64,000 bases of DNA from Pantoea nemavictus (GTDB taxonomy: Bacteria > Pseudomonadota > Gammaproteobacteria > Enterobacterales > Enterobacteriaceae). Made by a program: the position numbers and the translations under genes. Numbering within the stretch: position 1 is the stretch's first letter; every line of letters begins with the position of its first letter. Under the pieces are notes generated by a model. That model saw only the letters and a program-made list of their open reading frames with translations. It was not told where the DNA came from and did no database searches. The stretch spans positions 186,001-250,000 of the forward strand of contig NZ_JBBGZW010000001.1 in assembly GCF_037479095.1 (NCBI RefSeq), read 5' to 3'. Shown here in pieces: positions 1 to 64,000 of this stretch.

Positions 1-491
1 ACCGCCAGCGTCGGATTGGGCAACCGCTCATTCTCCCCTTTTGGCGCACTGGTTTTGAAAGAGATACCAGGCTGTGTCAAAGCGTCATCTGACAGCAGTG
101 CCATCGCGCGCATGCCAAGCGTTTCCGGTTCGCCGCGCAACACAAGCTCCACATGCTCCCAACCTTCGTGGCGATAACGTTTCTCCCCCGGCCACGGCAG
201 CTCAATCACATCGACTTGCCATCCCGCCAGTTGCAATGGCTGATGCAGTTTAAACAGGCAGATTGGGCGTCCATTGATGATCGCTTCAGAGAATTGGCTC
301 CCAATTTGCAAAAATCCCGCTTTCCAGCGCTCCGCCGTGGCGATTTGATGGCAGCGCACCGCAACGTGATCGGCCTCATGTTCAGCCAACCGAATACCTA
401 AGCGTTCTGCAAAATCTTGCAAAGAGTGCTCAAAATGAGTCAAGTCTTGTTTTAAATCATCCAGTTCCATAGGAAAGTTGGTCTGCGTCAC
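1..491 (-). CDS. yecM: YecM family protein (3' end beyond the left edge)
   Basis: The reverse strand encodes about 163 residues that match E. coli YecM, a small VOC-fold (glyoxalase/dioxygenase-like) metalloprotein of unknown role. Recognisable stretches are ERWKAGFLQIG, INGRPICLFKL, ELPWPGEKRYRHEGWEH and SPKGENERLPNP; the last lies near the family C-terminus, so only about 25 to 30 residues should be missing. I chose the GTG at 491-489 because an AGAGGT ribosome site precedes it by six bases; an ATG at 470-468 is the alternative. The gene is divergent from argS, as in E. coli. Family assignment is firm and biochemical function is unknown. Confidence 0.88.
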   Translation of the reverse strand, partial: MTQTNFPMELDDLKQDLTHFEHSLQDFAERLGIRLAEHEADHVAVRCHQIATAERWKAGFLQIGSQFSEAIINGRPICLFKLHQPLQLAGWQVDVIELPWPGEKRYRHEGWEHVELVLRGEPETLGMRAMALLSDDALTQPGISFKTSAPKGENERLPNPTLA

Positions 492-800
492 GCTTTTACC
501 TCTACATCTGTTCAGGTTTATTAATCGTTTTGAAAATTGATAAGTATTGATTCCGCTTGACAAAATTGTCGGATTCATCCGATTTCCGCATCAAAAAGGC
601 TCAAAACCGCATAAATTGCCCATTCATTTCGGATTTATCGTCAAATCAGGTCCAGCAATTACTTTATGAAAGTGACTTAAACTACTGTTATTATTGAAAA
701 TAGTTAATACAATGAGATAACTCTTATTTAAGTTGCAAACAATTGCAGCCAGAAACCCTTTCTTATAAATTTGGGTTTCACAACTACAAGGAACGGCCTT
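492..800. other. AT-rich intergenic region before the miniprotein
   Basis: No gene was recognised here. The region holds small dyads: GACAA-AA-TTGTC at 559-570 and CGGAT-TC-ATCCG at 570-581, with a further TCGGATTT near 630. They could be operator sites for yecM or for the miniprotein at 801, but no known regulator motif was recognised. Confidence 0.4.
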
Positions 801-923
801 ATGTCTATGCTCATTGTTGTCGCGGTCCTGATTGCATTAATGGGATTTGCAATTTCCCGCCATTGGAAGGTGCGTGAAGACAAAAGCGTTAAAAATCCTC
901 GTCGTCACCCACGGCGCCGTTAA
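801..923 (+). CDS. 40-residue single-pass membrane miniprotein
   Basis: The frame reads MSMLIVVAVLIALMGFAISR, then a basic tail ending in RRHPRRR. Residues 1 to about 18 form one hydrophobic helix and the rest is strongly positive, so a membrane-anchored protein with a cytoplasmic basic tail is likely. AAGGAAC at 788-794 is well placed as a ribosome site. I do not recognise the family. It lies between yecM and argS, upstream of the argS promoter and in the same orientation. The clean signal, helix and tail make a real small gene more likely than a chance frame, but there is no homology evidence. Confidence 0.5.
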   Translation: MSMLIVVAVLIALMGFAISRHWKVREDKSVKNPRRHPRRR

Positions 924-968
924 TCGGCGCTGAGGGCCCGATGTTGCGCCTTACAGCATACCGAAAAG

Positions 969-997
969 CTGACTCACTTTAACATTTCACGTATACT
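969..997 (+). promoter_or_regulatory. Likely sigma-70 promoter of argS
   Basis: CTGACT at 969-974 and TATACT at 992-997 are separated by 17 bases and resemble -35 and -10 boxes. The start would fall near 1004, giving argS a leader of about 90 bases. Confidence 0.5.
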
Positions 998-1046
998 TCC
1001 CCTCCTATTTTTCCGTCCCGCCGCGCAGTTGCGGGATGACGACATC

Positions 1047-1073
1047 GGCTCGCCGCCAATAGGCGGGCCTTTT
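1047..1073 (+). terminator. Terminator-like hairpin in the argS leader
   Basis: GGCTCGCC at 1047-1054 pairs with GGCGGGCC at 1062-1069 (eight pairs, one G-T), with a seven-base loop, followed by TTTT at 1070-1073. It ends 20 bases before the argS start. It looks like a weak intrinsic terminator or attenuator downstream of the argS promoter. It may instead end transcription of the upstream miniprotein, or be a harmless structure. Confidence 0.45.
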
Positions 1074-1093
1074 CAGCATATGAAGGTAACGCG

Positions 1094-2824
1094 GTGAATA
1101 TTCAGGCTCTTCTTTCCGACAAAGTCAGTCAGGCAATGGTAGCGGCGGGTGCGCCTGCCGATTGCGAACCTCAGGTTCGTCAGTCTGCGAAAGTGCAGTT
1201 CGGTGACTACCAGGCCAACGGTATCATGGCCGTGGCGAAAAAACTGGGTCAGGCACCGCGCCAACTGGCTGAGCAAGTGATTCAGCACCTGGACCTCAAC
1301 GGCATCGCCAGCAAGGTCGAAATTGCCGGTCCCGGCTTTATCAACATCTTTCTGGACCGTGCATGGCTGGCGGCGCAAACCGCCCAGGCCCTGCAGCTGC
1401 CGCGCCTGGGCGTAAGCACCGTTGCGCCGCAAACTATCGTGGTGGATTACTCCGCGCCGAACGTGGCGAAGCAGATGCACGTCGGTCACGTGCGCTCCAC
1501 CATCATCGGTGATGCTGCCGTGCGTACGCTGGAGTTTCTCGGTCACAAGGTGATTCGCGCCAACCACGTCGGTGACTGGGGCACGCAGTTCGGCATGCTG
1601 ATTGCCTATCTGGAAAAGCAGCAGAATGAAAATCACGAAGCGATCGCGCTGGCCGATTTAGAAGCCTTCTACCGCGAAGCTAAAATCACCTATGACGCCG
1701 ACGAAGCCTTTGCGGAACGCGCGCGTAGCTACGTGGTGAAACTGCAAGGTGGCGATGAGTATTGCCGCAGCATGTGGAAGAAGCTGGTCGATATCACCAT
1801 GAGTCAGAACCAGCTGGTTTACGACCGCCTGAACGTGACGTTGACGCGCAAAGACGTGATGGGCGAAAGCCTGTACAACGACATGCTGCCGGGCATCGTC
1901 GCTGATTTGCGTGAAAAAGGTCTGGCGGTTACCAGCGAAGGCGCCACCGTGGTTTTCCTTGATGAGTTTAAAAACAAGGAAGGCGAACCGATGGGCGTGA
2001 TCATTCAGAAGAAAGATGGCGGCTATCTCTACACCACCACCGACATCGCCTGCGCCAAATACCGCTTCGAAACCCTGCATGCCGATCGCGTGCTGTACTA
2101 CATCGATTCGCGTCAGCATCAGCATCTGCAGCAGGCGTGGACCATCGTGCGCAAAGCCGGTTATGTGCCAGAATCGGTTCCGCTGGAACACCATGCGTTT
2201 GGCATGATGCTGGGCAAGGATGGCCGTCCGTTCAAAACCCGCAGCGGCGGCACCATTCGCCTCGCGGACTTGCTGGATGAAGCCGTTGAACGTGCGCATG
2301 CGTTGGTAAGCGAGAAGAATCCAGAGATGTCGGCGCAAGAGCTGAGAGATCTGTCAGAAGTGGTCGGTATCGGCGCGGTCAAATACGCTGACCTGTCAAA
2401 AAGCCGCACCACCGATTACATCTTCGACTGGGACAACATGCTGGCATTTGAAGGCAATACCGCGCCTTACATGCAGTATGCCTACACGCGTGTGTTATCG
2501 GTGTTCCGCAAAGCCGGCATTGATGCCGATAGCCTGAGCGGCGACATGGTACTGACTGAAGAGCGCGAAGCGCAGCTGGCCACCCGCTTGCTGCAGTTCG
2601 AAGAGGTGATTACTCAGGTCGCACGCGACGGCACGCCACACGTGATGTGTGCTTACCTGTATGAGCTGGCCGGTCAGTTCTCTGGCTTCTATGAGCACTG
2701 CCCAATTCTCTCCGCCGAAGATGAGACTATTCGTAACAGCCGCCTGCAGCTGGCCGCCTTAACCGCGAAGACGCTGAAGCAAGGTCTGGATACGCTGGGC
2801 ATTAAAACCGTCGAGCGCATGTAA
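1094..2824 (+). CDS. argS: Arginyl-tRNA synthetase
   Basis: This cytoplasmic class I synthetase charges tRNA-Arg with arginine using ATP. The product is 576 residues, close to the E. coli length, and aligns over its whole length from MNIQALLS to the end GIKTVERM. The N-terminal Add1 domain is followed by the HIGH-type signature [16 protein letters not shown] near residue 120, and by [13 protein letters not shown] in place of a canonical KMSKS loop, as in E. coli. The start is GTG, as in E. coli, with GAAGG just upstream. It is a single-gene unit ended by a strong hairpin. Its neighbour yecM is conserved, but flhE, close to argS in E. coli, lies 13 kb away here. Confidence 0.98.
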
Positions 2825-2831
2825 TACCTTT

Positions 2832-2873
2832 TTAGCGGAGCGTGTCTAAGGACATTCTCCGCTAACCTTTTGT
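2832..2873 (+). terminator. Intrinsic terminator of argS
   Basis: TTAGCGGAG at 2832-2840 and CTCCGCTAA at 2857-2865 form a perfect nine-pair stem around a 16-base loop. The T-rich CCTTTTGTTT follows at once. Confidence 0.8.
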
Positions 2874-2981
2874 TTCCCACCCGCTCAAACTCACCGCCAA
2901 CGCCTTACGCTTTATCCTCACTTTCCCAGCCGATAGTTCACTTTCCTCAATACCCTTTTTGACCCGCTTTTATCCGCCCGT

Positions 2982-3012
2982 CATTGGCAATTTCCCCATA
3001 AATTTGCCAATG
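2982..3012. promoter_or_regulatory. Inverted repeat upstream of the gallate transport gene
   Basis: CATTGGCAA at 2982-2990 is mirrored by TTGCCAATG at 3004-3012 with 13 bases between. A second dyad, GCTGTT-TT-AACAGC, lies at 3139-3152. Both are in the 445-base gap between argS and the first island gene and could be operators. Neither is repeated at the other gallate promoters. Confidence 0.4.
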
Positions 3013-3038
3013 CCAAAATTTACGACACAGCTCACCAA

Positions 3039-3056
3039 ATAAACAAAACTCATACC
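3039..3056 (+). promoter_or_regulatory. Shared 18-bp motif, copy 1 (candidate GalR box)
   Basis: ATAAACAAAACTCATACC occurs 213 bases before the transporter start. It matches the copies at 8460-8477 and 11995-12012 with at most two differences between any pair. It contains AT-N11-AT, which fits the T-N11-A rule for LysR-type boxes. Binding by the island's LysR protein is inferred. Confidence 0.6.
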
Positions 3057-3269
3057 TTGATAACCATTTTATGGCAGACAAACCTACGCTGCCCCCCTAA
3101 TTTGGTAATCGAAGTCGAAACAAAAATACCTTTAACAAGCTGTTTTAACAGCAAAAAATAATAATAACTCTCCCTACCGTCGGGTTAAAGTGATGCCGTT
3201 AATGTCCATTAGCGCAGAGAAAAGTCTTAACCCGGCGACGTAATTAATAAAAAAATCAGAGCGTACCCT

Positions 3270-4649
3270 ATGAGCAATCACGACATTATCGATGTAAAAG
3301 GCTGGATCGACGCCCGCCCGATCACCGGATACCAGTGGCTGACCCTCGCCCTGTGTTTCATCATCATCATGTTTGATGGCTACGACGCGGCAGCAATGGG
3401 TTTCATTGCACCGGCCCTGATTGAAGATTGGGGCATTAGTCATGCGGAAATGGGACCTATTCTTGGTGCCGCCATGTTTGGCGTGGCGATTGGCGCGCTG
3501 ATCGCTGGCCCGTGGTCGGACAAATTGGGGCGCAAGCGCGTGCTGCTGCTGTCGATTGCCGTGTTTGCCTGCTTCAGCCTGCTGAGCGCCTTCGCCCGCA
3601 CGCCGCTGGAAATGGGTGTGTTACGTTTTCTCACCGGTCTGGGTCTGGGTGCGGTGATGCCAAACTGCGTGACGCTGGTGTCGGAATATATGCCAGAGCG
3701 CCGCCGCAGCCTGATGATCACCGTGATGTACAGCGGCTTTAATATCGGATCCGGGCTGGGCGGATTCATTGCTGCTGGCATGCTGCCGCACTATGGCTGG
3801 CAAGCGGTATTGGGCTTTGGCGGCCTGCTGCCACTGCTGATGTTGCCCCTCCTGCTGTGGCTGTTACCCGAATCGGCCATGTATATGGTGGTACGTAAGG
3901 TCAGTCGCGACAAAATTGCCGCCGTGCTTAAGCGCCTTGGCGGTGAGTTTGCCGCAGGGACTGCCTTTGTGCTTAATGCACCGGTGATCCCGAAGAAAGC
4001 CCAGGTGCTGCAACTGTTCAGCCGTGGTTATGCGGGCGGTACGCTGGTGCTGTGGCTGACCTACTTTATGGGACTGTTTGTCATCTACCTGCTCAACGGC
4101 TGGTTGCCGACCATTATGCGTTCCGGCGGTGTGACGCTGGAACGCGCAGCGATTGTTGCCGGCTTATTCCAGCTGGGTGGAACGGTTGGCGGCCTGCTGG
4201 TCGGTGGGCTGATGGACCGGTTTAAAGCTAAATACGTTATTGCCCTGTTCTATCTACTCGGCAGCTTCTGCCTGGTATCACAGGGAATCTGGGGCTTTGG
4301 CCCTAATCTGCTGGCACTGCTGGTCTTCATGGCAGGTATCTGCATCAACGGGGCGCAAACCGGCTTACAGGCATTTTCTCCGGCTTTCTACCCCACCGAA
4401 ATGCGCGCCACTGGCGTGTGCTGGATGCACGGTATTGGCCGTAGCGGTGCCATTATCAGCTCCTCTCTGGGCGGCGTGCTGCTCGGCGTATTTCCTGGGC
4501 AAACCGCTATTTTTATCGTTTTGTCGCTCCCGGCAGTTTTGGCGGCACTCTCCATCACCCGACATCACCCTGCGCAGGTGGCCCGTCAGGTCAAAGGCAT
4601 CGACCTTAATGACCTGCCGTCCCTGTCGCGTACCCTGAATAATCGATGA
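3270..4649 (+). CDS. MFS aromatic acid:proton symporter (AAHS family), probable gallate uptake
   Basis: The 459-residue product has about twelve membrane helices. The N-terminal pattern FDGYDAAAMGF and the loop GPWSDKLGRKRV between helices 2 and 3 are typical of AAHS symporters such as PcaK, which import benzoate-type acids with protons. The symmetric loop GLMDRFKAKYV is in the second half. It leads the unit with gallate dioxygenase 17 bases downstream, so gallate or a close relative is the likely substrate, matching GalT of Pseudomonas putida. Substrate assignment is from context. The start ATG follows an AT-rich leader without a strong ribosome site; no better start was seen. Confidence 0.88.
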   Translation: MSNHDIIDVKGWIDARPITGYQWLTLALCFIIIMFDGYDAAAMGFIAPALIEDWGISHAEMGPILGAAMFGVAIGALIAGPWSDKLGRKRVLLLSIAVFACFSLLSAFARTPLEMGVLRFLTGLGLGAVMPNCVTLVSEYMPERRRSLMITVMYSGFNIGSGLGGFIAAGMLPHYGWQAVLGFGGLLPLLMLPLLLWLLPESAMYMVVRKVSRDKIAAVLKRLGGEFAAGTAFVLNAPVIPKKAQVLQLFSRGYAGGTLVLWLTYFMGLFVIYLLNGWLPTIMRSGGVTLERAAIVAGLFQLGGTVGGLLVGGLMDRFKAKYVIALFYLLGSFCLVSQGIWGFGPNLLALLVFMAGICINGAQTGLQAFSPAFYPTEMRATGVCWMHGIGRSGAIISSSLGGVLLGVFPGQTAIFIVLSLPAVLAALSITRHHPAQVARQVKGIDLNDLPSLSRTLNNR

Positions 4650-4666
4650 AATAGAGGTCACAACTC

Positions 4667-5926
4667 ATGGCTAAAATCATAGGCGGTCTGGCAGTTTCTC
4701 ATACACCTACCATTGGCTTTGCGGTCGATCACAACAAGCAGCAGGAAGGTGCCTGGGCACCGATATTCGATGGCTTTGCGCCGATGCAGCGTTGGCTGGA
4801 GGAGAAGAAACCGGACGTGCTGCTGTATGTGTTTAACGATCACGTCACCTCGTTCTTTTTCGATCACTACTCAGCCTTTGTACTGGGCATTGATGACGAC
4901 TATGCCGTCGCCGATGAGGGGGGTGGCGCGCGCGATCTGCCGCCGGTAAAAGGCCATGCGGCGCTGTCGCAACATATTGGTGCCAGCCTGATGGCCGATG
5001 AGTTCGATATGTCATTCTTCCAGGACAAAGCGCTGGATCACGGCCTGTTCTCTCCGCTGTCGGCGCTGGCGCCGTGGCAAGGCGGCTGGCCAATGCAGGT
5101 AGTTCCGCTGGCGGTGGGCGTTTTACAGTTCCCGATTCCAACGGCGCGACGTTGCTATAAATTGGGCCAGGCGCTGAAACGCGCGGTGGAGAGTTTCCCC
5201 GAAGACCTGAAGGTTGCCGTGGTGGCGACCGGTGGCGTCTCACATCAGGTACACGGCGAGCGCTGCGGCTTCAACAATCCAGAATGGGATGCCCAGTTTA
5301 TCGATCTGCTGATCAACGACCCTGAGCGTCTGACCGAAATCACTCTGGCGGAATACGCCACGCTCGGTGGTCTGGAAGGCGCCGAAGTGATCATGTGGCT
5401 GATCATGCGCGGTGCGCTGTCGGCTAACGTTGAGAAACTGCATCAGGACTACTATCTGCCGTCAATGACCGGCATCGCCACGCTGATCCTCGAAAACCAA
5501 TCGCGCGAGGCACCGGTAGATGTGCATCAGCGCCAGCGCGATAAGATCAACCTGCAGCTCAGCGGGGTGGAAAAACTGCCAGGCACCTATCCCTTTACTC
5601 AGGCGCGCAGCCTGAAAGCGCTGCGAATCAACCGCTTCCTGCACCGCATGATTCAGCCGGAATGGCGTAAGCGTTTCCGCGCGGAGCCGCAGGCGCTGTA
5701 TCAGGAAGCCGGACTGACCGCTGAAGAGCAGGCGCTCATCACCCAGCTCGACTGGCGTGGCATGATCCACTACGGCGTCAGCTTCTTCCTGCTGGAAAAA
5801 CTGGGTGCAGTGGTCGGCGTGTCTAACCTGCATATCTACTCGGCGATGCGTGGCGAAACGCTGGAGCAGTTCCAGCAGACGCGCAATCAACAGGTGCTCT
5901 ACTCTGTGGCGGGGAAAGCAGACTGA
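4667..5926 (+). CDS. galA: Gallate dioxygenase (class III extradiol, GalA/DesB type)
   Basis: The enzyme opens the ring of gallate with O2 and Fe(II), giving the keto form of 4-oxalomesaconate. The 419-residue chain fuses a LigB-like catalytic N-terminal domain with a LigA-like C-terminal domain, the single-chain arrangement and length known for GalA and DesB. Candidate iron ligands are H12 (SHTPTIG), H59 (FNDHV) and E240 (GGLEGAEV), with possible catalytic H125 and H193 placed by analogy to DesB. AGAGGT precedes the start. Its stop shares one base with the next start (TGATG), indicating translational coupling. Full pathway genes nearby support gallate rather than protocatechuate as substrate. 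Confidence 0.93.
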   Translation: MAKIIGGLAVSHTPTIGFAVDHNKQQEGAWAPIFDGFAPMQRWLEEKKPDVLLYVFNDHVTSFFFDHYSAFVLGIDDDYAVADEGGGARDLPPVKGHAALSQHIGASLMADEFDMSFFQDKALDHGLFSPLSALAPWQGGWPMQVVPLAVGVLQFPIPTARRCYKLGQALKRAVESFPEDLKVAVVATGGVSHQVHGERCGFNNPEWDAQFIDLLINDPERLTEITLAEYATLGGLEGAEVIMWLIMRGALSANVEKLHQDYYLPSMTGIATLILENQSREAPVDVHQRQRDKINLQLSGVEKLPGTYPFTQARSLKALRINRFLHRMIQPEWRKRFRAEPQALYQEAGLTAEEQALITQLDWRGMIHYGVSFFLLEKLGAVVGVSNLHIYSAMRGETLEQFQQTRNQQVLYSVAGKAD

Positions 5927-6765
5927 TGTTTACGCAACCGGTCATTGACTGCCATCACCACGTTTTTGATCCCAAAAACTTTCCCTGGGCGCCCGAAAGC
6001 GCTTATAACCCGGACGGGCACGAGCTGGCGACGCCAGATTACTATCGCGCCGTGATGCAGGTCTACAACATCCGCCATTCGCTGATTGTCGGTCCGACCT
6101 CGGGTTACAACACCGACAACCGCTGCCTGCTGAATACCATCAAGCGCGGTGAAGGCCGTTTCAAGGGGATTGCGGTCACGCCGCGTGATGTCGATAGCGA
6201 TACGCTCGCCAGCCTGAAAGCGCAGGGCATTGTCGGGATCGCGCTTAACGTGGCGATGCTGGGCACCGAACCGTTTATCCAGCTGGATGGCCTGATGGGC
6301 AGGCTGGCGGAGCTGGATCTGTTTGCCCAAATCCAGGTGCAGAACGACCAGTTGCTGGCACTGATGCCGCTGCTGTCACGCACCCGCGCGCGCCTGCTGA
6401 TTGATCACTCAGGTCGACCGGACGTCAGCGCAGGCCTGAAGCAACCGGCGTTTCAGGCGCTGCTGTCGCTGGCCGATCAGCAGCGCACCAGCGTGAAACT
6501 GTCCGGGCTGGCGAAATTTTCCCGCCAGCCTTATCCCTTCAGCGATGGTCATCCCTATCTGCTGGCACTGCTGCAGGCGTTCGGTGCCGAAAACTGCATG
6601 TGGGGATCCGACTGGCCCTTCCTGCGCGCCAGCGAACGCATGGATATGGGCACGCAACTGCTGCTCATAGAACAGCTGATCCCAGACGAAAAGAGCCGCC
6701 GCCAGGTGCTGTGGCACACGCCAAAGCGGCTGTTTGGTTTTACTGAACTACAGGAGTCACGATGA
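5926..6765 (+). CDS. Amidohydrolase, 2-pyrone-4,6-dicarboxylate lactonase-like
   Basis: The 279-residue product is a TIM-barrel metal-dependent hydrolase. It has the N-terminal DCHHHVF metal motif at residues 9 to 15, LIDHSGRPD near 165, [10 protein letters not shown] near 190 and WGSDWPF near 225. This is the layout of the LigI/PDC lactonase branch. In lignin and gallate pathways LigI opens 2-pyrone-4,6-dicarboxylate to the 4-oxalomesaconate level. That lactone forms as a side product when gallate or 3-O-methylgallate is cleaved, so a salvage role next to galA is reasonable. The gene overlaps the next by ATGA. The precise substrate is inferred; other lactones or cyclic esters are possible. 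Confidence 0.72.
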
Positions 6766-7193
6766 GAACCATCTACGTTTTGAACGGCCCGAACCTCAAT
6801 TTGCTGGGTACCCGTGAGCCGGAAACTTACGGTGCCGATACGCTCGAGAGCGTGGAAGCGCTGTGCCGGGCGACGGCCGAAGAGTTGGGCGTTGCCATTG
6901 AGTTTCGTCAGACTAACCACGAAGGTGAAATGATCGAGTGGATCCAGCAGGCACGCCTGCAGGCGCAGGCGCTGGTGATCAATCCAGCGGCATGGACGCA
7001 CACTTCGGTGGCGATCCGTGATGCGGTCACTGGCGTGGCGCTGCCGCTATGGGAAGTGCACATCACGAACGTGCATAAACGTGAGCCCTTCCGTCACCAC
7101 TCCTATCTTTCGGACGTCGCGCAGGGTGTCATCTGCGGCTACGGCATTCGCGGCTATCGCTATGCGTTGATGGAAGCAGCACGCGCAGGCTAA
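6762..7193 (+). CDS. Type II 3-dehydroquinate dehydratase
   Basis: The dodecameric type II enzyme interconverts 3-dehydroquinate and 3-dehydroshikimate. The 143-residue product carries the full signature: [17 protein letters not shown] with the catalytic arginine and tyrosine, [16 protein letters not shown], then EVHITN with the general acid histidine and REPFRHHS. Enterobacteria normally use a type I AroD for aromatic biosynthesis, so a type II enzyme inside a gallate operon suggests a catabolic role like QuiB. It overlaps the lactonase gene by four bases. Its stop codon directly abuts that of the convergent regulator gene, with no base between them. Confidence 0.9.
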
Positions 7194-8420
7194 TTATTCG
7201 CCCTGCCCGCACACTTCACGCAGGCAGCGGATCAACGCATCCGCTGTCGGAGAGTGCAGGCAGCCCGCGCGCACCGTCAGCCCGATGGCGCGTTCGGTAT
7301 CCGGTAAAGGCACCGGCAACGCCACCAGCGCGCCGGATGCCAGCTCAACTTCCAGCTGATGAGCGGAGACCGCCGCCAGCATATCCGACTGCACTAGCAA
7401 GCCTCGCACCAGTGCCAGATCGCCGGTTTCCACCAGCGGATCGGGCGCCGGAATGCCCATCGCCTGGAAACTGTTATTCAGCAGATAGCGCGCTGGCGTT
7501 GCCGAACGCGGCAGAACCCAACGCGCAGCGCGCAGATCGTCGGTAGCAATCTCGCGTCCCACCAGCGGATGATCGTGGCGCGCCAGCAACACCATACGCT
7601 CGGAGAACAGCGTTTCGCGCGTGACGTCCAGCGCGTCTTCATCACGGCGCAGCGCACCAAAGATAAAATCAATATCGCCAGAGCGCATTTCTGCGGCCAG
7701 TACGCCAAAGGCACTTTCACTGGTCACCACACGCACGCCCGGATAACGCGCCGTCAGCATCACGATCGCCTGCGGCAGAATGCGCGTACGTCCCAGCGGC
7801 AGCGCACCGACGCGTACGGTCCCCTCCAGAATCCCGCTACGCGCGGCAATATCGGCCGGAATATGGCGCAGTTCATTCAGAGCCCGCCGTACGTAAGGCT
7901 CGATTTCACGTCCGGCCAGCGAGGGCATCATGCCATGTGGCGTACGCTCCAGCAGCGCGAGGCCGGCGCCATTCTCCAGCACGCGCAGCGCGGCGCTCAC
8001 CGCCGGTTGACTGAGTCCGAGACGCGCCGCCACCGTCTGCATATGCCGCGTTTGACACAAGGTGATAAAAATTTGCAGGCGACGCACGTTAAACAGCCAC
8101 AGCGGTTCCGCATCGTTACGTTGTGCGCCGCGCCCCTGTAGTTTTGCCAGGCGCTGCGGTACCTGATGCAACTCCTCAATCGCGCGTAAGGCGCGCGGCA
8201 GCACACATTTGCCAAAGTCAGTTAGCATCATGCCGCCAGCGTGGCGCTCAAACAGCGTGACGCCTAACGTGAGTTCCAGGTCGCGAATGGCACGCGTAAT
8301 CGCCGACTGGGTGCGAAATAATTCATCTGCCGCACGAGAAACACTGCCCTGGGCTACCACCTGACTAAAGGCTCTGATTTGCATCAGGTTTGTCAGTTCC
8401 TGACTCGCATTTTCCGCCAT
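7194..8420 (-). CDS. LysR-type regulator with two N-terminal HTH domains (probable GalR)
   Basis: The product is 408 residues from the ATG at 8420-8418, about 100 longer than a usual LysR protein. Two complete LysR winged-helix domains are visible: residues about 10 to 70 (FSQVVAQGSVSRAADEL, LFERHAGGMMLTDFG) and about 110 to 170 (LCQTRHMQTVAARLGLSQ, LLERTPHGMMPSLAG). A LysR effector domain starts near residue 200 (VRVGALPLGRT). I rejected earlier in-frame starts up to 8597 because LysR homology begins only after MAENASQ and those starts would reach into the divergent galB. It probably controls the island through the shared 18-bp motif, one copy of which is in its own promoter region. Effector and mode are inferred. 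Confidence 0.88.
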   Translation of the reverse strand: MAENASQELTNLMQIRAFSQVVAQGSVSRAADELFRTQSAITRAIRDLELTLGVTLFERHAGGMMLTDFGKCVLPRALRAIEELHQVPQRLAKLQGRGAQRNDAEPLWLFNVRRLQIFITLCQTRHMQTVAARLGLSQPAVSAALRVLENGAGLALLERTPHGMMPSLAGREIEPYVRRALNELRHIPADIAARSGILEGTVRVGALPLGRTRILPQAIVMLTARYPGVRVVTSESAFGVLAAEMRSGDIDFIFGALRRDEDALDVTRETLFSERMVLLARHDHPLVGREIATDDLRAARWVLPRSATPARYLLNNSFQAMGIPAPDPLVETGDLALVRGLLVQSDMLAAVSAHQLEVELASGALVALPVPLPDTERAIGLTVRAGCLHSPTADALIRCLREVCGQGE

Positions 8421-8459
8421 TTTTCCCTGCCCACTTTCTCCACCGATCGATGTCGCAAT

Positions 8460-8477
8460 ATAAATAAAACGCATACC
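8460..8477 (+). promoter_or_regulatory. Shared 18-bp motif, copy 2 (candidate GalR box)
   Basis: ATAAATAAAACGCATACC lies in the 129-base region between the divergent regulator and galB, 40 bases from the regulator start and 72 from galB. One site could serve autorepression and galB activation, as is common for LysR proteins. Confidence 0.6.
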
Positions 8478-8549
8478 CGCTGCAATCAAATGAATTATCC
8501 GCACCGCGCCGGCAGTGACAGCATGGAAAAAACAGCGGAGGAGTATGCC

Positions 8550-9290
8550 ATGACTGATAACACCCCAAAAAAAACCGCGCTGGTGGTCAGCGCTCACTCA
8601 GCGGATTTCGTCTGGCGCGCGGGTGGCGCCATCGCGCTTCATCATGCGCAGGGCTATGAGGTTCACGTTGTCTGTCTCTCATTTGGCGAGCGCGGTGAAT
8701 CGGCCAAGCTGTGGCGTAAAGGGGAGATGAGTGAGGCGAAAGTGAAAGCGGCCCGGCGCAGCGAGGCGCAGGCGGCGGCCGACATTCTGGGTGCCAGCAT
8801 CGAATTTTTTGACCTCGGCGATTATCCGCTGCGTGCCGACAAAGAAACCCTGTTCCGTCTGGCCGACGTTTACCGCCGGGTGCAGCCGCACTTTGTCCTG
8901 ACGCACTCTTTGCAGGATCCCTACAACTACGATCATCCGATGGCCACGCATCTGGCGCAGGAAGCACGCATTATTGCCCAGGCTGAAGGCTATCGTCCGG
9001 GCGAAAAAATCGTCGGTGCACCGCCGGTCTACTGCTTCGAACCGCACCAGCCAGAGCAGTGCAGCTGGAAACCGGATGTGCTGCTGGATATCACCTCGGT
9101 GTGGGATAAAAAATATCAGGCGATTCAGTGCATGGCCGGGCAGGAACATCTGTGGGAATACTACACGCGTGTGGCACAGCAGCGTGGCGTGCAGGCCAAG
9201 CGTAACGTCGGGATCACCAGTCAGCGCGATATCGTTTATGGCGAAGGCTATCAAAGCATCTTCCCGCGCGTAACGGAGGATCTGGCATGA
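8550..9290 (+). CDS. galB: 4-oxalomesaconate hydratase (PIG-L/LmbE-type, GalB)
   Basis: GalB is a zinc-dependent hydratase of the PIG-L deacetylase superfamily. It adds water to 4-oxalomesaconate to give 4-carboxy-4-hydroxy-2-oxoadipate. The 246-residue product has the N-terminal metal motif [13 protein letters not shown] (H-x2-D), FFDLGDYPL in the middle, and [10 protein letters not shown] as the third metal/active-site segment. I chose the ATG at 8550 because GGAGGAG at 8537-8543 precedes it by six bases; upstream in-frame codons lie in the promoter region. It overlaps galC by four bases (ATGA). The co-occurrence with galA, galC and galD makes the gallate assignment strong. Confidence 0.9.
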
Positions 9291-10000
9291 GCCTCATCGG
9301 TAAAAAAGGCGTGGCGGTACGCCATATTCAACGTGCTGCTGCGGTGGATATTGATGCCCTGGCCCGTTCAGGTGTCGCCACCGTGCATGAAGCGCAGGGG
9401 CGCACAGGCTTGCTGGATCCCGCCATTCGCCCCATTCAGCAGGATTGTGGCATTGCTGGCAGTGCGATCACCGTGCTGGTGGCACCAGGCGATAACTGGA
9501 TGTTCCACGTGGCAGTGGAATTGTGTCAGCCGGGCGATGTGCTGGTGGTAGCGCCCACCTCACCGTGCAGCGACGGCTTTTTTGGCGATCTGCTGGCAAC
9601 CTCGCTTCAGTCGCGCGGTGTACGCGGACTGGTGGCGGATGTTGGGGTGCGTGATAGCCGCACCTTGCGCGCAATGGGGTTCGCGGTCTGGTCGCGTGCG
9701 GTATATGCGCAAGGCACCGTGAAAGAGACGCTCGGTTCGGTCAATGTCCCGCTCGTGTGCGCCGGACAGCTGGTCTGGCCCGGTGACGTGATCGTGGCCG
9801 ATGACGATGGCGTGGTAGTGGTGCCGCGCAGTGACGCCGCCAGCGTGGCAGAAAACGCGCGTCAGCGTGAAGCGCTAGAGGAGAGTAAACGCGCCCGCCT
9901 GGCAGACGGTGAACTGGGGCTGGATATTTACCAGATGCGCCCGCGCCTGGCGGAAAAAGGCCTGCGCTATCTCGACACGCTTGAGCAACTGGAGGAGTAA
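9287..10000 (+). CDS. galC: 4-carboxy-4-hydroxy-2-oxoadipate aldolase (GalC/LigK)
   Basis: This RraA/HMG-aldolase-fold enzyme uses a divalent metal to split 4-carboxy-4-hydroxy-2-oxoadipate into pyruvate and oxaloacetate, the last step of gallate catabolism. The 237-residue product has the family core: HEAQGRTG near residue 35, [31 protein letters not shown] segment around 105 to 125 with the conserved G-x-R-D-type residues, and [13 protein letters not shown] near 170. The length is typical. It overlaps galB by four bases and is three bases from galD, so these genes should be one operon. Confidence 0.93.
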
Positions 10001-10003
10001 ACC

Positions 10004-11092
10004 ATGCGCCAGCGTCGCATTCCCTGCTTGTTGATGCGCGGCGGCACCTCAAAAGCCGCCTGCTTTCTGGCCCAGGATCTGCCAGCCGATCCCACAGCGC
10101 GTGACCGGGTGCTGCTGGCGGTGATGGGATCGCCCGATACCCGTCAGATAGATGGCCTGGGGGGCGCCGATCCGCTGACCAGCAAAGTGGCGATCGTCAG
10201 CGCGTCCAGCCGCGACGATGCCGATGTCGATTATCTGTTTGCCCAGGTCAATGTCGATCGCCCCAGCGTCGATTACGGACAAAACTGCGGCAATATTCTC
10301 GCTGCCGTCGGCCCCTTCGCCGTCGAGCGCGGGCTGGTTGCGGCGGGCCGTGAATGCACCACGGTGCGCATTTTTATGCACAACAGCGGGCAAATTGCCG
10401 AAGCAACGTTCGCCACGCCCGGCGGGGAAGTCGACTATGACGGCGAACTGCGCATTGACGGCGTACCGGGCACGGCGGGCGAGATCGCCCTCACCTTCAA
10501 CGATATTGCGGGATCGAGCTGTGGCGCCCTGCTGCCGACCGGTCAACCGCGCGATCGCTTTGACGGCATCGACGTCACCTGCATCGACAACGGTATGCCG
10601 GTGATCCTGGTGCGAGCTGCGGATGTTAATCGCAGCGGCTATGAAAGCCGCGACGAATTAGACAACGACAGCGAGCTGAAACAGCGGCTGGAGTCGATTC
10701 GCCTGCAGGCTGGGCCACGCATGAATCTGGGTGATGTCAGCCAGCGCACGGTGCCGAAAGTGACCCTGCTGGCCGAGGCACGTTACGGCGGTGCGATCAG
10801 CTCACGCACCTTTATTCCCCACCGCTGCCACGCCTCGATTGGCGTGCTCGGCGCGGTGAGCGTCGCCAGCGCCTGTTTGATTCCGGGTAGCGTCGCCGAC
10901 GGTCTGGCGCGTACCAGCGATGCGCCTCAGCAGCGTCTGAGCGTGGAACATCCGAGCGGTGAGTTCAGCGTGCTGCTGCAGCGCAGCGGCGATAACCCGC
11001 TGGCGGGCTGCGGTCTGCTGCGTACCGCACGTGCCATTTTTGCCGGTGAGGTGTTGATTCCGGCGGCGATTTGGCCATTCAGCAAGGAGTAA
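10004..11092 (+). CDS. galD: 4-oxalomesaconate tautomerase (PrpF-type, GalD)
   Basis: GalD interconverts the keto and enol forms of 4-oxalomesaconate so that the product of gallate dioxygenase can be hydrated by GalB. The 362-residue product is a PrpF/diaminopimelate-epimerase-fold isomerase. Family motifs are the N-terminal LLMRGGTSK, GSPDTRQIDGLGG near residue 45, DYGQNCGN near 88 with the active-site cysteine, and HRCHASIG near 275. It begins three bases after galC, with GGAGG just before, and ends three bases before the next gene. Related PrpF enzymes act on methylaconitate, but the neighbours support this substrate. Confidence 0.92.
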   Translation: MRQRRIPCLLMRGGTSKAACFLAQDLPADPTARDRVLLAVMGSPDTRQIDGLGGADPLTSKVAIVSASSRDDADVDYLFAQVNVDRPSVDYGQNCGNILAAVGPFAVERGLVAAGRECTTVRIFMHNSGQIAEATFATPGGEVDYDGELRIDGVPGTAGEIALTFNDIAGSSCGALLPTGQPRDRFDGIDVTCIDNGMPVILVRAADVNRSGYESRDELDNDSELKQRLESIRLQAGPRMNLGDVSQRTVPKVTLLAEARYGGAISSRTFIPHRCHASIGVLGAVSVASACLIPGSVADGLARTSDAPQQRLSVEHPSGEFSVLLQRSGDNPLAGCGLLRTARAIFAGEVLIPAAIWPFSKE

Positions 11093-11095
11093 TGG

Positions 11096-11980
11096 ATGAA
11101 CATCACGTTTATCGGTTTTGGTGAAGCGGGCGGCATTCTGGCCCATGACTTACAGGCGCAGGGCAATGCGGTGACGGTATGGGATCGCAAAGCCCTTGAG
11201 GCGGAGAACCTGCCCGCGTTGCGGCAAAAAGCGCAGCACAGCGGCGTGCGGTTGGCCGACTCGCTGGCTGAAGCGCTGCAGGATGCCGTACTGGTGTTCT
11301 CCACGGTCACCGCATCGCAGGCACTGAACGTGGCGCAGCAGGCCGCAGCGCTATTACACAATGGCCAGCATTTTCTCGATCTCAATTCCGTGGCACCGCA
11401 TACCAAACGCGCCGCGGCGGAGGTGATTAGCGCCAGCGGTGCCAGCTATGTCGACGTGGCGGTGATGGCGCCGGTGCCGCCAAAGCGCCTGGCCACGCCG
11501 CTGCTGATTGGCGGCGTTCAGGCTGCTCAAGTGCAGCCGCTGCTGCAACAGCTCGGTTGCAACAGCCGCCTGCTGGGTTGCGAAGTGGGTGAAGCCTCGG
11601 CGATTAAGATGTGCCGCAGCGTCATGATTAAAGGACTGGAAGCGCTGACCACCGAATGTCTGAGTGCGGCGCGGCAGTACGGCGTTGAAGAAGCGGTGCT
11701 CGACTCGCTGCACGCCAGTTTTCCTTCGCTTGGCTGGAACGATCAGCTGCCGCACTACCTGATCAGCCGCGTGGCGGAACACGGCCAGCGCCGCGCTGAA
11801 GAGATGCAGGAAGTGGTGAAAATGCTGCAAGACGTCAACGTACCGGCCGCGATGAGCGCAGCAATTGTTGCGACACAGCAAGGGCTGATTGATGCGTTAA
11901 ACGCACATTCCCTGCGCTATCAACAACTGACACCGTTCATTTGGCAAGAGACGCTGGATAAGATCTATCCACCTCAATGA
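11096..11980 (+). CDS. NAD(P)-dependent oxidoreductase, DUF1932 type, unknown substrate
   Basis: The 294-residue product has an N-terminal Rossmann domain of the 6-phosphogluconate/3-hydroxyisobutyrate dehydrogenase superfamily (MNITFIGFGEAGGI, then FSTVTASQAL and DLNSVAPHTK). It has a helical C-terminal domain of the DUF1932 type (IKMCRSVMIKGLEALTTEC). The conserved lysine of this superfamily appears as K in ASAIKMCRS. It is the last gene of the galBCD unit. It could reduce or oxidise a hydroxy-acid intermediate of the pathway, or a substituted gallate precursor; nothing in the sequence decides this. It is not one of the canonical P. putida gal genes as I know them. Confidence 0.8.
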   Translation: MNITFIGFGEAGGILAHDLQAQGNAVTVWDRKALEAENLPALRQKAQHSGVRLADSLAEALQDAVLVFSTVTASQALNVAQQAAALLHNGQHFLDLNSVAPHTKRAAAEVISASGASYVDVAVMAPVPPKRLATPLLIGGVQAAQVQPLLQQLGCNSRLLGCEVGEASAIKMCRSVMIKGLEALTTECLSAARQYGVEEAVLDSLHASFPSLGWNDQLPHYLISRVAEHGQRRAEEMQEVVKMLQDVNVPAAMSAAIVATQQGLIDALNAHSLRYQQLTPFIWQETLDKIYPPQ

Positions 11981-11994
11981 GTTATACGGATAGA

Positions 11995-12012
11995 GGTATG
12001 CGTTTTGTTTAT
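11995..12012 (-). promoter_or_regulatory. Shared 18-bp motif, copy 3 (candidate GalR box)
   Basis: The reverse strand reads ATAAACAAAACGCATACC. It is 83 bases before the heme-binding protein gene, in the only gap between the galBCD unit and the dehydrogenase unit. Its presence here is the main sequence evidence that the dehydrogenase module belongs to the gallate regulon. Confidence 0.6.
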
Positions 12013-12095
12013 CGGCAATTGTTTACATTTTTGCAACAGCGTAGCGTAAGCGAGACGAGAAGCACGTTTAAAACAATAAATATCGGAAGCAAAAA

Positions 12096-12551
12096 ATGAA
12101 GAGTAGAGCATCTGTCGCCCTTTCCCTGCTGCTGGCAGCGGGTATCGGCCAGGCCAGCGCCGCCGCGCTGGACGCCAGCCACACCAACCAGGTCATGACC
12201 AGTGTGAAAAATAGCATCAGCGCGCAACACAGTACCGGCTGCGTGGCGGTGGTCGATGCCAGCGGCACGCTGCTGGCCTTCCAGCGCCTTGACGGCGCGT
12301 CGCCGGGTTGTGTGGATGCCGCAATAGGTAAAGCCCGCACCTCGGCGCTGTATCACGCCCCCTCACTGAAATTTATGCAGCGTTTGCAGAGCGGTGAAAC
12401 CACCGTTCTCGCCATCCCGCATGCCGTCGCACTCGGCGGGGGCTTCCCGCTCCAGCTGCAGAGTGAAGTGGTCGGCGCCGTCGGCGTCAGCACCCCCAAA
12501 CAGGAACTGGATAATCAGGCTTCAGAGGCTGCCGCTCAGGCGCTGAAGTAA
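12096..12551 (+). CDS. Exported GlcG/HbpS-type heme-binding protein
   Basis: The 151-residue product starts with a Sec signal peptide (KSRASVALSLLLAAGIGQASA) and continues with a GlcG/HbpS domain. Typical segments are GCVAVVDASGTLLAFQRLDGA near residue 50, DAAIGKARTSALY near 72 and the glycine-rich GGGFPLQ near 112. Members bind heme or related cofactors, and many are encoded next to periplasmic dehydrogenases. Here it leads a unit with a dehydrogenase and a cytochrome c, so a role in heme handling or as an accessory of the complex is reasonable but unproven. GGAAGC before the ATG supports the start. Confidence 0.8.
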   Translation: MKSRASVALSLLLAAGIGQASAAALDASHTNQVMTSVKNSISAQHSTGCVAVVDASGTLLAFQRLDGASPGCVDAAIGKARTSALYHAPSLKFMQRLQSGETTVLAIPHAVALGGGFPLQLQSEVVGAVGVSTPKQELDNQASEAAAQALK

Positions 12552-12570
12552 CTTCAAGGAATCTTTTCTG

Positions 12571-13095
12571 ATGACTCTTTCACGCCGCCGGCTATTGACC
12601 GGCACGGCGGGCCTGCTGGTGGCTGGCGTCCTGACGCAGGTGCTGCCCGGCAACCTCGCTTTCGCGGCCCCCCCGCTGGCCGCCGCGGTTGCGCCCTCCG
12701 CGAGTTTTCGCGCAATCTCCATCACTCTCACCGGGCTGGAACAGCCGGATACTCTACTGGCCCAGCGCCTGTACAGCTGGCTGCACGAGCATGTCCCGCA
12801 GCTTGATAGCCAACTCGATACGCTCAGCACGCTATTGCAGCAGCAGCCCGCCGCCAACGGCAGCACGCTATTGACGCTGTTGAGCTCCCAGCCCAAGGCA
12901 TTGAACGACCTTTATCAGGCGCTGGTTTCCGGTTGGTATCTGGGCGTCGTCGGCCCGCTGCCACGGCCGCAATGCATCGCCTTCGAAAATATTGTCAGCT
13001 ATCAGCGGGTACGCGATTGGCTGTTACCACCGAGCTACGCGCCGGGGCAACCTAACTTCTGGACGCAACCGCCAGCAAGGAGAGCACATGTCTGA
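12571..13095 (+). CDS. Tat-exported small subunit of a membrane-bound FAD dehydrogenase
   Basis: The 174-residue product has a twin-arginine signal (SRRRLLTGTAGLLVAGV) and then a small helical domain. It fits the small (gamma) subunit family of FAD-dependent gluconate, sorbitol and fructose dehydrogenases. That subunit helps fold the catalytic subunit and carries it across the membrane in folded form. Consistently, the catalytic subunit gene follows with an eight-base overlap and has no signal of its own. AAGGA at 12556-12560 is the ribosome site. Similarity is strongest in general layout and in the C-terminal LPPSYAPGQPNFWTQPP. Confidence 0.8.
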   Translation: MTLSRRRLLTGTAGLLVAGVLTQVLPGNLAFAAPPLAAAVAPSASFRAISITLTGLEQPDTLLAQRLYSWLHEHVPQLDSQLDTLSTLLQQQPAANGSTLLTLLSSQPKALNDLYQALVSGWYLGVVGPLPRPQCIAFENIVSYQRVRDWLLPPSYAPGQPNFWTQPPARRAHV

Positions 13096-14689
13096 TTCAT
13101 TAAGCGCCGATGTGGTGGTGATTGGCGCCGGTATTGCCGGTTCACTGGCGGCACTGAAGATGGCCAACGCTGGCGCGTCGGTGCTGATGCTGGAGTCCGG
13201 GCCGGAGATCAAACGCGACCGCGCGGTGGAATATTTCCGCAACTCGCCGTTTAAAGGCGACTTCACTGAACCCTATCCACCGCAGCCGTGGGCACCGCAG
13301 CCGAAATTTATTCCCAGCGATAATAACTATCTGATCCAGAAAGGCCCCGATCCCTATCGCGCCCAGTATTTGCGCGGTACCGGCGGCACCACATGGCACT
13401 GGGCTGGCCAGGCGTTCCGCCTGTTACCCAACGATATGCGTATTCAGTCGCTATACGGCGTTGGTCGTGACTGGCCGATCAGCTATGCCGAGCTGGAGCC
13501 TTATTACTGTGACGCCGAGTATCAGATGGGCGTATCCGGCGACAGCGATCTGGCTTCTCCACGCTCACGTCCTTACCCACTGCCAGGCATTCCGCTGCCG
13601 TACGGTTTTGATCGCCTGAAGCAGCGTCTCGGTCCGCTGGGTTATGAGGTTGGCATTGGTCCACAGGCGCGCAACAGCATCGCCTATGACGGTCGTCCAG
13701 CCTGCTGCGGCAATAATAACTGCATGCCAGTGTGCCCGATTGATGCGCAGTATCACGGCGGCATAGCGGCACGCAAGGCGCTGGATGCCGGGGTGAAAAT
13801 TGTCACCAACGCGGTGGTGTTTCGCATTGAAGCCGACGATAAAGGCACCATTCAGGCGGTGCATTACCTCGATCAAAACAAAGTGCGCCATCGCGTCACC
13901 GGCAAACAGTTTGTCCTGACGGCGAACGGCATTGAGAGCCCGAAAATCCTGCTGCTCTCCACCAGCGAACGCTATCCGGACGGCATCGCAAATCGTTCCG
14001 GTATGGTGGGGCGTAATCTGATGGATCATCCAGGATCGTCGGTAGAGTTTTACGCCGATGAGCCGGTGTGGTTTGGTCGTGGCCCAATGCGTCCCGGCAG
14101 TATCAATAATCTGCGTGACGGTGATTTCCGCGCTGAACGTTCGGCGCTGCGTATCGACCTCTCCAACACCTCGCCGGTGCGCTATCTCACCGAACGCCTG
14201 GTGCGTCAGGGTTATTACGGCCAGGCGCTCAATGACAAGCTGGCTTTCCAGGCCGAGCGTTTTGTCCAGCTGAAGTGCCTGCTGGAGATGCTGCCGGAAC
14301 CGCAGAACCGCGTCACCCTAAGCAAAACGGAAAAGGATGCCTGGGGCATTCCTCGTCTCGAGGTTCATTACAGCTTCCCGGAATACGTGCATCGCGGCTA
14401 TGACCAGTCAATGGTCGACTTCCAACGCATGGTTAAACAGATGGGCGGAACGGAGGCGATTTACAGCCCACGCGGGGTTTACGACAACAATCAGCACATC
14501 ACCGGCACCATGATCATGGGCAGCAATCCGCAGGATTCGGTGGTGGATGGCCACTGCCGAACTCACGACCACCCGAACCTGTTTATCGCCGGCACCGGCA
14601 TTATGCCCTCAGCGTCGACGGTGAACTCCACCCTGACCGGCACCGCGCTGGCGCTACGCATGGCCGACAGCGTGCTGGCAAGCTTATAA
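13088..14689 (+). CDS. GMC-type FAD dehydrogenase, catalytic subunit with 3Fe-4S motif
   Basis: The 533-residue product is a glucose-methanol-choline oxidoreductase of the three-component dehydrogenase group. It has the FAD motif VVIGAGIAGS at residues 10 to 19, GTGGTTWHW near 98, and the C-terminal MGSNP and STVNSTLTG segments. Cysteines 206, 207, 212 and 216 (CC-x4-C-x3-C) match the 3Fe-4S ligand pattern of bacterial FAD glucose dehydrogenase. Electrons should pass from FAD through this cluster to the cytochrome encoded next, then to quinone. The start at 13088 follows AAGGAG. The substrate is not shown; the family oxidises gluconate, glucose, sorbitol and similar polyols. Gallate neighbours suggest a quinate-type alicyclic acid or a sugar released from galloyl esters. 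Confidence 0.87.
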   Translation: MSDSLSADVVVIGAGIAGSLAALKMANAGASVLMLESGPEIKRDRAVEYFRNSPFKGDFTEPYPPQPWAPQPKFIPSDNNYLIQKGPDPYRAQYLRGTGGTTWHWAGQAFRLLPNDMRIQSLYGVGRDWPISYAELEPYYCDAEYQMGVSGDSDLASPRSRPYPLPGIPLPYGFDRLKQRLGPLGYEVGIGPQARNSIAYDGRPACCGNNNCMPVCPIDAQYHGGIAARKALDAGVKIVTNAVVFRIEADDKGTIQAVHYLDQNKVRHRVTGKQFVLTANGIESPKILLLSTSERYPDGIANRSGMVGRNLMDHPGSSVEFYADEPVWFGRGPMRPGSINNLRDGDFRAERSALRIDLSNTSPVRYLTERLVRQGYYGQALNDKLAFQAERFVQLKCLLEMLPEPQNRVTLSKTEKDAWGIPRLEVHYSFPEYVHRGYDQSMVDFQRMVKQMGGTEAIYSPRGVYDNNQHITGTMIMGSNPQDSVVDGHCRTHDHPNLFIAGTGIMPSASTVNSTLTGTALALRMADSVLASL

Positions 14690-14699
14690 GGACTACCCG

Positions 14700-16013
14700 A
14701 TGAAACCTGTATTTCTTCAGGCCGCTATCGCGCTGGTCCTGATGCAGTGTGCCGTGGCTCAGGCGGCAGACAACGCCGCGCAGATTAAACGCGGTGAATA
14801 TCTGGCACGCGCCAGCGACTGTACCGCTTGCCATACCGCCACCAACGGTCCGCTGTTTGGCGGCGGCTTTGCCGTCAGTACGCCTTTCGGTCAGATCTGG
14901 GGCAGCAATATCTCCGCCGATAAGCAGTTCGGAATTGGTAGCTGGAGTGACGATCAGTTTGTTGCCGCGGTACGCGACGGCATTGGCAAAAACGGTGAGC
15001 AGCTCTATCCGGCAATGCCGTATGACTCCTTCACCAAAATGAAGCGCGACGATGTGCTGGCGATTAAAGCCTATTTACTGTCGATGCCGCCGGTACATCA
15101 GGCCTCACCCCAAACCGACCTGCCGTTCCCATTCAACCAGCGTTGGGGCATGCGCTTCTGGAAGTGGTTTAACTTTGATAAGGGCGAATTACAGAACGAT
15201 GCGCAGCAGAGCGCGCAGTGGAATAACGGTCGCTATCTGGTCGAAGCGCTGGCGCACTGCGGCACCTGTCATACGCCGCGTAATTTGACCATGGGCATGG
15301 ACAGCGATCACGCGCTGGCCGGTGGCGATCTCGGTGGCTGGACGGCGTACAACATTACACCGGACAAGCAGGCGGGCATTGGCAACTGGAGCCAGCAGCA
15401 GCTGGTGACCTACCTGAAAACCGGGTTTGTCGCTAACAAAGCCAGCGCCTCCGGCCCGATGGCCGAAGCGATTGAGCACAGCCTGCAATATCTGCCGGAC
15501 AGTGACTTGCAAGATATCGCTACCTATCTACGCAGCGTCAAGCCACAGGCGGATAAGCAGCAAACCAAGCCGCGTGATAGCTGGGGACAAGCGTCAACCG
15601 CGTTGATTGCACTGCGCGGCGCAGATGACGCAACGCGCAACGCGCAACCCGGCGCGGTGCTGTTTGCCGGTAACTGCGCCAGCTGTCACGGTGCGGAAGG
15701 TGCGGGATCGGGCACGGGCTTCCATGCTTATCCATCGCTGTTCCACCACACCAGCACCGGTGCGACAGATGCACCCAACGTGGTGTCAGTGATCCTCAAC
15801 GGTGTGCATCGTCACATGACGGAAGGCGACGTGTTTATGCCCGCCTTTGCGCCGGAGCTGAGCGATCAGCAAGTGGCTGACGTCAGTAACTTTGTCAGTC
15901 AGCAGTTTGGTAATCCGGCAGCAGCTAAGGTGAGTGCGAAGCAGGTTAAGGAATTAAGGCAGGATGCAAAGCTGGCTTATCCACCCCTCTTCAGTCAGGG
16001 GGATAAGCCTTAA
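14700..16013 (+). CDS. Triheme cytochrome c subunit of the dehydrogenase
   Basis: The 437-residue product has a Sec signal peptide ending near AQA-ADN and three heme-binding motifs: CTACH near residue 41, CGTCH near 189 and CASCH near 326. This three-heme layout and length are those of the cytochrome subunit of membrane-bound gluconate, sorbitol and alcohol dehydrogenases. That subunit takes electrons from the catalytic subunit and passes them to ubiquinone at the outer face of the inner membrane. No strong C-terminal membrane helix is seen; the tail ends AYPPLFSQGDKP. It is the last gene of the island, before a long hairpin. Confidence 0.9.
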   Translation: MKPVFLQAAIALVLMQCAVAQAADNAAQIKRGEYLARASDCTACHTATNGPLFGGGFAVSTPFGQIWGSNISADKQFGIGSWSDDQFVAAVRDGIGKNGEQLYPAMPYDSFTKMKRDDVLAIKAYLLSMPPVHQASPQTDLPFPFNQRWGMRFWKWFNFDKGELQNDAQQSAQWNNGRYLVEALAHCGTCHTPRNLTMGMDSDHALAGGDLGGWTAYNITPDKQAGIGNWSQQQLVTYLKTGFVANKASASGPMAEAIEHSLQYLPDSDLQDIATYLRSVKPQADKQQTKPRDSWGQASTALIALRGADDATRNAQPGAVLFAGNCASCHGAEGAGSGTGFHAYPSLFHHTSTGATDAPNVVSVILNGVHRHMTEGDVFMPAFAPELSDQQVADVSNFVSQQFGNPAAAKVSAKQVKELRQDAKLAYPPLFSQGDKP

Positions 16014-16018
16014 TTGAG

Positions 16019-16051
16019 ACTATCGGCGGCGCCATAAGCGTCGCCGATAGT
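16019..16051. terminator. Hairpin between the convergent cytochrome and flhE genes
   Basis: ACTATCGGCG at 16019-16028 and CGCCGATAGT at 16042-16051 form a perfect ten-pair stem with a 13-base loop. T-tracts are short on both sides, so it may be a weak bidirectional terminator. It marks the right border of the island. Confidence 0.6.
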
Positions 16052-16058
16052 TTAGTGG

Positions 16059-16466
16059 TTACTGATAATTCACCGTCACTTCACTGCTCACCACGCGCAA
16101 GCCCGGCGGCAATGCGCCCTTGCCCTGAAAACCAAAGGCCAGATGCAGCGTCTCTTCTGCGGCGACGTTGGCTAAACCCCGCGTACTGCCGCTGGCCCCT
16201 TCGATTTCGACACAGCGATCGGCGGCACATAAGCGCACCAGCAAACCCGACGGCGCAGGACGGCTAAGCTGATAGCGCCAGTTCACCACAGAAATAGTGC
16301 CCGGTGCGGATGACGGCGCACGCAGCGCCGGCGTCTTCAGCCAGTTACCGCGCACGCCGAGGCTGGGGCCGCTGGCGTTGGCGGTCCAGGCACCGCTGGC
16401 CGCGTTGGCCGCGAGCGGCAACGCCATTATCGGCAACATCATTAATGCCCAGCACCAGCGGCGCAT
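16059..16466 (-). CDS. flhE: Flagellar protein FlhE
   Basis: FlhE is a small periplasmic protein linked to the flagellar export apparatus; in Salmonella and E. coli it limits proton leakage through the export gate. The 135-residue product has a signal peptide (MMLPIMALPLAANA) and the family core GPSLGVRGNWLKTPALR and VVNWRYQLSRPAP, with a cysteine pair in RLCAADRC. Length and position after flhA match the family. Its start overlaps the flhA stop by one base, so it is the third gene of flhBAE. In E. coli it is encoded close to argS; here the gallate island separates them. Confidence 0.92.
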   Translation of the reverse strand: MRRWCWALMMLPIMALPLAANAASGAWTANASGPSLGVRGNWLKTPALRAPSSAPGTISVVNWRYQLSRPAPSGLLVRLCAADRCVEIEGASGSTRGLANVAAEETLHLAFGFQGKGALPPGLRVVSSEVTVNYQ

Positions 16467-18553
16467 TACTTGCCTCCAATGGTGGCGGTCATGCGGATCT
16501 GACGGTTGTCGGTCAGTTCCATATTCGACAGCACGATCAGCTGCGGCAGATTGCGGCGCAGGAAGCGCGCCAGCAGCGCACGCAGCGGATGATTCACCAG
16601 CAACACCGGCGGCGCGCCCGCCATCTCTTGCTGCTGCAGCGCACCTTGCGCCTGCACCAGTAAGCGATCGGCCAGACCCGGCTCGAGTCCACCGCCGCCC
16701 TGCAATGCCTGCAGCAGCAGACGCTCCAGCGTGGCATCGAGGCCAATCACCTGCACTTCGCCGTTACCCGGGAACCATTGCTGGGTGATGGCACGTCCCA
16801 GCGCCACGCGGACCACGCTGGTCAACTCTTGAGGATCGTTCTGCACTGGCGCATGTTCCGCCAGCGTCTCAATAATGGTGCGCATGTCGCGAATCGATAC
16901 GCGTTCGGTCAGCAGGTTTTGCAGCACTTTGTGCAGTGTGGTCAGGGTGATGACGCCCGGCACCAGATCCTCGGTCAGCTTCGGCATCTCCTGGGTGACG
17001 CGATCCAACAGCTGCTGCGCTTCCTGACGACCAAACAGCTCGCTGGCGTATTGGCCAATCAGATGATTAAGGTGGGTTGCTACCACAGTGCTGGCTTCAA
17101 CCACGGTAAAGCCCTGAATCTGCGCCTGCTCTTTCAATGCGCTATCGATCCAGATCGCCGCCAGACCAAAGGCCGGATCGACGGTCGGCTCACCCGGCAA
17201 CGAACCGGCGGCGGTGCCTGGATTGATCGCCATCCAGCGGCCCGGATAGGCATCACCGCTGCCAATCTCCACCCCTTTCATCAGGATGCGATAACGCGCG
17301 GGCGGTAGCTCCATGTTGTCACGGATATGCACCACCGGCGGCAGGAAACCGACCTCCTGCGCCACCTTCTTACGAATACTGCGGATGCGGCCCAGCAGTT
17401 CGCCGTTTTGCAGGTGATCGACCATCGGAATCAGACGATAGCCCACTTCCATCCCCAGCGAATCTTCCAGCTGCACATCGGTCCATGACGCCTCCACGGT
17501 GGCTGGCGTCTCCTGAGGTTTCACCAAACCTGAGGATTCTGCGGGTTTCTTCGGCTGCATTTCACGACCGCGCAGCCACCAAGCCAGGCCCAACAGCGCA
17601 GCGGTGAACAGCAGGAACACCAGGTTCGGCATGCCCGGCACCAGACCGAGCAAACCAATCACGCCGCCGCTCAACATCAGCACACGCGGATTTTTAAACA
17701 GCTGGGTCACCATCTGCTCGCCGACATCCTGATCGGTGCCCACGCGCGTCACGATGACACCTGCCGCGGTGGAAATCACCAGCGCGGGGATCTGCGCTAC
17801 CAGGCCGTCACCGATGGTTAACAGCGTGTAGGTTTCACCGGCGTGACCGAGATCCATACCGTGCTGCACCACGCCGACCAGCAGGCCGCCGATGATGTTA
17901 ATCACCATGATCAGGATGCCGGCGATGGCATCACCGCGCACGAACTTACTCGCACCGTCCATCGAGCCGTAGAAATCGGCTTCCTGCGTCACTTCGGTAC
18001 GGCGTTGTTTGGCTTCTTGTTCACCAATCAAACCGGCATTGAGGTCGGCATCGATCGCCATCTGCTTACCTGGCATACCATCCAGCACGAAACGCGCGCC
18101 GACTTCGGCGATACGTCCAGCACCTTTGGTGATGACCATGAAGTTGATGATAACGAGGATGATGAACACCACGATACCGATAGCGAAGTTGCCGCCGACG
18201 AGGAAGTGACCAAAGGCTTCCACCACGCGTCCGGCGGCATCGGCGCCGGTGTGACCTTCCAGCAGGATGATACGCGTGGAAGCGACGTTCAGTGCCAGAC
18301 GCAGCAGCGTCGAGAACAGTAGAATGGTCGGGAATGCGGCGAACTCCAGCGTGCGCTGGGTAAACATCGCCACCAGCAGCACCATGATCGACAGCGCAAT
18401 GTTAAAGGTGAACAGCAGGTCAAGAATGAATGCGGGTAACGGCAGCACCATCATCGACAGGATCAACATGATCAGTACCGGCCCCGCCAGCACCTGCCAT
18501 TGCGTGTCTTTAAAGTTGCCCGGTAAACGCAGCTTCTCGGCTAAATTAGCCAT
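16466..18553 (-). CDS. flhA: Flagellar export gate protein FlhA
   Basis: FlhA forms the nonameric ring of the flagellar type III export gate in the inner membrane. The 695-residue product has about eight N-terminal helices (LLFTFNIALSIMVLLVAMF and following), the FHIPEP-family segment RIAEVGARFVLDGMPGKQMAID, and a large cytoplasmic domain from about residue 330 that receives substrates and chaperones. I placed the start at the ATG at 18553 because the E. coli protein begins with the equivalent SNLA sequence; seven further in-frame codons extend upstream into flhB. It overlaps flhB by eight bases and flhE by one. Confidence 0.97.
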   Translation of the reverse strand: MANLAEKLRLPGNFKDTQWQVLAGPVLIMLILSMMVLPLPAFILDLLFTFNIALSIMVLLVAMFTQRTLEFAAFPTILLFSTLLRLALNVASTRIILLEGHTGADAAGRVVEAFGHFLVGGNFAIGIVVFIILVIINFMVITKGAGRIAEVGARFVLDGMPGKQMAIDADLNAGLIGEQEAKQRRTEVTQEADFYGSMDGASKFVRGDAIAGILIMVINIIGGLLVGVVQHGMDLGHAGETYTLLTIGDGLVAQIPALVISTAAGVIVTRVGTDQDVGEQMVTQLFKNPRVLMLSGGVIGLLGLVPGMPNLVFLLFTAALLGLAWWLRGREMQPKKPAESSGLVKPQETPATVEASWTDVQLEDSLGMEVGYRLIPMVDHLQNGELLGRIRSIRKKVAQEVGFLPPVVHIRDNMELPPARYRILMKGVEIGSGDAYPGRWMAINPGTAAGSLPGEPTVDPAFGLAAIWIDSALKEQAQIQGFTVVEASTVVATHLNHLIGQYASELFGRQEAQQLLDRVTQEMPKLTEDLVPGVITLTTLHKVLQNLLTERVSIRDMRTIIETLAEHAPVQNDPQELTSVVRVALGRAITQQWFPGNGEVQVIGLDATLERLLLQALQGGGGLEPGLADRLLVQAQGALQQQEMAGAPPVLLVNHPLRALLARFLRRNLPQLIVLSNMELTDNRQIRMTATIGGK

Positions 18554-19697
18554 CGTTTCTGTTCTCTCCTGCAAAGTCCATGTCTGCCGGAACCGGCAGG
18601 TTTTTTGGTTTGTTTGGAATCAGGCCGCCTTCACGCTTCCAGCGTCGTAGCTGCCAAACCCAGGCCAGCACTTCTGCCACCGCGCCATACAGCGCGCCGG
18701 GAATAAACTGGCCTATTTCCGTGTGTCGATACAGCGCACGCGCCAGCGGCGGCGCTTCCAGAATCGGGATGCGGTGCTCTTTGGCTAATTCACGAATTTT
18801 CAGTGCGATATCACCCGCGCCTTTCGCTACCACTTTTGGCGCGTTCATCTTGCCTTCCTGATATTTTAGCGCCACCGAGTAGTGCGTCGGGTTAGTGACG
18901 ATGACATCCGCTGTGGGCACATCGGCCATCATGCGGCGACGTGCGGCGGCCCGCATCGCCTGACGAATACGCCCTTTGACGTGCGGATCGCCCTCGTTTT
19001 GCTTGTGTTCGTCGCGGATTTCCTGACGCGTCATCTTCAGTTTTTTGAAGTAGCTGTAGAGCTGCCAGAACACGTCAAAACCGACCATCGGGAACAATCC
19101 CAGCATGATCAGCCCGCAGCAGGCGGCCATCAGCGTTAGACCGTGGTGCAGCGCGTTGACCGGCGATTCGCTCATCAGGCGCAGCATCTCTTCCCAATGG
19201 CTCCAGATGTACCAACCGGCGACCACGCCAACCAGTACCGCTTTCATGATCGACTTCACCAACTCGGCCGCGGTTTGTCCGGAGAACATGCGGCCGATGC
19301 CGGTTAACGGATTGAGCTTCTTGAGATCGAACTTGATGGATTTACCGCTGAAGTTGAGACCACCCAACGCCATCGGTCCGGCAAGGGCCACCACCACTAA
19401 ACCGCCCATCAGCGGCAGCAGCGCAATCACCGCTTGTTTAATCAGGCTGCCGATGTGGCCAATAATCACCTTGTCATCGCTTACCATGCCGTGATCAAAA
19501 CGAAAACCGGTGGCCACCATGCTCGCCAGGCGCTCCGCCATGCTGTTACCGCCGACCCACAAAATCAGTAGCCCAATCAACAGCATCATCACTGAAGTCA
19601 GCTCGCGCGAACGCGGAATCTGCCCCTCCTCACGCGCTTTTTCAAGTCGGTGGGGTGTGGGCGATTCTGTTTTGTCCTCGTTACTCTCTTCAGCCAC
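18546..19697 (-). CDS. flhB: Flagellar export switch protein FlhB
   Basis: FlhB is the export-gate component that switches substrate class from rod/hook to filament proteins. The 383-residue product has the N-terminal DKTESPTPHRLEKAREEGQIPRS-type segment, four membrane helices, and the autocleavage site NPTH near residue 270 in VTNPTHYSVALKY. The start is a GTG at 19697 with GAGGT five bases upstream; the frame stays open 14 codons further but homology does not. The usual partner cheZ is absent upstream; cobA of the nitrate operon lies there instead, 87 bases away, with no clear terminator between. A CTGAGC/GCTCAG dyad at 19722-19750 is the only structure in that gap. Confidence 0.96.
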   Translation of the reverse strand: MAEESNEDKTESPTPHRLEKAREEGQIPRSRELTSVMMLLIGLLILWVGGNSMAERLASMVATGFRFDHGMVSDDKVIIGHIGSLIKQAVIALLPLMGGLVVVALAGPMALGGLNFSGKSIKFDLKKLNPLTGIGRMFSGQTAAELVKSIMKAVLVGVVAGWYIWSHWEEMLRLMSESPVNALHHGLTLMAACCGLIMLGLFPMVGFDVFWQLYSYFKKLKMTRQEIRDEHKQNEGDPHVKGRIRQAMRAAARRRMMADVPTADVIVTNPTHYSVALKYQEGKMNAPKVVAKGAGDIALKIRELAKEHRIPILEAPPLARALYRHTEIGQFIPGALYGAVAEVLAWVWQLRRWKREGGLIPNKPKNLPVPADMDFAGENRNDG

Positions 19698-19784
19698 AAC
19701 GCACCTCAGCTGGCAGGAATTCTGAGCATAGAATGCCAAAACCCGCTCAGGCTAAAGCGCGGATTAAAGGGGAGAAATGTGAGT

Positions 19785-20618
19785 TTATTTAGCCATAAGT
19801 GAAATTGCGCTCTGCTGCGCGTGAGTTTGCAGGGTGGCGGGCGGGCGATAGAAGCGCACTACGTCGCCCACCAGCAACAGCGCAGGTGAACGCGCTTGTT
19901 CGCGTAGCACCGTCTGCGGTAGCTCGGCAAGCGTGGTGATGAGCACGCGCTGATCGGCCCGTGTGCCATTCTCAATGATTGCCACCGGCGTCTGCGCGCT
20001 GCGCCCGTGCGCCTGAAGTTGTGCGCTGATGCTGGCACTCCACTTCAGCCCCATGTAAAACACCAGCGTCTGATTTTCTGCGGCCAAACTGGCATCCGCC
20101 AGCTGCGGTTCGCCGCTTTTACCGTGACCGGTAATCAACCGCAGCGACTGCGCACAATCACGATGCGTTAAGGGAATGCCGCTACTCGCCGCACATCCCG
20201 CTGCCGCAGTGATGCCAGGCACTATCTGGCAACCTATCCCGGCTTGTTGCAGGCACAGCATCTCTTCGCCGCCGCGTCCAAAGATAAAGGGATCACCGCC
20301 TTTTAGTCGCACCACTTGCCGACCGCTTCGGGCTAAATCCACCAGCAGTTGATTAATCTGCTCCTGCTTTAAGCCGTGGCTACCGGGCTGTTTACCCACA
20401 TCAATCGCCAGCGTGCTCGCCGGCACTTCCGCCATGATCGCCTCACTCACTAAGCGGTCATACACCACCGCATCAGCGTGCTTGATCAATCGCCAGGCTT
20501 TAAGCGTCAGTAGCTCGACGTCTCCCGGTCCGGCACCGACCAACCAGACGCAGCCTTGCGGTTGCTCACTGCCTGAGGGATTAAACAACTGTTCAAGGGA
20601 TTCACTGGCTTGCGTCAT
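19785..20618 (-). CDS. cobA: Uroporphyrinogen-III C-methyltransferase
   Basis: This SAM-dependent enzyme methylates uroporphyrinogen III twice to give precorrin-2, the precursor of siroheme needed by the nitrite reductase encoded upstream. The 277-residue product has the family motifs VWLVGAGPGDVELLTLKA near residue 24, VVYDRLVS near 51, VRLKGGDPFIFGRGGEE near 98, VPGITAAAGCAA near 130 and PLTHRD. The CysG dehydrogenase/chelatase half is absent, so siroheme completion relies on another gene. It is the last gene of the nas operon, 11 bases after nasA. About 20 residues before the core resemble no known domain. Confidence 0.95.
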   Translation of the reverse strand: MTQASESLEQLFNPSGSEQPQGCVWLVGAGPGDVELLTLKAWRLIKHADAVVYDRLVSEAIMAEVPASTLAIDVGKQPGSHGLKQEQINQLLVDLARSGRQVVRLKGGDPFIFGRGGEEMLCLQQAGIGCQIVPGITAAAGCAASSGIPLTHRDCAQSLRLITGHGKSGEPQLADASLAAENQTLVFYMGLKWSASISAQLQAHGRSAQTPVAIIENGTRADQRVLITTLAELPQTVLREQARSPALLLVGDVVRFYRPPATLQTHAQQSAISLMAK

Positions 20619-20629
20619 GGTGTTTTCCG

Positions 20630-23233
20630 TTACTGCGCCACGCGCAGGGATGAGATCAGTTGTTTCAGCTCCGGAAGGCAGGAGCCACAGTTAGTGCCGC
20701 ACTTCAGCGCCGCCCCGAGCGCTGCCGGAGAGTCGCAGCCCTGTGCGATTGCCTGGCGGATCGCCACTTCCCCCACGCCAAAGCAGCTACAGAGTGTGCG
20801 CCCTTGGCGAGTGCCCTGAGCGGGCCGTCCACCCAAAAGCGCATGCCGCTGCTGCGGCGAATCCGGCGCATGGCTGAAGGCCTGCGCGACAAATTGATGG
20901 TCGATCTCCGGCAACCACGGCGCGACATAGAATGCGCACGCCAGCTCGCCTTCACGCCAGCCCAGCATATGCAGCTGCTGCCCCGCCTGCGCCTGCTGCC
21001 ATTGCAGCTGTGACAAACCCGGCAGCTGCATCAGCCATTCGCCGGCATTTGTGCAGCCCGCCAGGACATAGCGCTGCACCGCGGACTGCGGCGCACGCGA
21101 CCAATAGAGCAGCTGCGGCGGCGTGATGATGTGCGGCAGCCAGAGCCAACCTTGCCATTGAGGACGTAGCGGCTGTAAACGCACCGCGGTCTGTTTTAAT
21201 GCCGGTTGACCCGAATCAGGGCAGCAGCTGGCCGCCACTAATCCGTCGACATTAGCCTGGCCGCTGAACTGTCGAGTCCAGTGCATCGGCACAAAGAGCT
21301 GCCCGCGCCTGAGTCCGTTATCGATGGTCACGCGCCCACTCCACCACCCTAGCGCCGACTGCACGCGCGTGACGTCGCCATGACTCAAACCGTGTGCCGC
21401 CGCATCGAGTGGATGCAGGGCCACAAACGGCTCATCGAAATGCTGCATCAGACGCGGCACATTGCCGGTACGCGTCATGGTGTGCCACTGATCGCGGATG
21501 CGACCGGTGTTCATCAACAACGGATAGTGCTGATTGGTGAGGTTTTTGACGGGCATTGCCGGTGGCAGTAGACGTGCTTTACCGTCGGCATGAAAAAAGT
21601 GGCGCTCGGCAAACAGTCGCGCAGTGCCGCTGGGGGCATTGCCATTGATTGGCCACTGCACTGGCTCAAGTTGGTCATACTGCTCGCGCGTAATTGGCGC
21701 TAATGCACTGATATCAAATGCGCGCGTACCCTGATTCTCAAAGCCCGAAAGCGCGGCGTGTTCGGCAAAAATCTCGCTCGGATGCTGCCAGGCAAACGCC
21801 GCAGCAAAACCGAGGCGCTGCGCCACCTGTGCCAGCAGCCACCAATCAGCCTTTGCTTCGCCTGCAGGCGCGCTAAAACTGCGCTGACGAGAAATACGCC
21901 GTTCGGAGTTGGTCACCGTGCCATTTTTCTCACCCCACGCCTGGGCCGGTAACAGCACGTCGGCAAACCGCGCGGTATCGCTTTGTGCACTGACTTCCGA
22001 TACCACCACCAACTCGCAGTTCGCCAGCGCCTGGGCCACGCGATTGCCTTCCGGCATAGAAACCGCCGGATTGGTGCCCATAATCCACACGGCTTTCACG
22101 TCACCCCGTTCAATGGCGTTAAACAGATTTAGCGCCGTCAGTCCGGGCTGGCGCGCAATGCGTTCGCTACCCCAGAAACGCGCTAGCCTATCAACCTCTT
22201 GCGCACTAAAACCCATATGCGCCGCCAGCTGATTGGCTAAACCGCCCACTTCACGTCCGCCCATGGCGTTCGGCTGTCCGGTCAGCGAAAACGGGCCGCA
22301 GCCGGCACGGCCGATCTTGCCGGTGAGCAGATGGGCATTGAGGATGGCGTTATTGTTATCGCTACCGGTTTGCGATTGATTGATGCCCATGCACCACAAC
22401 GTCAGCACCCGCGACTGCGCATTAAACTGCTGCCAAAAAGCGAGGATGTCGCGCTCGTTCAGCTGGCAAGCCTGTGCTACCGCCACCACATCCCACGCTT
22501 CACAGGCGGCTAAGGTGCTTTCCACATTCGTCAGATGCGGCAACATGCTGGCATCCACGCCGTCATGATGTACCAGCCAGTTCAGCAGACCGGCAAACAG
22601 TGCACTATCCGACCCCGGCTGCAGCGCCAAATGCAGGTCGGCAATGTCACAACTGGCGGTGCGACGTGGATCGATCACGATCAGCTGCATCTCCGGGCGA
22701 TTGGCTTTAGCCTGCACCAGGCGCTGCCACGCCACCGGATGCGCCCACGCTGCGTTAGATCCCACCAGTACCACCAGATCTGCCTGTTCGAAATCGTCAT
22801 AGCAGCACGGCACGGCGTCGGCGCCAAAGGCACGCTTGTAACCGATTACCGCTGAGGCCATACATAAACGCGAATTGGTATCGATATTGGCTGCACCAAT
22901 AAAGCCCTTCATCAGCTTATTGGCGGTGTAATAATCCTCTGTTAACAGCTGCCCCGAGCCGTAAAAGGCCACCGCCTGCGGGCCATGCCGATCGATAATG
23001 CGACGAAATTCGCTTGCCACATGATCCAGCGCAGCATCCATGCTGACACGCTGACCGTTAATCTGCGGCCACAGCAAACGCCCCTCGTGCGTCAGTGTGT
23101 CGCCTAACGTCGAACCTTTCACACACAGCCGACCCAAATTAGCCGGATGCTGGCGATCGCCACTGACCGGCGCATCCAACGCGTTCACCTCCACGCCGCA
23201 GCCTACGCCGCAGTACGGACAGGTGGTTTTCAT
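20630..23233 (-). CDS. nasA: Assimilatory nitrate reductase catalytic subunit
   Basis: NasA reduces nitrate to nitrite in the cytoplasm using a molybdopterin guanine dinucleotide cofactor. The 867-residue product starts with the 4Fe-4S motif CPYCGVGCGV and continues with molybdopterin domains (YGSGQLLTEDYYTANKLMKG, NTNSRLCMASAVIGYK, WIMGTNPAVSMPEG). It ends with a BFD-like 2Fe-2S domain at about 815 to 860 (CSCFGVGE, CGTNCGSC). This C-terminal domain is typical of Klebsiella-type NasA. The start at 23233 overlaps the stop of the preceding gene as ATGA. An earlier in-frame start would add 14 residues inside that gene and was not chosen. Confidence 0.95.
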   Translation of the reverse strand: MKTTCPYCGVGCGVEVNALDAPVSGDRQHPANLGRLCVKGSTLGDTLTHEGRLLWPQINGQRVSMDAALDHVASEFRRIIDRHGPQAVAFYGSGQLLTEDYYTANKLMKGFIGAANIDTNSRLCMASAVIGYKRAFGADAVPCCYDDFEQADLVVLVGSNAAWAHPVAWQRLVQAKANRPEMQLIVIDPRRTASCDIADLHLALQPGSDSALFAGLLNWLVHHDGVDASMLPHLTNVESTLAACEAWDVVAVAQACQLNERDILAFWQQFNAQSRVLTLWCMGINQSQTGSDNNNAILNAHLLTGKIGRAGCGPFSLTGQPNAMGGREVGGLANQLAAHMGFSAQEVDRLARFWGSERIARQPGLTALNLFNAIERGDVKAVWIMGTNPAVSMPEGNRVAQALANCELVVVSEVSAQSDTARFADVLLPAQAWGEKNGTVTNSERRISRQRSFSAPAGEAKADWWLLAQVAQRLGFAAAFAWQHPSEIFAEHAALSGFENQGTRAFDISALAPITREQYDQLEPVQWPINGNAPSGTARLFAERHFFHADGKARLLPPAMPVKNLTNQHYPLLMNTGRIRDQWHTMTRTGNVPRLMQHFDEPFVALHPLDAAAHGLSHGDVTRVQSALGWWSGRVTIDNGLRRGQLFVPMHWTRQFSGQANVDGLVAASCCPDSGQPALKQTAVRLQPLRPQWQGWLWLPHIITPPQLLYWSRAPQSAVQRYVLAGCTNAGEWLMQLPGLSQLQWQQAQAGQQLHMLGWREGELACAFYVAPWLPEIDHQFVAQAFSHAPDSPQQRHALLGGRPAQGTRQGRTLCSCFGVGEVAIRQAIAQGCDSPAALGAALKCGTNCGSCLPELKQLISSLRVAQ

Positions 23234-26200
23234 GATGCCGCCGCCAGCGTGAGAATCGGCTGATGACCGAGCCACACTTTGCCGCCCTCCACGCGCACCG
23301 GCCAGCAGCGCAGCTGATGCTCAGCGTTATCGAGACTTTGCCCGTCGCGTAGCCGCACACGCTGTTTATAGAGCGGTGAAATCACCACTGGCTCACCCGC
23401 TACATCGCCGAGAATACCGCGTGAAAGCACGCTGGCTGAGGTGCCGGGTTCAATATCTTCCAGCGCATAAATTGCGTCGCCGAAGCGGAACAAGGCCACG
23501 CGCTGACCGCCGAGGCGTGCGCCAATCCCGGCAGAAGGTGGAATGGCATCGGCATCACAAATTGCGCTCCAGGGTTCAGCGGGCAAGGTGGTGGCGGGGA
23601 TGATCTCCAGCGCCGCAGGCTGACGCTGGCCGCGTACCTGCACATAGTTGAGGGTTTCGTCAGGCTGCTGGCTGTTGATGGTGGCGGTAAACAGCGCACG
23701 ACGCGAAGGATCCTGCAGCGTGCTGTGCCATTCGCACTGATAACGATCCACCACCTGCTGCATCTCCTGTTCCAGCAGCGCGGCAATGCCGAGTGAATCA
23801 TCGATCACCACCTGACGCAGATAAGCCAGCCCGCCTTCCATGTTATCCATCCACACGCTGGTGCGTTGCAGACGATCGGCGGTACGCACGTAGAACATCA
23901 GAATGCGATCGACATAGCGCAGTAAGGTTTCATCATCGAGATCGCTGGCGAACAGATCGGCATGGCGCGGCTTCATGCCGCCGTTACCGCAGACATAAAG
24001 GTTCCAGCCCTTATCGGTGGCAATCACGCCAATGTCTTTGCTTTGCGCTTCAGCACACTCACGCGTGCAGCCAGAGACCGCCATTTTAATTTTGTGGGGT
24101 GCGCGCAGCCCTTTGTAGCGATTCTCCAGCGCAATGGCGAAGGCGGTGGAGTCCTGCACGCCATAACGACACCAGGTGGATCCAACGCAGGATTTTACCG
24201 TGCGCAGCGATTTGCCGTAGGCGTGACCGGTTTCGAAGCCCGCCGCAATCAGCCGCTCCCAGATATCCGGCAGCTGATCGAGGCGCGCACCGAACAGGTC
24301 GATGCGCTGACCGCCGGTGATTTTGGTGTAGAGATCGTAGCGAGCTGCCACTTCGCCAATTGCCATCAACCCCTGCGGCGTGATCTCACCGGCCGGCACG
24401 CGCGGTACCACCGAATAGGTGCCGTCTTTCTGAATATTGGCAAAGTAGCGATCGTTGGTGTCCTGCAGCGGCAGATGTTGCGGTTTAAGCAGATAGTCAT
24501 TCCAGCACGACGCCAGCAGCGAACCCACCAGCGGCTTGCACACTTCACAGCCGTAACCGCGTCCGTGGAGCTGTAACAGCTGTTCAAAGCGGGTGATGTT
24601 ACCAACGCGAATCAAGTGATACAGCTCCTGGCGTGACCAGGCAAAGTGCTCACAGATATCCTTCTTCACTTCCACGCCCTGACTGGCGAGCTGGAACTCC
24701 ATCACCTGTTTGACCAATGCCGTACAGCCGCCGCAGCCAGTGGCGGCTTTCGTGCAGCTTTTTATCGCCGCCATATCGCCACAGCCGCTCTGCACCGCGC
24801 TGCAAATGTCCGCCTTGCTGACGTTATGGCATGAACAGATTTGTGCGCTAGCGAGCAATGCCGCCACGCCAGGCGCTTTCGCTGGCGCGCCAGCCAGCTG
24901 TGGCAGAATCAGGCTTTCGGGCGCTTCCGGTAGCGGTAGCTGATTGAGCATCATCTGCAGCAGGCTCGCATAATCACTGCTGTCGCCCACCAGCACGCCG
25001 CCAAGCAGGGTTTTACCCTCTTTGCACACCACCAGTTTTTTGTAAATGCCTTTGGGATTGTCGATCCACTGATAGCTTTGGCTGTCGGCGGTGCGGCCAT
25101 GTGCATCGCCAAACGACGCCACTTCTACGCCGAGCAGCTTGAGCTTGGTGCTCATATCGGCGCCTCTGAATGCCAGTTGTTCCTGTGCCAGCTGCGCCGC
25201 CAGCACGCGCGCCATTTGATAGCCCGGGGCAACCAGACCAAAAATCTGTCCTTGCCACAGTGCGCACTCGCCAATTGCGTACACCTCTGCGGCGCTGGTG
25301 GCACAAGCGTCATCGATCATGATGCCGCCACGTTCGCCCAACTGGATGCCTGCCGCCCGTGCTAGCGCATCACGCGGACGGATACCGGCGGAAAACACCA
25401 GCAGATCGGTTTCGAGCAGGCTGCCGTCGGCAAAGCGCAGCTGCAAGCTACCCTCGGGTAAACGCACGATCGCTTCTGTTTGCTTGCTGGTGTGCACCTG
25501 CACGCCGAGCGCACTGATCTTGCCGCGCAGCATCTGCGCCCCCCCCTCATCCAACTGGACCGCCATCAGACGTGGCGCGAACTCCACCACATGCGTCTCC
25601 AGCCCCAGCTGCTTCAGCGCATTGGCGGCCTCCAGACCGAGCAGCCCGCCGCCGATCACCACGCCGCGCGTAGCTTGTTTGGCACAATCGGCAATGGCGT
25701 CCAGATCGGCCAATGTGCGATAAACAAAGCAATTCGCATCATCGTGGCCAGGCACCGGCGGTACAAACGGTACCGAGCCGGTTGCCAGCACCAGCTTATC
25801 CCATGCCAGTTCCGCGCCGCTGGCATCACGTAGGCTGCGCTTATCGGTATCAATCGCCACCACTTCACAGCCGCAGCGCAGTTCGATGCCGTATTGCTGA
25901 AAGAAGTTATTACTCACCAGCGACAGGTCTTCGGCGCTTTTGCCATTGAAGTAGTCGGTAAGATGCACACGATCGTAAGCCATCTGTGGCTCATCGCCGT
26001 AGACCACAATGTGATAGTGCTGATGCAGTTCGCGACTGACCAGCTGCTCGAGAAAATGGTGGCTGACCATGCCGTGACCAATCACGGCGAGAAGAGGTTT
26101 GCTCATCATCGGGCTTCCTGCAGCGCTCGGCTGCGTTGTGTTGTCGTCAAGACCGAACAGCGCGTTGATTCCCACGCGGGCGGCCTGTTGAAGGGGCAGC

Positions 26201-27297
26201 AGCAGCGCGCCAGCCGCCTGGCTGTCGCCAAACAGCAGCACGCCGCGCAATATGCCATCGCGCAAAAACAGGCGGCGATAGTGCTGATGAACAGGATCAA
26301 AACTGATGATGGATGGGCCTTCGCTGATGTCACCTGCACTGAACATCTCAATGCCGCTGACTTTAAGCCGCGTACCGTGCTCCTGATAATGAAAATCAGC
26401 CAGCGGTTCGCCGGCGAGTTGCGCCGCCAGAACCGCTGCCTGCGCCAGGCAGGGAGCGATCAAGCCGAAGGTTTCACCGTTGATTTCGCAGCACTCACCG
26501 AGGGCATAAACATCTGGCACTGCGCTTTGCAGTTGACGGTTGACGAGAATACCGCGCTGGCATGGCACGCCCGCCGCCTGTGCCAGCGCCACCTCGGGCA
26601 CCACACCGATAGCGATCACCACCTGTTCTGCCGCGATGACTGCGCCATTGCTGAGCGTGACGCTATCAGCCTCAATTGATTGCAATGACGTGCTCAACCG
26701 ACATGCAATGCCGCGCTGCGTTAGATGCTGCTGAAGTAGCGCACCCGCCTGGGCATCCAGCTGGCGATCAAGCAGCCACGGACGATGATGTAACAGCGTG
26801 ACGTCGCGCCCACGCTGGCGCAGTGCCGCCGCCGCCTCCACGCCGATAAATCCGCCACCCACCACGACAACAGGGCCACGCTTCGCCAGCATAATATTCA
26901 CGTCACGCACGGTGCGGAAACCCTGCACCTGTGGGCGATCAATGCCCGGCAGATCCGGCATGCGCGGCTGCGAACCGCAGGCGAACACCAGCTTGTCCCA
27001 GTGCAGCGTGCGACGATGGGTAAGCACCGTGCGGGCATCAATATCCACCTCCAGCGCCTCTTCCCCCATCAGCAGCTGCACTTGGTGTGCGGCGTACCAT
27101 TCGGGTGAGTGAATCAGCGTGTCAGTAAAGGCTTTTTCACCCGCCAACACCGGCGATAACATGACGCGGTTGTAATTACCGTGCGGCTCACGGCCGATGA
27201 CCGTGACAGTGTAACGACTTGCTGAACATTGTTGCAGTTCCTCTACCATGCGCATTGCTGCCATGCCGTTACCAATCACTACCAGTCGCTGCGCCAT
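23230..27297 (-). CDS. nasB: NasC-NasB fusion: nitrate reductase electron transfer subunit plus nitrite reductase
   Basis: One 1355-codon frame covers what Klebsiella encodes as two genes. Residues 1 to 396 are a FAD/NADH reductase (VVIGNGMAAMRMVEEL, HRPWLLDRQLD) like NasC, which supplies electrons to NasA. Residues 397 onward are a complete NasB/NirB: a second FAD/NAD module (LAVIGHGMVSHHFLEQL), a BFD-like 2Fe-2S segment near 815 to 865 (CSCHNVSKADIC), siroheme/4Fe-4S cysteines near 1035 to 1080 (CVGSTWC, SGCTREC), and a NirD-like Rieske domain from about 1245. The junction carries a ribosome site and two ATGs, so NasB may also be made alone. The product reduces nitrite to ammonium with NADH. 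Confidence 0.93.
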   Translation of the reverse strand: MAQRLVVIGNGMAAMRMVEELQQCSASRYTVTVIGREPHGNYNRVMLSPVLAGEKAFTDTLIHSPEWYAAHQVQLLMGEEALEVDIDARTVLTHRRTLHWDKLVFACGSQPRMPDLPGIDRPQVQGFRTVRDVNIMLAKRGPVVVVGGGFIGVEAAAALRQRGRDVTLLHHRPWLLDRQLDAQAGALLQQHLTQRGIACRLSTSLQSIEADSVTLSNGAVIAAEQVVIAIGVVPEVALAQAAGVPCQRGILVNRQLQSAVPDVYALGECCEINGETFGLIAPCLAQAAVLAAQLAGEPLADFHYQEHGTRLKVSGIEMFSAGDISEGPSIISFDPVHQHYRRLFLRDGILRGVLLFGDSQAAGALLLPLQQAARVGINALFGLDDNTTQPSAAGSPMMSKPLLAVIGHGMVSHHFLEQLVSRELHQHYHIVVYGDEPQMAYDRVHLTDYFNGKSAEDLSLVSNNFFQQYGIELRCGCEVVAIDTDKRSLRDASGAELAWDKLVLATGSVPFVPPVPGHDDANCFVYRTLADLDAIADCAKQATRGVVIGGGLLGLEAANALKQLGLETHVVEFAPRLMAVQLDEGGAQMLRGKISALGVQVHTSKQTEAIVRLPEGSLQLRFADGSLLETDLLVFSAGIRPRDALARAAGIQLGERGGIMIDDACATSAAEVYAIGECALWQGQIFGLVAPGYQMARVLAAQLAQEQLAFRGADMSTKLKLLGVEVASFGDAHGRTADSQSYQWIDNPKGIYKKLVVCKEGKTLLGGVLVGDSSDYASLLQMMLNQLPLPEAPESLILPQLAGAPAKAPGVAALLASAQICSCHNVSKADICSAVQSGCGDMAAIKSCTKAATGCGGCTALVKQVMEFQLASQGVEVKKDICEHFAWSRQELYHLIRVGNITRFEQLLQLHGRGYGCEVCKPLVGSLLASCWNDYLLKPQHLPLQDTNDRYFANIQKDGTYSVVPRVPAGEITPQGLMAIGEVAARYDLYTKITGGQRIDLFGARLDQLPDIWERLIAAGFETGHAYGKSLRTVKSCVGSTWCRYGVQDSTAFAIALENRYKGLRAPHKIKMAVSGCTRECAEAQSKDIGVIATDKGWNLYVCGNGGMKPRHADLFASDLDDETLLRYVDRILMFYVRTADRLQRTSVWMDNMEGGLAYLRQVVIDDSLGIAALLEQEMQQVVDRYQCEWHSTLQDPSRRALFTATINSQQPDETLNYVQVRGQRQPAALEIIPATTLPAEPWSAICDADAIPPSAGIGARLGGQRVALFRFGDAIYALEDIEPGTSASVLSRGILGDVAGEPVVISPLYKQRVRLRDGQSLDNAEHQLRCWPVRVEGGKVWLGHQPILTLAAAS
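26104..26119 (-). promoter_or_regulatory. Internal ribosome binding site and start codons at the NasC-NasB junction
   Basis: On the reverse strand AGGAAG (26119-26114) is followed by CCCG and then ATG ATG (26109-26104), in frame with the long gene. This is where a separate NasB would begin (MMSKPLLAVIG). Spacing is four bases to the first ATG and seven to the second. It may be a relic of the gene fusion or still be used. Confidence 0.55.
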
Positions 27298-27306
27298 GTT
27301 TGCTCC

Positions 27307-28095
27307 TTACGCCACTGCCGTTTGCTTTTCATACAGGAAGTGCAGAATTAGCTGGCGCAGTTGGTGATAGCGCGGCTCATCGGCCATCGCCACACGTGAA
27401 CGCGGACGCAGCAAATCGATGTTGAGAATGTCACCGACCTGTGCGGCGGGTCCGTTGGTCATCATTAACACGCGATCGGACAGCAGCACTGCTTCATCCA
27501 CATCGTGCGTGATTAGCACAATGGTGGTGTTGAGCTCCTGCTGGATGCGCATCACGCTGTCCTGCAAATGGGCTCGCGTTAACGCATCCAGCGCGCCGAA
27601 CGGCTCATCCAGCAGCAGCACGCGCGGCTTCATCGCCAGCGCTCGCGCAATGCCGACGCGTTGCTTCATGCCGCCGGAGATCTCCGATGGACGCTTATGC
27701 ATCGCATGCCCCATCTGCACCCGGTTGAGGTTGTGCTCTATCCACTCACGCATCTCGCCTTTGTTCATCTGGCCTTTGAACACTTGCTGCACCGCCAGCT
27801 CAACGTTTTGATACGCCGTGAGCCACGGCAGCAGCGAATGGTTTTGAAACACCACGGCGCGCTCTGGACCAGGACCGCTAATCTCACGGTTTTCACACAG
27901 CAGCACGCCGCTGCTCGGCTGCGTCAACCCGGCGACCAGGTTCAATAGCGTGGATTTGCCACAGCCGGAGTGACCAATCAGGCTGAGCGTTTCCCCTTCA
28001 TGGATATCAAAACTGACATTATCGAGAGCGAGGAACTCGCCGCCGCCGGTAGTAAAGCGCTGGCTAACCTGCTGTAAGCGAATGATTGGATTCAT
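27307..28095 (-). CDS. nasD: Nitrate/nitrite ABC transporter, ATP-binding protein
   Basis: The 262-residue product is the ATPase of the nitrate importer, energising uptake through the NasE permease. It has Walker A GHSGCGKST near residue 42, the Q-loop FQNHSLLPW near 88, the signature EISGGMKQR near 143, Walker B VLLLDEPFGALD near 166 and the H-loop histidine in VLITHDVDEA. This close spacing and the early Q-loop wording are typical of the NrtD/SsuB/TauB family. It is nine bases from the fusion gene downstream and ten from the permease upstream. The name follows the Klebsiella nasFEDCBA order. Confidence 0.93.
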   Translation of the reverse strand: MNPIIRLQQVSQRFTTGGGEFLALDNVSFDIHEGETLSLIGHSGCGKSTLLNLVAGLTQPSSGVLLCENREISGPGPERAVVFQNHSLLPWLTAYQNVELAVQQVFKGQMNKGEMREWIEHNLNRVQMGHAMHKRPSEISGGMKQRVGIARALAMKPRVLLLDEPFGALDALTRAHLQDSVMRIQQELNTTIVLITHDVDEAVLLSDRVLMMTNGPAAQVGDILNIDLLRPRSRVAMADEPRYHQLRQLILHFLYEKQTAVA

Positions 28096-28105
28096 TAGGG
28101 TTTCC

Positions 28106-28981
28106 TTATTTATCCCAGCTAAAACGGCGCGCCAGCAGGATCAGCGCTTGCTCAAGTAGCAGCCCGACGACACCAATCACCATGATGGCGATCAGGATGT
28201 TTTCTACGTTGAGGTTGTTCCACTCGTTCCAGATCCAGAAACCGATGCCGAGGCCACCGGTCAGCATTTCAGCGGCAACGATCACCAGCCATGCGATGCC
28301 CATCGACAAACGCATGCCGGTTAATACCGCAGGCAGCACCGCCGGGAACAGAATGCGGCGCATCACCGTCCACTCATTGAGCCGTAGCACGCGCGCAACG
28401 TTGAGGTAATCTTGCGGAATACGCTGCACCCCTTCGGCGGTATTGATCACCATCGGCCAGATTGAGCAGATGAAGATGGTCCAGCTTGAGGCCGGTTCGG
28501 CACGTTGAAACAGCAACAGGCCAATCGGCAACCAGGCAAGCGGACTGACCGGACGTAGCAGCGCAATGATCGGATTGAGCATGTGCGCGACAAAACTGAA
28601 GCGGCCAATCAGGAAGCCTGCGGGAATGCCCACCAGCGCTGCCAGGGCAAAGCCAATCGCCACACGTTGCAACGACGCCACCACGTTCCAGCCAATGCCC
28701 TGATCGTTGGGGCCGTTGTTGTAGAACGGATCGGCAAACAGCGTGACGGCAGCCTGCCAGGTGGCATACGGCGTGGGAAAGCCTTTGCTCGACATTGATG
28801 CCAGTTGCCAGACAAACAGCAGCAGAATGATGCCGCAGCTGGCGGGGATCAGCCGTTGCAGCAGTGGACGTAACCGACGTTGACGCCGACGCGGTGCGGG
28901 TGCCACCTTGAGCGCAATCACCTGTGCAGGTTGCGCGGCAATTGGCGCAGAGTGGAGCGTGCGTGCTTCAGATTTCATCAT
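28106..28981 (-). CDS. nasE: Nitrate/nitrite ABC transporter, permease
   Basis: The 291-residue product is an inner-membrane permease of the NrtB/SsuC family. About six helices are visible, starting with ASCGIILLLFVWQLAS near residue 48. The ATPase-coupling loop is EGVQRIPQDYLNVARVLRLNEW near residue 190, followed by PAVLPAVLTGMRLSMGIAWLVIVAAEML. A basic cytoplasmic N-terminus (APRRRQRRLRP) precedes helix 1. It pairs with the ATPase encoded ten bases downstream and the binding protein eight bases upstream. Confidence 0.92.
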   Translation of the reverse strand: MMKSEARTLHSAPIAAQPAQVIALKVAPAPRRRQRRLRPLLQRLIPASCGIILLLFVWQLASMSSKGFPTPYATWQAAVTLFADPFYNNGPNDQGIGWNVVASLQRVAIGFALAALVGIPAGFLIGRFSFVAHMLNPIIALLRPVSPLAWLPIGLLLFQRAEPASSWTIFICSIWPMVINTAEGVQRIPQDYLNVARVLRLNEWTVMRRILFPAVLPAVLTGMRLSMGIAWLVIVAAEMLTGGLGIGFWIWNEWNNLNVENILIAIMVIGVVGLLLEQALILLARRFSWDK

Positions 28982-28989
28982 GACCTCGC

Positions 28990-30246
28990 TTAACTGCGTT
29001 TAATGGCAAAACTGTCGGCATAGGCTGCGGGATCGCTGCCGTCCCACACTTTGCCGTCGAACAGCCTACTGCTGCGCATGTCGCTGCCTGGCACGGCGAT
29101 GCCGCCTACCGCGCTGGCAGCCTGTTTGTAGATATCGATGCGGTTAATCTGACGCGCCACCGCGGCATAATCTGGCTCGGCTTTCACCATCCCCCAGCGC
29201 TTCATCTGCGTCAGGAACCACATACCGTCGGAAATCCACGGGAAACTCACTTCGCCGTCGTGGAAGAAGCGCATGCCGTGCGCGTCCTGCCAGCGCTGAC
29301 CGAGGCCGTTTTCATAGTGACCCAGCATGCGGCCCTCCAACGTTTCCACTTTGGTATTGATCCACGCGCGGCCAGCGAGAACCTGCGCGGTCTCTTTGCG
29401 GTTATCGTCAGAAGCGTCGATCCAGCGTGCGGCTTCCAGCACGGCGGCGGTTAGCGCACGCGCGGTGTTCGGGTTCTGTTGCACCCATGCCGCGCGTGTG
29501 GCGAGAATTTTTTCTGGATGATCCGGCCAGATTTGCTGAGTGGTGGTCGCGGTAAAGCCGATGTTGTCGCTGATGGCACGTTGATTCCACGGCTCACCAA
29601 CGCAGAAGCCGCTCATGTTGCCCATCTTCATGTTCATCACCATTTGCGGCGGCGGGACTACCACGGTGCGGACATCCTCAAAGGGATCGATACCGGCGTT
29701 GGCCAGCCAGTAGTAGAGCCACATAGCGTGGGTGCTGGTGGGAAAAGTATGCGCAAAGGTGAACGTCCCTTTCGCCTGGCTGGCGATCAGCTTTTGCAGA
29801 CTGCCTGCATCGGTGACTTTCTGATCTTTCAGCTGATTAGCCAGCGTGATGGCTTGGCCGTTGTTGTTGAGCGTCATCAGATTGGCCATATCATGCTGCG
29901 GCCCGGCGATGCCCAACTGCAGGCCATAAATCATGCCATACAGCGCGTGTGCTGCATCCAGCTCGCCCGCAGTAAGTTTGTCACGTACCGCCGCCCAGCT
30001 GGCCTCCTTACTCGGTTGCAGCGTCAGACCATATTTTTTATCGAAACCTTTTACAGCCGCCATCACCACCGGTGCGCAATCTGTGAGCGGAATAAACCCG
30101 ATGCGAACACTGCTTTTTTCAGGCGCATCGGAACCGGCGGCCCACACCGCATTGCGTAAACCCGGCAGTAAATAACTCCCGCCAACCACTGCACTTCCTA
30201 CCAGAAACTGACGCCGTGACACCGTAAACCGCGTTTTGCTCATCAT
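28990..30246 (-). CDS. nasF: Nitrate/nitrite ABC transporter, periplasmic binding protein
   Basis: The 418-residue product is an NrtA-type binding protein that captures nitrate in the periplasm. It has a twin-arginine signal (SRRQFLVGSAVVGG), followed by IGFIPLTDCAPVVMA near residue 50, typical of NrtA. Inner conserved stretches include AHALYGMIYGLQLG and FCVGEPWNQRA. I chose the ATG at 30246 because AGG lies six bases upstream; ATGs at 30243 and 30252 are alternatives, and a start at 30288 would lie inside the leader terminator. It is the first gene of the operon and is preceded by the regulated leader. Confidence 0.92.
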   Translation of the reverse strand: MMSKTRFTVSRRQFLVGSAVVGGSYLLPGLRNAVWAAGSDAPEKSSVRIGFIPLTDCAPVVMAAVKGFDKKYGLTLQPSKEASWAAVRDKLTAGELDAAHALYGMIYGLQLGIAGPQHDMANLMTLNNNGQAITLANQLKDQKVTDAGSLQKLIASQAKGTFTFAHTFPTSTHAMWLYYWLANAGIDPFEDVRTVVVPPPQMVMNMKMGNMSGFCVGEPWNQRAISDNIGFTATTTQQIWPDHPEKILATRAAWVQQNPNTARALTAAVLEAARWIDASDDNRKETAQVLAGRAWINTKVETLEGRMLGHYENGLGQRWQDAHGMRFFHDGEVSFPWISDGMWFLTQMKRWGMVKAEPDYAAVARQINRIDIYKQAASAVGGIAVPGSDMRSSRLFDGKVWDGSDPAAYADSFAIKRS

Positions 30247-30267
30247 GCGCATCCTGAAAAAAAGGAA

Positions 30268-30315
30268 TAAAAAAAGGCGTCCTTCCACCTATAAAACAGG
30301 GGGCCGGACGCCTTT
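30268..30315 (-). terminator. Leader terminator of the nas operon (NasR-controlled)
   Basis: On the reverse strand AAAGGCGTCC (30315-30306) pairs with GGACGCCTTT (30282-30273), ten pairs around a 23-base loop, followed by TTTTTATT. It lies between the promoter and the first nas gene. In Klebsiella the equivalent terminator is overridden by NasR when nitrate or nitrite is present. Confidence 0.88.
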
Positions 30316-30322
30316 ATCCAAA

Positions 30323-30356
30323 GCACTCGCTTCACCGCCGTTGGCAAAACAAATGC
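30323..30356 (-). promoter_or_regulatory. ANTAR-type hairpin, candidate NasR binding site
   Basis: The reverse strand reads GCATTTGTTTTGCC, then the loop AACGGC, then GGTGAAGCGAGTGC. All 14 positions pair if G-U is allowed. The six-base loop has A at position 1 and G at position 4, the known ANTAR recognition rule. It starts about eight bases after the predicted transcript start and ends seven bases before the terminator. A clear second ANTAR hairpin with the same loop rule was not found. Confidence 0.78.
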
Positions 30357-30374
30357 GCAATGTCTGTAGGGTAT

Positions 30375-30390
30375 TGCAAAGCCTGTGCCA
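30375..30390 (-). promoter_or_regulatory. Sigma-54 promoter of the nas operon
   Basis: The reverse strand reads TGGCACAGGCTTTGCA, with GG and GC separated by exactly ten bases as in -24/-12 promoters. It predicts a start near 30364. Klebsiella nasF is also nitrogen-regulated through sigma-54. Confidence 0.85.
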
Positions 30391-30451
30391 AAAAATTTTT
30401 CAATGATTTATTAGGCGCAGAGGCAATAAACTGCGCGTTGAGCGCCGGATT

Positions 30452-30490
30452 TGCACTGTGCTGACGCACCCTACGCACAGGGTTTGTGCA
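30452..30490. promoter_or_regulatory. Two NtrC-like sites upstream of the nas promoter
   Basis: CGCAC-N7-GTGCA at 30474-30490 fits the NtrC dyad (TGCAC-N7-GTGCA) with one change. TGCAC-N7-ACGCA at 30452-30468 is a weaker copy with centre 22 bases away. They sit about 95 to 120 bases before the predicted start, normal for enhancer sites. Confidence 0.6.
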
Positions 30491-30505
30491 GCTACCTCGT
30501 TCGGG

Positions 30506-31726
30506 TTATGCCTTCAACGTCGCAGCAACCGCCAGCACTGCCTGGGCAATTTCCAGCACGCGTTTGTTCTGATTCATGGCGCTTTTACGCAGCGCTTGCC
30601 ACGCATCCTGCTCGCTGAAATGATGCTGCTGCATTAGCCAGCTTTTGGCTTGATCGATGATCTTACGTTCATCCAGTGAGGTGCGCATCATGGCCAGCTC
30701 ATCGGCCTGCACCTGTAAGCGGTGTGCCTGTTCGCGGATCAGGGTTAACACCGATCGACCCAGTTGTGGCGCAAGGCCATTGCTGTCGAGTGTGGTTTCG
30801 CTGCCGGAGAGCCAGCTGGCCCCAGCGACATATAACGAGAAACTGGCATCTTCCGTCGGTGCGAGAGCCGGATGGTCTGCCTGTTGCGCGGCAGCAATCG
30901 CGCGCTGGCAGCTGCGCATCAAGGTGGCACACAGCGTATTTTCGATCTGCTTCATCTGATCAAGCCGCGTGCTAAGCAGCGTAAACCACAGCAGTACGCC
31001 ATTTTCGCCACACTGCGCACCGGTACAAGCGATGCGTCGCAACCGCTCAATCTGGCTGCCTGCATCGGCTATCACGCGCCAGCGCTGCAGGTTCTCGGCA
31101 TCAGCAAACTGACTGAAAGTGGCAAAACTCTGTTCCTGGGCATCAATCAACGCCTGAATGCACTGCCGCTGTGCCTCGCTAAATTCACCCGCAGCAAATC
31201 CTGCAGAACCGGTGGCGCGTTCTTGTCCCGCTAGCTCTTTACCCTGCATAAAGCTGAATAGCGCGATGAGCGCACGTGAGATATCCGGCTCACTGGCGGT
31301 GTCCGCCGCTTCAAACACCAGATTAAGCAGAGTGCAGATAATGTGATTAAAGGCGTCCATCGCCTGGGCTTGCGTTACGCTGCGGTTGTGCACCTGCTGA
31401 CGTAGCGCCGTTAAGCCGTCTAGCGCCTGCAGCGCAGTGGCGATCAACATGCAAAAACGGCTATAGCCGGGCTGTGCCTCTGCCTCCGGCAGTACCGCCA
31501 TCGCACTTCGCTCGCGCTGCTCTACCTCCGCCACACGCTGCTTGAGCTCCGCACCAAACAGCCGGCCTGCCGAGCAAAGCCAGATATTGCTGGCACCTCG
31601 CTCACGCTGCAGCACGTGAACAAGCTCGCTGATGGCGGTGATTTGCTCACCGGTACGCAGCAAACGTTGCAAGCTGGCAATTTCACTGGCGCGACTGGCA
31701 CGCAGGTACTCTAAAGCCCGATTCAT
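30506..31726 (-). CDS. nasR: Nitrate-responsive antiterminator NasR
   Basis: NasR binds the leader RNA of the nas operon and prevents termination when nitrate or nitrite is present. The 406-residue product has an N-terminal all-helical NIT sensing domain (about 35 to 290, including LQRERGASNIWLCSAGRLFG). Its C-terminal ANTAR RNA-binding domain (about 335 to 400) includes SLDERKIIDQAKSWLMQQHHFSEQDAW-type residues and ends AQAVLAVAATLKA. AGGAGA precedes the ATG. It lies directly upstream of and in the same direction as the operon it controls, as in Klebsiella oxytoca; the 3' end is close to the NtrC-like sites. Confidence 0.94.
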   Translation of the reverse strand: MNRALEYLRASRASEIASLQRLLRTGEQITAISELVHVLQRERGASNIWLCSAGRLFGAELKQRVAEVEQRERSAMAVLPEAEAQPGYSRFCMLIATALQALDGLTALRQQVHNRSVTQAQAMDAFNHIICTLLNLVFEAADTASEPDISRALIALFSFMQGKELAGQERATGSAGFAAGEFSEAQRQCIQALIDAQEQSFATFSQFADAENLQRWRVIADAGSQIERLRRIACTGAQCGENGVLLWFTLLSTRLDQMKQIENTLCATLMRSCQRAIAAAQQADHPALAPTEDASFSLYVAGASWLSGSETTLDSNGLAPQLGRSVLTLIREQAHRLQVQADELAMMRTSLDERKIIDQAKSWLMQQHHFSEQDAWQALRKSAMNQNKRVLEIAQAVLAVAATLKA

Positions 31727-32210
31727 TGCTATCTCCTGCCCATTACCGGTTAAAGCAGTTAATTAAGCAAAACCCGTGCCGGACCAGGATAAAAAACGGC
31801 AGAATCGGGCGCGGAAATTCCGAAATTAAGAAAATTGTTTCCCTGGGCAATCTTTTTTATTTTACATAAATAGATTAATCTTATTTACCATTTATGATTG
31901 GCACTAGCAGCCACCAAAAGCCGTTACGCCAACGTGTATCGCTTACCGCACCGAATAAATTAACTGAGCTTATCTATCACCGTGACTATGTGTTTTATAT
32001 CATCGGCCTGCGCTGCTTTTTCACCCGCTAGCACGGGATTTCTCGTGGTGCAATGGTTTGAATTCTCAAAAGTCTTAGGTAGACTTAGTTCAGCACTATC
32101 TTTCTGTAATCTGTCTGTTTTTTTGATGGCTTTCTTGCTGCCTAATCTGCCTGCCTAACCGGCCCGTGCCGCAGATTACTCTGCAGCTAATCTGATGAAA
32201 TTTGAGGATC
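31727..32210. other. Divergent intergenic region between nasR and the T6SS locus, with TAATCTG repeats
   Basis: No gene was recognised in these 484 bases. The heptamer TAATCTG occurs at 32107-32113, 32143-32149 and 32188-32194, and inverted as CAGATTA at 32172-32178; the last two form a dyad with nine bases between. AAGTCT/AGACTT (32070-32086) is another dyad. The AT-rich part near 31830-31890 could hold the nasR promoter. The repeats lie just before the lipoprotein start and may be regulator sites of the T6SS locus. Confidence 0.5.
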
Positions 32211-32705
32211 ATGGTGAATAAGAGTCTCGTGCTTGTCTTACTCGCGGTGTTAAGTCTGGCTGCTTGTAAAGCGCCACCGCCGCCCGTTACTGATGACACA
32301 CTGGTAACCAGCGAAGTAAATGGCGTGCAACTGGTCCATCGTCATGCGGTGGCAGCACCTGCTGAGTTCACGCCGGTTAATGAGAGCTATCGCGCACTGT
32401 ATGCGGCTTCCGTGATGACCACGCCTGATTTTGGTGGCAAGGTGGTGCGCTATCTCGATAACGCCAAACCGTTTGAAGTTCTGGGTCGTGTTGAACACAG
32501 CTGGCTTGCGGTGGCTGATGAACCGAATGGTCAGCTGATCGGCTATATTCCGCCAAAAGCCGGCGTGGAGAGCAGCCGTTATGACGCGACCATCCGTAGC
32601 GATCGTCCACGTCCTCGCCGTAACAGCAAACAGGTCTGTGTGGCCGTTGGAGGCGCCAGTAAAGCTTGTCGCACTAACGATACCGCGACCTGGATCTTAG
32701 ACTGA
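32211..32705 (+). CDS. SH3-like lipoprotein at the head of the T6SS locus
   Basis: The product of about 165 residues has a lipoprotein signal with the lipobox LSLAAC, so it should be lipidated and membrane-anchored in the periplasm. Residues about 60 to 125 (YRALYAASVMTT through GYIPPKAGVE) read like a bacterial SH3 domain, which often binds peptidoglycan or partner proteins. The tail is basic and carries a C-x10-C pair (KQVCVAVGGASKACR). It precedes tssL by 72 bases. TssJ, the usual outer-membrane lipoprotein partner of TssL and TssM, is missing, but this protein shows no TssJ signature. TGAGGA precedes the ATG; GTG at 32214 is an alternative start. Confidence 0.75.
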   Translation: MVNKSLVLVLLAVLSLAACKAPPPPVTDDTLVTSEVNGVQLVHRHAVAAPAEFTPVNESYRALYAASVMTTPDFGGKVVRYLDNAKPFEVLGRVEHSWLAVADEPNGQLIGYIPPKAGVESSRYDATIRSDRPRPRRNSKQVCVAVGGASKACRTNDTATWILD

Positions 32706-32777
32706 TAATGCAATCCGGCGCACAGTGCTTGTCGATATGGCTGTGATTTTCGCCCTTGCCTGGATAACCAAGATTTA

Positions 32778-33992
32778 ATGACTCAGGATTCCCTTGCTCG
32801 CGATGGCATTGTCGCGGGCAATGATAACCTTTTGCTTAATGCCGCAGCACCGATTCTGAATGCCGTCGTCCGCATACGGCAGGCCGCCACGCATGACGAT
32901 CCTGCCGGTTTGCGTCAGTTACTGATCGAAGAGATCCGTCAGTTTGAGCAGCGCTGTAAACAAGCGGGGCTGCCGTTTGAGATGATCATCGGCGCGCGCT
33001 ACTGCCTGTGCAGCGTGCTGGATGAAGCCGCGGCGCAAACGCCGTGGGGCACGCGCGGCGTGTGGTCTGGTAACGGCATGTTAGTGACTTTTCATAATGA
33101 AAGCTGGGGCGGCGAGAAATTTTTCCAGCTGCTTTCGCGCGTGTCACAAAGTCCACAGCAGCATCTTTGGCTGCTGGAACTGATCCACTATTGCCTGCTG
33201 CTCGGCTATGAAGGGCGCTATCGCGGCAGTGAGAATGGCCGCGTGCAGTGCGAAGCCATCCGAAAACGTCTGGCGCAACTGATCGCTGAAAACCGCCCGT
33301 CGAGCGCGAATGCCGCAGTACCGCTGGTGGAAGTGCATCCGCTGGTGAGCACCTTAACGCGTCCGATGGTGCCGCTATGGGCCTGCGTGACCTTAGCGAC
33401 CCTGGTGGCCAGCCTGATTTATAGCGGGCTGAACTGGCGACTGGGCAACGCGGCTGAACCGCTGTTACGTACTATCTATCAAACTCCCTTGCCCCAAATC
33501 ACGCCCGGCCGTCGCCCTACTTCGCCGCAGGCGCTGCTCGATCTCCATCAACGCCTTAATGATGTGATTGCCGCTGGTCAGCTGGAAGTGAGCGACGGCG
33601 CATTCGGCAGCAAAGTGATAATTCCCGCCGATAAACTGTTTTCCAGTGATGGCACCGTGGTGAATCAGGTGGGTCGCGCGCTTTTGGCCCACGTTGCCAG
33701 CGCGATGAAGACGGTGAAAGGCACGGTGCTGGTTTCGGTCTACACCGATAATAGCCCGGTCGACGGCCGTTTCGCCTCAAGCTATGAATTCTCTTTTGCC
33801 CGCGCACGCGCGGTGACGCAGCTGCTTAATCCGCAGTTAGCTGAAGGCCACAGCGTGAAAGCGGAAGGTCGCGGCGACAGTAATCCGCTGCTGCCGAATG
33901 ACAGCAATGAAAACCGCGCGCGCAATCGCCGGGTGGAAATCACCCTGTTTGCGACACCGGAAACCCTCGGCAATCATCAGGGAGGCCAATGA
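32778..33992 (+). CDS. tssL: T6SS membrane protein TssL with OmpA-like domain
   Basis: TssL (DotU) is an inner-membrane component of the T6SS envelope complex. The 404-residue product has an N-terminal DotU cytoplasmic domain (ARYCLCSVLDEAAAQTPWG, FHNESWGGEKFFQLL, YCLLLGYEGRYRG), one membrane helix near residues 195 to 215, and a C-terminal OmpA-type peptidoglycan-binding domain (SVYTDNSPVDGRF, GRGDSNPLLPNDSNENRARNR-type residues). This extended form is known for many T6SS TssL proteins. It overlaps tssM by four bases (ATGA). The ribosome site is weak (AACCAAG). All domains look intact. Confidence 0.93.
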   Translation: MTQDSLARDGIVAGNDNLLLNAAAPILNAVVRIRQAATHDDPAGLRQLLIEEIRQFEQRCKQAGLPFEMIIGARYCLCSVLDEAAAQTPWGTRGVWSGNGMLVTFHNESWGGEKFFQLLSRVSQSPQQHLWLLELIHYCLLLGYEGRYRGSENGRVQCEAIRKRLAQLIAENRPSSANAAVPLVEVHPLVSTLTRPMVPLWACVTLATLVASLIYSGLNWRLGNAAEPLLRTIYQTPLPQITPGRRPTSPQALLDLHQRLNDVIAAGQLEVSDGAFGSKVIIPADKLFSSDGTVVNQVGRALLAHVASAMKTVKGTVLVSVYTDNSPVDGRFASSYEFSFARARAVTQLLNPQLAEGHSVKAEGRGDSNPLLPNDSNENRARNRRVEITLFATPETLGNHQGGQ

Positions 33993-36106
33993 TGCGCGCA
34001 TCACTGCAACATCTCTTAACCCATCGATTACTGTGGAGCCTGATTGGCGTCACCGCGCTCAGCTGCGTGCTGTGGATGCTCGGCCCGCTGTGGAGCTGGG
34101 GCGATACGCGGCCGCTCGAGCCGGTATTGCCGCGTCAGCTGGTGGTGGGTCTGCTGTTCTTGCTGTGGCTGCTGTTCCAGTTTATTCCGGCGCTGTGGCG
34201 CGGCTGGTTCAACAGCAAACTGCTTAATCGCTTGCAGCAGATGAGCCAGGAAGAGTTATCCGATCGTCAGGCTACCGAAACGCTGCTGGCGCAGCGCTTC
34301 AGCGAAGCAGCACTGCGCCTCAAGCGCACGCAATTTGGTCGTCGTCATCAGAAGAGCTGGCTGGCACGCTTTCAGAGTCACTACCTTTATCAGTTGCCGT
34401 GGTACGTGATGATTGGCGCACCGGGTGCCGGTAAAACCACGGCGCTGCTCAACGCCGGATTAGAGTTCCCGCTGACTGACAGCCTCGGCAAAGCGGCCAT
34501 CCGCGGCGTCGGCGGTACGCGACATTGCGACTGGTGGTTTACCGACAGCGCGGTGCTGATCGACACCGCTGGCCGTTACGCCTTGCAGGAGAGTCAGCGC
34601 GCGCGCGACGGCGCTGAATGGCAAAGCTTTATCAACCTGCTGAAACGCTATCGCACTCGCCAGCCAATCAACGGTGTGATCATGACTATCAGCGTCTCCG
34701 ATCTGCTCACAGATTCGGCGGAGGCGCGCCATGCGCAGGCCAGCGCGCTGCGTGAGCGCATGGCGGAACTGCATCAGCACACCGGCATCCATTTCCCGGT
34801 TTACGTGATGGTAACCAAAACCGATCTGCTGAAAGGTTTTATGAGCTTTTACGGCAGCCAGAGCAAGCCGCAGCGCGATGCCATCTGGGGCTTTACCTTT
34901 CCGTGGGAACCGGGCAAACCGCATAAAGATGATTGGCACCGCAGCTTTAGCCAGCAATATCAGCACTTAGAGCAGCGTTTGCAGCAGCAGTTGGCCAACG
35001 TGATGGCCAGCGAACGCGATTTGACGCAGCGCGCCGACAGCTTCCTGTTCCCGCAGGAGTTCAGCTCGCTGCGTCCGCTGCTGAATGAGTATCTCGACGT
35101 GGTGTTCTCCAGCCATCAGGAGCCAATTGCCTGGTCGGCGCGCGGTCTGTTCTTTACCAGCGGCACCCAGGAAGGTTTGCCGTTTGACCGCATCATGGGT
35201 GAGCTGAACCGCAAATTGCAGCTGCCGCATACTGGTGAAAGCAGCCTGGCAGCCTGGGATAGCGTCAATCGCAGCAGCCCGATTCCCGGCAATAAAGGCC
35301 AGAGTTTCTTTATCCGTGATTTGCTGAGTGACCTGGTGTTTCGCGAAAGCGGTTTAGCAGGCAGCAATCGCCACTGGGAATACCGTAACCGCCTGTTCCA
35401 CTGGATTGGCTATGGCGTGCTCACCGGCGCCCTGCTGCTACTCTCCTGTTTGTGGCTCACCAGCTACGTACAGAATCAGCGTTATCTGGATCAGGTAGCT
35501 GAGCGCATTGCGCCGATCACCGTGCAAAGTCAGCAGGTGATTCATCAGCCCGCCGATAATATTTTTGATCTGCTACCCTTCTTAAATAACCTGGTAAAAC
35601 TGCCGTTGTCTGAGCGTTTTTCCCTCGACAATCCACCGCTTACCATGCGCGTGGGTTTGTATCGTGGTACCCAGGTAAGCGATGCGGCGTGGGCGCTTTA
35701 TCAAAATGCGCTTAAGTCTCTCCTGTTGCCACGCGTGGCCCAGCAGATCACTAATTTGCTGCGTGACGATCCGGGCAACGATAACGAATATAGTCGCAAT
35801 GCGCTGCGTGCCTATCAGATGCTGTATCAGCCGCGCAATTATGACGGCGAGTTTCTGCGTGGCTGGCTGATGCAAAACCTGCAGCGTACGCTGCCCAGTG
35901 ATGTCAGCGCGCGTGATTTGCAGCAGCTCGACTGGCATCTTAGCCAGCTGCTGGATCAGCAGATTCAATCTTCGCCGTATGCACGTGATAATGCATTAAT
36001 GATGCGCAAGCTTGCGGAGAATCTGAAAAATGCCGGTGAAAGTAGCAATACGCTGGCGATTGCGCCGCATGCCGCTGCGCAGCGATTGACCAGACACAGT
36101 GAGTAA
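33989..36106 (+). CDS. tssM: T6SS protein TssM (IcmF), lacking most of the periplasmic region
   Basis: TssM spans the periplasm and links the inner-membrane platform to TssJ. The product has two N-terminal helices (about 13-33 and 50-70), a P-loop GAPGAGKT at 143-150 with DTAGRY near 190, and a third helix near 475-495. The periplasmic part ends at residue 705, whereas TssM proteins usually run to about 1100-1200, so the IcmF-related and C-terminal TssJ-binding regions are largely missing. The frame ends cleanly 13 bases before tagF, with no frameshift remnant seen. It looks like a deletion product, or a reduced protein kept for another purpose. Walker A is intact. Confidence 0.88.
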   Translation: MMRASLQHLLTHRLLWSLIGVTALSCVLWMLGPLWSWGDTRPLEPVLPRQLVVGLLFLLWLLFQFIPALWRGWFNSKLLNRLQQMSQEELSDRQATETLLAQRFSEAALRLKRTQFGRRHQKSWLARFQSHYLYQLPWYVMIGAPGAGKTTALLNAGLEFPLTDSLGKAAIRGVGGTRHCDWWFTDSAVLIDTAGRYALQESQRARDGAEWQSFINLLKRYRTRQPINGVIMTISVSDLLTDSAEARHAQASALRERMAELHQHTGIHFPVYVMVTKTDLLKGFMSFYGSQSKPQRDAIWGFTFPWEPGKPHKDDWHRSFSQQYQHLEQRLQQQLANVMASERDLTQRADSFLFPQEFSSLRPLLNEYLDVVFSSHQEPIAWSARGLFFTSGTQEGLPFDRIMGELNRKLQLPHTGESSLAAWDSVNRSSPIPGNKGQSFFIRDLLSDLVFRESGLAGSNRHWEYRNRLFHWIGYGVLTGALLLLSCLWLTSYVQNQRYLDQVAERIAPITVQSQQVIHQPADNIFDLLPFLNNLVKLPLSERFSLDNPPLTMRVGLYRGTQVSDAAWALYQNALKSLLLPRVAQQITNLLRDDPGNDNEYSRNALRAYQMLYQPRNYDGEFLRGWLMQNLQRTLPSDVSARDLQQLDWHLSQLLDQQIQSSPYARDNALMMRKLAENLKNAGESSNTLAIAPHAAAQRLTRHSE

Positions 36107-36119
36107 TGGTGAGGTAACG

Positions 36120-36818
36120 ATGCCGACACACACTGCGCCGGGCTGGTACGGTAAGTTACCGGCTACCGGCGATTTTTTGCGCCAGCGTCTGAGCGAACAT
36201 ACCGTGACGCCGTGGAGCCACTGGTTTCAACAAGGATTGATGCACTGGCATCAGCAGCCGGGTGCCAGCACCGCGCAGTTTTTGCAGGCGCCGGTGTGGA
36301 ATTTTGTGTTACCGCTTTCGCCGTTGCGCCAGCAGGTGCAGATGGGCTGTCTGCTGCCCTCGAGCGATCGCGTGGGCCGTGCCTGGCCGCTGCTGGCGCT
36401 GCGTAGTTTTCCACTGAGCCACTGGCACAGTGCGCAGCTGGCGATGTCCGGCGACTGGTTTCAGGAGCTTGGCGCGCTGCTGCTGCACGCGGTACGCGAT
36501 CGGCTCAACCCCGATGCGCTGGAGCAGCAAATGCAGCATTTGTCGCCGCTGATGGTGCCGGATACCCAGCGCAGCGACATTATGGACGTGATTGGTTTTG
36601 AGGATTTGCCCTGCACGCTAAGCTGGCGTGAAGTGGCCGACAGGTTCGATCCGCAGCAGCACATCAGCTACTGGTGGAGTAATCGCAGTGACGGTTTTAG
36701 CCATGCCACGCATAAGCACAGTGGCCCGCTTACTGCGCAACTGTTTACGTTATTGTTTAACCCGGCGTCTGGTGCACAGCCGGGCCGCAACGGCCTCTAT
36801 CCACCGATGTTTGAATAG
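36120..36818 (+). CDS. tagF: T6SS-associated protein TagF (ImpM)
   Basis: TagF is a cytoplasmic post-translational regulator that represses T6SS assembly in Pseudomonas aeruginosa by sequestering Fha. The 232-residue product has the family start PGWYGKLPATGDFLRQRL, then WNFVLPLSP and GCLLPSSDRVGRAWPLLAL, and ends near the LFNPASG segment. GAGGT precedes the ATG at 36120; the frame stays open seven codons upstream but overlaps nothing conserved. It lies between tssM and the FHA gene, so the threonine phosphorylation regulators are grouped. Confidence 0.9.
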   Translation: MPTHTAPGWYGKLPATGDFLRQRLSEHTVTPWSHWFQQGLMHWHQQPGASTAQFLQAPVWNFVLPLSPLRQQVQMGCLLPSSDRVGRAWPLLALRSFPLSHWHSAQLAMSGDWFQELGALLLHAVRDRLNPDALEQQMQHLSPLMVPDTQRSDIMDVIGFEDLPCTLSWREVADRFDPQQHISYWWSNRSDGFSHATHKHSGPLTAQLFTLLFNPASGAQPGRNGLYPPMFE

Positions 36819-36851
36819 GCCGCAGCGTTTGCCTTGTTAACGGGAAGACTC

Positions 36852-37964
36852 ATGCAATTTACCATTGTGCAGTGCAATACGGATGTGCCGGCAAAAACGG
36901 TTGATTTTAAACCGCCCGGCGGCACCATCGGCCGCAGTCAGGATAACGATCTGGTACTGCCCGACGAATCGCGTGCGATATCGCGTCTGCAGGCGCTGGT
37001 ACACCTTTCGCCGGAAGGCGAGTGCCGTTTAACCAATCAAGGCAGCGTCACCTCGGTGGTGCTGAATGGCGTCGCGCTGCAACGCGGCTCGCAAGTGGCG
37101 TTGCAAGATGGTGATACGCTACAAATTGGTGAGTACGGGCTTGAGGTGCGCGATCCCAATAACCTCAACGCGAGTCGGGGCGATCCGCTGGCTTTTTTTG
37201 CCGACAACACTGACGATCCGCTTGGCATGTTGCAGCAGCCGGAGGCCATCCCCGAACCTGTCGCCCGCGCTGAGCGCCGCAACGATCCGCGTCTGGCTAT
37301 CGACCCGCAAAGCGATGCGCCGACGTTACCGAACGTGTTACCTGGTGCCAGCCAGGACAAGCTGATCGCCGCGCTGCTGGAAGGCATGGGGCTGAACAAC
37401 GGCCAGCAAACCGCCATCACCGAAGAGCAGATGCGCGTGACCGGCCGCATGCTAAGTCTGTTCTCGCAAGGCACCGTCGCCCTGCTCTCCTCGCGCTCGA
37501 TTCTGAAGCGCGGCGTGAAAGCCGACATGACGATGATCCTTAATGAAGCCAATAACCCGTTTAAAATTCTGCCATCGGGCAAAACCGTGCTGATGCAGAT
37601 GTATCAAAGCCAGATGCCCGGCTTTATGCCGCCGGAACCGGCGGTGCGTGATGCGCTGGTGGATTTACAGGCGCATCAGCTTGGCATGATTGCCGGTATC
37701 CGCGCCATTATCGCCGCGATGTTGCAATCGTTTAGCCCGCAGCGCCTTGAAGAGGAGGCGCGTAAAGATGGCGTGTTGCCAAAGCTTGGGTTCAGCAGCG
37801 GTCGCAAAGCGGCAATGTGGGATTATTTCTCGCGCCACTATCAGCGCACCGCCGGTGAAATTGAAGATGACTTTCACACGCTGTTCGGCGAAGCCTTCCT
37901 GCATGCCTATGATATGGAAGTGAATCAATACAAAGATTCTCAGACGCGGACCGAAGACGCATGA
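36852..37964 (+). CDS. tagH: T6SS-associated FHA-domain protein TagH/Fha
   Basis: The FHA protein is the phosphothreonine-reading scaffold of the T6SS threonine phosphorylation pathway, normally phosphorylated by PpkA and reset by PppA. The 370-residue product has an N-terminal FHA domain (GGTIGRSQDNDLVLPD and ISRLQALV, residues 25 to 60). It has a C-terminal T6SS FHA domain (MLSLFSQGTVALLSSRSILKRGVK-type residues near 200 and a helical end GEIEDDFHTLFGEAFLHAYD). In the FHA core a glutamine replaces the common histidine (S-R-L-Q). It overlaps the phosphatase gene by four bases. Confidence 0.9.
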   Translation: MQFTIVQCNTDVPAKTVDFKPPGGTIGRSQDNDLVLPDESRAISRLQALVHLSPEGECRLTNQGSVTSVVLNGVALQRGSQVALQDGDTLQIGEYGLEVRDPNNLNASRGDPLAFFADNTDDPLGMLQQPEAIPEPVARAERRNDPRLAIDPQSDAPTLPNVLPGASQDKLIAALLEGMGLNNGQQTAITEEQMRVTGRMLSLFSQGTVALLSSRSILKRGVKADMTMILNEANNPFKILPSGKTVLMQMYQSQMPGFMPPEPAVRDALVDLQAHQLGMIAGIRAIIAAMLQSFSPQRLEEEARKDGVLPKLGFSSGRKAAMWDYFSRHYQRTAGEIEDDFHTLFGEAFLHAYDMEVNQYKDSQTRTEDA

Positions 37965-38737
37965 AGATGATGTTTGCCAGCCGCTGCCAGCAAGGTATGC
38001 GCGACGAAAATCAGGACCGCACCGGCGCCGAACTGGACGATCACAAAGCCTGTTTCCTGGTGTGTGATGGCGTTGCCGGTCTGCCTGGCGGTGATATCGC
38101 CGCTCAGCTGGTGCGCGATACCTTACTGACGCAGTTACAGCACAGCGAGACCTTTACCCCGGAAAGCACGCGCGCCGCCATCGAACACTGCCAGCAGGTG
38201 CTGATTGAGGCACAGGGAAAAAATCCGAATTTTTCACGCATGAGCACCACCCTCGCCGCGCTGTTTATCGACCGCGAAAAACAGCGCGCATGGTGGGCGC
38301 ACGCCGGGGATAGCCGGGTTTATCACTTCCGTCATGGGGTGCTGAATCAGGTGACGCGTGACCACAGTCTGGCCCAGCAGTTACGTGAGGCGGGCTATGA
38401 AAATACCGGCATTAACAGTAATTTACTCTATAATGCGCTCGGTGTTGAGCCTGCACGCCCCGCCACGTTTAGTGAGGTTATTTCACTCACCGATGGCGAC
38501 GCGTTTCTCGTCTGCAGCGACGGATTCTGGCTCAATCTCACCACCCACGAAATGGAACTGGCACTGCGCATGGTAAATGCCTGCGAAGAGTGGCTGACTT
38601 TGATGGAACAAGCCGTTAACCGCAGTGTGAAAAGCGACAATCTCAGCGCTCTGGCAGTCTGGATTGGCGAACCGCAGGAAGCGACGCTGCTTTACTCCCA
38701 GGCTGATGCGGCACGTTTTCTGCCGTCACGTTATTGA
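37961..38737 (+). CDS. pppA: PP2C-type protein phosphatase (PppA)
   Basis: The 258-residue product is a manganese-dependent PP2C Ser/Thr phosphatase that would remove phosphate from Fha and oppose PpkA. Metal and catalytic motifs are visible: RDENQDR near residue 15, FLVCDGVAGLPGG near 33, MSTTLAALF near 90, WAHAGDSRVYHFR near 108, LVCSDGFW near 182 and KSDNLSALAV near 222. It overlaps tagH by ATGA, and the next gene starts 13 bases later. Length matches T6SS phosphatases. Confidence 0.92.
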   Translation: MKMMFASRCQQGMRDENQDRTGAELDDHKACFLVCDGVAGLPGGDIAAQLVRDTLLTQLQHSETFTPESTRAAIEHCQQVLIEAQGKNPNFSRMSTTLAALFIDREKQRAWWAHAGDSRVYHFRHGVLNQVTRDHSLAQQLREAGYENTGINSNLLYNALGVEPARPATFSEVISLTDGDAFLVCSDGFWLNLTTHEMELALRMVNACEEWLTLMEQAVNRSVKSDNLSALAVWIGEPQEATLLYSQADAARFLPSRY

Positions 38738-38750
38738 TCCAAGGATTCTT

Positions 38751-39701
38751 ATGAAAGTGTGGTTGACGGGCTTCGCAACCCTGTTGCTGGCCTTAAATGC
38801 GCAGGCAGAAGATTATCGCGTGGTGTATTCCCCGAGCCTGTCATTGGAAGTCTATATCGATGACGTGGCCAGTAAGGCGCCCAATGACTGGTGTAAAGAG
38901 ACGCTGCCGCTGCGCATCGTTTCCGGCAAAAGTACCGACTCCAGCATTTTAACCAGCTTCCTGCCGCGCGTCGGTACGCTGCTGGCAAATCAGTGCGGTT
39001 TGCTGGATGAGCTGCCGTGGCAGATGACCAACAAAGAGGGCAGCGTGCTGGCAAACGGCAGCGCGGCCAAACTGCAGAACTGGCGGCCGATCGTGTTAAA
39101 CGATGCCACCGTCAGCGCCACCAGTACTAATGCGGCGCCACTCGATTTGTCTCGCCCGGCGGATAGCACACCGCTGCAGCATTTTGCGCTGCCCGGCGGC
39201 TGCCACTTCCGTACCTGGTGGGACGATAAAGGCGAATCGCTATTTATTCCGGATAATCCACAACAGCACTGCTCTACGGAAGGCTGGCTGGAAGGCCCAA
39301 GCGACATGACGCTGATGAGCGCAGGCAAAGCGCACAAAGTGGCGCTCAACTTCTATCAGGGCTATCCCATTGCTGACCTGAAAATGAGCGGTCCGCCGCT
39401 GGAAGTGGTTTCGATCAATAACCAGCGCATGATTGTTACGCGTCCGGATGCCGATGATAGCTGGCTGGTGCTGCCCTTTGATGCCCAACAACATGTGTGG
39501 CGCTTTAGCGGCACGCTATTAGTGAAGATGGACAAAACCGCTGACCAGGATAACGATGTTCTGAAGAAGCGGGTTGAAACATTACGCGGCGTTTGGTCGC
39601 CGCAGTTTATGCCACAGCAAAAAGTGACTGTGTTACTGATTGACACCCTGCATGCGGATCTCGCCGATCCGGCGATTGGTGCCTGGCGTAACATTAATTA
39701 A
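38751..39701 (+). CDS. Exported protein of unknown function in the T6SS locus
   Basis: The 316-residue product has a clear Sec signal peptide (VWLTGFATLLLALNAQA) and no further membrane segment, so it should be periplasmic. Three cysteines (WCKE, NQCGLL, GGCHF) and a fourth in QHCSTEG suggest disulfides. I do not recognise a domain. It stands between the phosphatase and the kinase, with AAGGA before the ATG, and is probably co-transcribed. It could be a sensor partner for the kinase's periplasmic domain, by analogy to TagQRST in Pseudomonas, but no homology to those proteins is visible. Confidence 0.75.
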   Translation: MKVWLTGFATLLLALNAQAEDYRVVYSPSLSLEVYIDDVASKAPNDWCKETLPLRIVSGKSTDSSILTSFLPRVGTLLANQCGLLDELPWQMTNKEGSVLANGSAAKLQNWRPIVLNDATVSATSTNAAPLDLSRPADSTPLQHFALPGGCHFRTWWDDKGESLFIPDNPQQHCSTEGWLEGPSDMTLMSAGKAHKVALNFYQGYPIADLKMSGPPLEVVSINNQRMIVTRPDADDSWLVLPFDAQQHVWRFSGTLLVKMDKTADQDNDVLKKRVETLRGVWSPQFMPQQKVTVLLIDTLHADLADPAIGAWRNIN

Positions 39702-39767
39702 TTAGCGGTCGTTGCCTGCCGTCAATCGTATGACGGGGCGCTTCAGGACGTGTTCAGAGAGTTCACT

Positions 39768-41183
39768 ATGTCGGCAAACGAAAACCATACACCTAACGCC
39801 CTTCCTGCGGGCTACCGGTTTAATGAATTTGAAATCAAGGAAGTGATTGGCGGCGGCGGCTTTGGCATTGTTTACCGTGCCTGGGATCATCAGCTGGAGC
39901 GCACTATCGCCATCAAAGAGTACATGCCGGTGTCGCTGGCGGTACGCGCGGCGGATATGTCGCTGGAACTGCGCGGTGAGCGTTTCCATAAGTTATTTAC
40001 CGCAGGACGCAACAGCTTTATTCAGGAGGCGCGCCTGCTGGCGCGCTTCAATCATCCCGGCTTGCTGCACGTATTGCGCTTCTGGGAAGAGAACGGTACC
40101 GCTTATATGGGCACCCTCTATTACAGCGGCATGACGTTGAAAGAGTGGCAGATCACCAGTCCGGACAGCATTGATGAAAGCTGGATCCGTCGTCTGCTGC
40201 CGCCGCTGTTTGGGGCGATTGATACCATCCATACCGCCGGTTATCTGCACCGTGATATCTCGCTGGATAACATCCAGATTCAGGAAAACCAGCTGCCGGT
40301 GCTGCTCGACTTCGGTTCGGCGCGCAAAGAGATTGGCAACCTTTCCGACGAAACTGAGATCATGCTGAAGCCCGGCTTTGCCCCGATTGAACAATACAGT
40401 GAAGAAGGCGAAATCGAGCAAGGTCCGTGGACCGATATTTATGCCCTCGGTGCGGTGCTGCACAATCTGATCACCGGTCATGCGCCGCCGGTCAGCGTGG
40501 TGCGCTGTATCGAAGATAACTATCAACCGCTGGTAGAGCGCCAGCCGGAAGGCTATTCGCTGCCGTTGCTGCACGCCATTGACTGCGCGTTAGCGATGAA
40601 ACCCGAGGATCGTCCGCAAAGCATTGATGCCTTTGCCAGTTTGATCGACCTGCCGGTCAGCGATGTCGAAGCGCTCTCGACGACTTTACCGACGGTGGCT
40701 GAGCCTCCTGCGCCAGCAGAGCCGGTCATGGTCACAACGGAACCGCAGGTTTTGGCGGTGAATCACGCTGCAGCAGCCGTTGAGCCCTTAACCCCGCGCA
40801 ACGTGCGCCGCTTATCGCCTGGATTAGTGGCAGCCGCCGCGATTGCCATTCTGGCGGTGGTGGTGGTGGTATGGAAAGCGAATCGTCACAGCGAAGCGCC
40901 GCCCGTCGCGGCTACCACCGCTCCGGCAGCGCCTGCTGCGCAAGTCAGTAGTGCGGTGAGCAGTTCGCCCACGGTGGCAACGGTTTATCTGCGCTTGCAG
41001 GCGGGCGAGAATGTGATGCTGAATGGGGAAGCCAAAGATGTGAAACCCTCGAGCAGCGGATTTGCCTCGCTGAATCTGGCTGCCGGTAACTATCGCATCG
41101 AAGTGCGTAACGGCAACCAGGTTTATAGCCAATCACTGACCATCGATCAGCCTGGAACCTGGCTGATCAACCCCGCACAGTAA
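39768..41183 (+). CDS. ppkA: Membrane Ser/Thr kinase (PpkA-like)
   Basis: The 471-residue product is a eukaryotic-type kinase that would phosphorylate the FHA protein. It has the glycine loop GGGGFGIVYRA near residue 29, the lysine in IAIKEYM, the catalytic HRDISLDN near 163 (S replacing the usual K or L), DFGSAR near 181 and GFAPIEQY. One membrane helix follows at about 352-372 (LVAAAAIAILAVVVVVW), then an alanine-rich linker and a C-terminal periplasmic domain of about 70 residues resembling a PEGA-type fold (LNLAAGNYRIEVRNG). I chose ATG 39768 over GTG 39750. It is the last gene of the locus, six bases from convergent chaC. Confidence 0.9.
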   Translation: MSANENHTPNALPAGYRFNEFEIKEVIGGGGFGIVYRAWDHQLERTIAIKEYMPVSLAVRAADMSLELRGERFHKLFTAGRNSFIQEARLLARFNHPGLLHVLRFWEENGTAYMGTLYYSGMTLKEWQITSPDSIDESWIRRLLPPLFGAIDTIHTAGYLHRDISLDNIQIQENQLPVLLDFGSARKEIGNLSDETEIMLKPGFAPIEQYSEEGEIEQGPWTDIYALGAVLHNLITGHAPPVSVVRCIEDNYQPLVERQPEGYSLPLLHAIDCALAMKPEDRPQSIDAFASLIDLPVSDVEALSTTLPTVAEPPAPAEPVMVTTEPQVLAVNHAAAAVEPLTPRNVRRLSPGLVAAAAIAILAVVVVVWKANRHSEAPPVAATTAPAAPAAQVSSAVSSSPTVATVYLRLQAGENVMLNGEAKDVKPSSSGFASLNLAAGNYRIEVRNGNQVYSQSLTIDQPGTWLINPAQ

Positions 41184-41189
41184 TAAGCC

Positions 41190-41858
41190 TTAGCGCGCTG
41201 CGGAACTCTGCAGCGCTCTGACTTCTGCCGCCAGGCGCGTCAGCGCCTCTTCCTGCATACCGCGATTACCCAGCTCCTGCTCCAGCGCATACAGATACTG
41301 TGCGTTGGTGCCCAGCGGGCCACTGGCTTGCGCGATAAGCGGTGCGATGGTGCGGCGGCAGGAGTCGGTTTCATACAGCGGATGACGCGGGTCCATGATG
41401 AACACCAGCGCGGTAACGTTGCGACCATCCTCCAGCTGCAGTTCGCACCAGGTGGGCAGATAGCAGCCGGTGATCATCTCACGCTTCCACAGCAACTCCA
41501 GTTCATCGTGCAGACGCGATTCCGGCAAACGGAACGCCAGCCCGCTGGTTGAGCCGCCCTCTTTCAACGCCAGCATGCGGCCAGGTGCGGTAACGGTGCC
41601 GCGTCCGGCAATCAGACGCAGACAAAAGGCGCGATGCCAGCCTTCTAAACGGCCCGGTGCGACTTCGGCCGCTTCAAAAATCGGATTCCACATCAGCGAA
41701 CCGTAGCCAAAAATCCACACCGGACTTTGGTCAGGGCGACAGGCAAGCGTGGCAGAGAGCGATGCCGCACGCTTTTCGCAACTCCAGAACAGTGCTTCAT
41801 CAATATCGCCAAATGATGTTTTACAATCTGCTTTTAATAAAAATTCCCGCGTTAACAC
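41190..41858 (-). CDS. chaC: Glutathione-specific gamma-glutamylcyclotransferase ChaC
   Basis: ChaC splits glutathione into 5-oxoproline and Cys-Gly in the cytoplasm. The 222-residue product has the substrate loop VWIFGYGSLMWNP near residue 47, the core segments GRLEGWHRAFCL and GRGTVTAPGR, and the glutamate-bearing ELELLWKREM near 120. The length is typical. In E. coli it follows chaB; here the chaB upstream is broken, so chaC expression may depend on a transcript through that remnant. No separate promoter was recognised in the 235 bases between them. Confidence 0.94.
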   Translation of the reverse strand: MLTREFLLKADCKTSFGDIDEALFWSCEKRAASLSATLACRPDQSPVWIFGYGSLMWNPIFEAAEVAPGRLEGWHRAFCLRLIAGRGTVTAPGRMLALKEGGSTSGLAFRLPESRLHDELELLWKREMITGCYLPTWCELQLEDGRNVTALVFIMDPRHPLYETDSCRRTIAPLIAQASGPLGTNAQYLYALEQELGNRGMQEEALTRLAAEVRALQSSAAR

Positions 41859-42093
41859 TGTACCTCCTCTGCTGCACTGACATCTTGCCGGTGTGTTTGC
41901 TGAAAACTGATGTCTACAGGCGACGCGCGTTGCATCGACTTAAGAGAAGACATTAATTCATTTTTAACAAAAATTTCAAGATTGACCCCGATCACAAAAG
42001 GGAAATTCTGTGTAAATAGCATCGGCTGCCTGGCGAGGAACTTGAATGATGAGGGGAAATGGCGCGGCGGGCCGCATTAGCCCGCAGGGGAAA

Positions 42094-42262
42094 TTAATGT
42101 TTAGGGTGCCACTTGTCGTCTTCACCTTTAGCGTACTCTTGCTTGACCGCTGACCAGGCGACTTTATGGGCAACCTCTTCTTTATGGGCAACCTCTTCGC
42201 GCATGGCTCGGCAAGACATGACGCACGCTGTCCGGCAGCTCACGGTTTGCTGAATAAGGCAT
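42094..42262 (-). pseudogene. chaB: chaB pseudogene with internal deletion and frameshift
   Basis: A strong ribosome site (CAGGAGGA) and ATG at 42262 open a frame MPYSANRELPDSVRHVLPSHA, the normal ChaB start. It then runs into a stop after 26 codons. The normal C-terminus, EEVAHKVAWSAVKQEYAKGE, follows in another frame and ends at 42094. By comparison with E. coli ChaB (76 residues), about 27 internal residues are missing and the frame is shifted. An 18-bp tandem duplication (EEVAHK coded twice) lies at the junction. No full ChaB can be made. ChaB has been named as a possible regulator of the ChaA antiporter. Confidence 0.88.
42163..42198. repeat. Perfect 18-bp tandem duplication inside the chaB remnant
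   Basis: TTTATGGGCAACCTCTTC occurs twice in a row (42163-42180 and 42181-42198). It is a multiple of three, so by itself it keeps frame; the shift comes from the adjacent deletion. Confidence 0.95.
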
Positions 42263-42630
42263 AGTTCCTCCTGTTTCAACCCTAAGCGTTAAGCCTGGAA
42301 CATATGCGCTAAAACGCAAACCCACACTTTTACTGGCAACAACGATAAAATAGGGTTAAACCACTATAAAACAGAGTATGAAGGAGAATTAACGGGATGA
42401 ATATCGTTAATAAGTGAGTTTGTCACTATCGCAACATAATGAATATGTGACGTAATCCTGCAATAACTCACTCTTTTGTCGTGTTATGTTTGATAACCGC
42501 TTTTAGTAAAATCGCGTAAAGTCACAGCAGCACAGCTGATGAAAAGTTACACTGCGTTGCGTCAGAAAACTCATTATATTTATCAGGCAATGATTGCCTG
42601 CTTGGTTCTTTTTTCCGGAGAGGATGGTAA
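42263..42630. other. chaA upstream region
   Basis: This 368-base, AT-rich gap separates the divergent chaB remnant and chaA. No gene was recognised. GGAGAGG at 42617-42623 is the likely chaA ribosome site. No known operator could be assigned. Confidence 0.5.
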
Positions 42631-43716
42631 ATGCCTGCACATGAGAAAACCCGTCACACAGAGTACTCACTGATTTTCCCCGTTGCTGCGCTGGCGGTGC
42701 TGAGCTTCTTCGGCAACCAGACAGCGCTTCTGCCGGTGATCGGCATCAACCTGCTGGCGCTGGTCGCCATCCTCTTTAGCGCTTTTAGCGTTGTACGTCA
42801 TGCCGACGTACTGGCGCACCGTTTAGGTGAACCCTACGGCTCGCTGATTCTCAGCCTTTCGGTCGTGATTCTTGAAGTTAGCCTTATCTCCGCGCTAATG
42901 GCCACCGGCGATGCCGCGCCTGCGCTGATGCGCGATACGCTCTACTCCATCATCATGATAGTGACCGCCGGTTTAGTCGGCTTCGCCCTGCTGCTGGGAG
43001 GCCGCAAGTTTGCTACCCAGTACGTCAACCTGGCGGGCGTTAAGCAGTACATGATCGCCATTTTCCCGCTGGCAATTCTGGTGCTGGTGTTTCCCAATGC
43101 GTTACCGGGCGGTAATTTCACCACCACGCAGGCGCTGATTATTGCGGCCATCTCTGCGGCGATGTATGGCGTGTTCCTGCTGATTCAAACCAAAACCCAC
43201 CAAAGTCTGTTTGTATATGAGCACGAAGATGATGGTGACGATCCACACCACGGCAAGCCGTCAGCGCACAGCTCGCTGTGGCATACCGCGTGGCTGATTG
43301 TGCATCTGATTGCGGTAATCACCGTCACCAAGATGAACGCTAACCCGCTGGAAAGCCTGCTGACCGAGTTGAACGCACCGGCGCAGTTTACCGGGTTCCT
43401 GGTGGCGCTGCTGATACTGTCGCCGGAAGGTTTGGGCGCGATTAGAGCCGTGCTGATGAACCAGGTGCAGCGCGCGATGAATCTGTTCTTCGGTTCGGTG
43501 CTGGCGACCATTTCTCTTACCGTTCCGGCGGTTACCATTATTGCCACCCTTACCGACCAGCAATTGGTGTTCGGCCTTGAGCCGCCACAAATGGTGATCA
43601 TGAGCGCCGTACTGATTCTGTGCCATATTTCGTTCTCCACCGGACGCACCAACGTGCTGAACGGGGCCGCGCATCTGGCGCTGTTTGCCGGGTATTTGTT
43701 GACGATTATGCTGTAA
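42631..43716 (+). CDS. chaA: Sodium-potassium/calcium:proton antiporter ChaA
   Basis: ChaA exports Ca2+, Na+ or K+ in exchange for protons across the inner membrane and helps at alkaline pH. The 361-residue product has about eleven helices and the two conserved alpha repeats with acidic centres: GEPYGSLILSLSVVILEVSLI near residue 70 and VALLILSPEGLGAIRAV near 258. A cytoplasmic acidic-histidine loop HEDDGDDPHHGKPSAHSS lies between the halves, as in E. coli. The N-terminus is slightly shorter than in E. coli. It is divergent from chaBC, the conserved arrangement. Confidence 0.96.
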   Translation: MPAHEKTRHTEYSLIFPVAALAVLSFFGNQTALLPVIGINLLALVAILFSAFSVVRHADVLAHRLGEPYGSLILSLSVVILEVSLISALMATGDAAPALMRDTLYSIIMIVTAGLVGFALLLGGRKFATQYVNLAGVKQYMIAIFPLAILVLVFPNALPGGNFTTTQALIIAAISAAMYGVFLLIQTKTHQSLFVYEHEDDGDDPHHGKPSAHSSLWHTAWLIVHLIAVITVTKMNANPLESLLTELNAPAQFTGFLVALLILSPEGLGAIRAVLMNQVQRAMNLFFGSVLATISLTVPAVTIIATLTDQQLVFGLEPPQMVIMSAVLILCHISFSTGRTNVLNGAAHLALFAGYLLTIML

Positions 43717-43748
43717 GTGACCGATCGCCCTTGCTGGCGACCAGGCAA

Positions 43749-43776
43749 TAAAAAAGGCGCCATCGGCGCCTTTTTC
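43749..43776. terminator. Bidirectional terminator between chaA and kdsA
   Basis: GGCGCC (43756-43761), loop ATC, GGCGCC (43765-43770), flanked by A6 on the left and T5 on the right. It can stop transcription of both convergent genes. Confidence 0.92.
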
Positions 43777-43790
43777 ACATCTGATAACAA

Positions 43791-44654
<864 letters not shown>

Positions 44655-44670
44655 TTATATCTTGTGACGC

Positions 44671-45480
44671 TTAGTGAAGCGTCACCTGTTTCTGTTCGAT
44701 TGCGTGAATCTGCACTTTAATCATTTCGCTGACCGGGTCTTCAGGACATTGCTCAACGAAATAGGTCAAGTCGGTCAAGGCGATGTGTTCACACTCTAAC
44801 TGCGCGTAAATCAGCCCGCGATCGCGGATTTCATAAGGATCGTCCGGATCGATCTGCAGCAGCACCTGGCTGACGTTCAGCGCCAGTTCCATCTGCTTCT
44901 CTTCCATCAGCGCGGATTTCAAGGTGTCGAGCAGCTTGCGCATCACGTTAATGGTCTTGGCTTCATCGAGATCGTCGTTATACAGCTTGGCGGTTGGGCT
45001 GATGTTGCCCTTTAGCCACACTTCCAAGGTATGCGTATCCAGCGTCTCGCCGTTGAACGGATTGATCAGCCACATTTCGCCGTCGAGCCAGTCGGCACGC
45101 AGAATCAGCTGAGTGGGAAAAATCACCGGCATCAGCGGCAGCTCCAGCTCATCGGCGATATGCAGCAGAATTACGCCTAACGATACCGCGGTGCCCTGGC
45201 GGCTCTTCAATACTTTGTCGATCCACAGCGCATCGGAGAGATTGTAGACGCCGCTGGCGCCGCCAAATCCCCACTGGCGATAGAACAGTTCTAACAGCTT
45301 ACCCAGCTGCAGATCGGCGTCCTGTTCACTGCTAACGAATTCACGGGCTTCATCAACCAGCGCGGCCAACTGTTGTTGCACAGAAGGCGCAGAAAAATCA
45401 TTGCGTATGGCGCATGTGGCGCCAATCACCGCTTCACTCAACGGTGTTTCACTGTAATCGAGTTGCTCTGGCGAGGTCAT
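44671..45480 (-). CDS. sirB1: SirB1 family protein
   Basis: The 269-residue product belongs to the SirB1/transglutaminase-like plus TPR family (YchA). An N-terminal transglutaminase-like fold (GVYNLSDALWIDKVLKSRQGTAVSLGVILLHIADEL) precedes a C-terminal TPR-like part (LNVSQVLLQIDPDDPYEIRDRGLIYAQLECE). No catalytic role is established for the family. The gene keeps the order and ATGA overlap with sirB2 known from enterobacteria. Confidence 0.94.
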   Translation of the reverse strand: MTSPEQLDYSETPLSEAVIGATCAIRNDFSAPSVQQQLAALVDEAREFVSSEQDADLQLGKLLELFYRQWGFGGASGVYNLSDALWIDKVLKSRQGTAVSLGVILLHIADELELPLMPVIFPTQLILRADWLDGEMWLINPFNGETLDTHTLEVWLKGNISPTAKLYNDDLDEAKTINVMRKLLDTLKSALMEEKQMELALNVSQVLLQIDPDDPYEIRDRGLIYAQLECEHIALTDLTYFVEQCPEDPVSEMIKVQIHAIEQKQVTLH

Positions 45481-45875
45481 ACAATCCCCAATAACGGCAT
45501 TTTGGTCATCGCCAGCTTAATCACAAACAGTAAAGCTACGATTGCAATCAGGCAGGCGATCCAACGTGTCCCCATTTTACGTGGGCGACGGCTCAATGCC
45601 ACGGAACCTAAGGCGATGTAGATAATAACCGCTAACAGCTTCTCCGTCAGCCAGCTTCCTTGCGGGGTGAACGGATAAAAGTGGGTAATCATCACTAACA
45701 GCGCACCGCTTAACAGCAAAAACGTGTCGTTAACGTGCGGCGTAATCCGCACCCAGCGGCGCTGTAGCATGGCTGAACCGGTGCACTGCCAGTAAAAACG
45801 CAGCAAAAACAGGCTGATGGTCAGGGCCACGGTTAGCAGATGAAAATGTTTGATCAGGGGATACCAGCTCGCCAT
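45477..45875 (-). CDS. sirB2: SirB2 family membrane protein
   Basis: The 132-residue product has four membrane helices, beginning with HFHLLTVALTISLFLLRFYWQ and including TFLLLSGALLVMITHF. It matches SirB2 (YchQ). The molecular role is unknown, though SirB was first described as linked to virulence gene regulation in Salmonella. It starts two bases after the prmC stop and overlaps sirB1 by four bases. Confidence 0.93.
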   Translation of the reverse strand: MASWYPLIKHFHLLTVALTISLFLLRFYWQCTGSAMLQRRWVRITPHVNDTFLLLSGALLVMITHFYPFTPQGSWLTEKLLAVIIYIALGSVALSRRPRKMGTRWIACLIAIVALLFVIKLAMTKMPLLGIV

Positions 45876-45877
45876 CG

Positions 45878-46717
45878 TTATTCCTTAATTAAAAATTGTC
45901 CTAGCGTGACGCGCGGATTTCCGCCGTAATCGTCAACGGTACTCACCGCCTGGTAACCCTGCTGCAGCATGATGGCACGCACGGCTGCGCCTTGCTGCCA
46001 GCCATGTTCCAACAGCAGCCAGCCGCCAGACTGCAGCCAGCCCGGTGCGGTGTGAATAATGAATCGTAAATCGGCTAAACCCTGATCGTCCGCCACCAGC
46101 GCGCTGAGCGGCTCAAAGCGTACGTCCCCCTGCTGCAGATGTTCATCGGCGGCATCAATGTAGGGCGGATTGCTGACAATCAGGTCAAAACGTTGGGCGG
46201 GAAGTGAGTCAAACCAGTGACTGCGAATAAAGGTGGCGTTATTGATGTGCAGGCGCTGCGCGTTGTCCTGCGCCAATTCCACCGCCGCTGCAATGCGATC
46301 GCAGCCGATAACCTGACACGCTGGCCGCTCGCTGGCTAAGGCTAGCGCAATCGCACCGGTTCCGGTGCCCAAATCCAGCACGGAGCGGCCGGTGGTTGGC
46401 AGATGCGCCAGCGCCTGCTCCACCAGCACTTCGGTATCCGGACGCGGGATCAGCGTGGCATCGCTGACGCGCAGCGGTAGCGACCAGAACTCACGTTCGC
46501 CCACCAAATGCGCAATTGGCTCACCGTTAACACGCCGCGCCAGCAGCGCATTCAGCTGTTGCTGCTGCGCCGCATCCAGTTCCGCATCATCAAACGCCAC
46601 CAGCCAGCTGCGGGTCTTGCCCGTGACGAAACCCAGCAAAATTTCCGCATCGCGCTTCGGGCTGTCGCCGCCACAGAGCGTTACCACAGCCTGCTGTAGC
46701 CAGCGACGAATGATCAT
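45878..46717 (-). CDS. prmC: Release factor glutamine methyltransferase PrmC
   Basis: PrmC methylates the glutamine of the GGQ motif in release factors 1 and 2 with SAM, needed for efficient termination. The 279-residue product has the SAM motif VLDLGTGTGAIALAL near residue 115 and the NPPY motif (IVSNPPYID) near 184. It overlaps its substrate gene prfA by one base (TAATG), a conserved coupling. Confidence 0.96.
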   Translation of the reverse strand: MIIRRWLQQAVVTLCGGDSPKRDAEILLGFVTGKTRSWLVAFDDAELDAAQQQQLNALLARRVNGEPIAHLVGEREFWSLPLRVSDATLIPRPDTEVLVEQALAHLPTTGRSVLDLGTGTGAIALALASERPACQVIGCDRIAAAVELAQDNAQRLHINNATFIRSHWFDSLPAQRFDLIVSNPPYIDAADEHLQQGDVRFEPLSALVADDQGLADLRFIIHTAPGWLQSGGWLLLEHGWQQGAAVRAIMLQQGYQAVSTVDDYGGNPRVTLGQFLIKE

Positions 46718-47799
46718 TAGTCCTGTCCAGCCAGTGCCGCCAGCTGATCGGCTTGATACTCCTGCACAATCGGCTCAATCAGCGCATCCAGCTTGCCTTC
46801 CATCACTTCGTCGAGGCGATAAACGGTAAGGTTGATGCGGTGATCGGTAACGCGGCCCTGCGGGAAGTTATAGGTGCGGTTGCGATCAGAACGATCGCCG
46901 CTGCCCAGCAGGTTACGACGCGTGGAGGCTTCAGCGGCATTACGCTTGGCGGTTTCAGCGGCGTGAATACGCGCGCCCAACACCGCCAACGCTTTGGCTT
47001 TGTTTTTATGCTGTGAGCGCTCATCCTGACACTCCACCACAATACCGGTTGGCAAGTGGGTGATACGAATCGCGGAATCGGTGGTGTTAACGTGCTGTCC
47101 ACCGGCACCGGAAGAACGGAAGGTGTCGATTTTCAAATCGCCCGCGTTGATTTCCGGCATTTCAGCTTCTGGCAGTTCCGGCATCACCGCAACGGTACAG
47201 GCTGAGGTGTGAATACGCCCCTGCGATTCGGTTTCCGGTACGCGCTGCACGCGGTGGCCGCCCGATTCAAACTTAAAGCGGCCATAAGCGCCGTCGCCGC
47301 TGATACGGGCGATCACCTCTTTATAGCCGCCGTGTTCGCCTTCGTTGGCGCTGATGATCTCCACCTGCCAGCGACGCGCTTCTGCGTAACGACTATACAT
47401 GCGGAACAGATCGCCAGCGAAAATCGCTGCTTCATCACCGCCGGTGCCGGCACGCACTTCAACAAAGCACGAACGTTCATCGTCGGGATCTTTTGGCAGC
47501 AGCAGCACCTGTAGCTGCTGCTCTAACTCGTCACGCTTCTCGCGTGACGTTTTCAATTCTTCCTGCGCCATTTCGCGCATTTCCGGATCTTCCAGCAGCA
47601 TTTCGGCGGTTTCAACGTCTTCCTGCACCTGCTGCCACTCGCGGAAACAGCGGGTGACGTCGCTAAGCTGGGCATATTCGCGTGACAACGCGCGGAAACG
47701 ATCCTGATCGGCAATCACGCCGGCATCGCCCAGCAACGCTTCCACTTCCTCGTGGCGTTCCTGGAGCGCTTCCAGCTTGGCAACAATAGAGCTCTTCAT
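46717..47799 (-). CDS. prfA: Peptide chain release factor 1
   Basis: RF1 recognises UAA and UAG stop codons and triggers peptide release. The 360-residue product has the E. coli length. The GGQ motif appears in [15 protein letters not shown] near residue 234. The codon-recognition P-A/V-T region falls in the 180s, where [12 protein letters not shown] is seen, with E in place of the E. coli A. The N-terminal coiled coil ([17 protein letters not shown]) is intact. The ribosome site before the ATG is weak, as may suit coupling to hemA, 42 bases upstream. Confidence 0.97.
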
Positions 47800-47840
47800 G
47801 TAATAGCGGGTATCCCAGTGATAGGTCGTGACTGACCAGA

Positions 47841-49097
47841 TTACTCTAAACCGAGGCTGTCACGTAAGATCTGCAGGCGTTCGCTGTCGCCGTCGCGCGC
47901 GGCCTGCTGCAGTGATTTGGTTGGTGCATGAATTAAACGGTTGGTCAGCTTGTGGGCCAGTTCCTGCAATACTTTTTCCGCGTCAGCGCCCTGACGCAAC
48001 GCCATCAAGGCGCGCTCATGCAGTTCGGCACGCACTTCATCGGCTTGTGAACGATATTCGCGGATGGTTTCTACCGCGCTTTGTGCGCGCAGCCAGGCCA
48101 TGAATTCGCCACTCTCCTGTACCACAATGCTTTCAGCCTGCACGGCAGCCGCTTTGCGCTGCGCCATGTTCTGCTCGATGATCGCCTGCAGGTCGTCGAC
48201 GCTGTACAAATAGGCATTCGCCAGCTTGCCGACTTCAGGCTCGACATCGCGCGGTACGGCAATATCGACCAGCAGCATTGGCTGATTGCGACGCGCCTTC
48301 AGCGCGCGCTCCACCATCCCTTTACCGATAATCGGCAGCGGGCTGGCGGTAGAAGAGATAATAATGTCGGCATCGGCCAGGCGCGTTTCGATATCGGCCA
48401 GACCAATCACTTCCGCGCCAACCTCATCGGCCAGCAGCTGCGCACGTTCGCGGGTGCGGTTGGCAATCATCAACTTTTTCACGTGATGTTCGCGCAAGTG
48501 ACGCGCCACCAGCTCGATGGTTTCACCGGCGCCGACCAGCAGCACGTTAACGGTGCTGAGCGATTCAAAGATTTGGCGTGCCAGTGAACAGGCGGCGAAG
48601 GCCACGGACACCGCGCTGGCGCCGATTTCGGTTTCGGTACGCACGCGTTTGGCCACGGAGAAGGTTTTCTGGAACATGCGCTCCAGTTCACTGCTCAACG
48701 CATGATCGCGTGACGAGTCAACAAAGGCTTTCTTTACCTGACCCAAAATCTGCGGTTCACCTAACACCAGCGAATCCAGCCCGCTGGCAACGCGCATCAG
48801 ATGGCTGACCGCCGCGTTATCCTGATGCCAGTAGAGGCTGTTACGCACATCCTCTTCACGCAGATCGTGATAGTCACACAGCCAACGCACCAGCTTCTCC
48901 TGCAGGTCGGCTTGCTGCTCTACACTGAGGTAGAGTTCAGTACGGTTGCAGGTCGAAAGGACCACACCGCTCTGCACCATCGGCTGGGACAGCAGGCTAT
49001 TCAGCGCCAGTTCCAGCGTGTCTGGTGTAAACGCAACGCGTTCGCGTAGCGCAACAGGTGCAGTTTTGTGGTTGATTCCGAGTGCAAGCAGCGTCAT
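47841..49097 (-). CDS. hemA: Glutamyl-tRNA reductase
   Basis: HemA reduces glutamyl-tRNA to glutamate-1-semialdehyde, the first step of heme and siroheme synthesis. The 418-residue product begins [21 protein letters not shown]; the catalytic cysteine is in [12 protein letters not shown] near residue 50. [18 protein letters not shown], the NADPH fold [12 protein letters not shown] near 187 and the dimerisation tail follow. I set the start at 49097, where the E. coli protein begins; eight in-frame codons precede it. It is divergent from lolB and heads the prfA-prmC-sirB row. Confidence 0.97.
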
Positions 49098-49310
49098 GTG
49101 ATTCGGGTTGGGATATCCCAATAGTTGTCAGGGTTTTGTGCTGCGCATTCTACAAGATGCCACAGGTCAAGAAAAGCCATACAAAGCCTATGACTGTAAT
49201 AAGATTAAACTGATCGTGCGCAATTATTGCCATAACAGCATTGACGGCTTACCTGCGGATGGTTAGCGTTACCGGTTACGAAGTAAAAACGTGTCTGAGG
49301 AGATGACCAC

Positions 49311-49937
49311 GTGATGCATTTGCCCCCGCGCAAGTTACTGCGCCTTTTACCCCTTGCCAGCGTGTTACTGGCTGCATGTACCATTAACAAACCACAAGGT
49401 CCGGGCCCAAGCACCACGTCACCCCAATGGCAGCAGCACCAGCAGGCTGTAACCAAAATCAGCCAGTATCAGACGCGCGGTGCGTTCGCTTATCTTTCCG
49501 ATAAACAAAAGGTGTATGCGCGCTTTAACTGGCAGCAAACCGCCGCCGATCGCTATCGCCTACTGCTGACCAATCCGCTCGGCAGCACCGAACTGCAGCT
49601 TGATGCGCAGGGCTCGGTGGTGCAGATCGTCGATAATAAAGGCAAGCGTTACGTGAGCAACGATGCTGAGAAGATGATTTCACAGCTTACCGGCATGGAT
49701 ATCCCGCTCGCCAATCTGCGTCAGTGGATGATGGGCTTGCCAGGCGATGCCAGCGATTATCAGCTCAACAGCAACTATCAGTTGCAAAGCCTGAACTACA
49801 GCCGCAATGGCCAGCAGTGGAAGGTGAATATCTCGGATTACGACAGCAAGGTTAACCCGCCACTGCCGGCGAATCTGGAGCTGACTGAAGGCGGTCAACG
49901 TATCAAACTGCGCATGGATAGCTGGACCACCCAATGA
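49311..49937 (+). CDS. lolB: Outer membrane lipoprotein receptor LolB
   Basis: LolB is itself a lipoprotein of the outer membrane; it accepts lipoproteins from LolA and inserts them. The 208-residue product has a lipobox near residue 22 (LLAAC) and the family body [41 protein letters not shown] and [13 protein letters not shown]. The start is GTG 49311 or ATG 49314; GAGGAG at 49297-49302 favours the GTG slightly. It overlaps ispE by four bases (ATGA). Confidence 0.96.
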
Positions 49938-50791
49938 TCACCACGTGGCCTGCGCCAGCAAAATTGAACCTGTTTTTATACATCACCGGCCGTCGTCCAG
50001 ACGGCTATCACAACCTGCAAACGCTGTTTCAGTTTCTTGATTACGGCGACACATTACAGATTGCAGCCGATAGCAGCGACAAGATTACGCTGCTGACGCC
50101 GCTGGATGGCGTGCCGGATGAAGAGAACCTGATTGTGCGTGCCGCCCAGGCGCTAAAACAGTGCGCCGCCACACGTGGCACCTTGCCAGCGCATGCCGGC
50201 GCAACCATTGCACTGGAGAAGGTGCTGCCAATGGGCGGCGGTTTAGGCGGTGGCTCTTCCGATGCCGCCACGGTGCTGGTAGCGCTCAACCATTTGTGGC
50301 ACACCCAGTTGAGCGTGGATGACTTAGCAACGATTGGCATCAAACTGGGCGCGGATGTGCCGGTGTTTGTGCGCGGACACGCCGCCTTTGCCGAGGGCGT
50401 TGGGGAACAGTTACAACCCGCGACACCTGAAGAAAAATGGTATCTGGTGGCGCATCCCGGCGTCAGCATTGCCACGCCCGATCTGTTCCGCGATCCCGAT
50501 CTGACGCGTGATTCACCAATCCGCACATTAGATGAACTGTTGCAGCGTTCTTTTCACAATGATTGTGAGGCTGTGGCAAGAAAACGTTTTCGTAAGGTTG
50601 ATGAGCTGCTTTCCTGGCTGCTAGAATACGCGCCGTCGCGCCTGACTGGGACCGGAGCTTGTGTGTTTGCTGAATTTGACACCGAGTCCGCCGCACGTCA
50701 GGTGCTGGAGCTTGCCCCGAAATGGATTTGCGGATTTGTGGCGCGCGGGCTTAATATCTCGCCGTTGCAGCGCACACTTTCTGGGCTATAA
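49934..50791 (+). CDS. ispE: 4-diphosphocytidyl-2-C-methyl-D-erythritol kinase
   Basis: IspE phosphorylates CDP-methylerythritol with ATP in the non-mevalonate isoprenoid pathway. The 285-residue GHMP kinase has the N-terminal [22 protein letters not shown], the ATP loop [17 protein letters not shown] near residue 98, and the third motif [12 protein letters not shown] near 238. Gene order lolB-ispE-prs is conserved. Confidence 0.97.
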
Positions 50792-50801
50792 GCGTTTTCG
50801 T
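50786..50801. promoter_or_regulatory. Weak PurR-box-like site before prs
   Basis: CTATAAGCGTTTTCGT matches the PurR consensus (ACGCAAACGTTTGCGT) at 10 of 16 positions and overlaps the ispE stop. Escherichia coli prs is PurR-regulated. A separate GTGACA-G-TGTCAC dyad follows at 50800-50812. Confidence 0.35.
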
Positions 50802-50855
50802 GACAGTGTCACACGTTCCAGATACTGCACGTTGCGCATTAACACACCCGTATGA

Positions 50856-51875
<1,020 letters not shown>

Positions 51876-51886
51876 TTCATCGTGTG

Positions 51887-51914
51887 AAACCGGGCCTGGT
51901 GCCCGGTTTTTCTT
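51887..51914 (+). terminator. Intrinsic terminator of prs
   Basis: AAACCGGGC (51887-51895) pairs with GCCCGGTTT (51901-51909) around a five-base loop and is followed by a T-rich run. Confidence 0.93.
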
Positions 51915-52103
51915 TGCCTGCTCGCCATCACTTTACTCACCGATTAAGCCACTTTCCCCGCTGATATTTCCGCGATAAATTTCGTTAAAATCCGCTATTC
52001 TCGCTGCCATCCACTCTTTTCTGCCTACGCGCATTGCTGCTCTTTAGCGGTCCAATGATTAATGGTATTTTTCTCCACACTTTAGCTAAGAGCTCCGACC
52101 ACT

Positions 52104-53279
52104 ATGACTCTCGACATTTACACACTGTTTGTTTGCGAGCTCTATGTGCTGGGGTTTTTAAGTATCATTTTGATTTTTGCCTGGGTCGGTGCGCAATACG
52201 ATCGCGTGCTGGGCTGCACCACGCTGGCGCTGGTTTTAACCTTTGCCGCGGTGCTTCTCAGCAGTTTACGCAGCGCTGGTCTGCATTTTTTGCCGGTGGC
52301 GCTTGGCAATGTGATGTTGCTGCTCGCCTACGGTAATCTACTGAATGCCTTCCGTATTTTTTGTGCAAAACCCCTTGGGCTCAGCTGGTTAGGCGGCGGA
52401 TTGCTGTGGGCCATTCTGTGCCTGTTCCCCGAGTTTTATTACAGCCAGCCGAAGCGCGTGCTGGTGGTGTGCCTGTTGTGCATCATCTATACCGGAGCGC
52501 TGATCCGCTTGCTGTGGCGCGTACGCGCGTCGTTAACCGTTACCTTCTGGCCCGCGCAAATTCTGCTGTGGATTCATCTGCTGTTTCACGTGGCACGCAT
52601 CTTTCTCGATGATGCGGTGGCTTCACCGGCACGCGGCGCCATTGGCGGCTCCAGCTTCTCGGTGTATGTGATTCTTGAATCGATTTTGTTTGTCATCGGC
52701 CTCACCTTCACCATTCTGGCGATGGTCAATGAACGCACGCAAATCGCCCATAAGCTGGCCTCGATGCACGATCCGCTCACCAGCGTGTGGAACCGCCGCG
52801 CGCTGTTCGAACAGGCCGATAAAATGGTGCTGCGCAGCGCACGTCAGTCACAGCCATTTATTTACAGCGCGGTGCTCTTCGATCTGGACCATTTTAAAAG
52901 CATCAACGATCGCTTTGGGCATCAGCAAGGCGACCAGGTTTTAGTCGATTTTTGTCAGGTGGTACAGGCGTTATTGCCGGAGGAAGGTCATTTTGCCCGT
53001 CTGGGCGGTGAGGAGTTTGCAGCAATTATTCCAGGCGATGCCGAGCAGGCGCAGCGGGTGTGTGAACGTATCCGATTGGCAACGCAGCTGTCGCAACCTA
53101 ACGACGTGCGCTACACCGTAAGTATTGGTTTCGCCACTGCTCTGCAGCCCGGCCAACCTTTTCCACCGCTGCTGGCGCTGGCTGATGAAGCGCTATATCA
53201 CGCTAAAGCCAGCGGCCGTAACCGTATCGAACGTTATCTTGCACAGTTACAGCCACGCCAGGAAACCGCTCTCACTTAG
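52104..53279 (+). CDS. Membrane diguanylate cyclase (GGDEF domain)
   Basis: The product would make cyclic di-GMP from two GTP, favouring sessile over motile growth. The 391-residue chain has six or seven N-terminal membrane helices (about 1-215), then a GGDEF domain with DPLTSVWNRRALFE near residue 228, FDLDHFKSINDRFGHQQGD near 258 and the active-site variant GGEEF in ARLGGEEFAAI near 308. GGEEF is an active form in known enzymes. No RxxD inhibitory site stands five residues upstream, so product inhibition may be weak. The membrane part matches no sensor domain I can name. In E. coli dauA lies here between prs and ychH. Confidence 0.92.
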   Translation: MTLDIYTLFVCELYVLGFLSIILIFAWVGAQYDRVLGCTTLALVLTFAAVLLSSLRSAGLHFLPVALGNVMLLLAYGNLLNAFRIFCAKPLGLSWLGGGLLWAILCLFPEFYYSQPKRVLVVCLLCIIYTGALIRLLWRVRASLTVTFWPAQILLWIHLLFHVARIFLDDAVASPARGAIGGSSFSVYVILESILFVIGLTFTILAMVNERTQIAHKLASMHDPLTSVWNRRALFEQADKMVLRSARQSQPFIYSAVLFDLDHFKSINDRFGHQQGDQVLVDFCQVVQALLPEEGHFARLGGEEFAAIIPGDAEQAQRVCERIRLATQLSQPNDVRYTVSIGFATALQPGQPFPPLLALADEALYHAKASGRNRIERYLAQLQPRQETALT

Positions 53280-53551
53280 TGTGAAGTGTGATTGCGACGG
53301 CAGCGTTTGTCGCCGTAGTGACGCAACCAGTAATAACGATCTTCAACTCTTTCGCGTCCGCTGACGCGGGCACCCACCAGCCACAGCAACGCGCCAACAA
53401 AGATGCTGAACATGGCGCCGTGCGCGAGAAATTGCGGCAGGTTAAGTGAAGGGAGCTGATTAATAATGGAATAACCGACACCGAGCACCATCGTCAGTAA
53501 ACCCAGACACATCAAACCATTACCTACCACGCGGCATTTTTGACGTTTCAT
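53276..53551 (-). CDS. ychH: Stress-induced membrane protein YchH
   Basis: The 91-residue product has two membrane helices (MCLGLLTMVLGVGYSIIN and AMFSIFVGALLWLVGA) and a charged C-terminus, matching YchH, a stress-induced inner membrane protein of unclear action. It is divergent from pth, the enterobacterial arrangement, and overlaps the convergent diguanylate cyclase gene by four bases. Confidence 0.92.
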   Translation of the reverse strand: MKRQKCRVVGNGLMCLGLLTMVLGVGYSIINQLPSLNLPQFLAHGAMFSIFVGALLWLVGARVSGRERVEDRYYWLRHYGDKRCRRNHTSH

Positions 53552-53809
53552 GATCCACCTCCATCCTTATAAAAAGCAAAACAGCACATATGGTTAACTA
53601 GCCATAAGCTTAGGCAATACCTGCCGGTTAAGTTGCGTACAGGATCACAGATCCTTCACAACCTTTGACAAATCTTTACTGCCAGCGCCTTGATTTCGAT
53701 AGAAATTGATTAGTCACACAGCGGCATCATCTGCTGTTTGTGGCCTTTGTCATCCGTGTCGTCAGGCAGTAAACTATCGCCCTTTCCGCAGCAAGGCAGG
53801 ATAAACATC

Positions 53810-54397
53810 GTGAGCAGCATTAAACTGATTGTAGGGTTAGCCAATCCGGGCGCCGAGTACGCCGCAACGCGCCATAACGCCGGAGCCTGGTATGTGGATT
53901 TGCTGGCAAGCCGTAACAATCAGTCGTTAAAAGATGAACCCAAATTCTTCGGCTACACCGCGCGCTTGTCATTGGCGGGCGAAGATGTGCGCCTGCTGGT
54001 GCCCACCACCTTTATGAATTTGAGTGGCAAAGCCGTAGCGGCGATGGCGACGTTTTATCGCATTGCGCCGGAGGAGATTCTGGTGGCGCACGATGAGCTG
54101 GATTTGCCGCCGGGCGTGGCAAAGTTCAAACAAGGCGGCGGCCACGGCGGTCACAACGGCCTGAAAGATATCATCAGCAAACTGGGCAATAACAATAATT
54201 TTCACCGTTTGCGCGTCGGTATCGGCCATCCGGGCGATCGCAATAAAGTGACCGGTTTTGTATTGGGCAAACCGCCGGCCAGCGAACAAAAGCTGATCGA
54301 CGATGCCGTGGATGAAGCGGTGCGCTGCACCGAGCTGTGGCTGAAAGAAGACAAGATTAAGGCGATGAACCGCCTGCACGCCTTCAAGGCTGGCTAA
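53810..54397 (+). CDS. pth: Peptidyl-tRNA hydrolase
   Basis: Pth releases tRNA from peptidyl-tRNAs that drop off ribosomes. The 195-residue product has [28 protein letters not shown] residues with the catalytic histidine, [25 protein letters not shown] and [13 protein letters not shown]. The start is GTG 53810 (SSIKLIVGL follows), matching the E. coli N-terminus; the frame is open further upstream without homology. ychF follows after 111 bases. Confidence 0.96.
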
Positions 54398-54431
54398 GGC
54401 CAATTCCCGCGCCGCGCAGGGCAATTCTGTG

Positions 54432-54437
54432 TATAAT
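54432..54437 (+). promoter_or_regulatory. -10 box of a ychF promoter
   Basis: A perfect TATAAT preceded by TGTG lies 72 bases before ychF. No good -35 box was seen, so it may be an extended -10 type. Confidence 0.5.
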
Positions 54438-54508
54438 GCGCGAAATTTTTTGAATCTGTCGGCGCTGCTCTGCAGCGCTGCGCACTCAGTGAGAAAGGTA
54501 ATCAGACC

Positions 54509-55600
54509 ATGGGATTTAAATGCGGTATTGTGGGCCTGCCGAACGTCGGTAAATCCACCCTGTTCAACGCGCTGACTAAAGCGGGTATCGAAGCAGCCAA
54601 CTTTCCGTTCTGCACCATCGAGCCAAACACCGGTGTGGTGCCAATGCCCGATCTGCGCCTCGATCAGCTGAGCGATATTGTTAAACCACAGCGCGTGGTG
54701 CCAACCACCATGGAATTCGTCGATATCGCCGGTTTGGTAAAAGGCGCATCCAAAGGTGAAGGCCTGGGTAACCAGTTCCTGACCAACATCCGTGAAACCG
54801 AAGCCATCGGCCACGTGGTGCGCTGCTTCGAGAACGACAACATCATCCACGTTGCGGGCAAAGTTAACCCGGCGGAAGATATTGATGTCATCAATACCGA
54901 GCTGGCGCTGTCGGATCTCGACACCTGCGAACGTGCCATTCAGCGTTGCCAGAAGAAAGCCAAAGGCGGCGACAAAGATGCAAAAGCTGAGCTGGCTGCG
55001 CTGGAAAAATGCCTGCCGCATCTGTCTGAAGCCGGCATGCTGCGCGCATTGAAGCTGGATGCTGACGAGAAAGCGGCGATTCGCTACCTCAGCTTCCTGA
55101 CGCTGAAACCGACCATGTACATCGCTAACGTCAACGAAGACGGCTTCGAAAACAATCCGTACCTCGATCAGGTACGTGCCATTGCCGAAGCCGAAGGTTC
55201 TGTCGTCGTTCCGGTGTGTGCTGCGGTTGAGTCGGACATTGCCGAGCTGGAAGATGACGAGCGCGACGAGTTCATGGCTGAACTGGGTCTGGAAGAGCCG
55301 GGCCTGAACCGCGTGATTCGCGCCGGTTATGCGCTGCTGAACTTGCAAACTTACTTCACCGCTGGCGTGAAAGAAGTGCGTGCATGGACTATCCCAGTGG
55401 GTGCAACTGCGCCGCAGGCAGCCGGTAAAATCCATACCGACTTCGAGAAAGGCTTTATCCGTGCGCAGACCATCGCCTTTGATGACTTTGTTGCCTTTAA
55501 AGGCGAACAAGGCGCGAAAGAAGCCGGCAAGATGCGTTCAGAAGGTAAAGAGTACATCGTTAAAGATGGCGATGTGATGAACTTCCTGTTCAACGTCTAA
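54509..55600 (+). CDS. ychF: Redox-regulated ATPase YchF
   Basis: YchF is an Obg-family protein that binds ribosomes and hydrolyses ATP in preference to GTP. It has been linked to oxidative stress response and to translation initiation. The 363-residue product has the P-loop [14 protein letters not shown] near residue 8, [20 protein letters not shown] near 70, a coiled-coil insertion ([21 protein letters not shown]) and a C-terminal TGS domain. GAGAAAGG stands before the ATG. A hairpin with a T7 run closes the gene. Confidence 0.98.
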
Positions 55601-55659
55601 ATAGCCGTAGCGGTGGGATGAGATTTCATTGAATCTCCTTCTGGCTGACAAACACCCTT

Positions 55660-55687
55660 AAATCCACGCAATTGCGTGGATTTTTTT
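55660..55687 (+). terminator. Intrinsic terminator of ychF
   Basis: AAATCCACGC (55660-55669), loop AATT, GCGTGGATTT, with T7 from 55681. Confidence 0.93.
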
Positions 55688-55895
55688 ATTTCATCAAATC
55701 TCAGCTATTCCTGAATCCCGCTGACAAATCTGTAAAGCGATCAGTGGGGAAGCTCACTGTCCGAGCAACAGTTAACCCGCAGGATTGCGGGTAACGCGTA
55801 GCGATTAATCACTTTTTGTCTGAATAAGCGGCCTCGCCAATTTCCACTATCCTGTGCATAAGAAATTTAGCACTCACTTATGCGCGGGAGTGCCA
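55688..55895. other. Structured intergenic stretch before the cupin gene
   Basis: Two hairpins are visible: CAGTG/CACTG at 55742-55759 and GTTAACCCGC/GCGGGTAAC at 55771-55795 (one bulge). A T5 run follows at 55812-55816. A small RNA or a 5' leader is possible, but no family was recognised. Confidence 0.35.
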
Positions 55896-56285
55896 ATGAG
55901 CCGTTCTGACAATTACGACCACAATACAGCGGAAATCTTGCTCCAGAGCGGGCATGCCTGGAATGGTCAGCGATTAGAAAATTATCCGACGGGTCAGCCG
56001 GAAATTACCGTAATGAAGATGACCATTCCTGCTCATTCCGAGTTGCCGTGGCATACCCATCCGATGCCTAACAGCGCTTATATTTTGTCGGGATCGCTCA
56101 CCATTGAGGACAAAGACAACGGTGAGAGCAAAACCTTCCGTGCCGGCGAGGCATTTAATGAATCCATCGATATCGCGCATCGCGGCTTCACCACCGATGA
56201 GAGTGCCGAGCTGATTATTTTCTATGCCGGCGTTGCGGGCATGGAACTTTCGGTGCCTTTGCCAGGAGAAGCGGCAGAGTATTGA
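55896..56285 (+). CDS. Cupin-domain protein
   Basis: The 129-residue product is a single small beta-barrel cupin. Motif 1 is seen as LPWHTHPMPNSAYILSGSL near residue 50, with metal-ligand histidines and a tyrosine/serine instead of the usual E/H. Motif 2 is near 95 (IAHRGFTTDESAELIIFYAG). Such proteins include metal-binding sugar isomerases, small dioxygenases and regulators; substrate cannot be read from the sequence. GGGAGTG precedes the ATG at 55896. It is convergent to the GntR gene and may not belong to its regulon. Confidence 0.8.
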   Translation: MSRSDNYDHNTAEILLQSGHAWNGQRLENYPTGQPEITVMKMTIPAHSELPWHTHPMPNSAYILSGSLTIEDKDNGESKTFRAGEAFNESIDIAHRGFTTDESAELIIFYAGVAGMELSVPLPGEAAEY

Positions 56286-56314
56286 TCTCAGCGTTAATCC
56301 GCGCAAAAACACCG

Positions 56315-56989
56315 TCAATTATTCAGCAGCGCCTGCTTAAACGAATAGATGTGCACCCGCGCGGCGGCTTCCGCTTGCTCCGCATCGCCCTGCTCCAGCG
56401 CGGCGATAATCGCTTCATGTTCGGCGATCACTTCATTCATATGCGCAGCGCTGGAGAGCGTCGTCGCCCAGAAACGCTGCGCCTGCGCATGGATGATGCT
56501 GAGGATATCGGCCAGGCGTCCATTGGCGGCGATGTCCGCCAGCAGCTGGTGGAATTCGCGGTCCAGCAACATCATCTGTTCCCGGTCGCGCGCTGCGCTG
56601 GCGTCGGCAATGCGCTGATTCATTGCGCGCAAATAAGCAATCTGCGTCGGATTAACGCGCTGCGAGGCCAAACGCAAACACAGCGCCTCGTTGACTAAAC
56701 GCACCTCAATTAACTCCAGCGCATCATCAATCGATAGCGGTGAAACCATCACCCCTTTGCGTGGAATAATTTGCAGTAACCCTTCCGTTTCCAGCCGATG
56801 CACCGCTTGATTCACCGGCGTTCTGCCCATCTCAAGGTCATCCATCACCTGCGCGATATTCAGATAGTCACCGGGCTTGTAACGCAGCGTGATCAGCCGG
56901 TGCTTGAACGCCAGATACGCCCGTTCGTTGAGAGAAAGGCTCTTCGGCTGGGTCGGCGAGCTCACATTTTCAGCAATACCATTACTCAT
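56315..56989 (-). CDS. GntR-family regulator (FadR/FCD type) of the amidase cluster
   Basis: The 224-residue product has a winged-helix domain (about 25-85; LRYKPGDYLNIAQVMDDLEMGRTPVNQAVHRLE-type residues) and an FCD ligand domain (about 95-215) with metal-binding histidines in REFHQLLADI and IIAEHEAIIAALEQGD. FCD regulators usually repress catabolic genes until a small organic acid binds. It is divergent from the DUF2848 gene, with a perfect 14-bp palindrome in the gap. ATG 56989 was chosen; GTG 56992 is close and has better spacing to AAGG. Confidence 0.9.
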   Translation of the reverse strand: MSNGIAENVSSPTQPKSLSLNERAYLAFKHRLITLRYKPGDYLNIAQVMDDLEMGRTPVNQAVHRLETEGLLQIIPRKGVMVSPLSIDDALELIEVRLVNEALCLRLASQRVNPTQIAYLRAMNQRIADASAARDREQMMLLDREFHQLLADIAANGRLADILSIIHAQAQRFWATTLSSAAHMNEVIAEHEAIIAALEQGDAEQAEAAARVHIYSFKQALLNN

Positions 56990-57063
56990 CACGCGCATCC
57001 TTATTAGGTAACTGAGACATCTTACACAAAAACCTGGCATGAAAATGGCTAGATTGAAATTAC

Positions 57064-57077
57064 TGTGAAATTTCACA
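57064..57077. promoter_or_regulatory. Perfect 14-bp palindrome, candidate operator of the GntR regulator
   Basis: TGTGAAATTTCACA is fully self-complementary and lies 27 bases before the DUF2848 gene in the divergent promoter region. Spacing between half sites (TGTGA-N4-TCACA) is too short for CRP, which needs N6. Confidence 0.6.
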
Positions 57078-57104
57078 CGCATTTCAACTCTGGAGATTTA
57101 GCCC

Positions 57105-57785
57105 ATGCAATTACGCTTCACGACTGATTACGCAGACGCCGCAGTGCTGGATGTAGAGGTTAATGCGCTGGTGATTGCCGGCTGGGTTGGCCGCGATCAG
57201 GCTGCGGTACTGCACCATATCAGGGAGCTCGAGGCACTTGGCGTGCCCGCTCCTGGTGCAGTGCCGCTGTTTTACCGCGTCGCCACTAACCAGCTCACTC
57301 AGCAAACCCAGCTGGAAGTGGTCGGCGAACAGACCTCTGGCGAAGCCGAACCCTTTGTGTTTTTCCACCGCGGTGAATACTGGGTTTCGCTGATTTCCGA
57401 TCACACCGATCGCCATCTTGAAACCTTCAGCGTGGCGCTTTCCAAACAGGCGTGTATCAAGCCGGTTGCCGGTCATGCCTGGCGCATGTCCGAGGTGAAA
57501 GCGCATTGGGACCAGCTGGAACTGCGCGCCTGGATCAGAGTGAACGGCGATTGGGTCACCTATCAACAGGGTGCGCTGTCGTCGCTGCTCACGCCAATCG
57601 ATCTGTTGCAGCGCTATTTCGCCGATCGCGAAGTGGAAGAAGGCTTTGCCATGTCGTGCGGCACGCTGAGCGCCATCGGCGGCATTCGTCCAGCGAGTGA
57701 ATTCCGCATGGCACTGCACGATCCGGTGCTGAATCGCACGCTGGAGCACACCTACATCACCGGCGCGCTGCCGGTCATCGCCTGA
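57105..57785 (+). CDS. DUF2848 family protein
   Basis: The 226-residue product matches the DUF2848 family. The C-terminal half (MSCGTLSAIGGIRPASEFRMALHDPV, then ITGALPV) resembles the fumarylacetoacetate hydrolase fold, where similar segments bind metal and substrate, so a hydrolase or lyase acting on an acidic intermediate is possible. TGGAGA precedes the ATG. It is first in a four-gene row with an amidase, a two-domain EthD-like protein and a transporter, 12 bases before the amidase. Confidence 0.78.
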   Translation: MQLRFTTDYADAAVLDVEVNALVIAGWVGRDQAAVLHHIRELEALGVPAPGAVPLFYRVATNQLTQQTQLEVVGEQTSGEAEPFVFFHRGEYWVSLISDHTDRHLETFSVALSKQACIKPVAGHAWRMSEVKAHWDQLELRAWIRVNGDWVTYQQGALSSLLTPIDLLQRYFADREVEEGFAMSCGTLSAIGGIRPASEFRMALHDPVLNRTLEHTYITGALPVIA

Positions 57786-57797
57786 TAAGGATTCTTT

Positions 57798-59141
57798 ATG
57801 ACGACGTTATGGCAAGCGAGCCAGCAGCTGCTCGCCGGACAAGGCTCTGCCGCAGAACTGACGCAGGATGCGCTGAGTGCCATCGCCGCCGAACCCGGCG
57901 AAGGCCAGCGGGTTTTCACCCGCGTGTATGCCGCCGAGGCGCAGCAGCAGGCGGAACAGGCCAGCACGCGCTGGCAGCAGCGTCAGGCGCGCAGCCCGAT
58001 TGATGGCCTGCCGATCAGCATTAAAGATCTGTTTGACGTTGCCGGAGAAGTGACGCTCGCCGGCTCACATCTACTCAGCAACGGCACTCCGGCCGCAGCC
58101 AACGCCAGCATGGTTGAACGGCTGCAACAGGCCGGCGCGGCCCTCGTCGGCAAAACCAACATGACCGAGTTCGCCTTTACCGGCCTCGGCATCAATCCGC
58201 ACTACGGCACGCCCGCCAATCCATGGCAGCGTGCTGAGAAGCGTATTCCGGGCGGATCCTCGTCGGGCGCGGCGGTGGCGGTGGCCGATGGCATGTGTCT
58301 GGCGGCAGTCGGCACCGATACCGGCGGTTCGGTGCGTATTCCTGCGGCGCTGTGCGGATTAACCGGCTTTAAACCCAGCGCCAGCCGCATCGACCAGCGC
58401 GGTACCCTGCCGCTGGCGGCGTCGCTCGACAGCATCGGCGTGATTGCGCACGACGTGCGCAGCTGCTGGCTGCTCGATAGTGTGATTGCCGACCAACCGC
58501 TGGTGATGGATCAGCGTGAACTCTCTGATGCGCATTTCGTCATTCCACAAACGCGCGTGCTGGCGGGGCTCGACCAGCACGTCAGTGCTGCCTGGCTACG
58601 CGCGCTCGAGGTGCTGCGCGCCCAGGGTGTGCAGCTCACCGAACTGCCGCTCGATGAGCTGGCGGAGCTGGATACGATGAACGCGCGCGGCGGCATTACC
58701 GCCTGGGAAGCCTGGCAGTGGCATCAGGCGTACGCGCTGTCCCAGCCTGACGCCTACGATCCGCAGGTTCTGACGCGCATCAAACGCGGCAGCTTGCTGA
58801 ATGCCGAGGATGCCGCCGAGCTTTATCAGCTGCGCGCCGACTGGCAGCAGCGTGTGGAAAACGCCGTGGCGCCGTTCGACGGCATCTTAATGCCGACGGT
58901 GTCGCTGATCGCCCCTACCCTTGCCGAACTCGACGACCCTGCGCGTTACATGCAGGTCAACATGCTGATGCTGCGCAACACCAGCGTGATCAACATGCTC
59001 GATGGCTGCTCAATTTCTCTGCCTTGTCATCAACCCGGCGCTGCGCCGGTTGGCCTGATGCTGTCCTCAACCCATGGCAACGATGCTGCATTACTCACCT
59101 GGGCTGCCGCGCTTGAAACCACCCTGAAACGGAGTAGCTGA
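57798..59141 (+). CDS. Amidase of the amidase signature family
   Basis: The 447-residue product is a Ser-cisSer-Lys amidase. The catalytic lysine is in PISIKDLFDVAGE near residue 76. The serine-rich signature GGSSSGAAVAVADGM near 153 and TDTGGSVRIPAALCGLTGFKPS near 175 supply the other two residues. Close relatives hydrolyse amides such as biuret-derived or aryl amides, but no substrate can be assigned here. It starts 12 bases after the DUF2848 gene and ends two bases before the next start, so one operon is certain. Confidence 0.92.
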   Translation: MTTLWQASQQLLAGQGSAAELTQDALSAIAAEPGEGQRVFTRVYAAEAQQQAEQASTRWQQRQARSPIDGLPISIKDLFDVAGEVTLAGSHLLSNGTPAAANASMVERLQQAGAALVGKTNMTEFAFTGLGINPHYGTPANPWQRAEKRIPGGSSSGAAVAVADGMCLAAVGTDTGGSVRIPAALCGLTGFKPSASRIDQRGTLPLAASLDSIGVIAHDVRSCWLLDSVIADQPLVMDQRELSDAHFVIPQTRVLAGLDQHVSAAWLRALEVLRAQGVQLTELPLDELAELDTMNARGGITAWEAWQWHQAYALSQPDAYDPQVLTRIKRGSLLNAEDAAELYQLRADWQQRVENAVAPFDGILMPTVSLIAPTLAELDDPARYMQVNMLMLRNTSVINMLDGCSISLPCHQPGAAPVGLMLSSTHGNDAALLTWAAALETTLKRSS

Positions 59142-59143
59142 TC

Positions 59144-59779
59144 ATGACTCAACCCCACGGCATGCTGTTTGTCGCCACCAATATCGATGCTGCAGATGAA
59201 GCGGATTTCAACCAATGGTATGACCATGAGCACGTTGAAGAGCGCGTGGCGATCGCTGGATTTCTCAGCGGCACGCGCTATCAGTCGATCGATGCCGAGC
59301 GTAAGTATCTCGGCCTGTATGAGACCGCATCGCTGGAGGCCTTTACCAGCGCCGATTATCACGCTGCCTTCACGCGCCAGACCGAATGGTCGGTGAAAAA
59401 CCTCAACAAGATGATCAACCCGATGCGCCGGGTATGCGCCATCTCTCACCAGCATGGTCAAGGCAGCGGCAGCCATCTGGCGGTGCTGACGTTGCCAGCC
59501 GGTACGGATGTTGCATTGCTGGGCGACTGGCAAAGCAGCGTGCAGCACACGCCGGGCTATATCGCCTCACGTTTGCTGACGCCCGACACCACGCTGAGCT
59601 CACCGCTGCCGCGCGAAAACCGCGAAAGCCGCCCGATGCAGCCGATGCTGCTGCTGACCTGTCGCGATGCGCAGGTGTGCAAAACGCTGGCTACCGCTGC
59701 CGCCGCCATCCTCAACGCGGATGTACAACTTTATGCCCTTAGCTGGCAGTTAACGAAACAGGAGATGGCTCATGGCTAA
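59144..59779 (+). CDS. Two-domain dimeric alpha/beta-barrel (EthD-like) protein
   Basis: The 211-residue product appears to hold two ferredoxin-like halves. The first (MLFVATNIDAADEADFNQWYDHEHVEERVAI) has the pattern of EthD/antibiotic-monooxygenase-like domains, which bind small aromatic or organic ligands. The second begins near residue 108 (LAVLTLPAGTD). No catalytic residues can be assigned. It overlaps the transporter gene by eight bases, so it belongs to the amidase operon and may act on or carry the same compound. Confidence 0.7.
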   Translation: MTQPHGMLFVATNIDAADEADFNQWYDHEHVEERVAIAGFLSGTRYQSIDAERKYLGLYETASLEAFTSADYHAAFTRQTEWSVKNLNKMINPMRRVCAISHQHGQGSGSHLAVLTLPAGTDVALLGDWQSSVQHTPGYIASRLLTPDTTLSSPLPRENRESRPMQPMLLLTCRDAQVCKTLATAAAAILNADVQLYALSWQLTKQEMAHG

Positions 59780-61085
59780 TACCGATTCGACATTGCAGCA
59801 CGCCACTGGCGAGCCAGCCAGCCACACCAAAACCGGTCGCCTCGCAGCGGCCAGCTCGATTGGCACGGCGCTGGAGTGGTATGACTTTACGGTCTACAAC
59901 ATCATGGCGGCGCTGGTGTTTAACCATGTGTTTTTCCCGAGTTTCGATCCGCTGGTCGGCACCATTCTGGCGTTTTCCACCTATGCGGTGGGCTACGTTT
60001 CGCGTCCGGTGGGCGGCCTGATCTTCGGCCATCTTGGCGATATCGCCGGACGAAAAGTGGTGTTGATCACTACGCTGGTGATTATGGGTGTGACCACCGC
60101 GCTAATGGGCTTGCTGCCGGGCTATGCGGTGTGGGGCATCTGGAGTCCGGTGCTGCTGGTGGCGCTGCGCTTTATTCAGGGCATTGCCCTCGGCGGCGAA
60201 TGGGCCGGCGCGGTGCTGCTGTCGATGGAGCACGGCGACGCGGATAAGCGCGGTCGCAATGCTTCGTTTGCCCAGGTGGGTCCATCTTGCGGTACCTTGA
60301 TTGGCACCGGCTTCATCACGCTGGTGACGGTGGCTTTGAGCGGCGAGCAGTTCCAGGCATGGGGATGGCGCATTCCGTTCCTGCTAAGTTTGCTGCTGGT
60401 GATGTTTGGCCTTTGGCTGCGTCGCGGCGTTGAAGAGACACCGACCTTTGTGGCGATGCAGCAGGCAGAGAAAACCACCCATACGCCGCTGAAAGAGGTG
60501 TTTGTGCGCTATCCGCGCGAGCTGTTGATTGCCGGAGGCTCACGCATCGGTTCGGATGTGCTGTATGCGCTGGTGGTGGTTTTCACCCTGACTTACGTCA
60601 CCACGGTGTTGCAGCTGCCGCGTCCGCTGGCGTTGATGGCCACCATGCTGGGCGCGATTGGTAATGCGATTACCGTACCGATGTTTGGCGCGCTCTCCGA
60701 CAAGTTAGGCCGTCGGCCGGTGTATATCGCCGGTGCGCTGCTGGCCATCGTCTGGTCGTTTGTGTTCTTTGTGTTGCTCGATAGCTCGCAGCCGATTTTG
60801 ATTGTGCTGGCGGTGATTGGCGGGCTGTTGATTCATGCGGTGATGTACGGACCGCAGGCGGCGTTTGTCACGGAGCAGTTCCCCAGCCATGTGCGCTATG
60901 CCGGATCGTCGCTGGCTTATACGCTGGCGGGGATTATCGGTGGCGGTTTTGCTCCGCTGATCATTACTTCGCTCTACAAAGAGATGGGTAGCACGCTGTG
61001 GGTGTCACTGTACGTCAGCCTGGCGTTACTGATTACGCTGTTCGCGCTGTGGAAAGCGAAAGAAACCGCGCATCGACCGCTCTAA
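59772..61085 (+). CDS. MFS transporter, metabolite:proton symporter (MHS) type
   Basis: The 437-residue product has twelve helices. MHS family marks are the start SSIGTALEWYDFTVYN, the loop FGHLGDIAGRKVV between helices 2 and 3, GGEWAGAVLLSMEHGD near residue 137 and FGALSDKLGRRPVY in the second half. Relatives include ShiA, KgtP and ProP, which import organic acids or osmolytes with protons. As the last gene of the amidase operon it probably imports the amidase substrate. No terminator was recognised after it. Confidence 0.92.
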   Translation: MANTDSTLQHATGEPASHTKTGRLAAASSIGTALEWYDFTVYNIMAALVFNHVFFPSFDPLVGTILAFSTYAVGYVSRPVGGLIFGHLGDIAGRKVVLITTLVIMGVTTALMGLLPGYAVWGIWSPVLLVALRFIQGIALGGEWAGAVLLSMEHGDADKRGRNASFAQVGPSCGTLIGTGFITLVTVALSGEQFQAWGWRIPFLLSLLLVMFGLWLRRGVEETPTFVAMQQAEKTTHTPLKEVFVRYPRELLIAGGSRIGSDVLYALVVVFTLTYVTTVLQLPRPLALMATMLGAIGNAITVPMFGALSDKLGRRPVYIAGALLAIVWSFVFFVLLDSSQPILIVLAVIGGLLIHAVMYGPQAAFVTEQFPSHVRYAGSSLAYTLAGIIGGGFAPLIITSLYKEMGSTLWVSLYVSLALLITLFALWKAKETAHRPL

Positions 61086-61162
61086 TCACCCGGGTTTTGT
61101 TTGGCGAGGGATTGCCAGACTTTCGCAGAGAGGAGTAATAAGGCGCGGCACGCGCGACCGAA

Positions 61163-61366
61163 TTAATGCATTTTTTTCGCCAGGATACGAATGGCTTTCT
61201 CGCAGGCACTTTTGGTTTTGCTGTCTGTTGAGCGCAAACTCAGGCGATACAGCGCGCCAATCAGTTCCTGAACGGTAAGCGCTTCATCAGGACGGAGAAT
61301 GCGTGTCACCACTCTCCCCACCAATGCGCGAATCTCTTCCGTAATGTCTGAATCTTCGTCTTTCAC
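61163..61366 (-). CDS. Small helical protein, possible YmgB/AriR- or DUF2767-like regulator
   Basis: The 67-residue product is helical and acidic at the start (KDEDSDITEEIRALVGRVVTRI), with a basic end (CEKAIRILAKKMH). The spacing of the conserved hydrophobics (LVGRVV, LTVQELIGALYRL) resembles the YmgB/AriR biofilm-regulator family or DUF2767 (FumD-like); I cannot decide. The start is GTG with GGAGG four bases upstream. It stands alone between the transporter and the tetR gene, both in separate units. Confidence 0.55.
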   Translation of the reverse strand: MKDEDSDITEEIRALVGRVVTRILRPDEALTVQELIGALYRLSLRSTDSKTKSACEKAIRILAKKMH

Positions 61367-61427
61367 TTGCCCTCCGGCTTCACGCTTCGCTTATTTAGGA
61401 AGTATCCACCTCCTAATTAGACAAATT

Positions 61428-62045
61428 TTAGTCCAGCAGCTTCATCACCAGCTTAATTGTCGCGGGTTCATCTTTTACATCGGTGATCTTGCCTACTACG
61501 CGCATGCCAAAGGCGATACAGAGTATCAAGCCCGCTGCGCTGTCAATATCCAGATGCTGTGTGACCGATCCATCTTCCTGGCCGAGTTTCAGCAGAGAAG
61601 CGAGAAAGTTTTTATTGCGGATCACCGCTTCACTCACTAACTGCGACAGATCTTCATCCAGCACCTGCAGCTCCACCGTACTGCCCACCACCAGACAACC
61701 GGTACGGCCTTCAACCGCACGGGCAGAATCGAGATAGAACTGCAGCAGTTCAGTGAGCTTTTCGCGCCCGGTGGTGAACTGCGCTAGCCGCTGACGCAAG
61801 TCGGCATTGCGCACCGAAAGATAGCGCTCAAATACCAGCAGAAACAGGCTGCGCTTATCTTTAAAAGCCTTGTAAATGCTGCCCGCGGTTAGCCCCATCG
61901 CCTCCCCCAAATCACTCAGCGAAGCGGCATGAAAACCCTTTTGCCGAAAAACAATCATGGCTTTGTCCAGAGCCTGTTCGATATCAAATTCTCTTGGGCG
62001 GCCCCGTTCGCGGTTTTTCGTTTCTGTGGCTAACTTTTTGCTCAT
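61428..62045 (-). CDS. TetR-family regulator
   Basis: The 205-residue product has an N-terminal TetR HTH domain (GRPREFDIEQALDKAMIVFRQKGFHAASLSDLGEAMGLTAGSIYKAFKDKRSLF-type residues, about 15-65). Its helical ligand domain includes GCLVVGSTVEL, with the cysteine typical of the AcuR/NemR/ComR-like branch that senses electrophiles. The C121-like position is suggestive only. The start at 62045 (MSKKLATE) was chosen by homology. The ribosome site is weak. Its target is unknown. Confidence 0.88.
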   Translation of the reverse strand: MSKKLATETKNRERGRPREFDIEQALDKAMIVFRQKGFHAASLSDLGEAMGLTAGSIYKAFKDKRSLFLLVFERYLSVRNADLRQRLAQFTTGREKLTELLQFYLDSARAVEGRTGCLVVGSTVELQVLDEDLSQLVSEAVIRNKNFLASLLKLGQEDGSVTQHLDIDSAAGLILCIAFGMRVVGKITDVKDEPATIKLVMKLLD

Positions 62046-62327
62046 AGCGGATACATCAGGCAGTGCGGGTTTCCAAAAAATTGACTGAAAATCTTCTCGG
62101 CGTTCACTATATACCAGCAGAGACAAGTCTGTATACCCAGGCGAGAATAACACCTTATATCACAGAGGGTTATGCAATCACCCTACTATTCAATATCAGA
62201 TATTTGAGTCAGCTCACACCGCAGCGCAGCAAACCGCAAATTCTGTGCCAGAATTAATACATCCGATGGCATGCGGCCAAACGGTGATCATTCAGTAACC
62301 GGTAACGACTAAATAGGGAGATCGACA
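62046..62327. other. Gap between tetR and the CsbD-like gene
   Basis: No gene was recognised. CTAAATAGGGAGATCGACA directly before 62328 supplies a good ribosome site (GGGAG). CACACC and CAGCGCAGC stretches near 62215 are not assigned. Confidence 0.4.
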
Positions 62328-62537
62328 ATGAACGAAGATCGTATTAGCGGCAACTGGAAGCAGTTCAAGGGAAAAGTGAAGGAAAAATGGGGCGACCTGA
62401 CTGATGATGATATGACCGTGGTCGAAGGGAAACGCGATCAGCTGGTCGGTAAAATTCAGGAACGCTATGGTTATGAAAAAGACCGCGCGGAAAAAGAAGT
62501 AAAAGAGTGGGAAGATTCCAATAAATACCGTTGGTAA
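62328..62537 (+). CDS. CsbD family stress protein (YjbJ-like)
   Basis: The 69-residue product is a charged, lysine- and glutamate-rich CsbD-family protein. The start NEDRISGNWKQFKGKVKEKWGDL and the repeat-like end (KDRAEKEVKEWEDSNKYRW) match YjbJ. Such proteins accumulate under general stress (sigma-S or sigma-B regulons), with unknown molecular function. No sigma-S promoter could be established. GGGAG precedes the ATG. Confidence 0.93.
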   Translation: MNEDRISGNWKQFKGKVKEKWGDLTDDDMTVVEGKRDQLVGKIQERYGYEKDRAEKEVKEWEDSNKYRW

Positions 62538-62549
62538 ACCGCTCGAACG

Positions 62550-62572
62550 TGCCGGACAACCCCTGTCCGGCA
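62550..62572. terminator. Hairpin between the CsbD-like and convergent small gene
   Basis: TGCCGGACA (62550-62558) pairs with TGTCCGGCA (62564-62572), loop of five. No T-run on either side, so the termination role is uncertain. Confidence 0.5.
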
Positions 62573-62580
62573 TGCCTCAA

Positions 62581-62856
62581 TCAGTGTTTGGTGCTGTCGT
62601 CCACCACCGCGCTTTTGGCCAACATGTTGATCACACCCTCGTCTGACTCTTCTTCATCGCATTGGCTGCTGCGGTTAACCTCTGCTAAGGCTAATCTGGC
62701 AACGCGAATACGCTCTGGCGTTCCACCCGCCTGAATCATCTTCTCTAACTGGGCGATCAGCGTAGTACGCGAAATTGCGGCATCGTGAGTGAATAACTCA
62801 ATCACTGCATCACCGATCACCACGTCACTTAACTGTTTGTCATTACTGTTTTTCAT
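62581..62856 (-). CDS. Small YmgB/AriR-like protein
   Basis: The 91-residue product is acidic and helical. The core (VVIGDAVIELFTHDAAISRTTLIAQLEKMIQAGGTPERIRVARLALAEV) has the layout of the YmgB/AriR family, small dimeric regulators tied to biofilm and acid resistance. The C-terminal tail after residue 65 (QCDEEESDEGVINML) is longer than usual. AGAGAG precedes the ATG. The assignment is by pattern only. Confidence 0.6.
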   Translation of the reverse strand: MKNSNDKQLSDVVIGDAVIELFTHDAAISRTTLIAQLEKMIQAGGTPERIRVARLALAEVNRSSQCDEEESDEGVINMLAKSAVVDDSTKH

Positions 62857-62984
62857 GGGCTCTCTGTCACCGTCTAAACCAACCCTGGCCGGAGGATCCT
62901 GACTGCGCAGAGCATACCCAATGAGTAAAAAACATCAAATATAAAAAAGCGTCGATGCAATCGAAAATACATCATAAGAATGGC

Positions 62985-63009
62985 TTGCGGCGCGAGGAAC
63001 GCGCCGCAA
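62985..63009. terminator. GC-rich hairpin after the aldo/keto reductase gene
   Basis: TTGCGGCGC (62985-62993), loop of seven, GCGCCGCAA (63001-63009): nine perfect pairs, 11 bases beyond the reductase stop. The T-tract on the reverse strand is poor. Confidence 0.55.
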
Positions 63010-63020
63010 AGTGGTTGAGG

Positions 63021-64000
<980 letters not shown>

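Follow-up and report, generated by a model that had tools for sequence, protein, structure and literature searches.

Gene content of the gallate island

The gallate island in the 64-kb window (the whole stretch of DNA that was analysed) carries the genes and features listed in Table 1. The structure model of its regulator, GalR, is confident (pLDDT 90.6). It could be superposed on full-length LysR regulators over about residues 107-408, a span that leaves the N-terminal HTH outside the comparison. The two HTH domains might act as an internal pair that reads an asymmetric operator box. Two HTH domains are common to the relatives of GalR among the matches listed (120 of 905), and thus the dual HTH is not peculiar to this island. 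A role of dh3 in the step from dehydroshikimate to gallate was also considered and is unsupported by gene co-occurrence, because the Chimaeribacter loci have dh3 without an island aroQ and two loci (L031 and L059) have aroQ without dh3. An Rfam scan of the window at gathering thresholds returned no family, the galT leader included.

Table 1. Genes and putative regulatory features of the gallate island (window coordinates).
Feature	Position	Strand	Remarks
GalR operator 1 (putative), ATAAACAAAACTCATACC	3039..3056	+	gap before galT, 213 bp 5' of galT ATG
galT, aromatic-acid MFS transporter	3270..4649	+	
galA, gallate dioxygenase (LigAB type)	4667..5926	+	NF009904, 838 bits vs cut-off 412
amidohydrolase, likely 2-pyrone-4,6-dicarboxylate hydrolase	5926..6765	+	best PDB sequence match 2ffi; also 4d8l
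aroQ, type II dehydroquinase	6762..7193	+	one of two in genome
galR, LysR-type regulator with two HTH domains	7194..8420	-	divergent from galB; PF00126 in two stretches, PF03466
galR promoter (inferred)	8457..8485	-	TTGCAG 8480-8485, 17 bp, TATATT 8457-8462; operator 2 in spacer
GalR operator 2 (putative), ATAAATAAAACGCATACC	8460..8477	+	divergent galR-galB gap; 39 bp to galR ATG, 72 bp to galB ATG
galB, PIG-L-type 4-oxalomesaconate hydratase	8550..9290	+	PF02585; adjoins galR
galC, 4-carboxy-4-hydroxy-2-oxoadipate aldolase	9287..10000	+	
galD, 4-oxalomesaconate tautomerase	10004..11092	+	
dh3, NAD-binding/DUF1932 dehydrogenase	11096..11980	+	
GalR operator 3 (putative), ATAAACAAAACGCATACC	11995..12012	-	inverted, in 115-bp gap before hbpS, 83 bp to hbpS ATG
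dehydrogenase-unit promoter (inferred)	12019..12047	+	TTGTTT 12019-12024, 17 bp, TAGCGT 12042-12047; 11 aligned sequences, spacing 17 in all
hbpS-like heme-binding protein, first gene of dehydrogenase unit	12096..12551	+	PF03928; signal-like N-terminus
small Tat-type hitchhiker (gamma) subunit, FAD-SLDH family	12571..13095	+	PF12318; SRRRLL N-terminus
GMC catalytic (alpha) subunit with 3Fe-4S cysteine cluster	13088..14689	+	
triheme cytochrome c (beta) subunit	14700..16013	+	CxxCH at 41, 187, 326

An 18-bp motif in the promoter gaps

The IUPAC pattern ATAAAYAAAACKCATACC has three copies in the window without any mismatch, located and oriented as the preliminary description had them, and no further match at up to 3 mismatches. 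The copies differ from one another at 2, 1 and 1 positions and all hold AT-N11-AT, again as described before. Among 100 shuffles of the window, the mean number of matches at up to 3 mismatches is 0.11 and none of the shuffles reaches three (0/100). At the same threshold, 10 sites were found in the whole host genome (3 exact, 0 at 1 mismatch, 3 at 2 and 4 at 3), and a reversed control pattern yields 12 matches, none of them at up to 1 mismatch. The number of control matches indicates that only the exact sites are distinctive in the host genome. Two of the three sites with 2 mismatches were inspected; one overlaps the start codon of a gene for alkaline phosphatase and the other between Fpg- and RadC-type genes, and both were judged to be chance matches rather than further operators. 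Random occurrence across the genome had been named as a reason to doubt the motif, and no further host-genome site is seen at up to 1 mismatch. The preliminary description had also placed the motif before three transcription units. It is correct that each copy lies in a promoter gap of its own, but since operator 2 sits between the divergent galR and galB, there are four promoters (galT, galR, galB and hbpS) to the three sites.

A GalR box, ATAAANAAANNGNAT, has been predicted for Pseudomonas putida KT2440 and Pseudomonas sp. NGC7 in the accessible text of two papers (PMC9942251, PMC12314914). Sites 2 and 3 of the window match this box in full, and site 1 differs only in having T in place of G, as do most galT sites outside Pseudomonas. 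In the KT2440 paper, as far as the available sections go, the box is of the form T-N11-A, its right part, AACGCAT, is repeated in a second site (ABS), and GalR is reported to enhance induction of the galB and galT promoters; the published effector of GalR is the ring-cleavage product 4-oxalomesaconate, not gallate (PMC9942251/PMC12314914). At galB and galT the right flank of the site is conserved (in a logo made without L011), yet no clear ABS consensus could be fitted to it, and beside site 3 there is a stretch, ATAACTCAT, that is only partly conserved. Within the accessible text, the ABS was not convincingly found in NGC7 either (PMC12314914/PMC9942251). At galB and galT the box is not new; the new part is the putative operator before the dehydrogenase unit.

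Conservation of the putative operator and its linkage to galR

The galB operator is present with 0-2 mismatches in all 31 named loci with an identified galB (L011-L041), and 23 of the 31 copies are exact. The galT operator is likewise present, with 0-2 mismatches, in all 25 of these named loci whose galT is at least 68% identical; its distance to the start codon is 124 bp in the two Pseudomonas loci and 203-215 bp in the other 23. No site was found upstream of the gal genes in ten more distant GalR loci (L042-L051), five of which have a galT of 47-48% identity. Five named loci with partial GalR matches of 26-38% (L052-L056) were omitted from the motif scan.

Among 392 genomes there are 34 exact copies of the motif, 32 of them within 10 kb of galR. 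One further copy, in G016, appears to belong to galT, on a circular chromosome whose sequence is cut open within the island, and one lies outside the gal clusters. Conservation only near gal genes had been suggested as a check on the motif, and 33 of the 34 exact sites are indeed in gal clusters. At up to 1 mismatch, 13 sites in the 392 genomes are unlinked, against about 21 matches of the reversed control, and thus there is no excess of the motif away from galR. A site at this threshold is found in 27 of the 38 genomes with GalR and in 10 of the 354 without it. The remaining 11 GalR genomes have no such site, and the best GalR proteins there are 55-60% identical. It should be noted that the named loci and the 392 genomes share members (G240 is L012, G286 is L017 and G162 is L020), so the two sets of counts are not independent samples. 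Taken together, these patterns of conservation and linkage suggest that the 18-bp motif is very likely the GalR operator.

The dehydrogenase unit and its likely partners

Both the Tat hitchhiker and the triheme cytochrome c of a DET-type FAD dehydrogenase are present in the unit, as judged by sequence only, and Cys206, 207, 212 and 216 of the GMC subunit align to Cys212, 213, 218 and 222 of glucose dehydrogenase. An ortholog of the dehydrogenase (at least 75% identity) occurs in 15 of the 392 genomes, and all 15 carry GalR, which is found in 38 of the 392 overall; at the genus level the co-occurrence is 6/6 (P about 4e-6, with kinship ignored). Island-type AroQ is present in 14 of the 15 genomes. 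These two associations suggest quinate or shikimate oxidation, and we put forward as possible, rather than probable, that the dehydrogenase acts on one of these compounds. A type I dehydroquinase that would serve as the biosynthetic enzyme was not found in the host genome, where there is a second type II copy instead; an argument that AroQ is catabolic since AroD exists was dropped for this reason, and the presence of the second copy is used in its place. Plants release gallate and quinate together from galloylquinates.

It is somewhat unlikely, in our view, that the unit is unrelated to gallate and encodes an ordinary sugar dehydrogenase of the gluconate or sorbitol type that happens to sit beside the island. 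The solved structures nearest to the GMC subunit are those of glucose and fructose dehydrogenases, and the unit is not near galR in 9 of the 15 genomes, as such a reading would have it; however, GalR is found in every one of the 15 despite the nine off-island units, and AroQ in all but one. In a separate observation, a paralog of the dehydrogenase in G115 (53% identity) is preceded by a copy of the operator with 1 mismatch, which stands about 197 bp before the small-subunit gene. The probability of this coincidence is roughly 4e-4 if genomes of 3.6 Mb and 21 background sites are assumed, and we regard it as a lead only.

Putative operator 3 and the predicted promoter of the dehydrogenase unit

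The preliminary description had tied the periplasmic dehydrogenase, the cytochrome and the heme-binding protein to gallate control. This would hold for one lineage, in that operator 3 is present in 7 of the 11 named loci whose island includes the unit, but not in general, for it is absent before hbpS in Serratia (L020, L022 and L023; 0 copies) and in an Erwinia MAG (L021) that has lost hbpS. Off-island copies of the unit have no upstream site at up to 4 mismatches in 8 of 9 genomes, and the ninth has none at up to 1 mismatch. Altogether, operator 3 is found in only 3 of the 15 genomes with a dehydrogenase ortholog. Its conservation was measured in 6 of the 9 sequences that have a site 3 (the window, L013, L014, L015, L036 and L068), with the close relatives L011, L012 and L033 omitted. 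Among these six sequences, site 3 is the joint-best conserved of the 81 18-bp stretches in the hbpS promoter, and its 16 fixed positions show 96% pairwise identity against a regional mean of 71%. Operator 3 probably brings the periplasmic dehydrogenase unit under GalR control in one group of plant-associated bacteria.

The placement of the sites suggests how GalR might act on each promoter. The galB and galT sites lie upstream of their promoters and in normal orientation, and GalR with 4-oxalomesaconate would activate from there. At galR the operator lies between the predicted -35 and -10, and so GalR would repress its own gene. Through site 3, the hbpS-gamma-alpha-beta unit would join the regulon in the Pantoea/Erwinia/Winslowiella lineage; the site lies directly upstream of a predicted promoter with a poor -10, which would suit dependence on an activator. 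It is also inverted and, compared with operators 1 and 2, roughly 15 bp nearer to the predicted start site; activation is thus not to be assumed, and GalR might repress or do nothing there. LysR regulators can repress from promoter-proximal sites. We consider it fairly improbable that GalR is a repressor at site 3, or that the site is silent, with its inverted, promoter-proximal placement blocking hbpS or not helping it. The orientation is that of site 2 towards galR, where autorepression is predicted, and only 6 bp separate the site from the putative -35. Against this, the predicted -10 is slightly poorer in sequences with the operator (TAGCGT, TAACGT: 3/6 consensus) than in Serratia without it (TATTTT, TAAATT: 4/6), which weakly fits an activator, and site 3 has been kept at 0-2 mismatches while its flanks drift.

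A chance match, or an inherited and functionless copy carried along in closely related islands, is very unlikely to account for site 3. The site does occur in one lineage only, and four of its seven loci (L011, L012, L013 and L033) are close relatives, but more diverged loci (L014, L015, L036 and L068) retain it with 0-2 mismatches, and it ranks joint-best of the 81 stretches. Least credible of all is that another regulator acting on the island binds the motif, for although LysR boxes have little specificity, no regulator other than galR was seen in the island, the motif tracks galR among the genomes (27/38 vs 10/354) and it agrees with the GalR box that has been predicted from Pseudomonas species. 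We return to the reading that the motif is the operator of the island's GalR and that site 3 adds the dehydrogenase unit to its regulon, which we hold to be highly probable from the sites and their conservation.

A VOC dioxygenase behind a putative operator

The sole exact operator outside the gal clusters precedes, in Chimaeribacter arupi, a gene for a VOC ring-cleaving dioxygenase unrelated to GalA (L062:4229-5215). GalA was not found in the genome that carries this pair, and homologs of the VOC dioxygenase sit in gal operons of more distant proteobacteria. It is fairly likely that the VOC enzyme cleaves the ring of gallate or a close analogue. An abstract-level literature search, with most subscription journals outside its reach, returned no report of site 3, of a VOC enzyme acting on gallate or of an FAD quinate dehydrogenase, and no paper was found on gal genes in Pantoea or Serratia. 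Unlikely as a whole is the joint proposal of a wider GalR regulon, an FAD-3Fe4S-triheme, non-PQQ quinate/shikimate dehydrogenase working with AroQ, and an operator-captured VOC (type I) extradiol enzyme that forms an analogous second class of gallate dioxygenases where GalA has been lost. If it were true, gallate and quinate would be used together via AroQ and the new dehydrogenase.

With the GalR assignment, a motif predicted in Pseudomonas would become an operator traceable across orders, and the gallate regulon could be read from sequence. The operator points to two testable enzymes, namely the periplasmic FAD dehydrogenase, which is associated with gallate-using bacteria and with a second dehydroquinase, and the VOC dioxygenase, which probably replaces GalA. 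Both bear on the use of tannin-derived phenolics by plant-associated bacteria.

Comparison with known systems

Quinate oxidation is known to proceed by a periplasmic PQQ quinate/shikimate dehydrogenase route. Like that route, the complex in the window would feed 3-dehydroquinate to a dehydroquinase; unlike it, the oxidation would be carried out here by an FAD-3Fe4S-cytochrome complex. The complex resembles the glucose dehydrogenase of Burkholderia cepacia (6a2u; PMC6719666), as described in the accessible text, in its GMC alpha subunit with a CCGNNNCMPxC cluster, its Tat hitchhiker and its triheme cytochrome c, whereas the unit in the window is led by an HbpS-like gene and sits among gallate catabolism genes and AroQ. 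With the operator predicted for KT2440 and NGC7, in so far as the available sections describe it, the window shares the box with its T-N11-A core, its position adjoining galB with a divergent galR, and a further copy at galT as in KT2440. It differs from that operator in the T for G at site 1 and in having the box, inverted, also before a periplasmic dehydrogenase unit.

Motif copies and island layout

The preliminary description had reported an 18-nucleotide motif at three positions in the window, and all three copies are borne out as exact matches on the strands it gave. It had also placed the motif before three transcription units; all three sites are indeed present, but they face four promoters, since site 2 sits in the gap between two divergent genes. 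Even with 3 mismatches allowed, the window holds no further copy.

Copies of the motif and genes of the gallate island, in window coordinates
Feature	Position	Strand or direction	Remark
Site 1, ATAAAYAAAACKCATACC	3039-3056	+	exact match to motif
galT, galA, amidohydrolase, aroQ	from 3270	rightward	
Amidohydrolase	galA-aroQ interval		resembles 2-pyrone-4,6-dicarboxylate hydrolase
galR	7197-8420 (start 8420)	leftward	coding region; tandem HTH pair
Site 2, ATAAAYAAAACKCATACC	8460-8477	+	exact match to motif
galB, galC, galD, DUF1932 dehydrogenase (dh3)	from 8550	rightward	
Site 3, ATAAAYAAAACKCATACC	11995-12012	-	exact match to motif
Dehydrogenase unit	12096-16013		HbpS-like protein (hbpS), FAD-SLDH-type small subunit, GMC oxidoreductase, cytochrome c

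The whole genome (5.19 Mb, 2 contigs) holds 10 sites at up to 3 mismatches: three exact ones, which are sites 1-3, none with one mismatch, three with two and four with three. A reversed control pattern gave 12 matches at up to 3 mismatches and 0 at up to 1, so the exact sites alone exceed background. Two of the three two-mismatch sites (L004 and L005) were inspected and judged to be chance matches.

The galT leader (3057-3269) is long, and its last ~45 bases before the ATG are well conserved; no Rfam family was found in it. Roughly 2.6 to 7 kb of additional DNA separates galR from aroQ in four other loci (L059, L026, L029 and L032). The window GalR shares 99% identity with the GalR of Pantoea sp. 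RIT-PI-b. One record titled Enterobacter ludwigii (L012) encodes island proteins 90-99% identical to those of the window, coincides in coordinates with G240, a member of the window's genus, and is probably mislabelled. In an Erwinia MAG (L021), the galD match is limited to 16% of the protein length, and hbpS and dh3 were not found; the locus retains genes for the small subunit, the GMC protein and the cytochrome.

Specificity and conservation of the probable operator

Among 392 genomes of the family, 38 encode GalR, the dual-HTH LysR-type gallate regulator (E at most 1×10−90), and the motif at up to 1 mismatch occurs 61 times in 37 genomes. For 32 of the 34 exact sites, galR is at most 10 kb away. 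One of the other two is near the far end of the single 5.1-Mb contig of a Serratia genome (G016), whose first bases (L071) carry the remaining island minus galT and galA; we infer that the chromosome is circular and that this is its galT site. The remaining one, in G286, is on a contig other than that of galR. Thirteen of the 27 one-mismatch sites also lie within 10 kb of galR, and the downstream sequence of two more (G351:C9 and G291:C90) identifies them as galT promoters where contigs are broken. The 13 unlinked sites left at up to 1 mismatch are at background level, given about 21 matches of the reversed control (counted from the results table). The search of related genomes proposed in the preliminary description thus places the exact motif overwhelmingly beside galR, with no excess elsewhere. 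A site is present in 27 of the 38 GalR genomes versus 10 of the 354 others (P about 8×10−25, uncorrected for kinship). The 11 GalR genomes lacking a site at this threshold have best GalR identities of 55-60%. The operator can drift, the galT site of G222 (L067) having 3 mismatches.

A GalR scan of genome contigs yielded 46 loci, 41 of which (L011-L051) were searched for the motif, allowing up to 4 mismatches. It lies upstream of galB in all 31 loci in which this gene was found (L011-L041; exact in 23, one mismatch in 2 and two in 6) and upstream of galT in all 25 of these with a galT of at least 68% identity (22 exact, 2 with one and 1 with two mismatches). In 23 loci the operator stands 203-215 bp from galT; in two Pseudomonas loci the spacing is 124 bp. 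L041 has a galT-like match of only 24%, without a site. In the 10 more distant loci (L042-L051), no site was found upstream of any gal gene, and five of them (L044 and L047-L050) still carry a galT of 47-48%.

The probable operator before the dehydrogenase unit

The dehydrogenase unit lies inside the island in 11 loci. The inverted operator precedes hbpS in seven of them (exact in L011, L012, L013, L033 and L036, one mismatch in L014, two in L015), but it is absent at up to 4 mismatches in L020-L023. Of the 81 18-bp stretches compared across six sequences, the motif at site 3 shares first place in conservation, and its 16 fixed positions show 96% mean pairwise identity versus 71% for the region. 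From the alignment, the hbpS promoter of the window reads as TTGTTT-N17-TAGCGT, and a spacing of 17 suits all 11 aligned promoters, Serratia included. The Serratia promoters have no operator, and their -10 elements (TATTTT, TAAATT) hold 4 of 6 consensus bases versus 3 of 6 where the operator is present. Because the operator adjoins the -35 element and the operator-less Serratia -10 is one base nearer consensus, we cautiously read site 3 as a putative activator site immediately upstream of -35. Its orientation is inverted relative to the galB and galT operators and is the same as that of site 2 toward galR, so that either activation or repression is possible. Operator 2 sits between the inferred galR elements TTGCAG and TATATT (17-bp spacer), the layout expected for autorepression.

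Distribution and candidate substrate of the dehydrogenase

A Tat-like start marks the small subunit, and the cytochrome carries three CxxCH motifs. The GMC subunit aligns over its full length with glucose dehydrogenase (8hdd, 6a2u) and with fructose dehydrogenase, and its cysteine cluster, CCGNNNCMPVC, lines up with the 3Fe-4S ligands described in PMC6719666.

An ortholog of at least 75% identity is found in 15 of the 392 genomes, all of which have GalR (P about 3×10−17, uncorrected). At the genus level, GalR occurs in 6 of 6 ortholog genera versus 22 of 154 overall (P about 4×10−6). The converse fails, as 23 GalR genomes have no ortholog. The ortholog is near galR in six genomes and on a different contig or more than 150 kb away in the other nine. 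Operator 3 is present in three (G000, G240 and G119) and absent from the Serratia genomes G016 and G162. In G222, the hbpS start is no more than about 20 bp from the dh3 end (estimated from the alignment), and hbpS would be read from galB. For the off-island units, no site was found upstream at up to 4 mismatches in eight of nine, or at up to 1 mismatch in the ninth (G255); L076 has one 4-mismatch site more than 5 kb from the unit. Since all 15 genomes have GalR and only three have operator 3, the tie of the dehydrogenase to gallate users is general, and its tie via the operator is lineage-specific. The earlier proposal that the motif ties the dehydrogenase to gallate control would therefore hold for seven of the 11 island units, but not for L020-L023 or the off-island units, and site 3 is a predicted new, lineage-specific addition to the GalR regulon. 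G115 has, distant from galR, a unit paralogous to the GMC unit at 53% identity (L057:4017-6383); a 1-mismatch operator precedes the small subunit of this paralog by about 197 bp.

Two new leads are the strongest: the link of this dehydrogenase with AroQ, and a VOC dioxygenase. Among the 38 GalR genomes, 14 have an island-type AroQ (at least 69% identity), and the dehydrogenase ortholog accompanies it in 14 of 14, linked or not (P about 2×10−9, uncorrected); the AroQ match of G119 has one in-frame TAA flagged. Only one of the 15 ortholog genomes (G004) lacks island-type AroQ, and it has a second AroQ of 47%. The Pantoea nemavictus genome encodes two type II dehydroquinases, so the island AroQ looks surplus to biosynthesis; no type I dehydroquinase match was found there. 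Plants release quinate along with gallate from galloylquinates. Because a dehydroquinase adjoins a periplasmic dehydrogenase, quinate and shikimate are candidate substrates, which suggests the hypothesis that the enzyme oxidises one of them.

A VOC dioxygenase and an island without galA

The island of Chimaeribacter arupi (G286, the genome of L017) is without galA, and a whole-genome search, run without a positive control, found no GalA, the LigAB-type gallate dioxygenase. The only exact operator of G286 outside the island lies 90 bp upstream of a gene for a VOC-family (type I) extradiol dioxygenase (L062:4229-5215). The best 120 of 6,488 relatives of this protein are 80-90% identical and, where named, mostly catechol 2,3-dioxygenase or VOC family protein. 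Among five kin genomes, four gave no match and G103 only relatives of 30-32%; in the phylum, it occurs at E at most 1×10−140 in 6 of 349 genomes. The VOC gene is beside galB, galC and galD on the same strand in L084, L085 and L086, and no galA was detected across the 18 kb covered there. In L083, galBCD and a LigB-type gene (44%) are divergent from the VOC gene; in L087 it is about 6 kb from galC, and in L082 it is at a contig edge with no gal genes visible. In the database protein P0134, it is fused in frame to a GalC-like aldolase 65% identical to the island GalC. With up to 3 mismatches allowed, L082-L087 showed no GalR-type operator. The VOC enzyme is a candidate analogous gallate dioxygenase that probably takes the place of GalA in cleaving gallate or a close analogue. 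Other proteobacteria (L083-L087) have homologs of this enzyme (L062:4226-5323 in G286) next to galB, galC and galD.

GalR and its published predicted box

The best 120 of 905 GalR relatives are 388-435 aa long and have two tandem HTH domains in common, the first as well conserved as the second (mean entropies of 0.85 bits for the first and 0.95 bits for the other). In the confident AlphaFold model of GalR (pLDDT 90.6, pTM 0.87), the part from about residue 107 to 408 corresponds to full-length LysR regulators, so that the first 105 residues would form an extra winged HTH. The box has hardly any palindromic symmetry, and the two HTH domains of one chain may read its two unlike halves. A near-asymmetric operator could suit reading by both domains.

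According to PMC9942251, alignment of the galB-galR gap across 40 Pseudomonas species predicted a box, GalR enhances induction of the galB and galT promoters, its effector is 4-oxalomesaconate, and no GalR binding site had been characterised by then. PMC12314914 gives ATAAANAAANNGNAT as the predicted box of KT2440 and describes that of strain NGC7 as similar, without a clear second site (ABS). The published prediction, the conservation of the motif and its linkage to galR are all consistent with the earlier assignment of the motif to GalR, and it is thus the predicted box of an already known regulator. Compared with the KT2440 box as printed there, sites 2 and 3 match completely, whereas site 1 has T replacing G, like most galT sites outside Pseudomonas.
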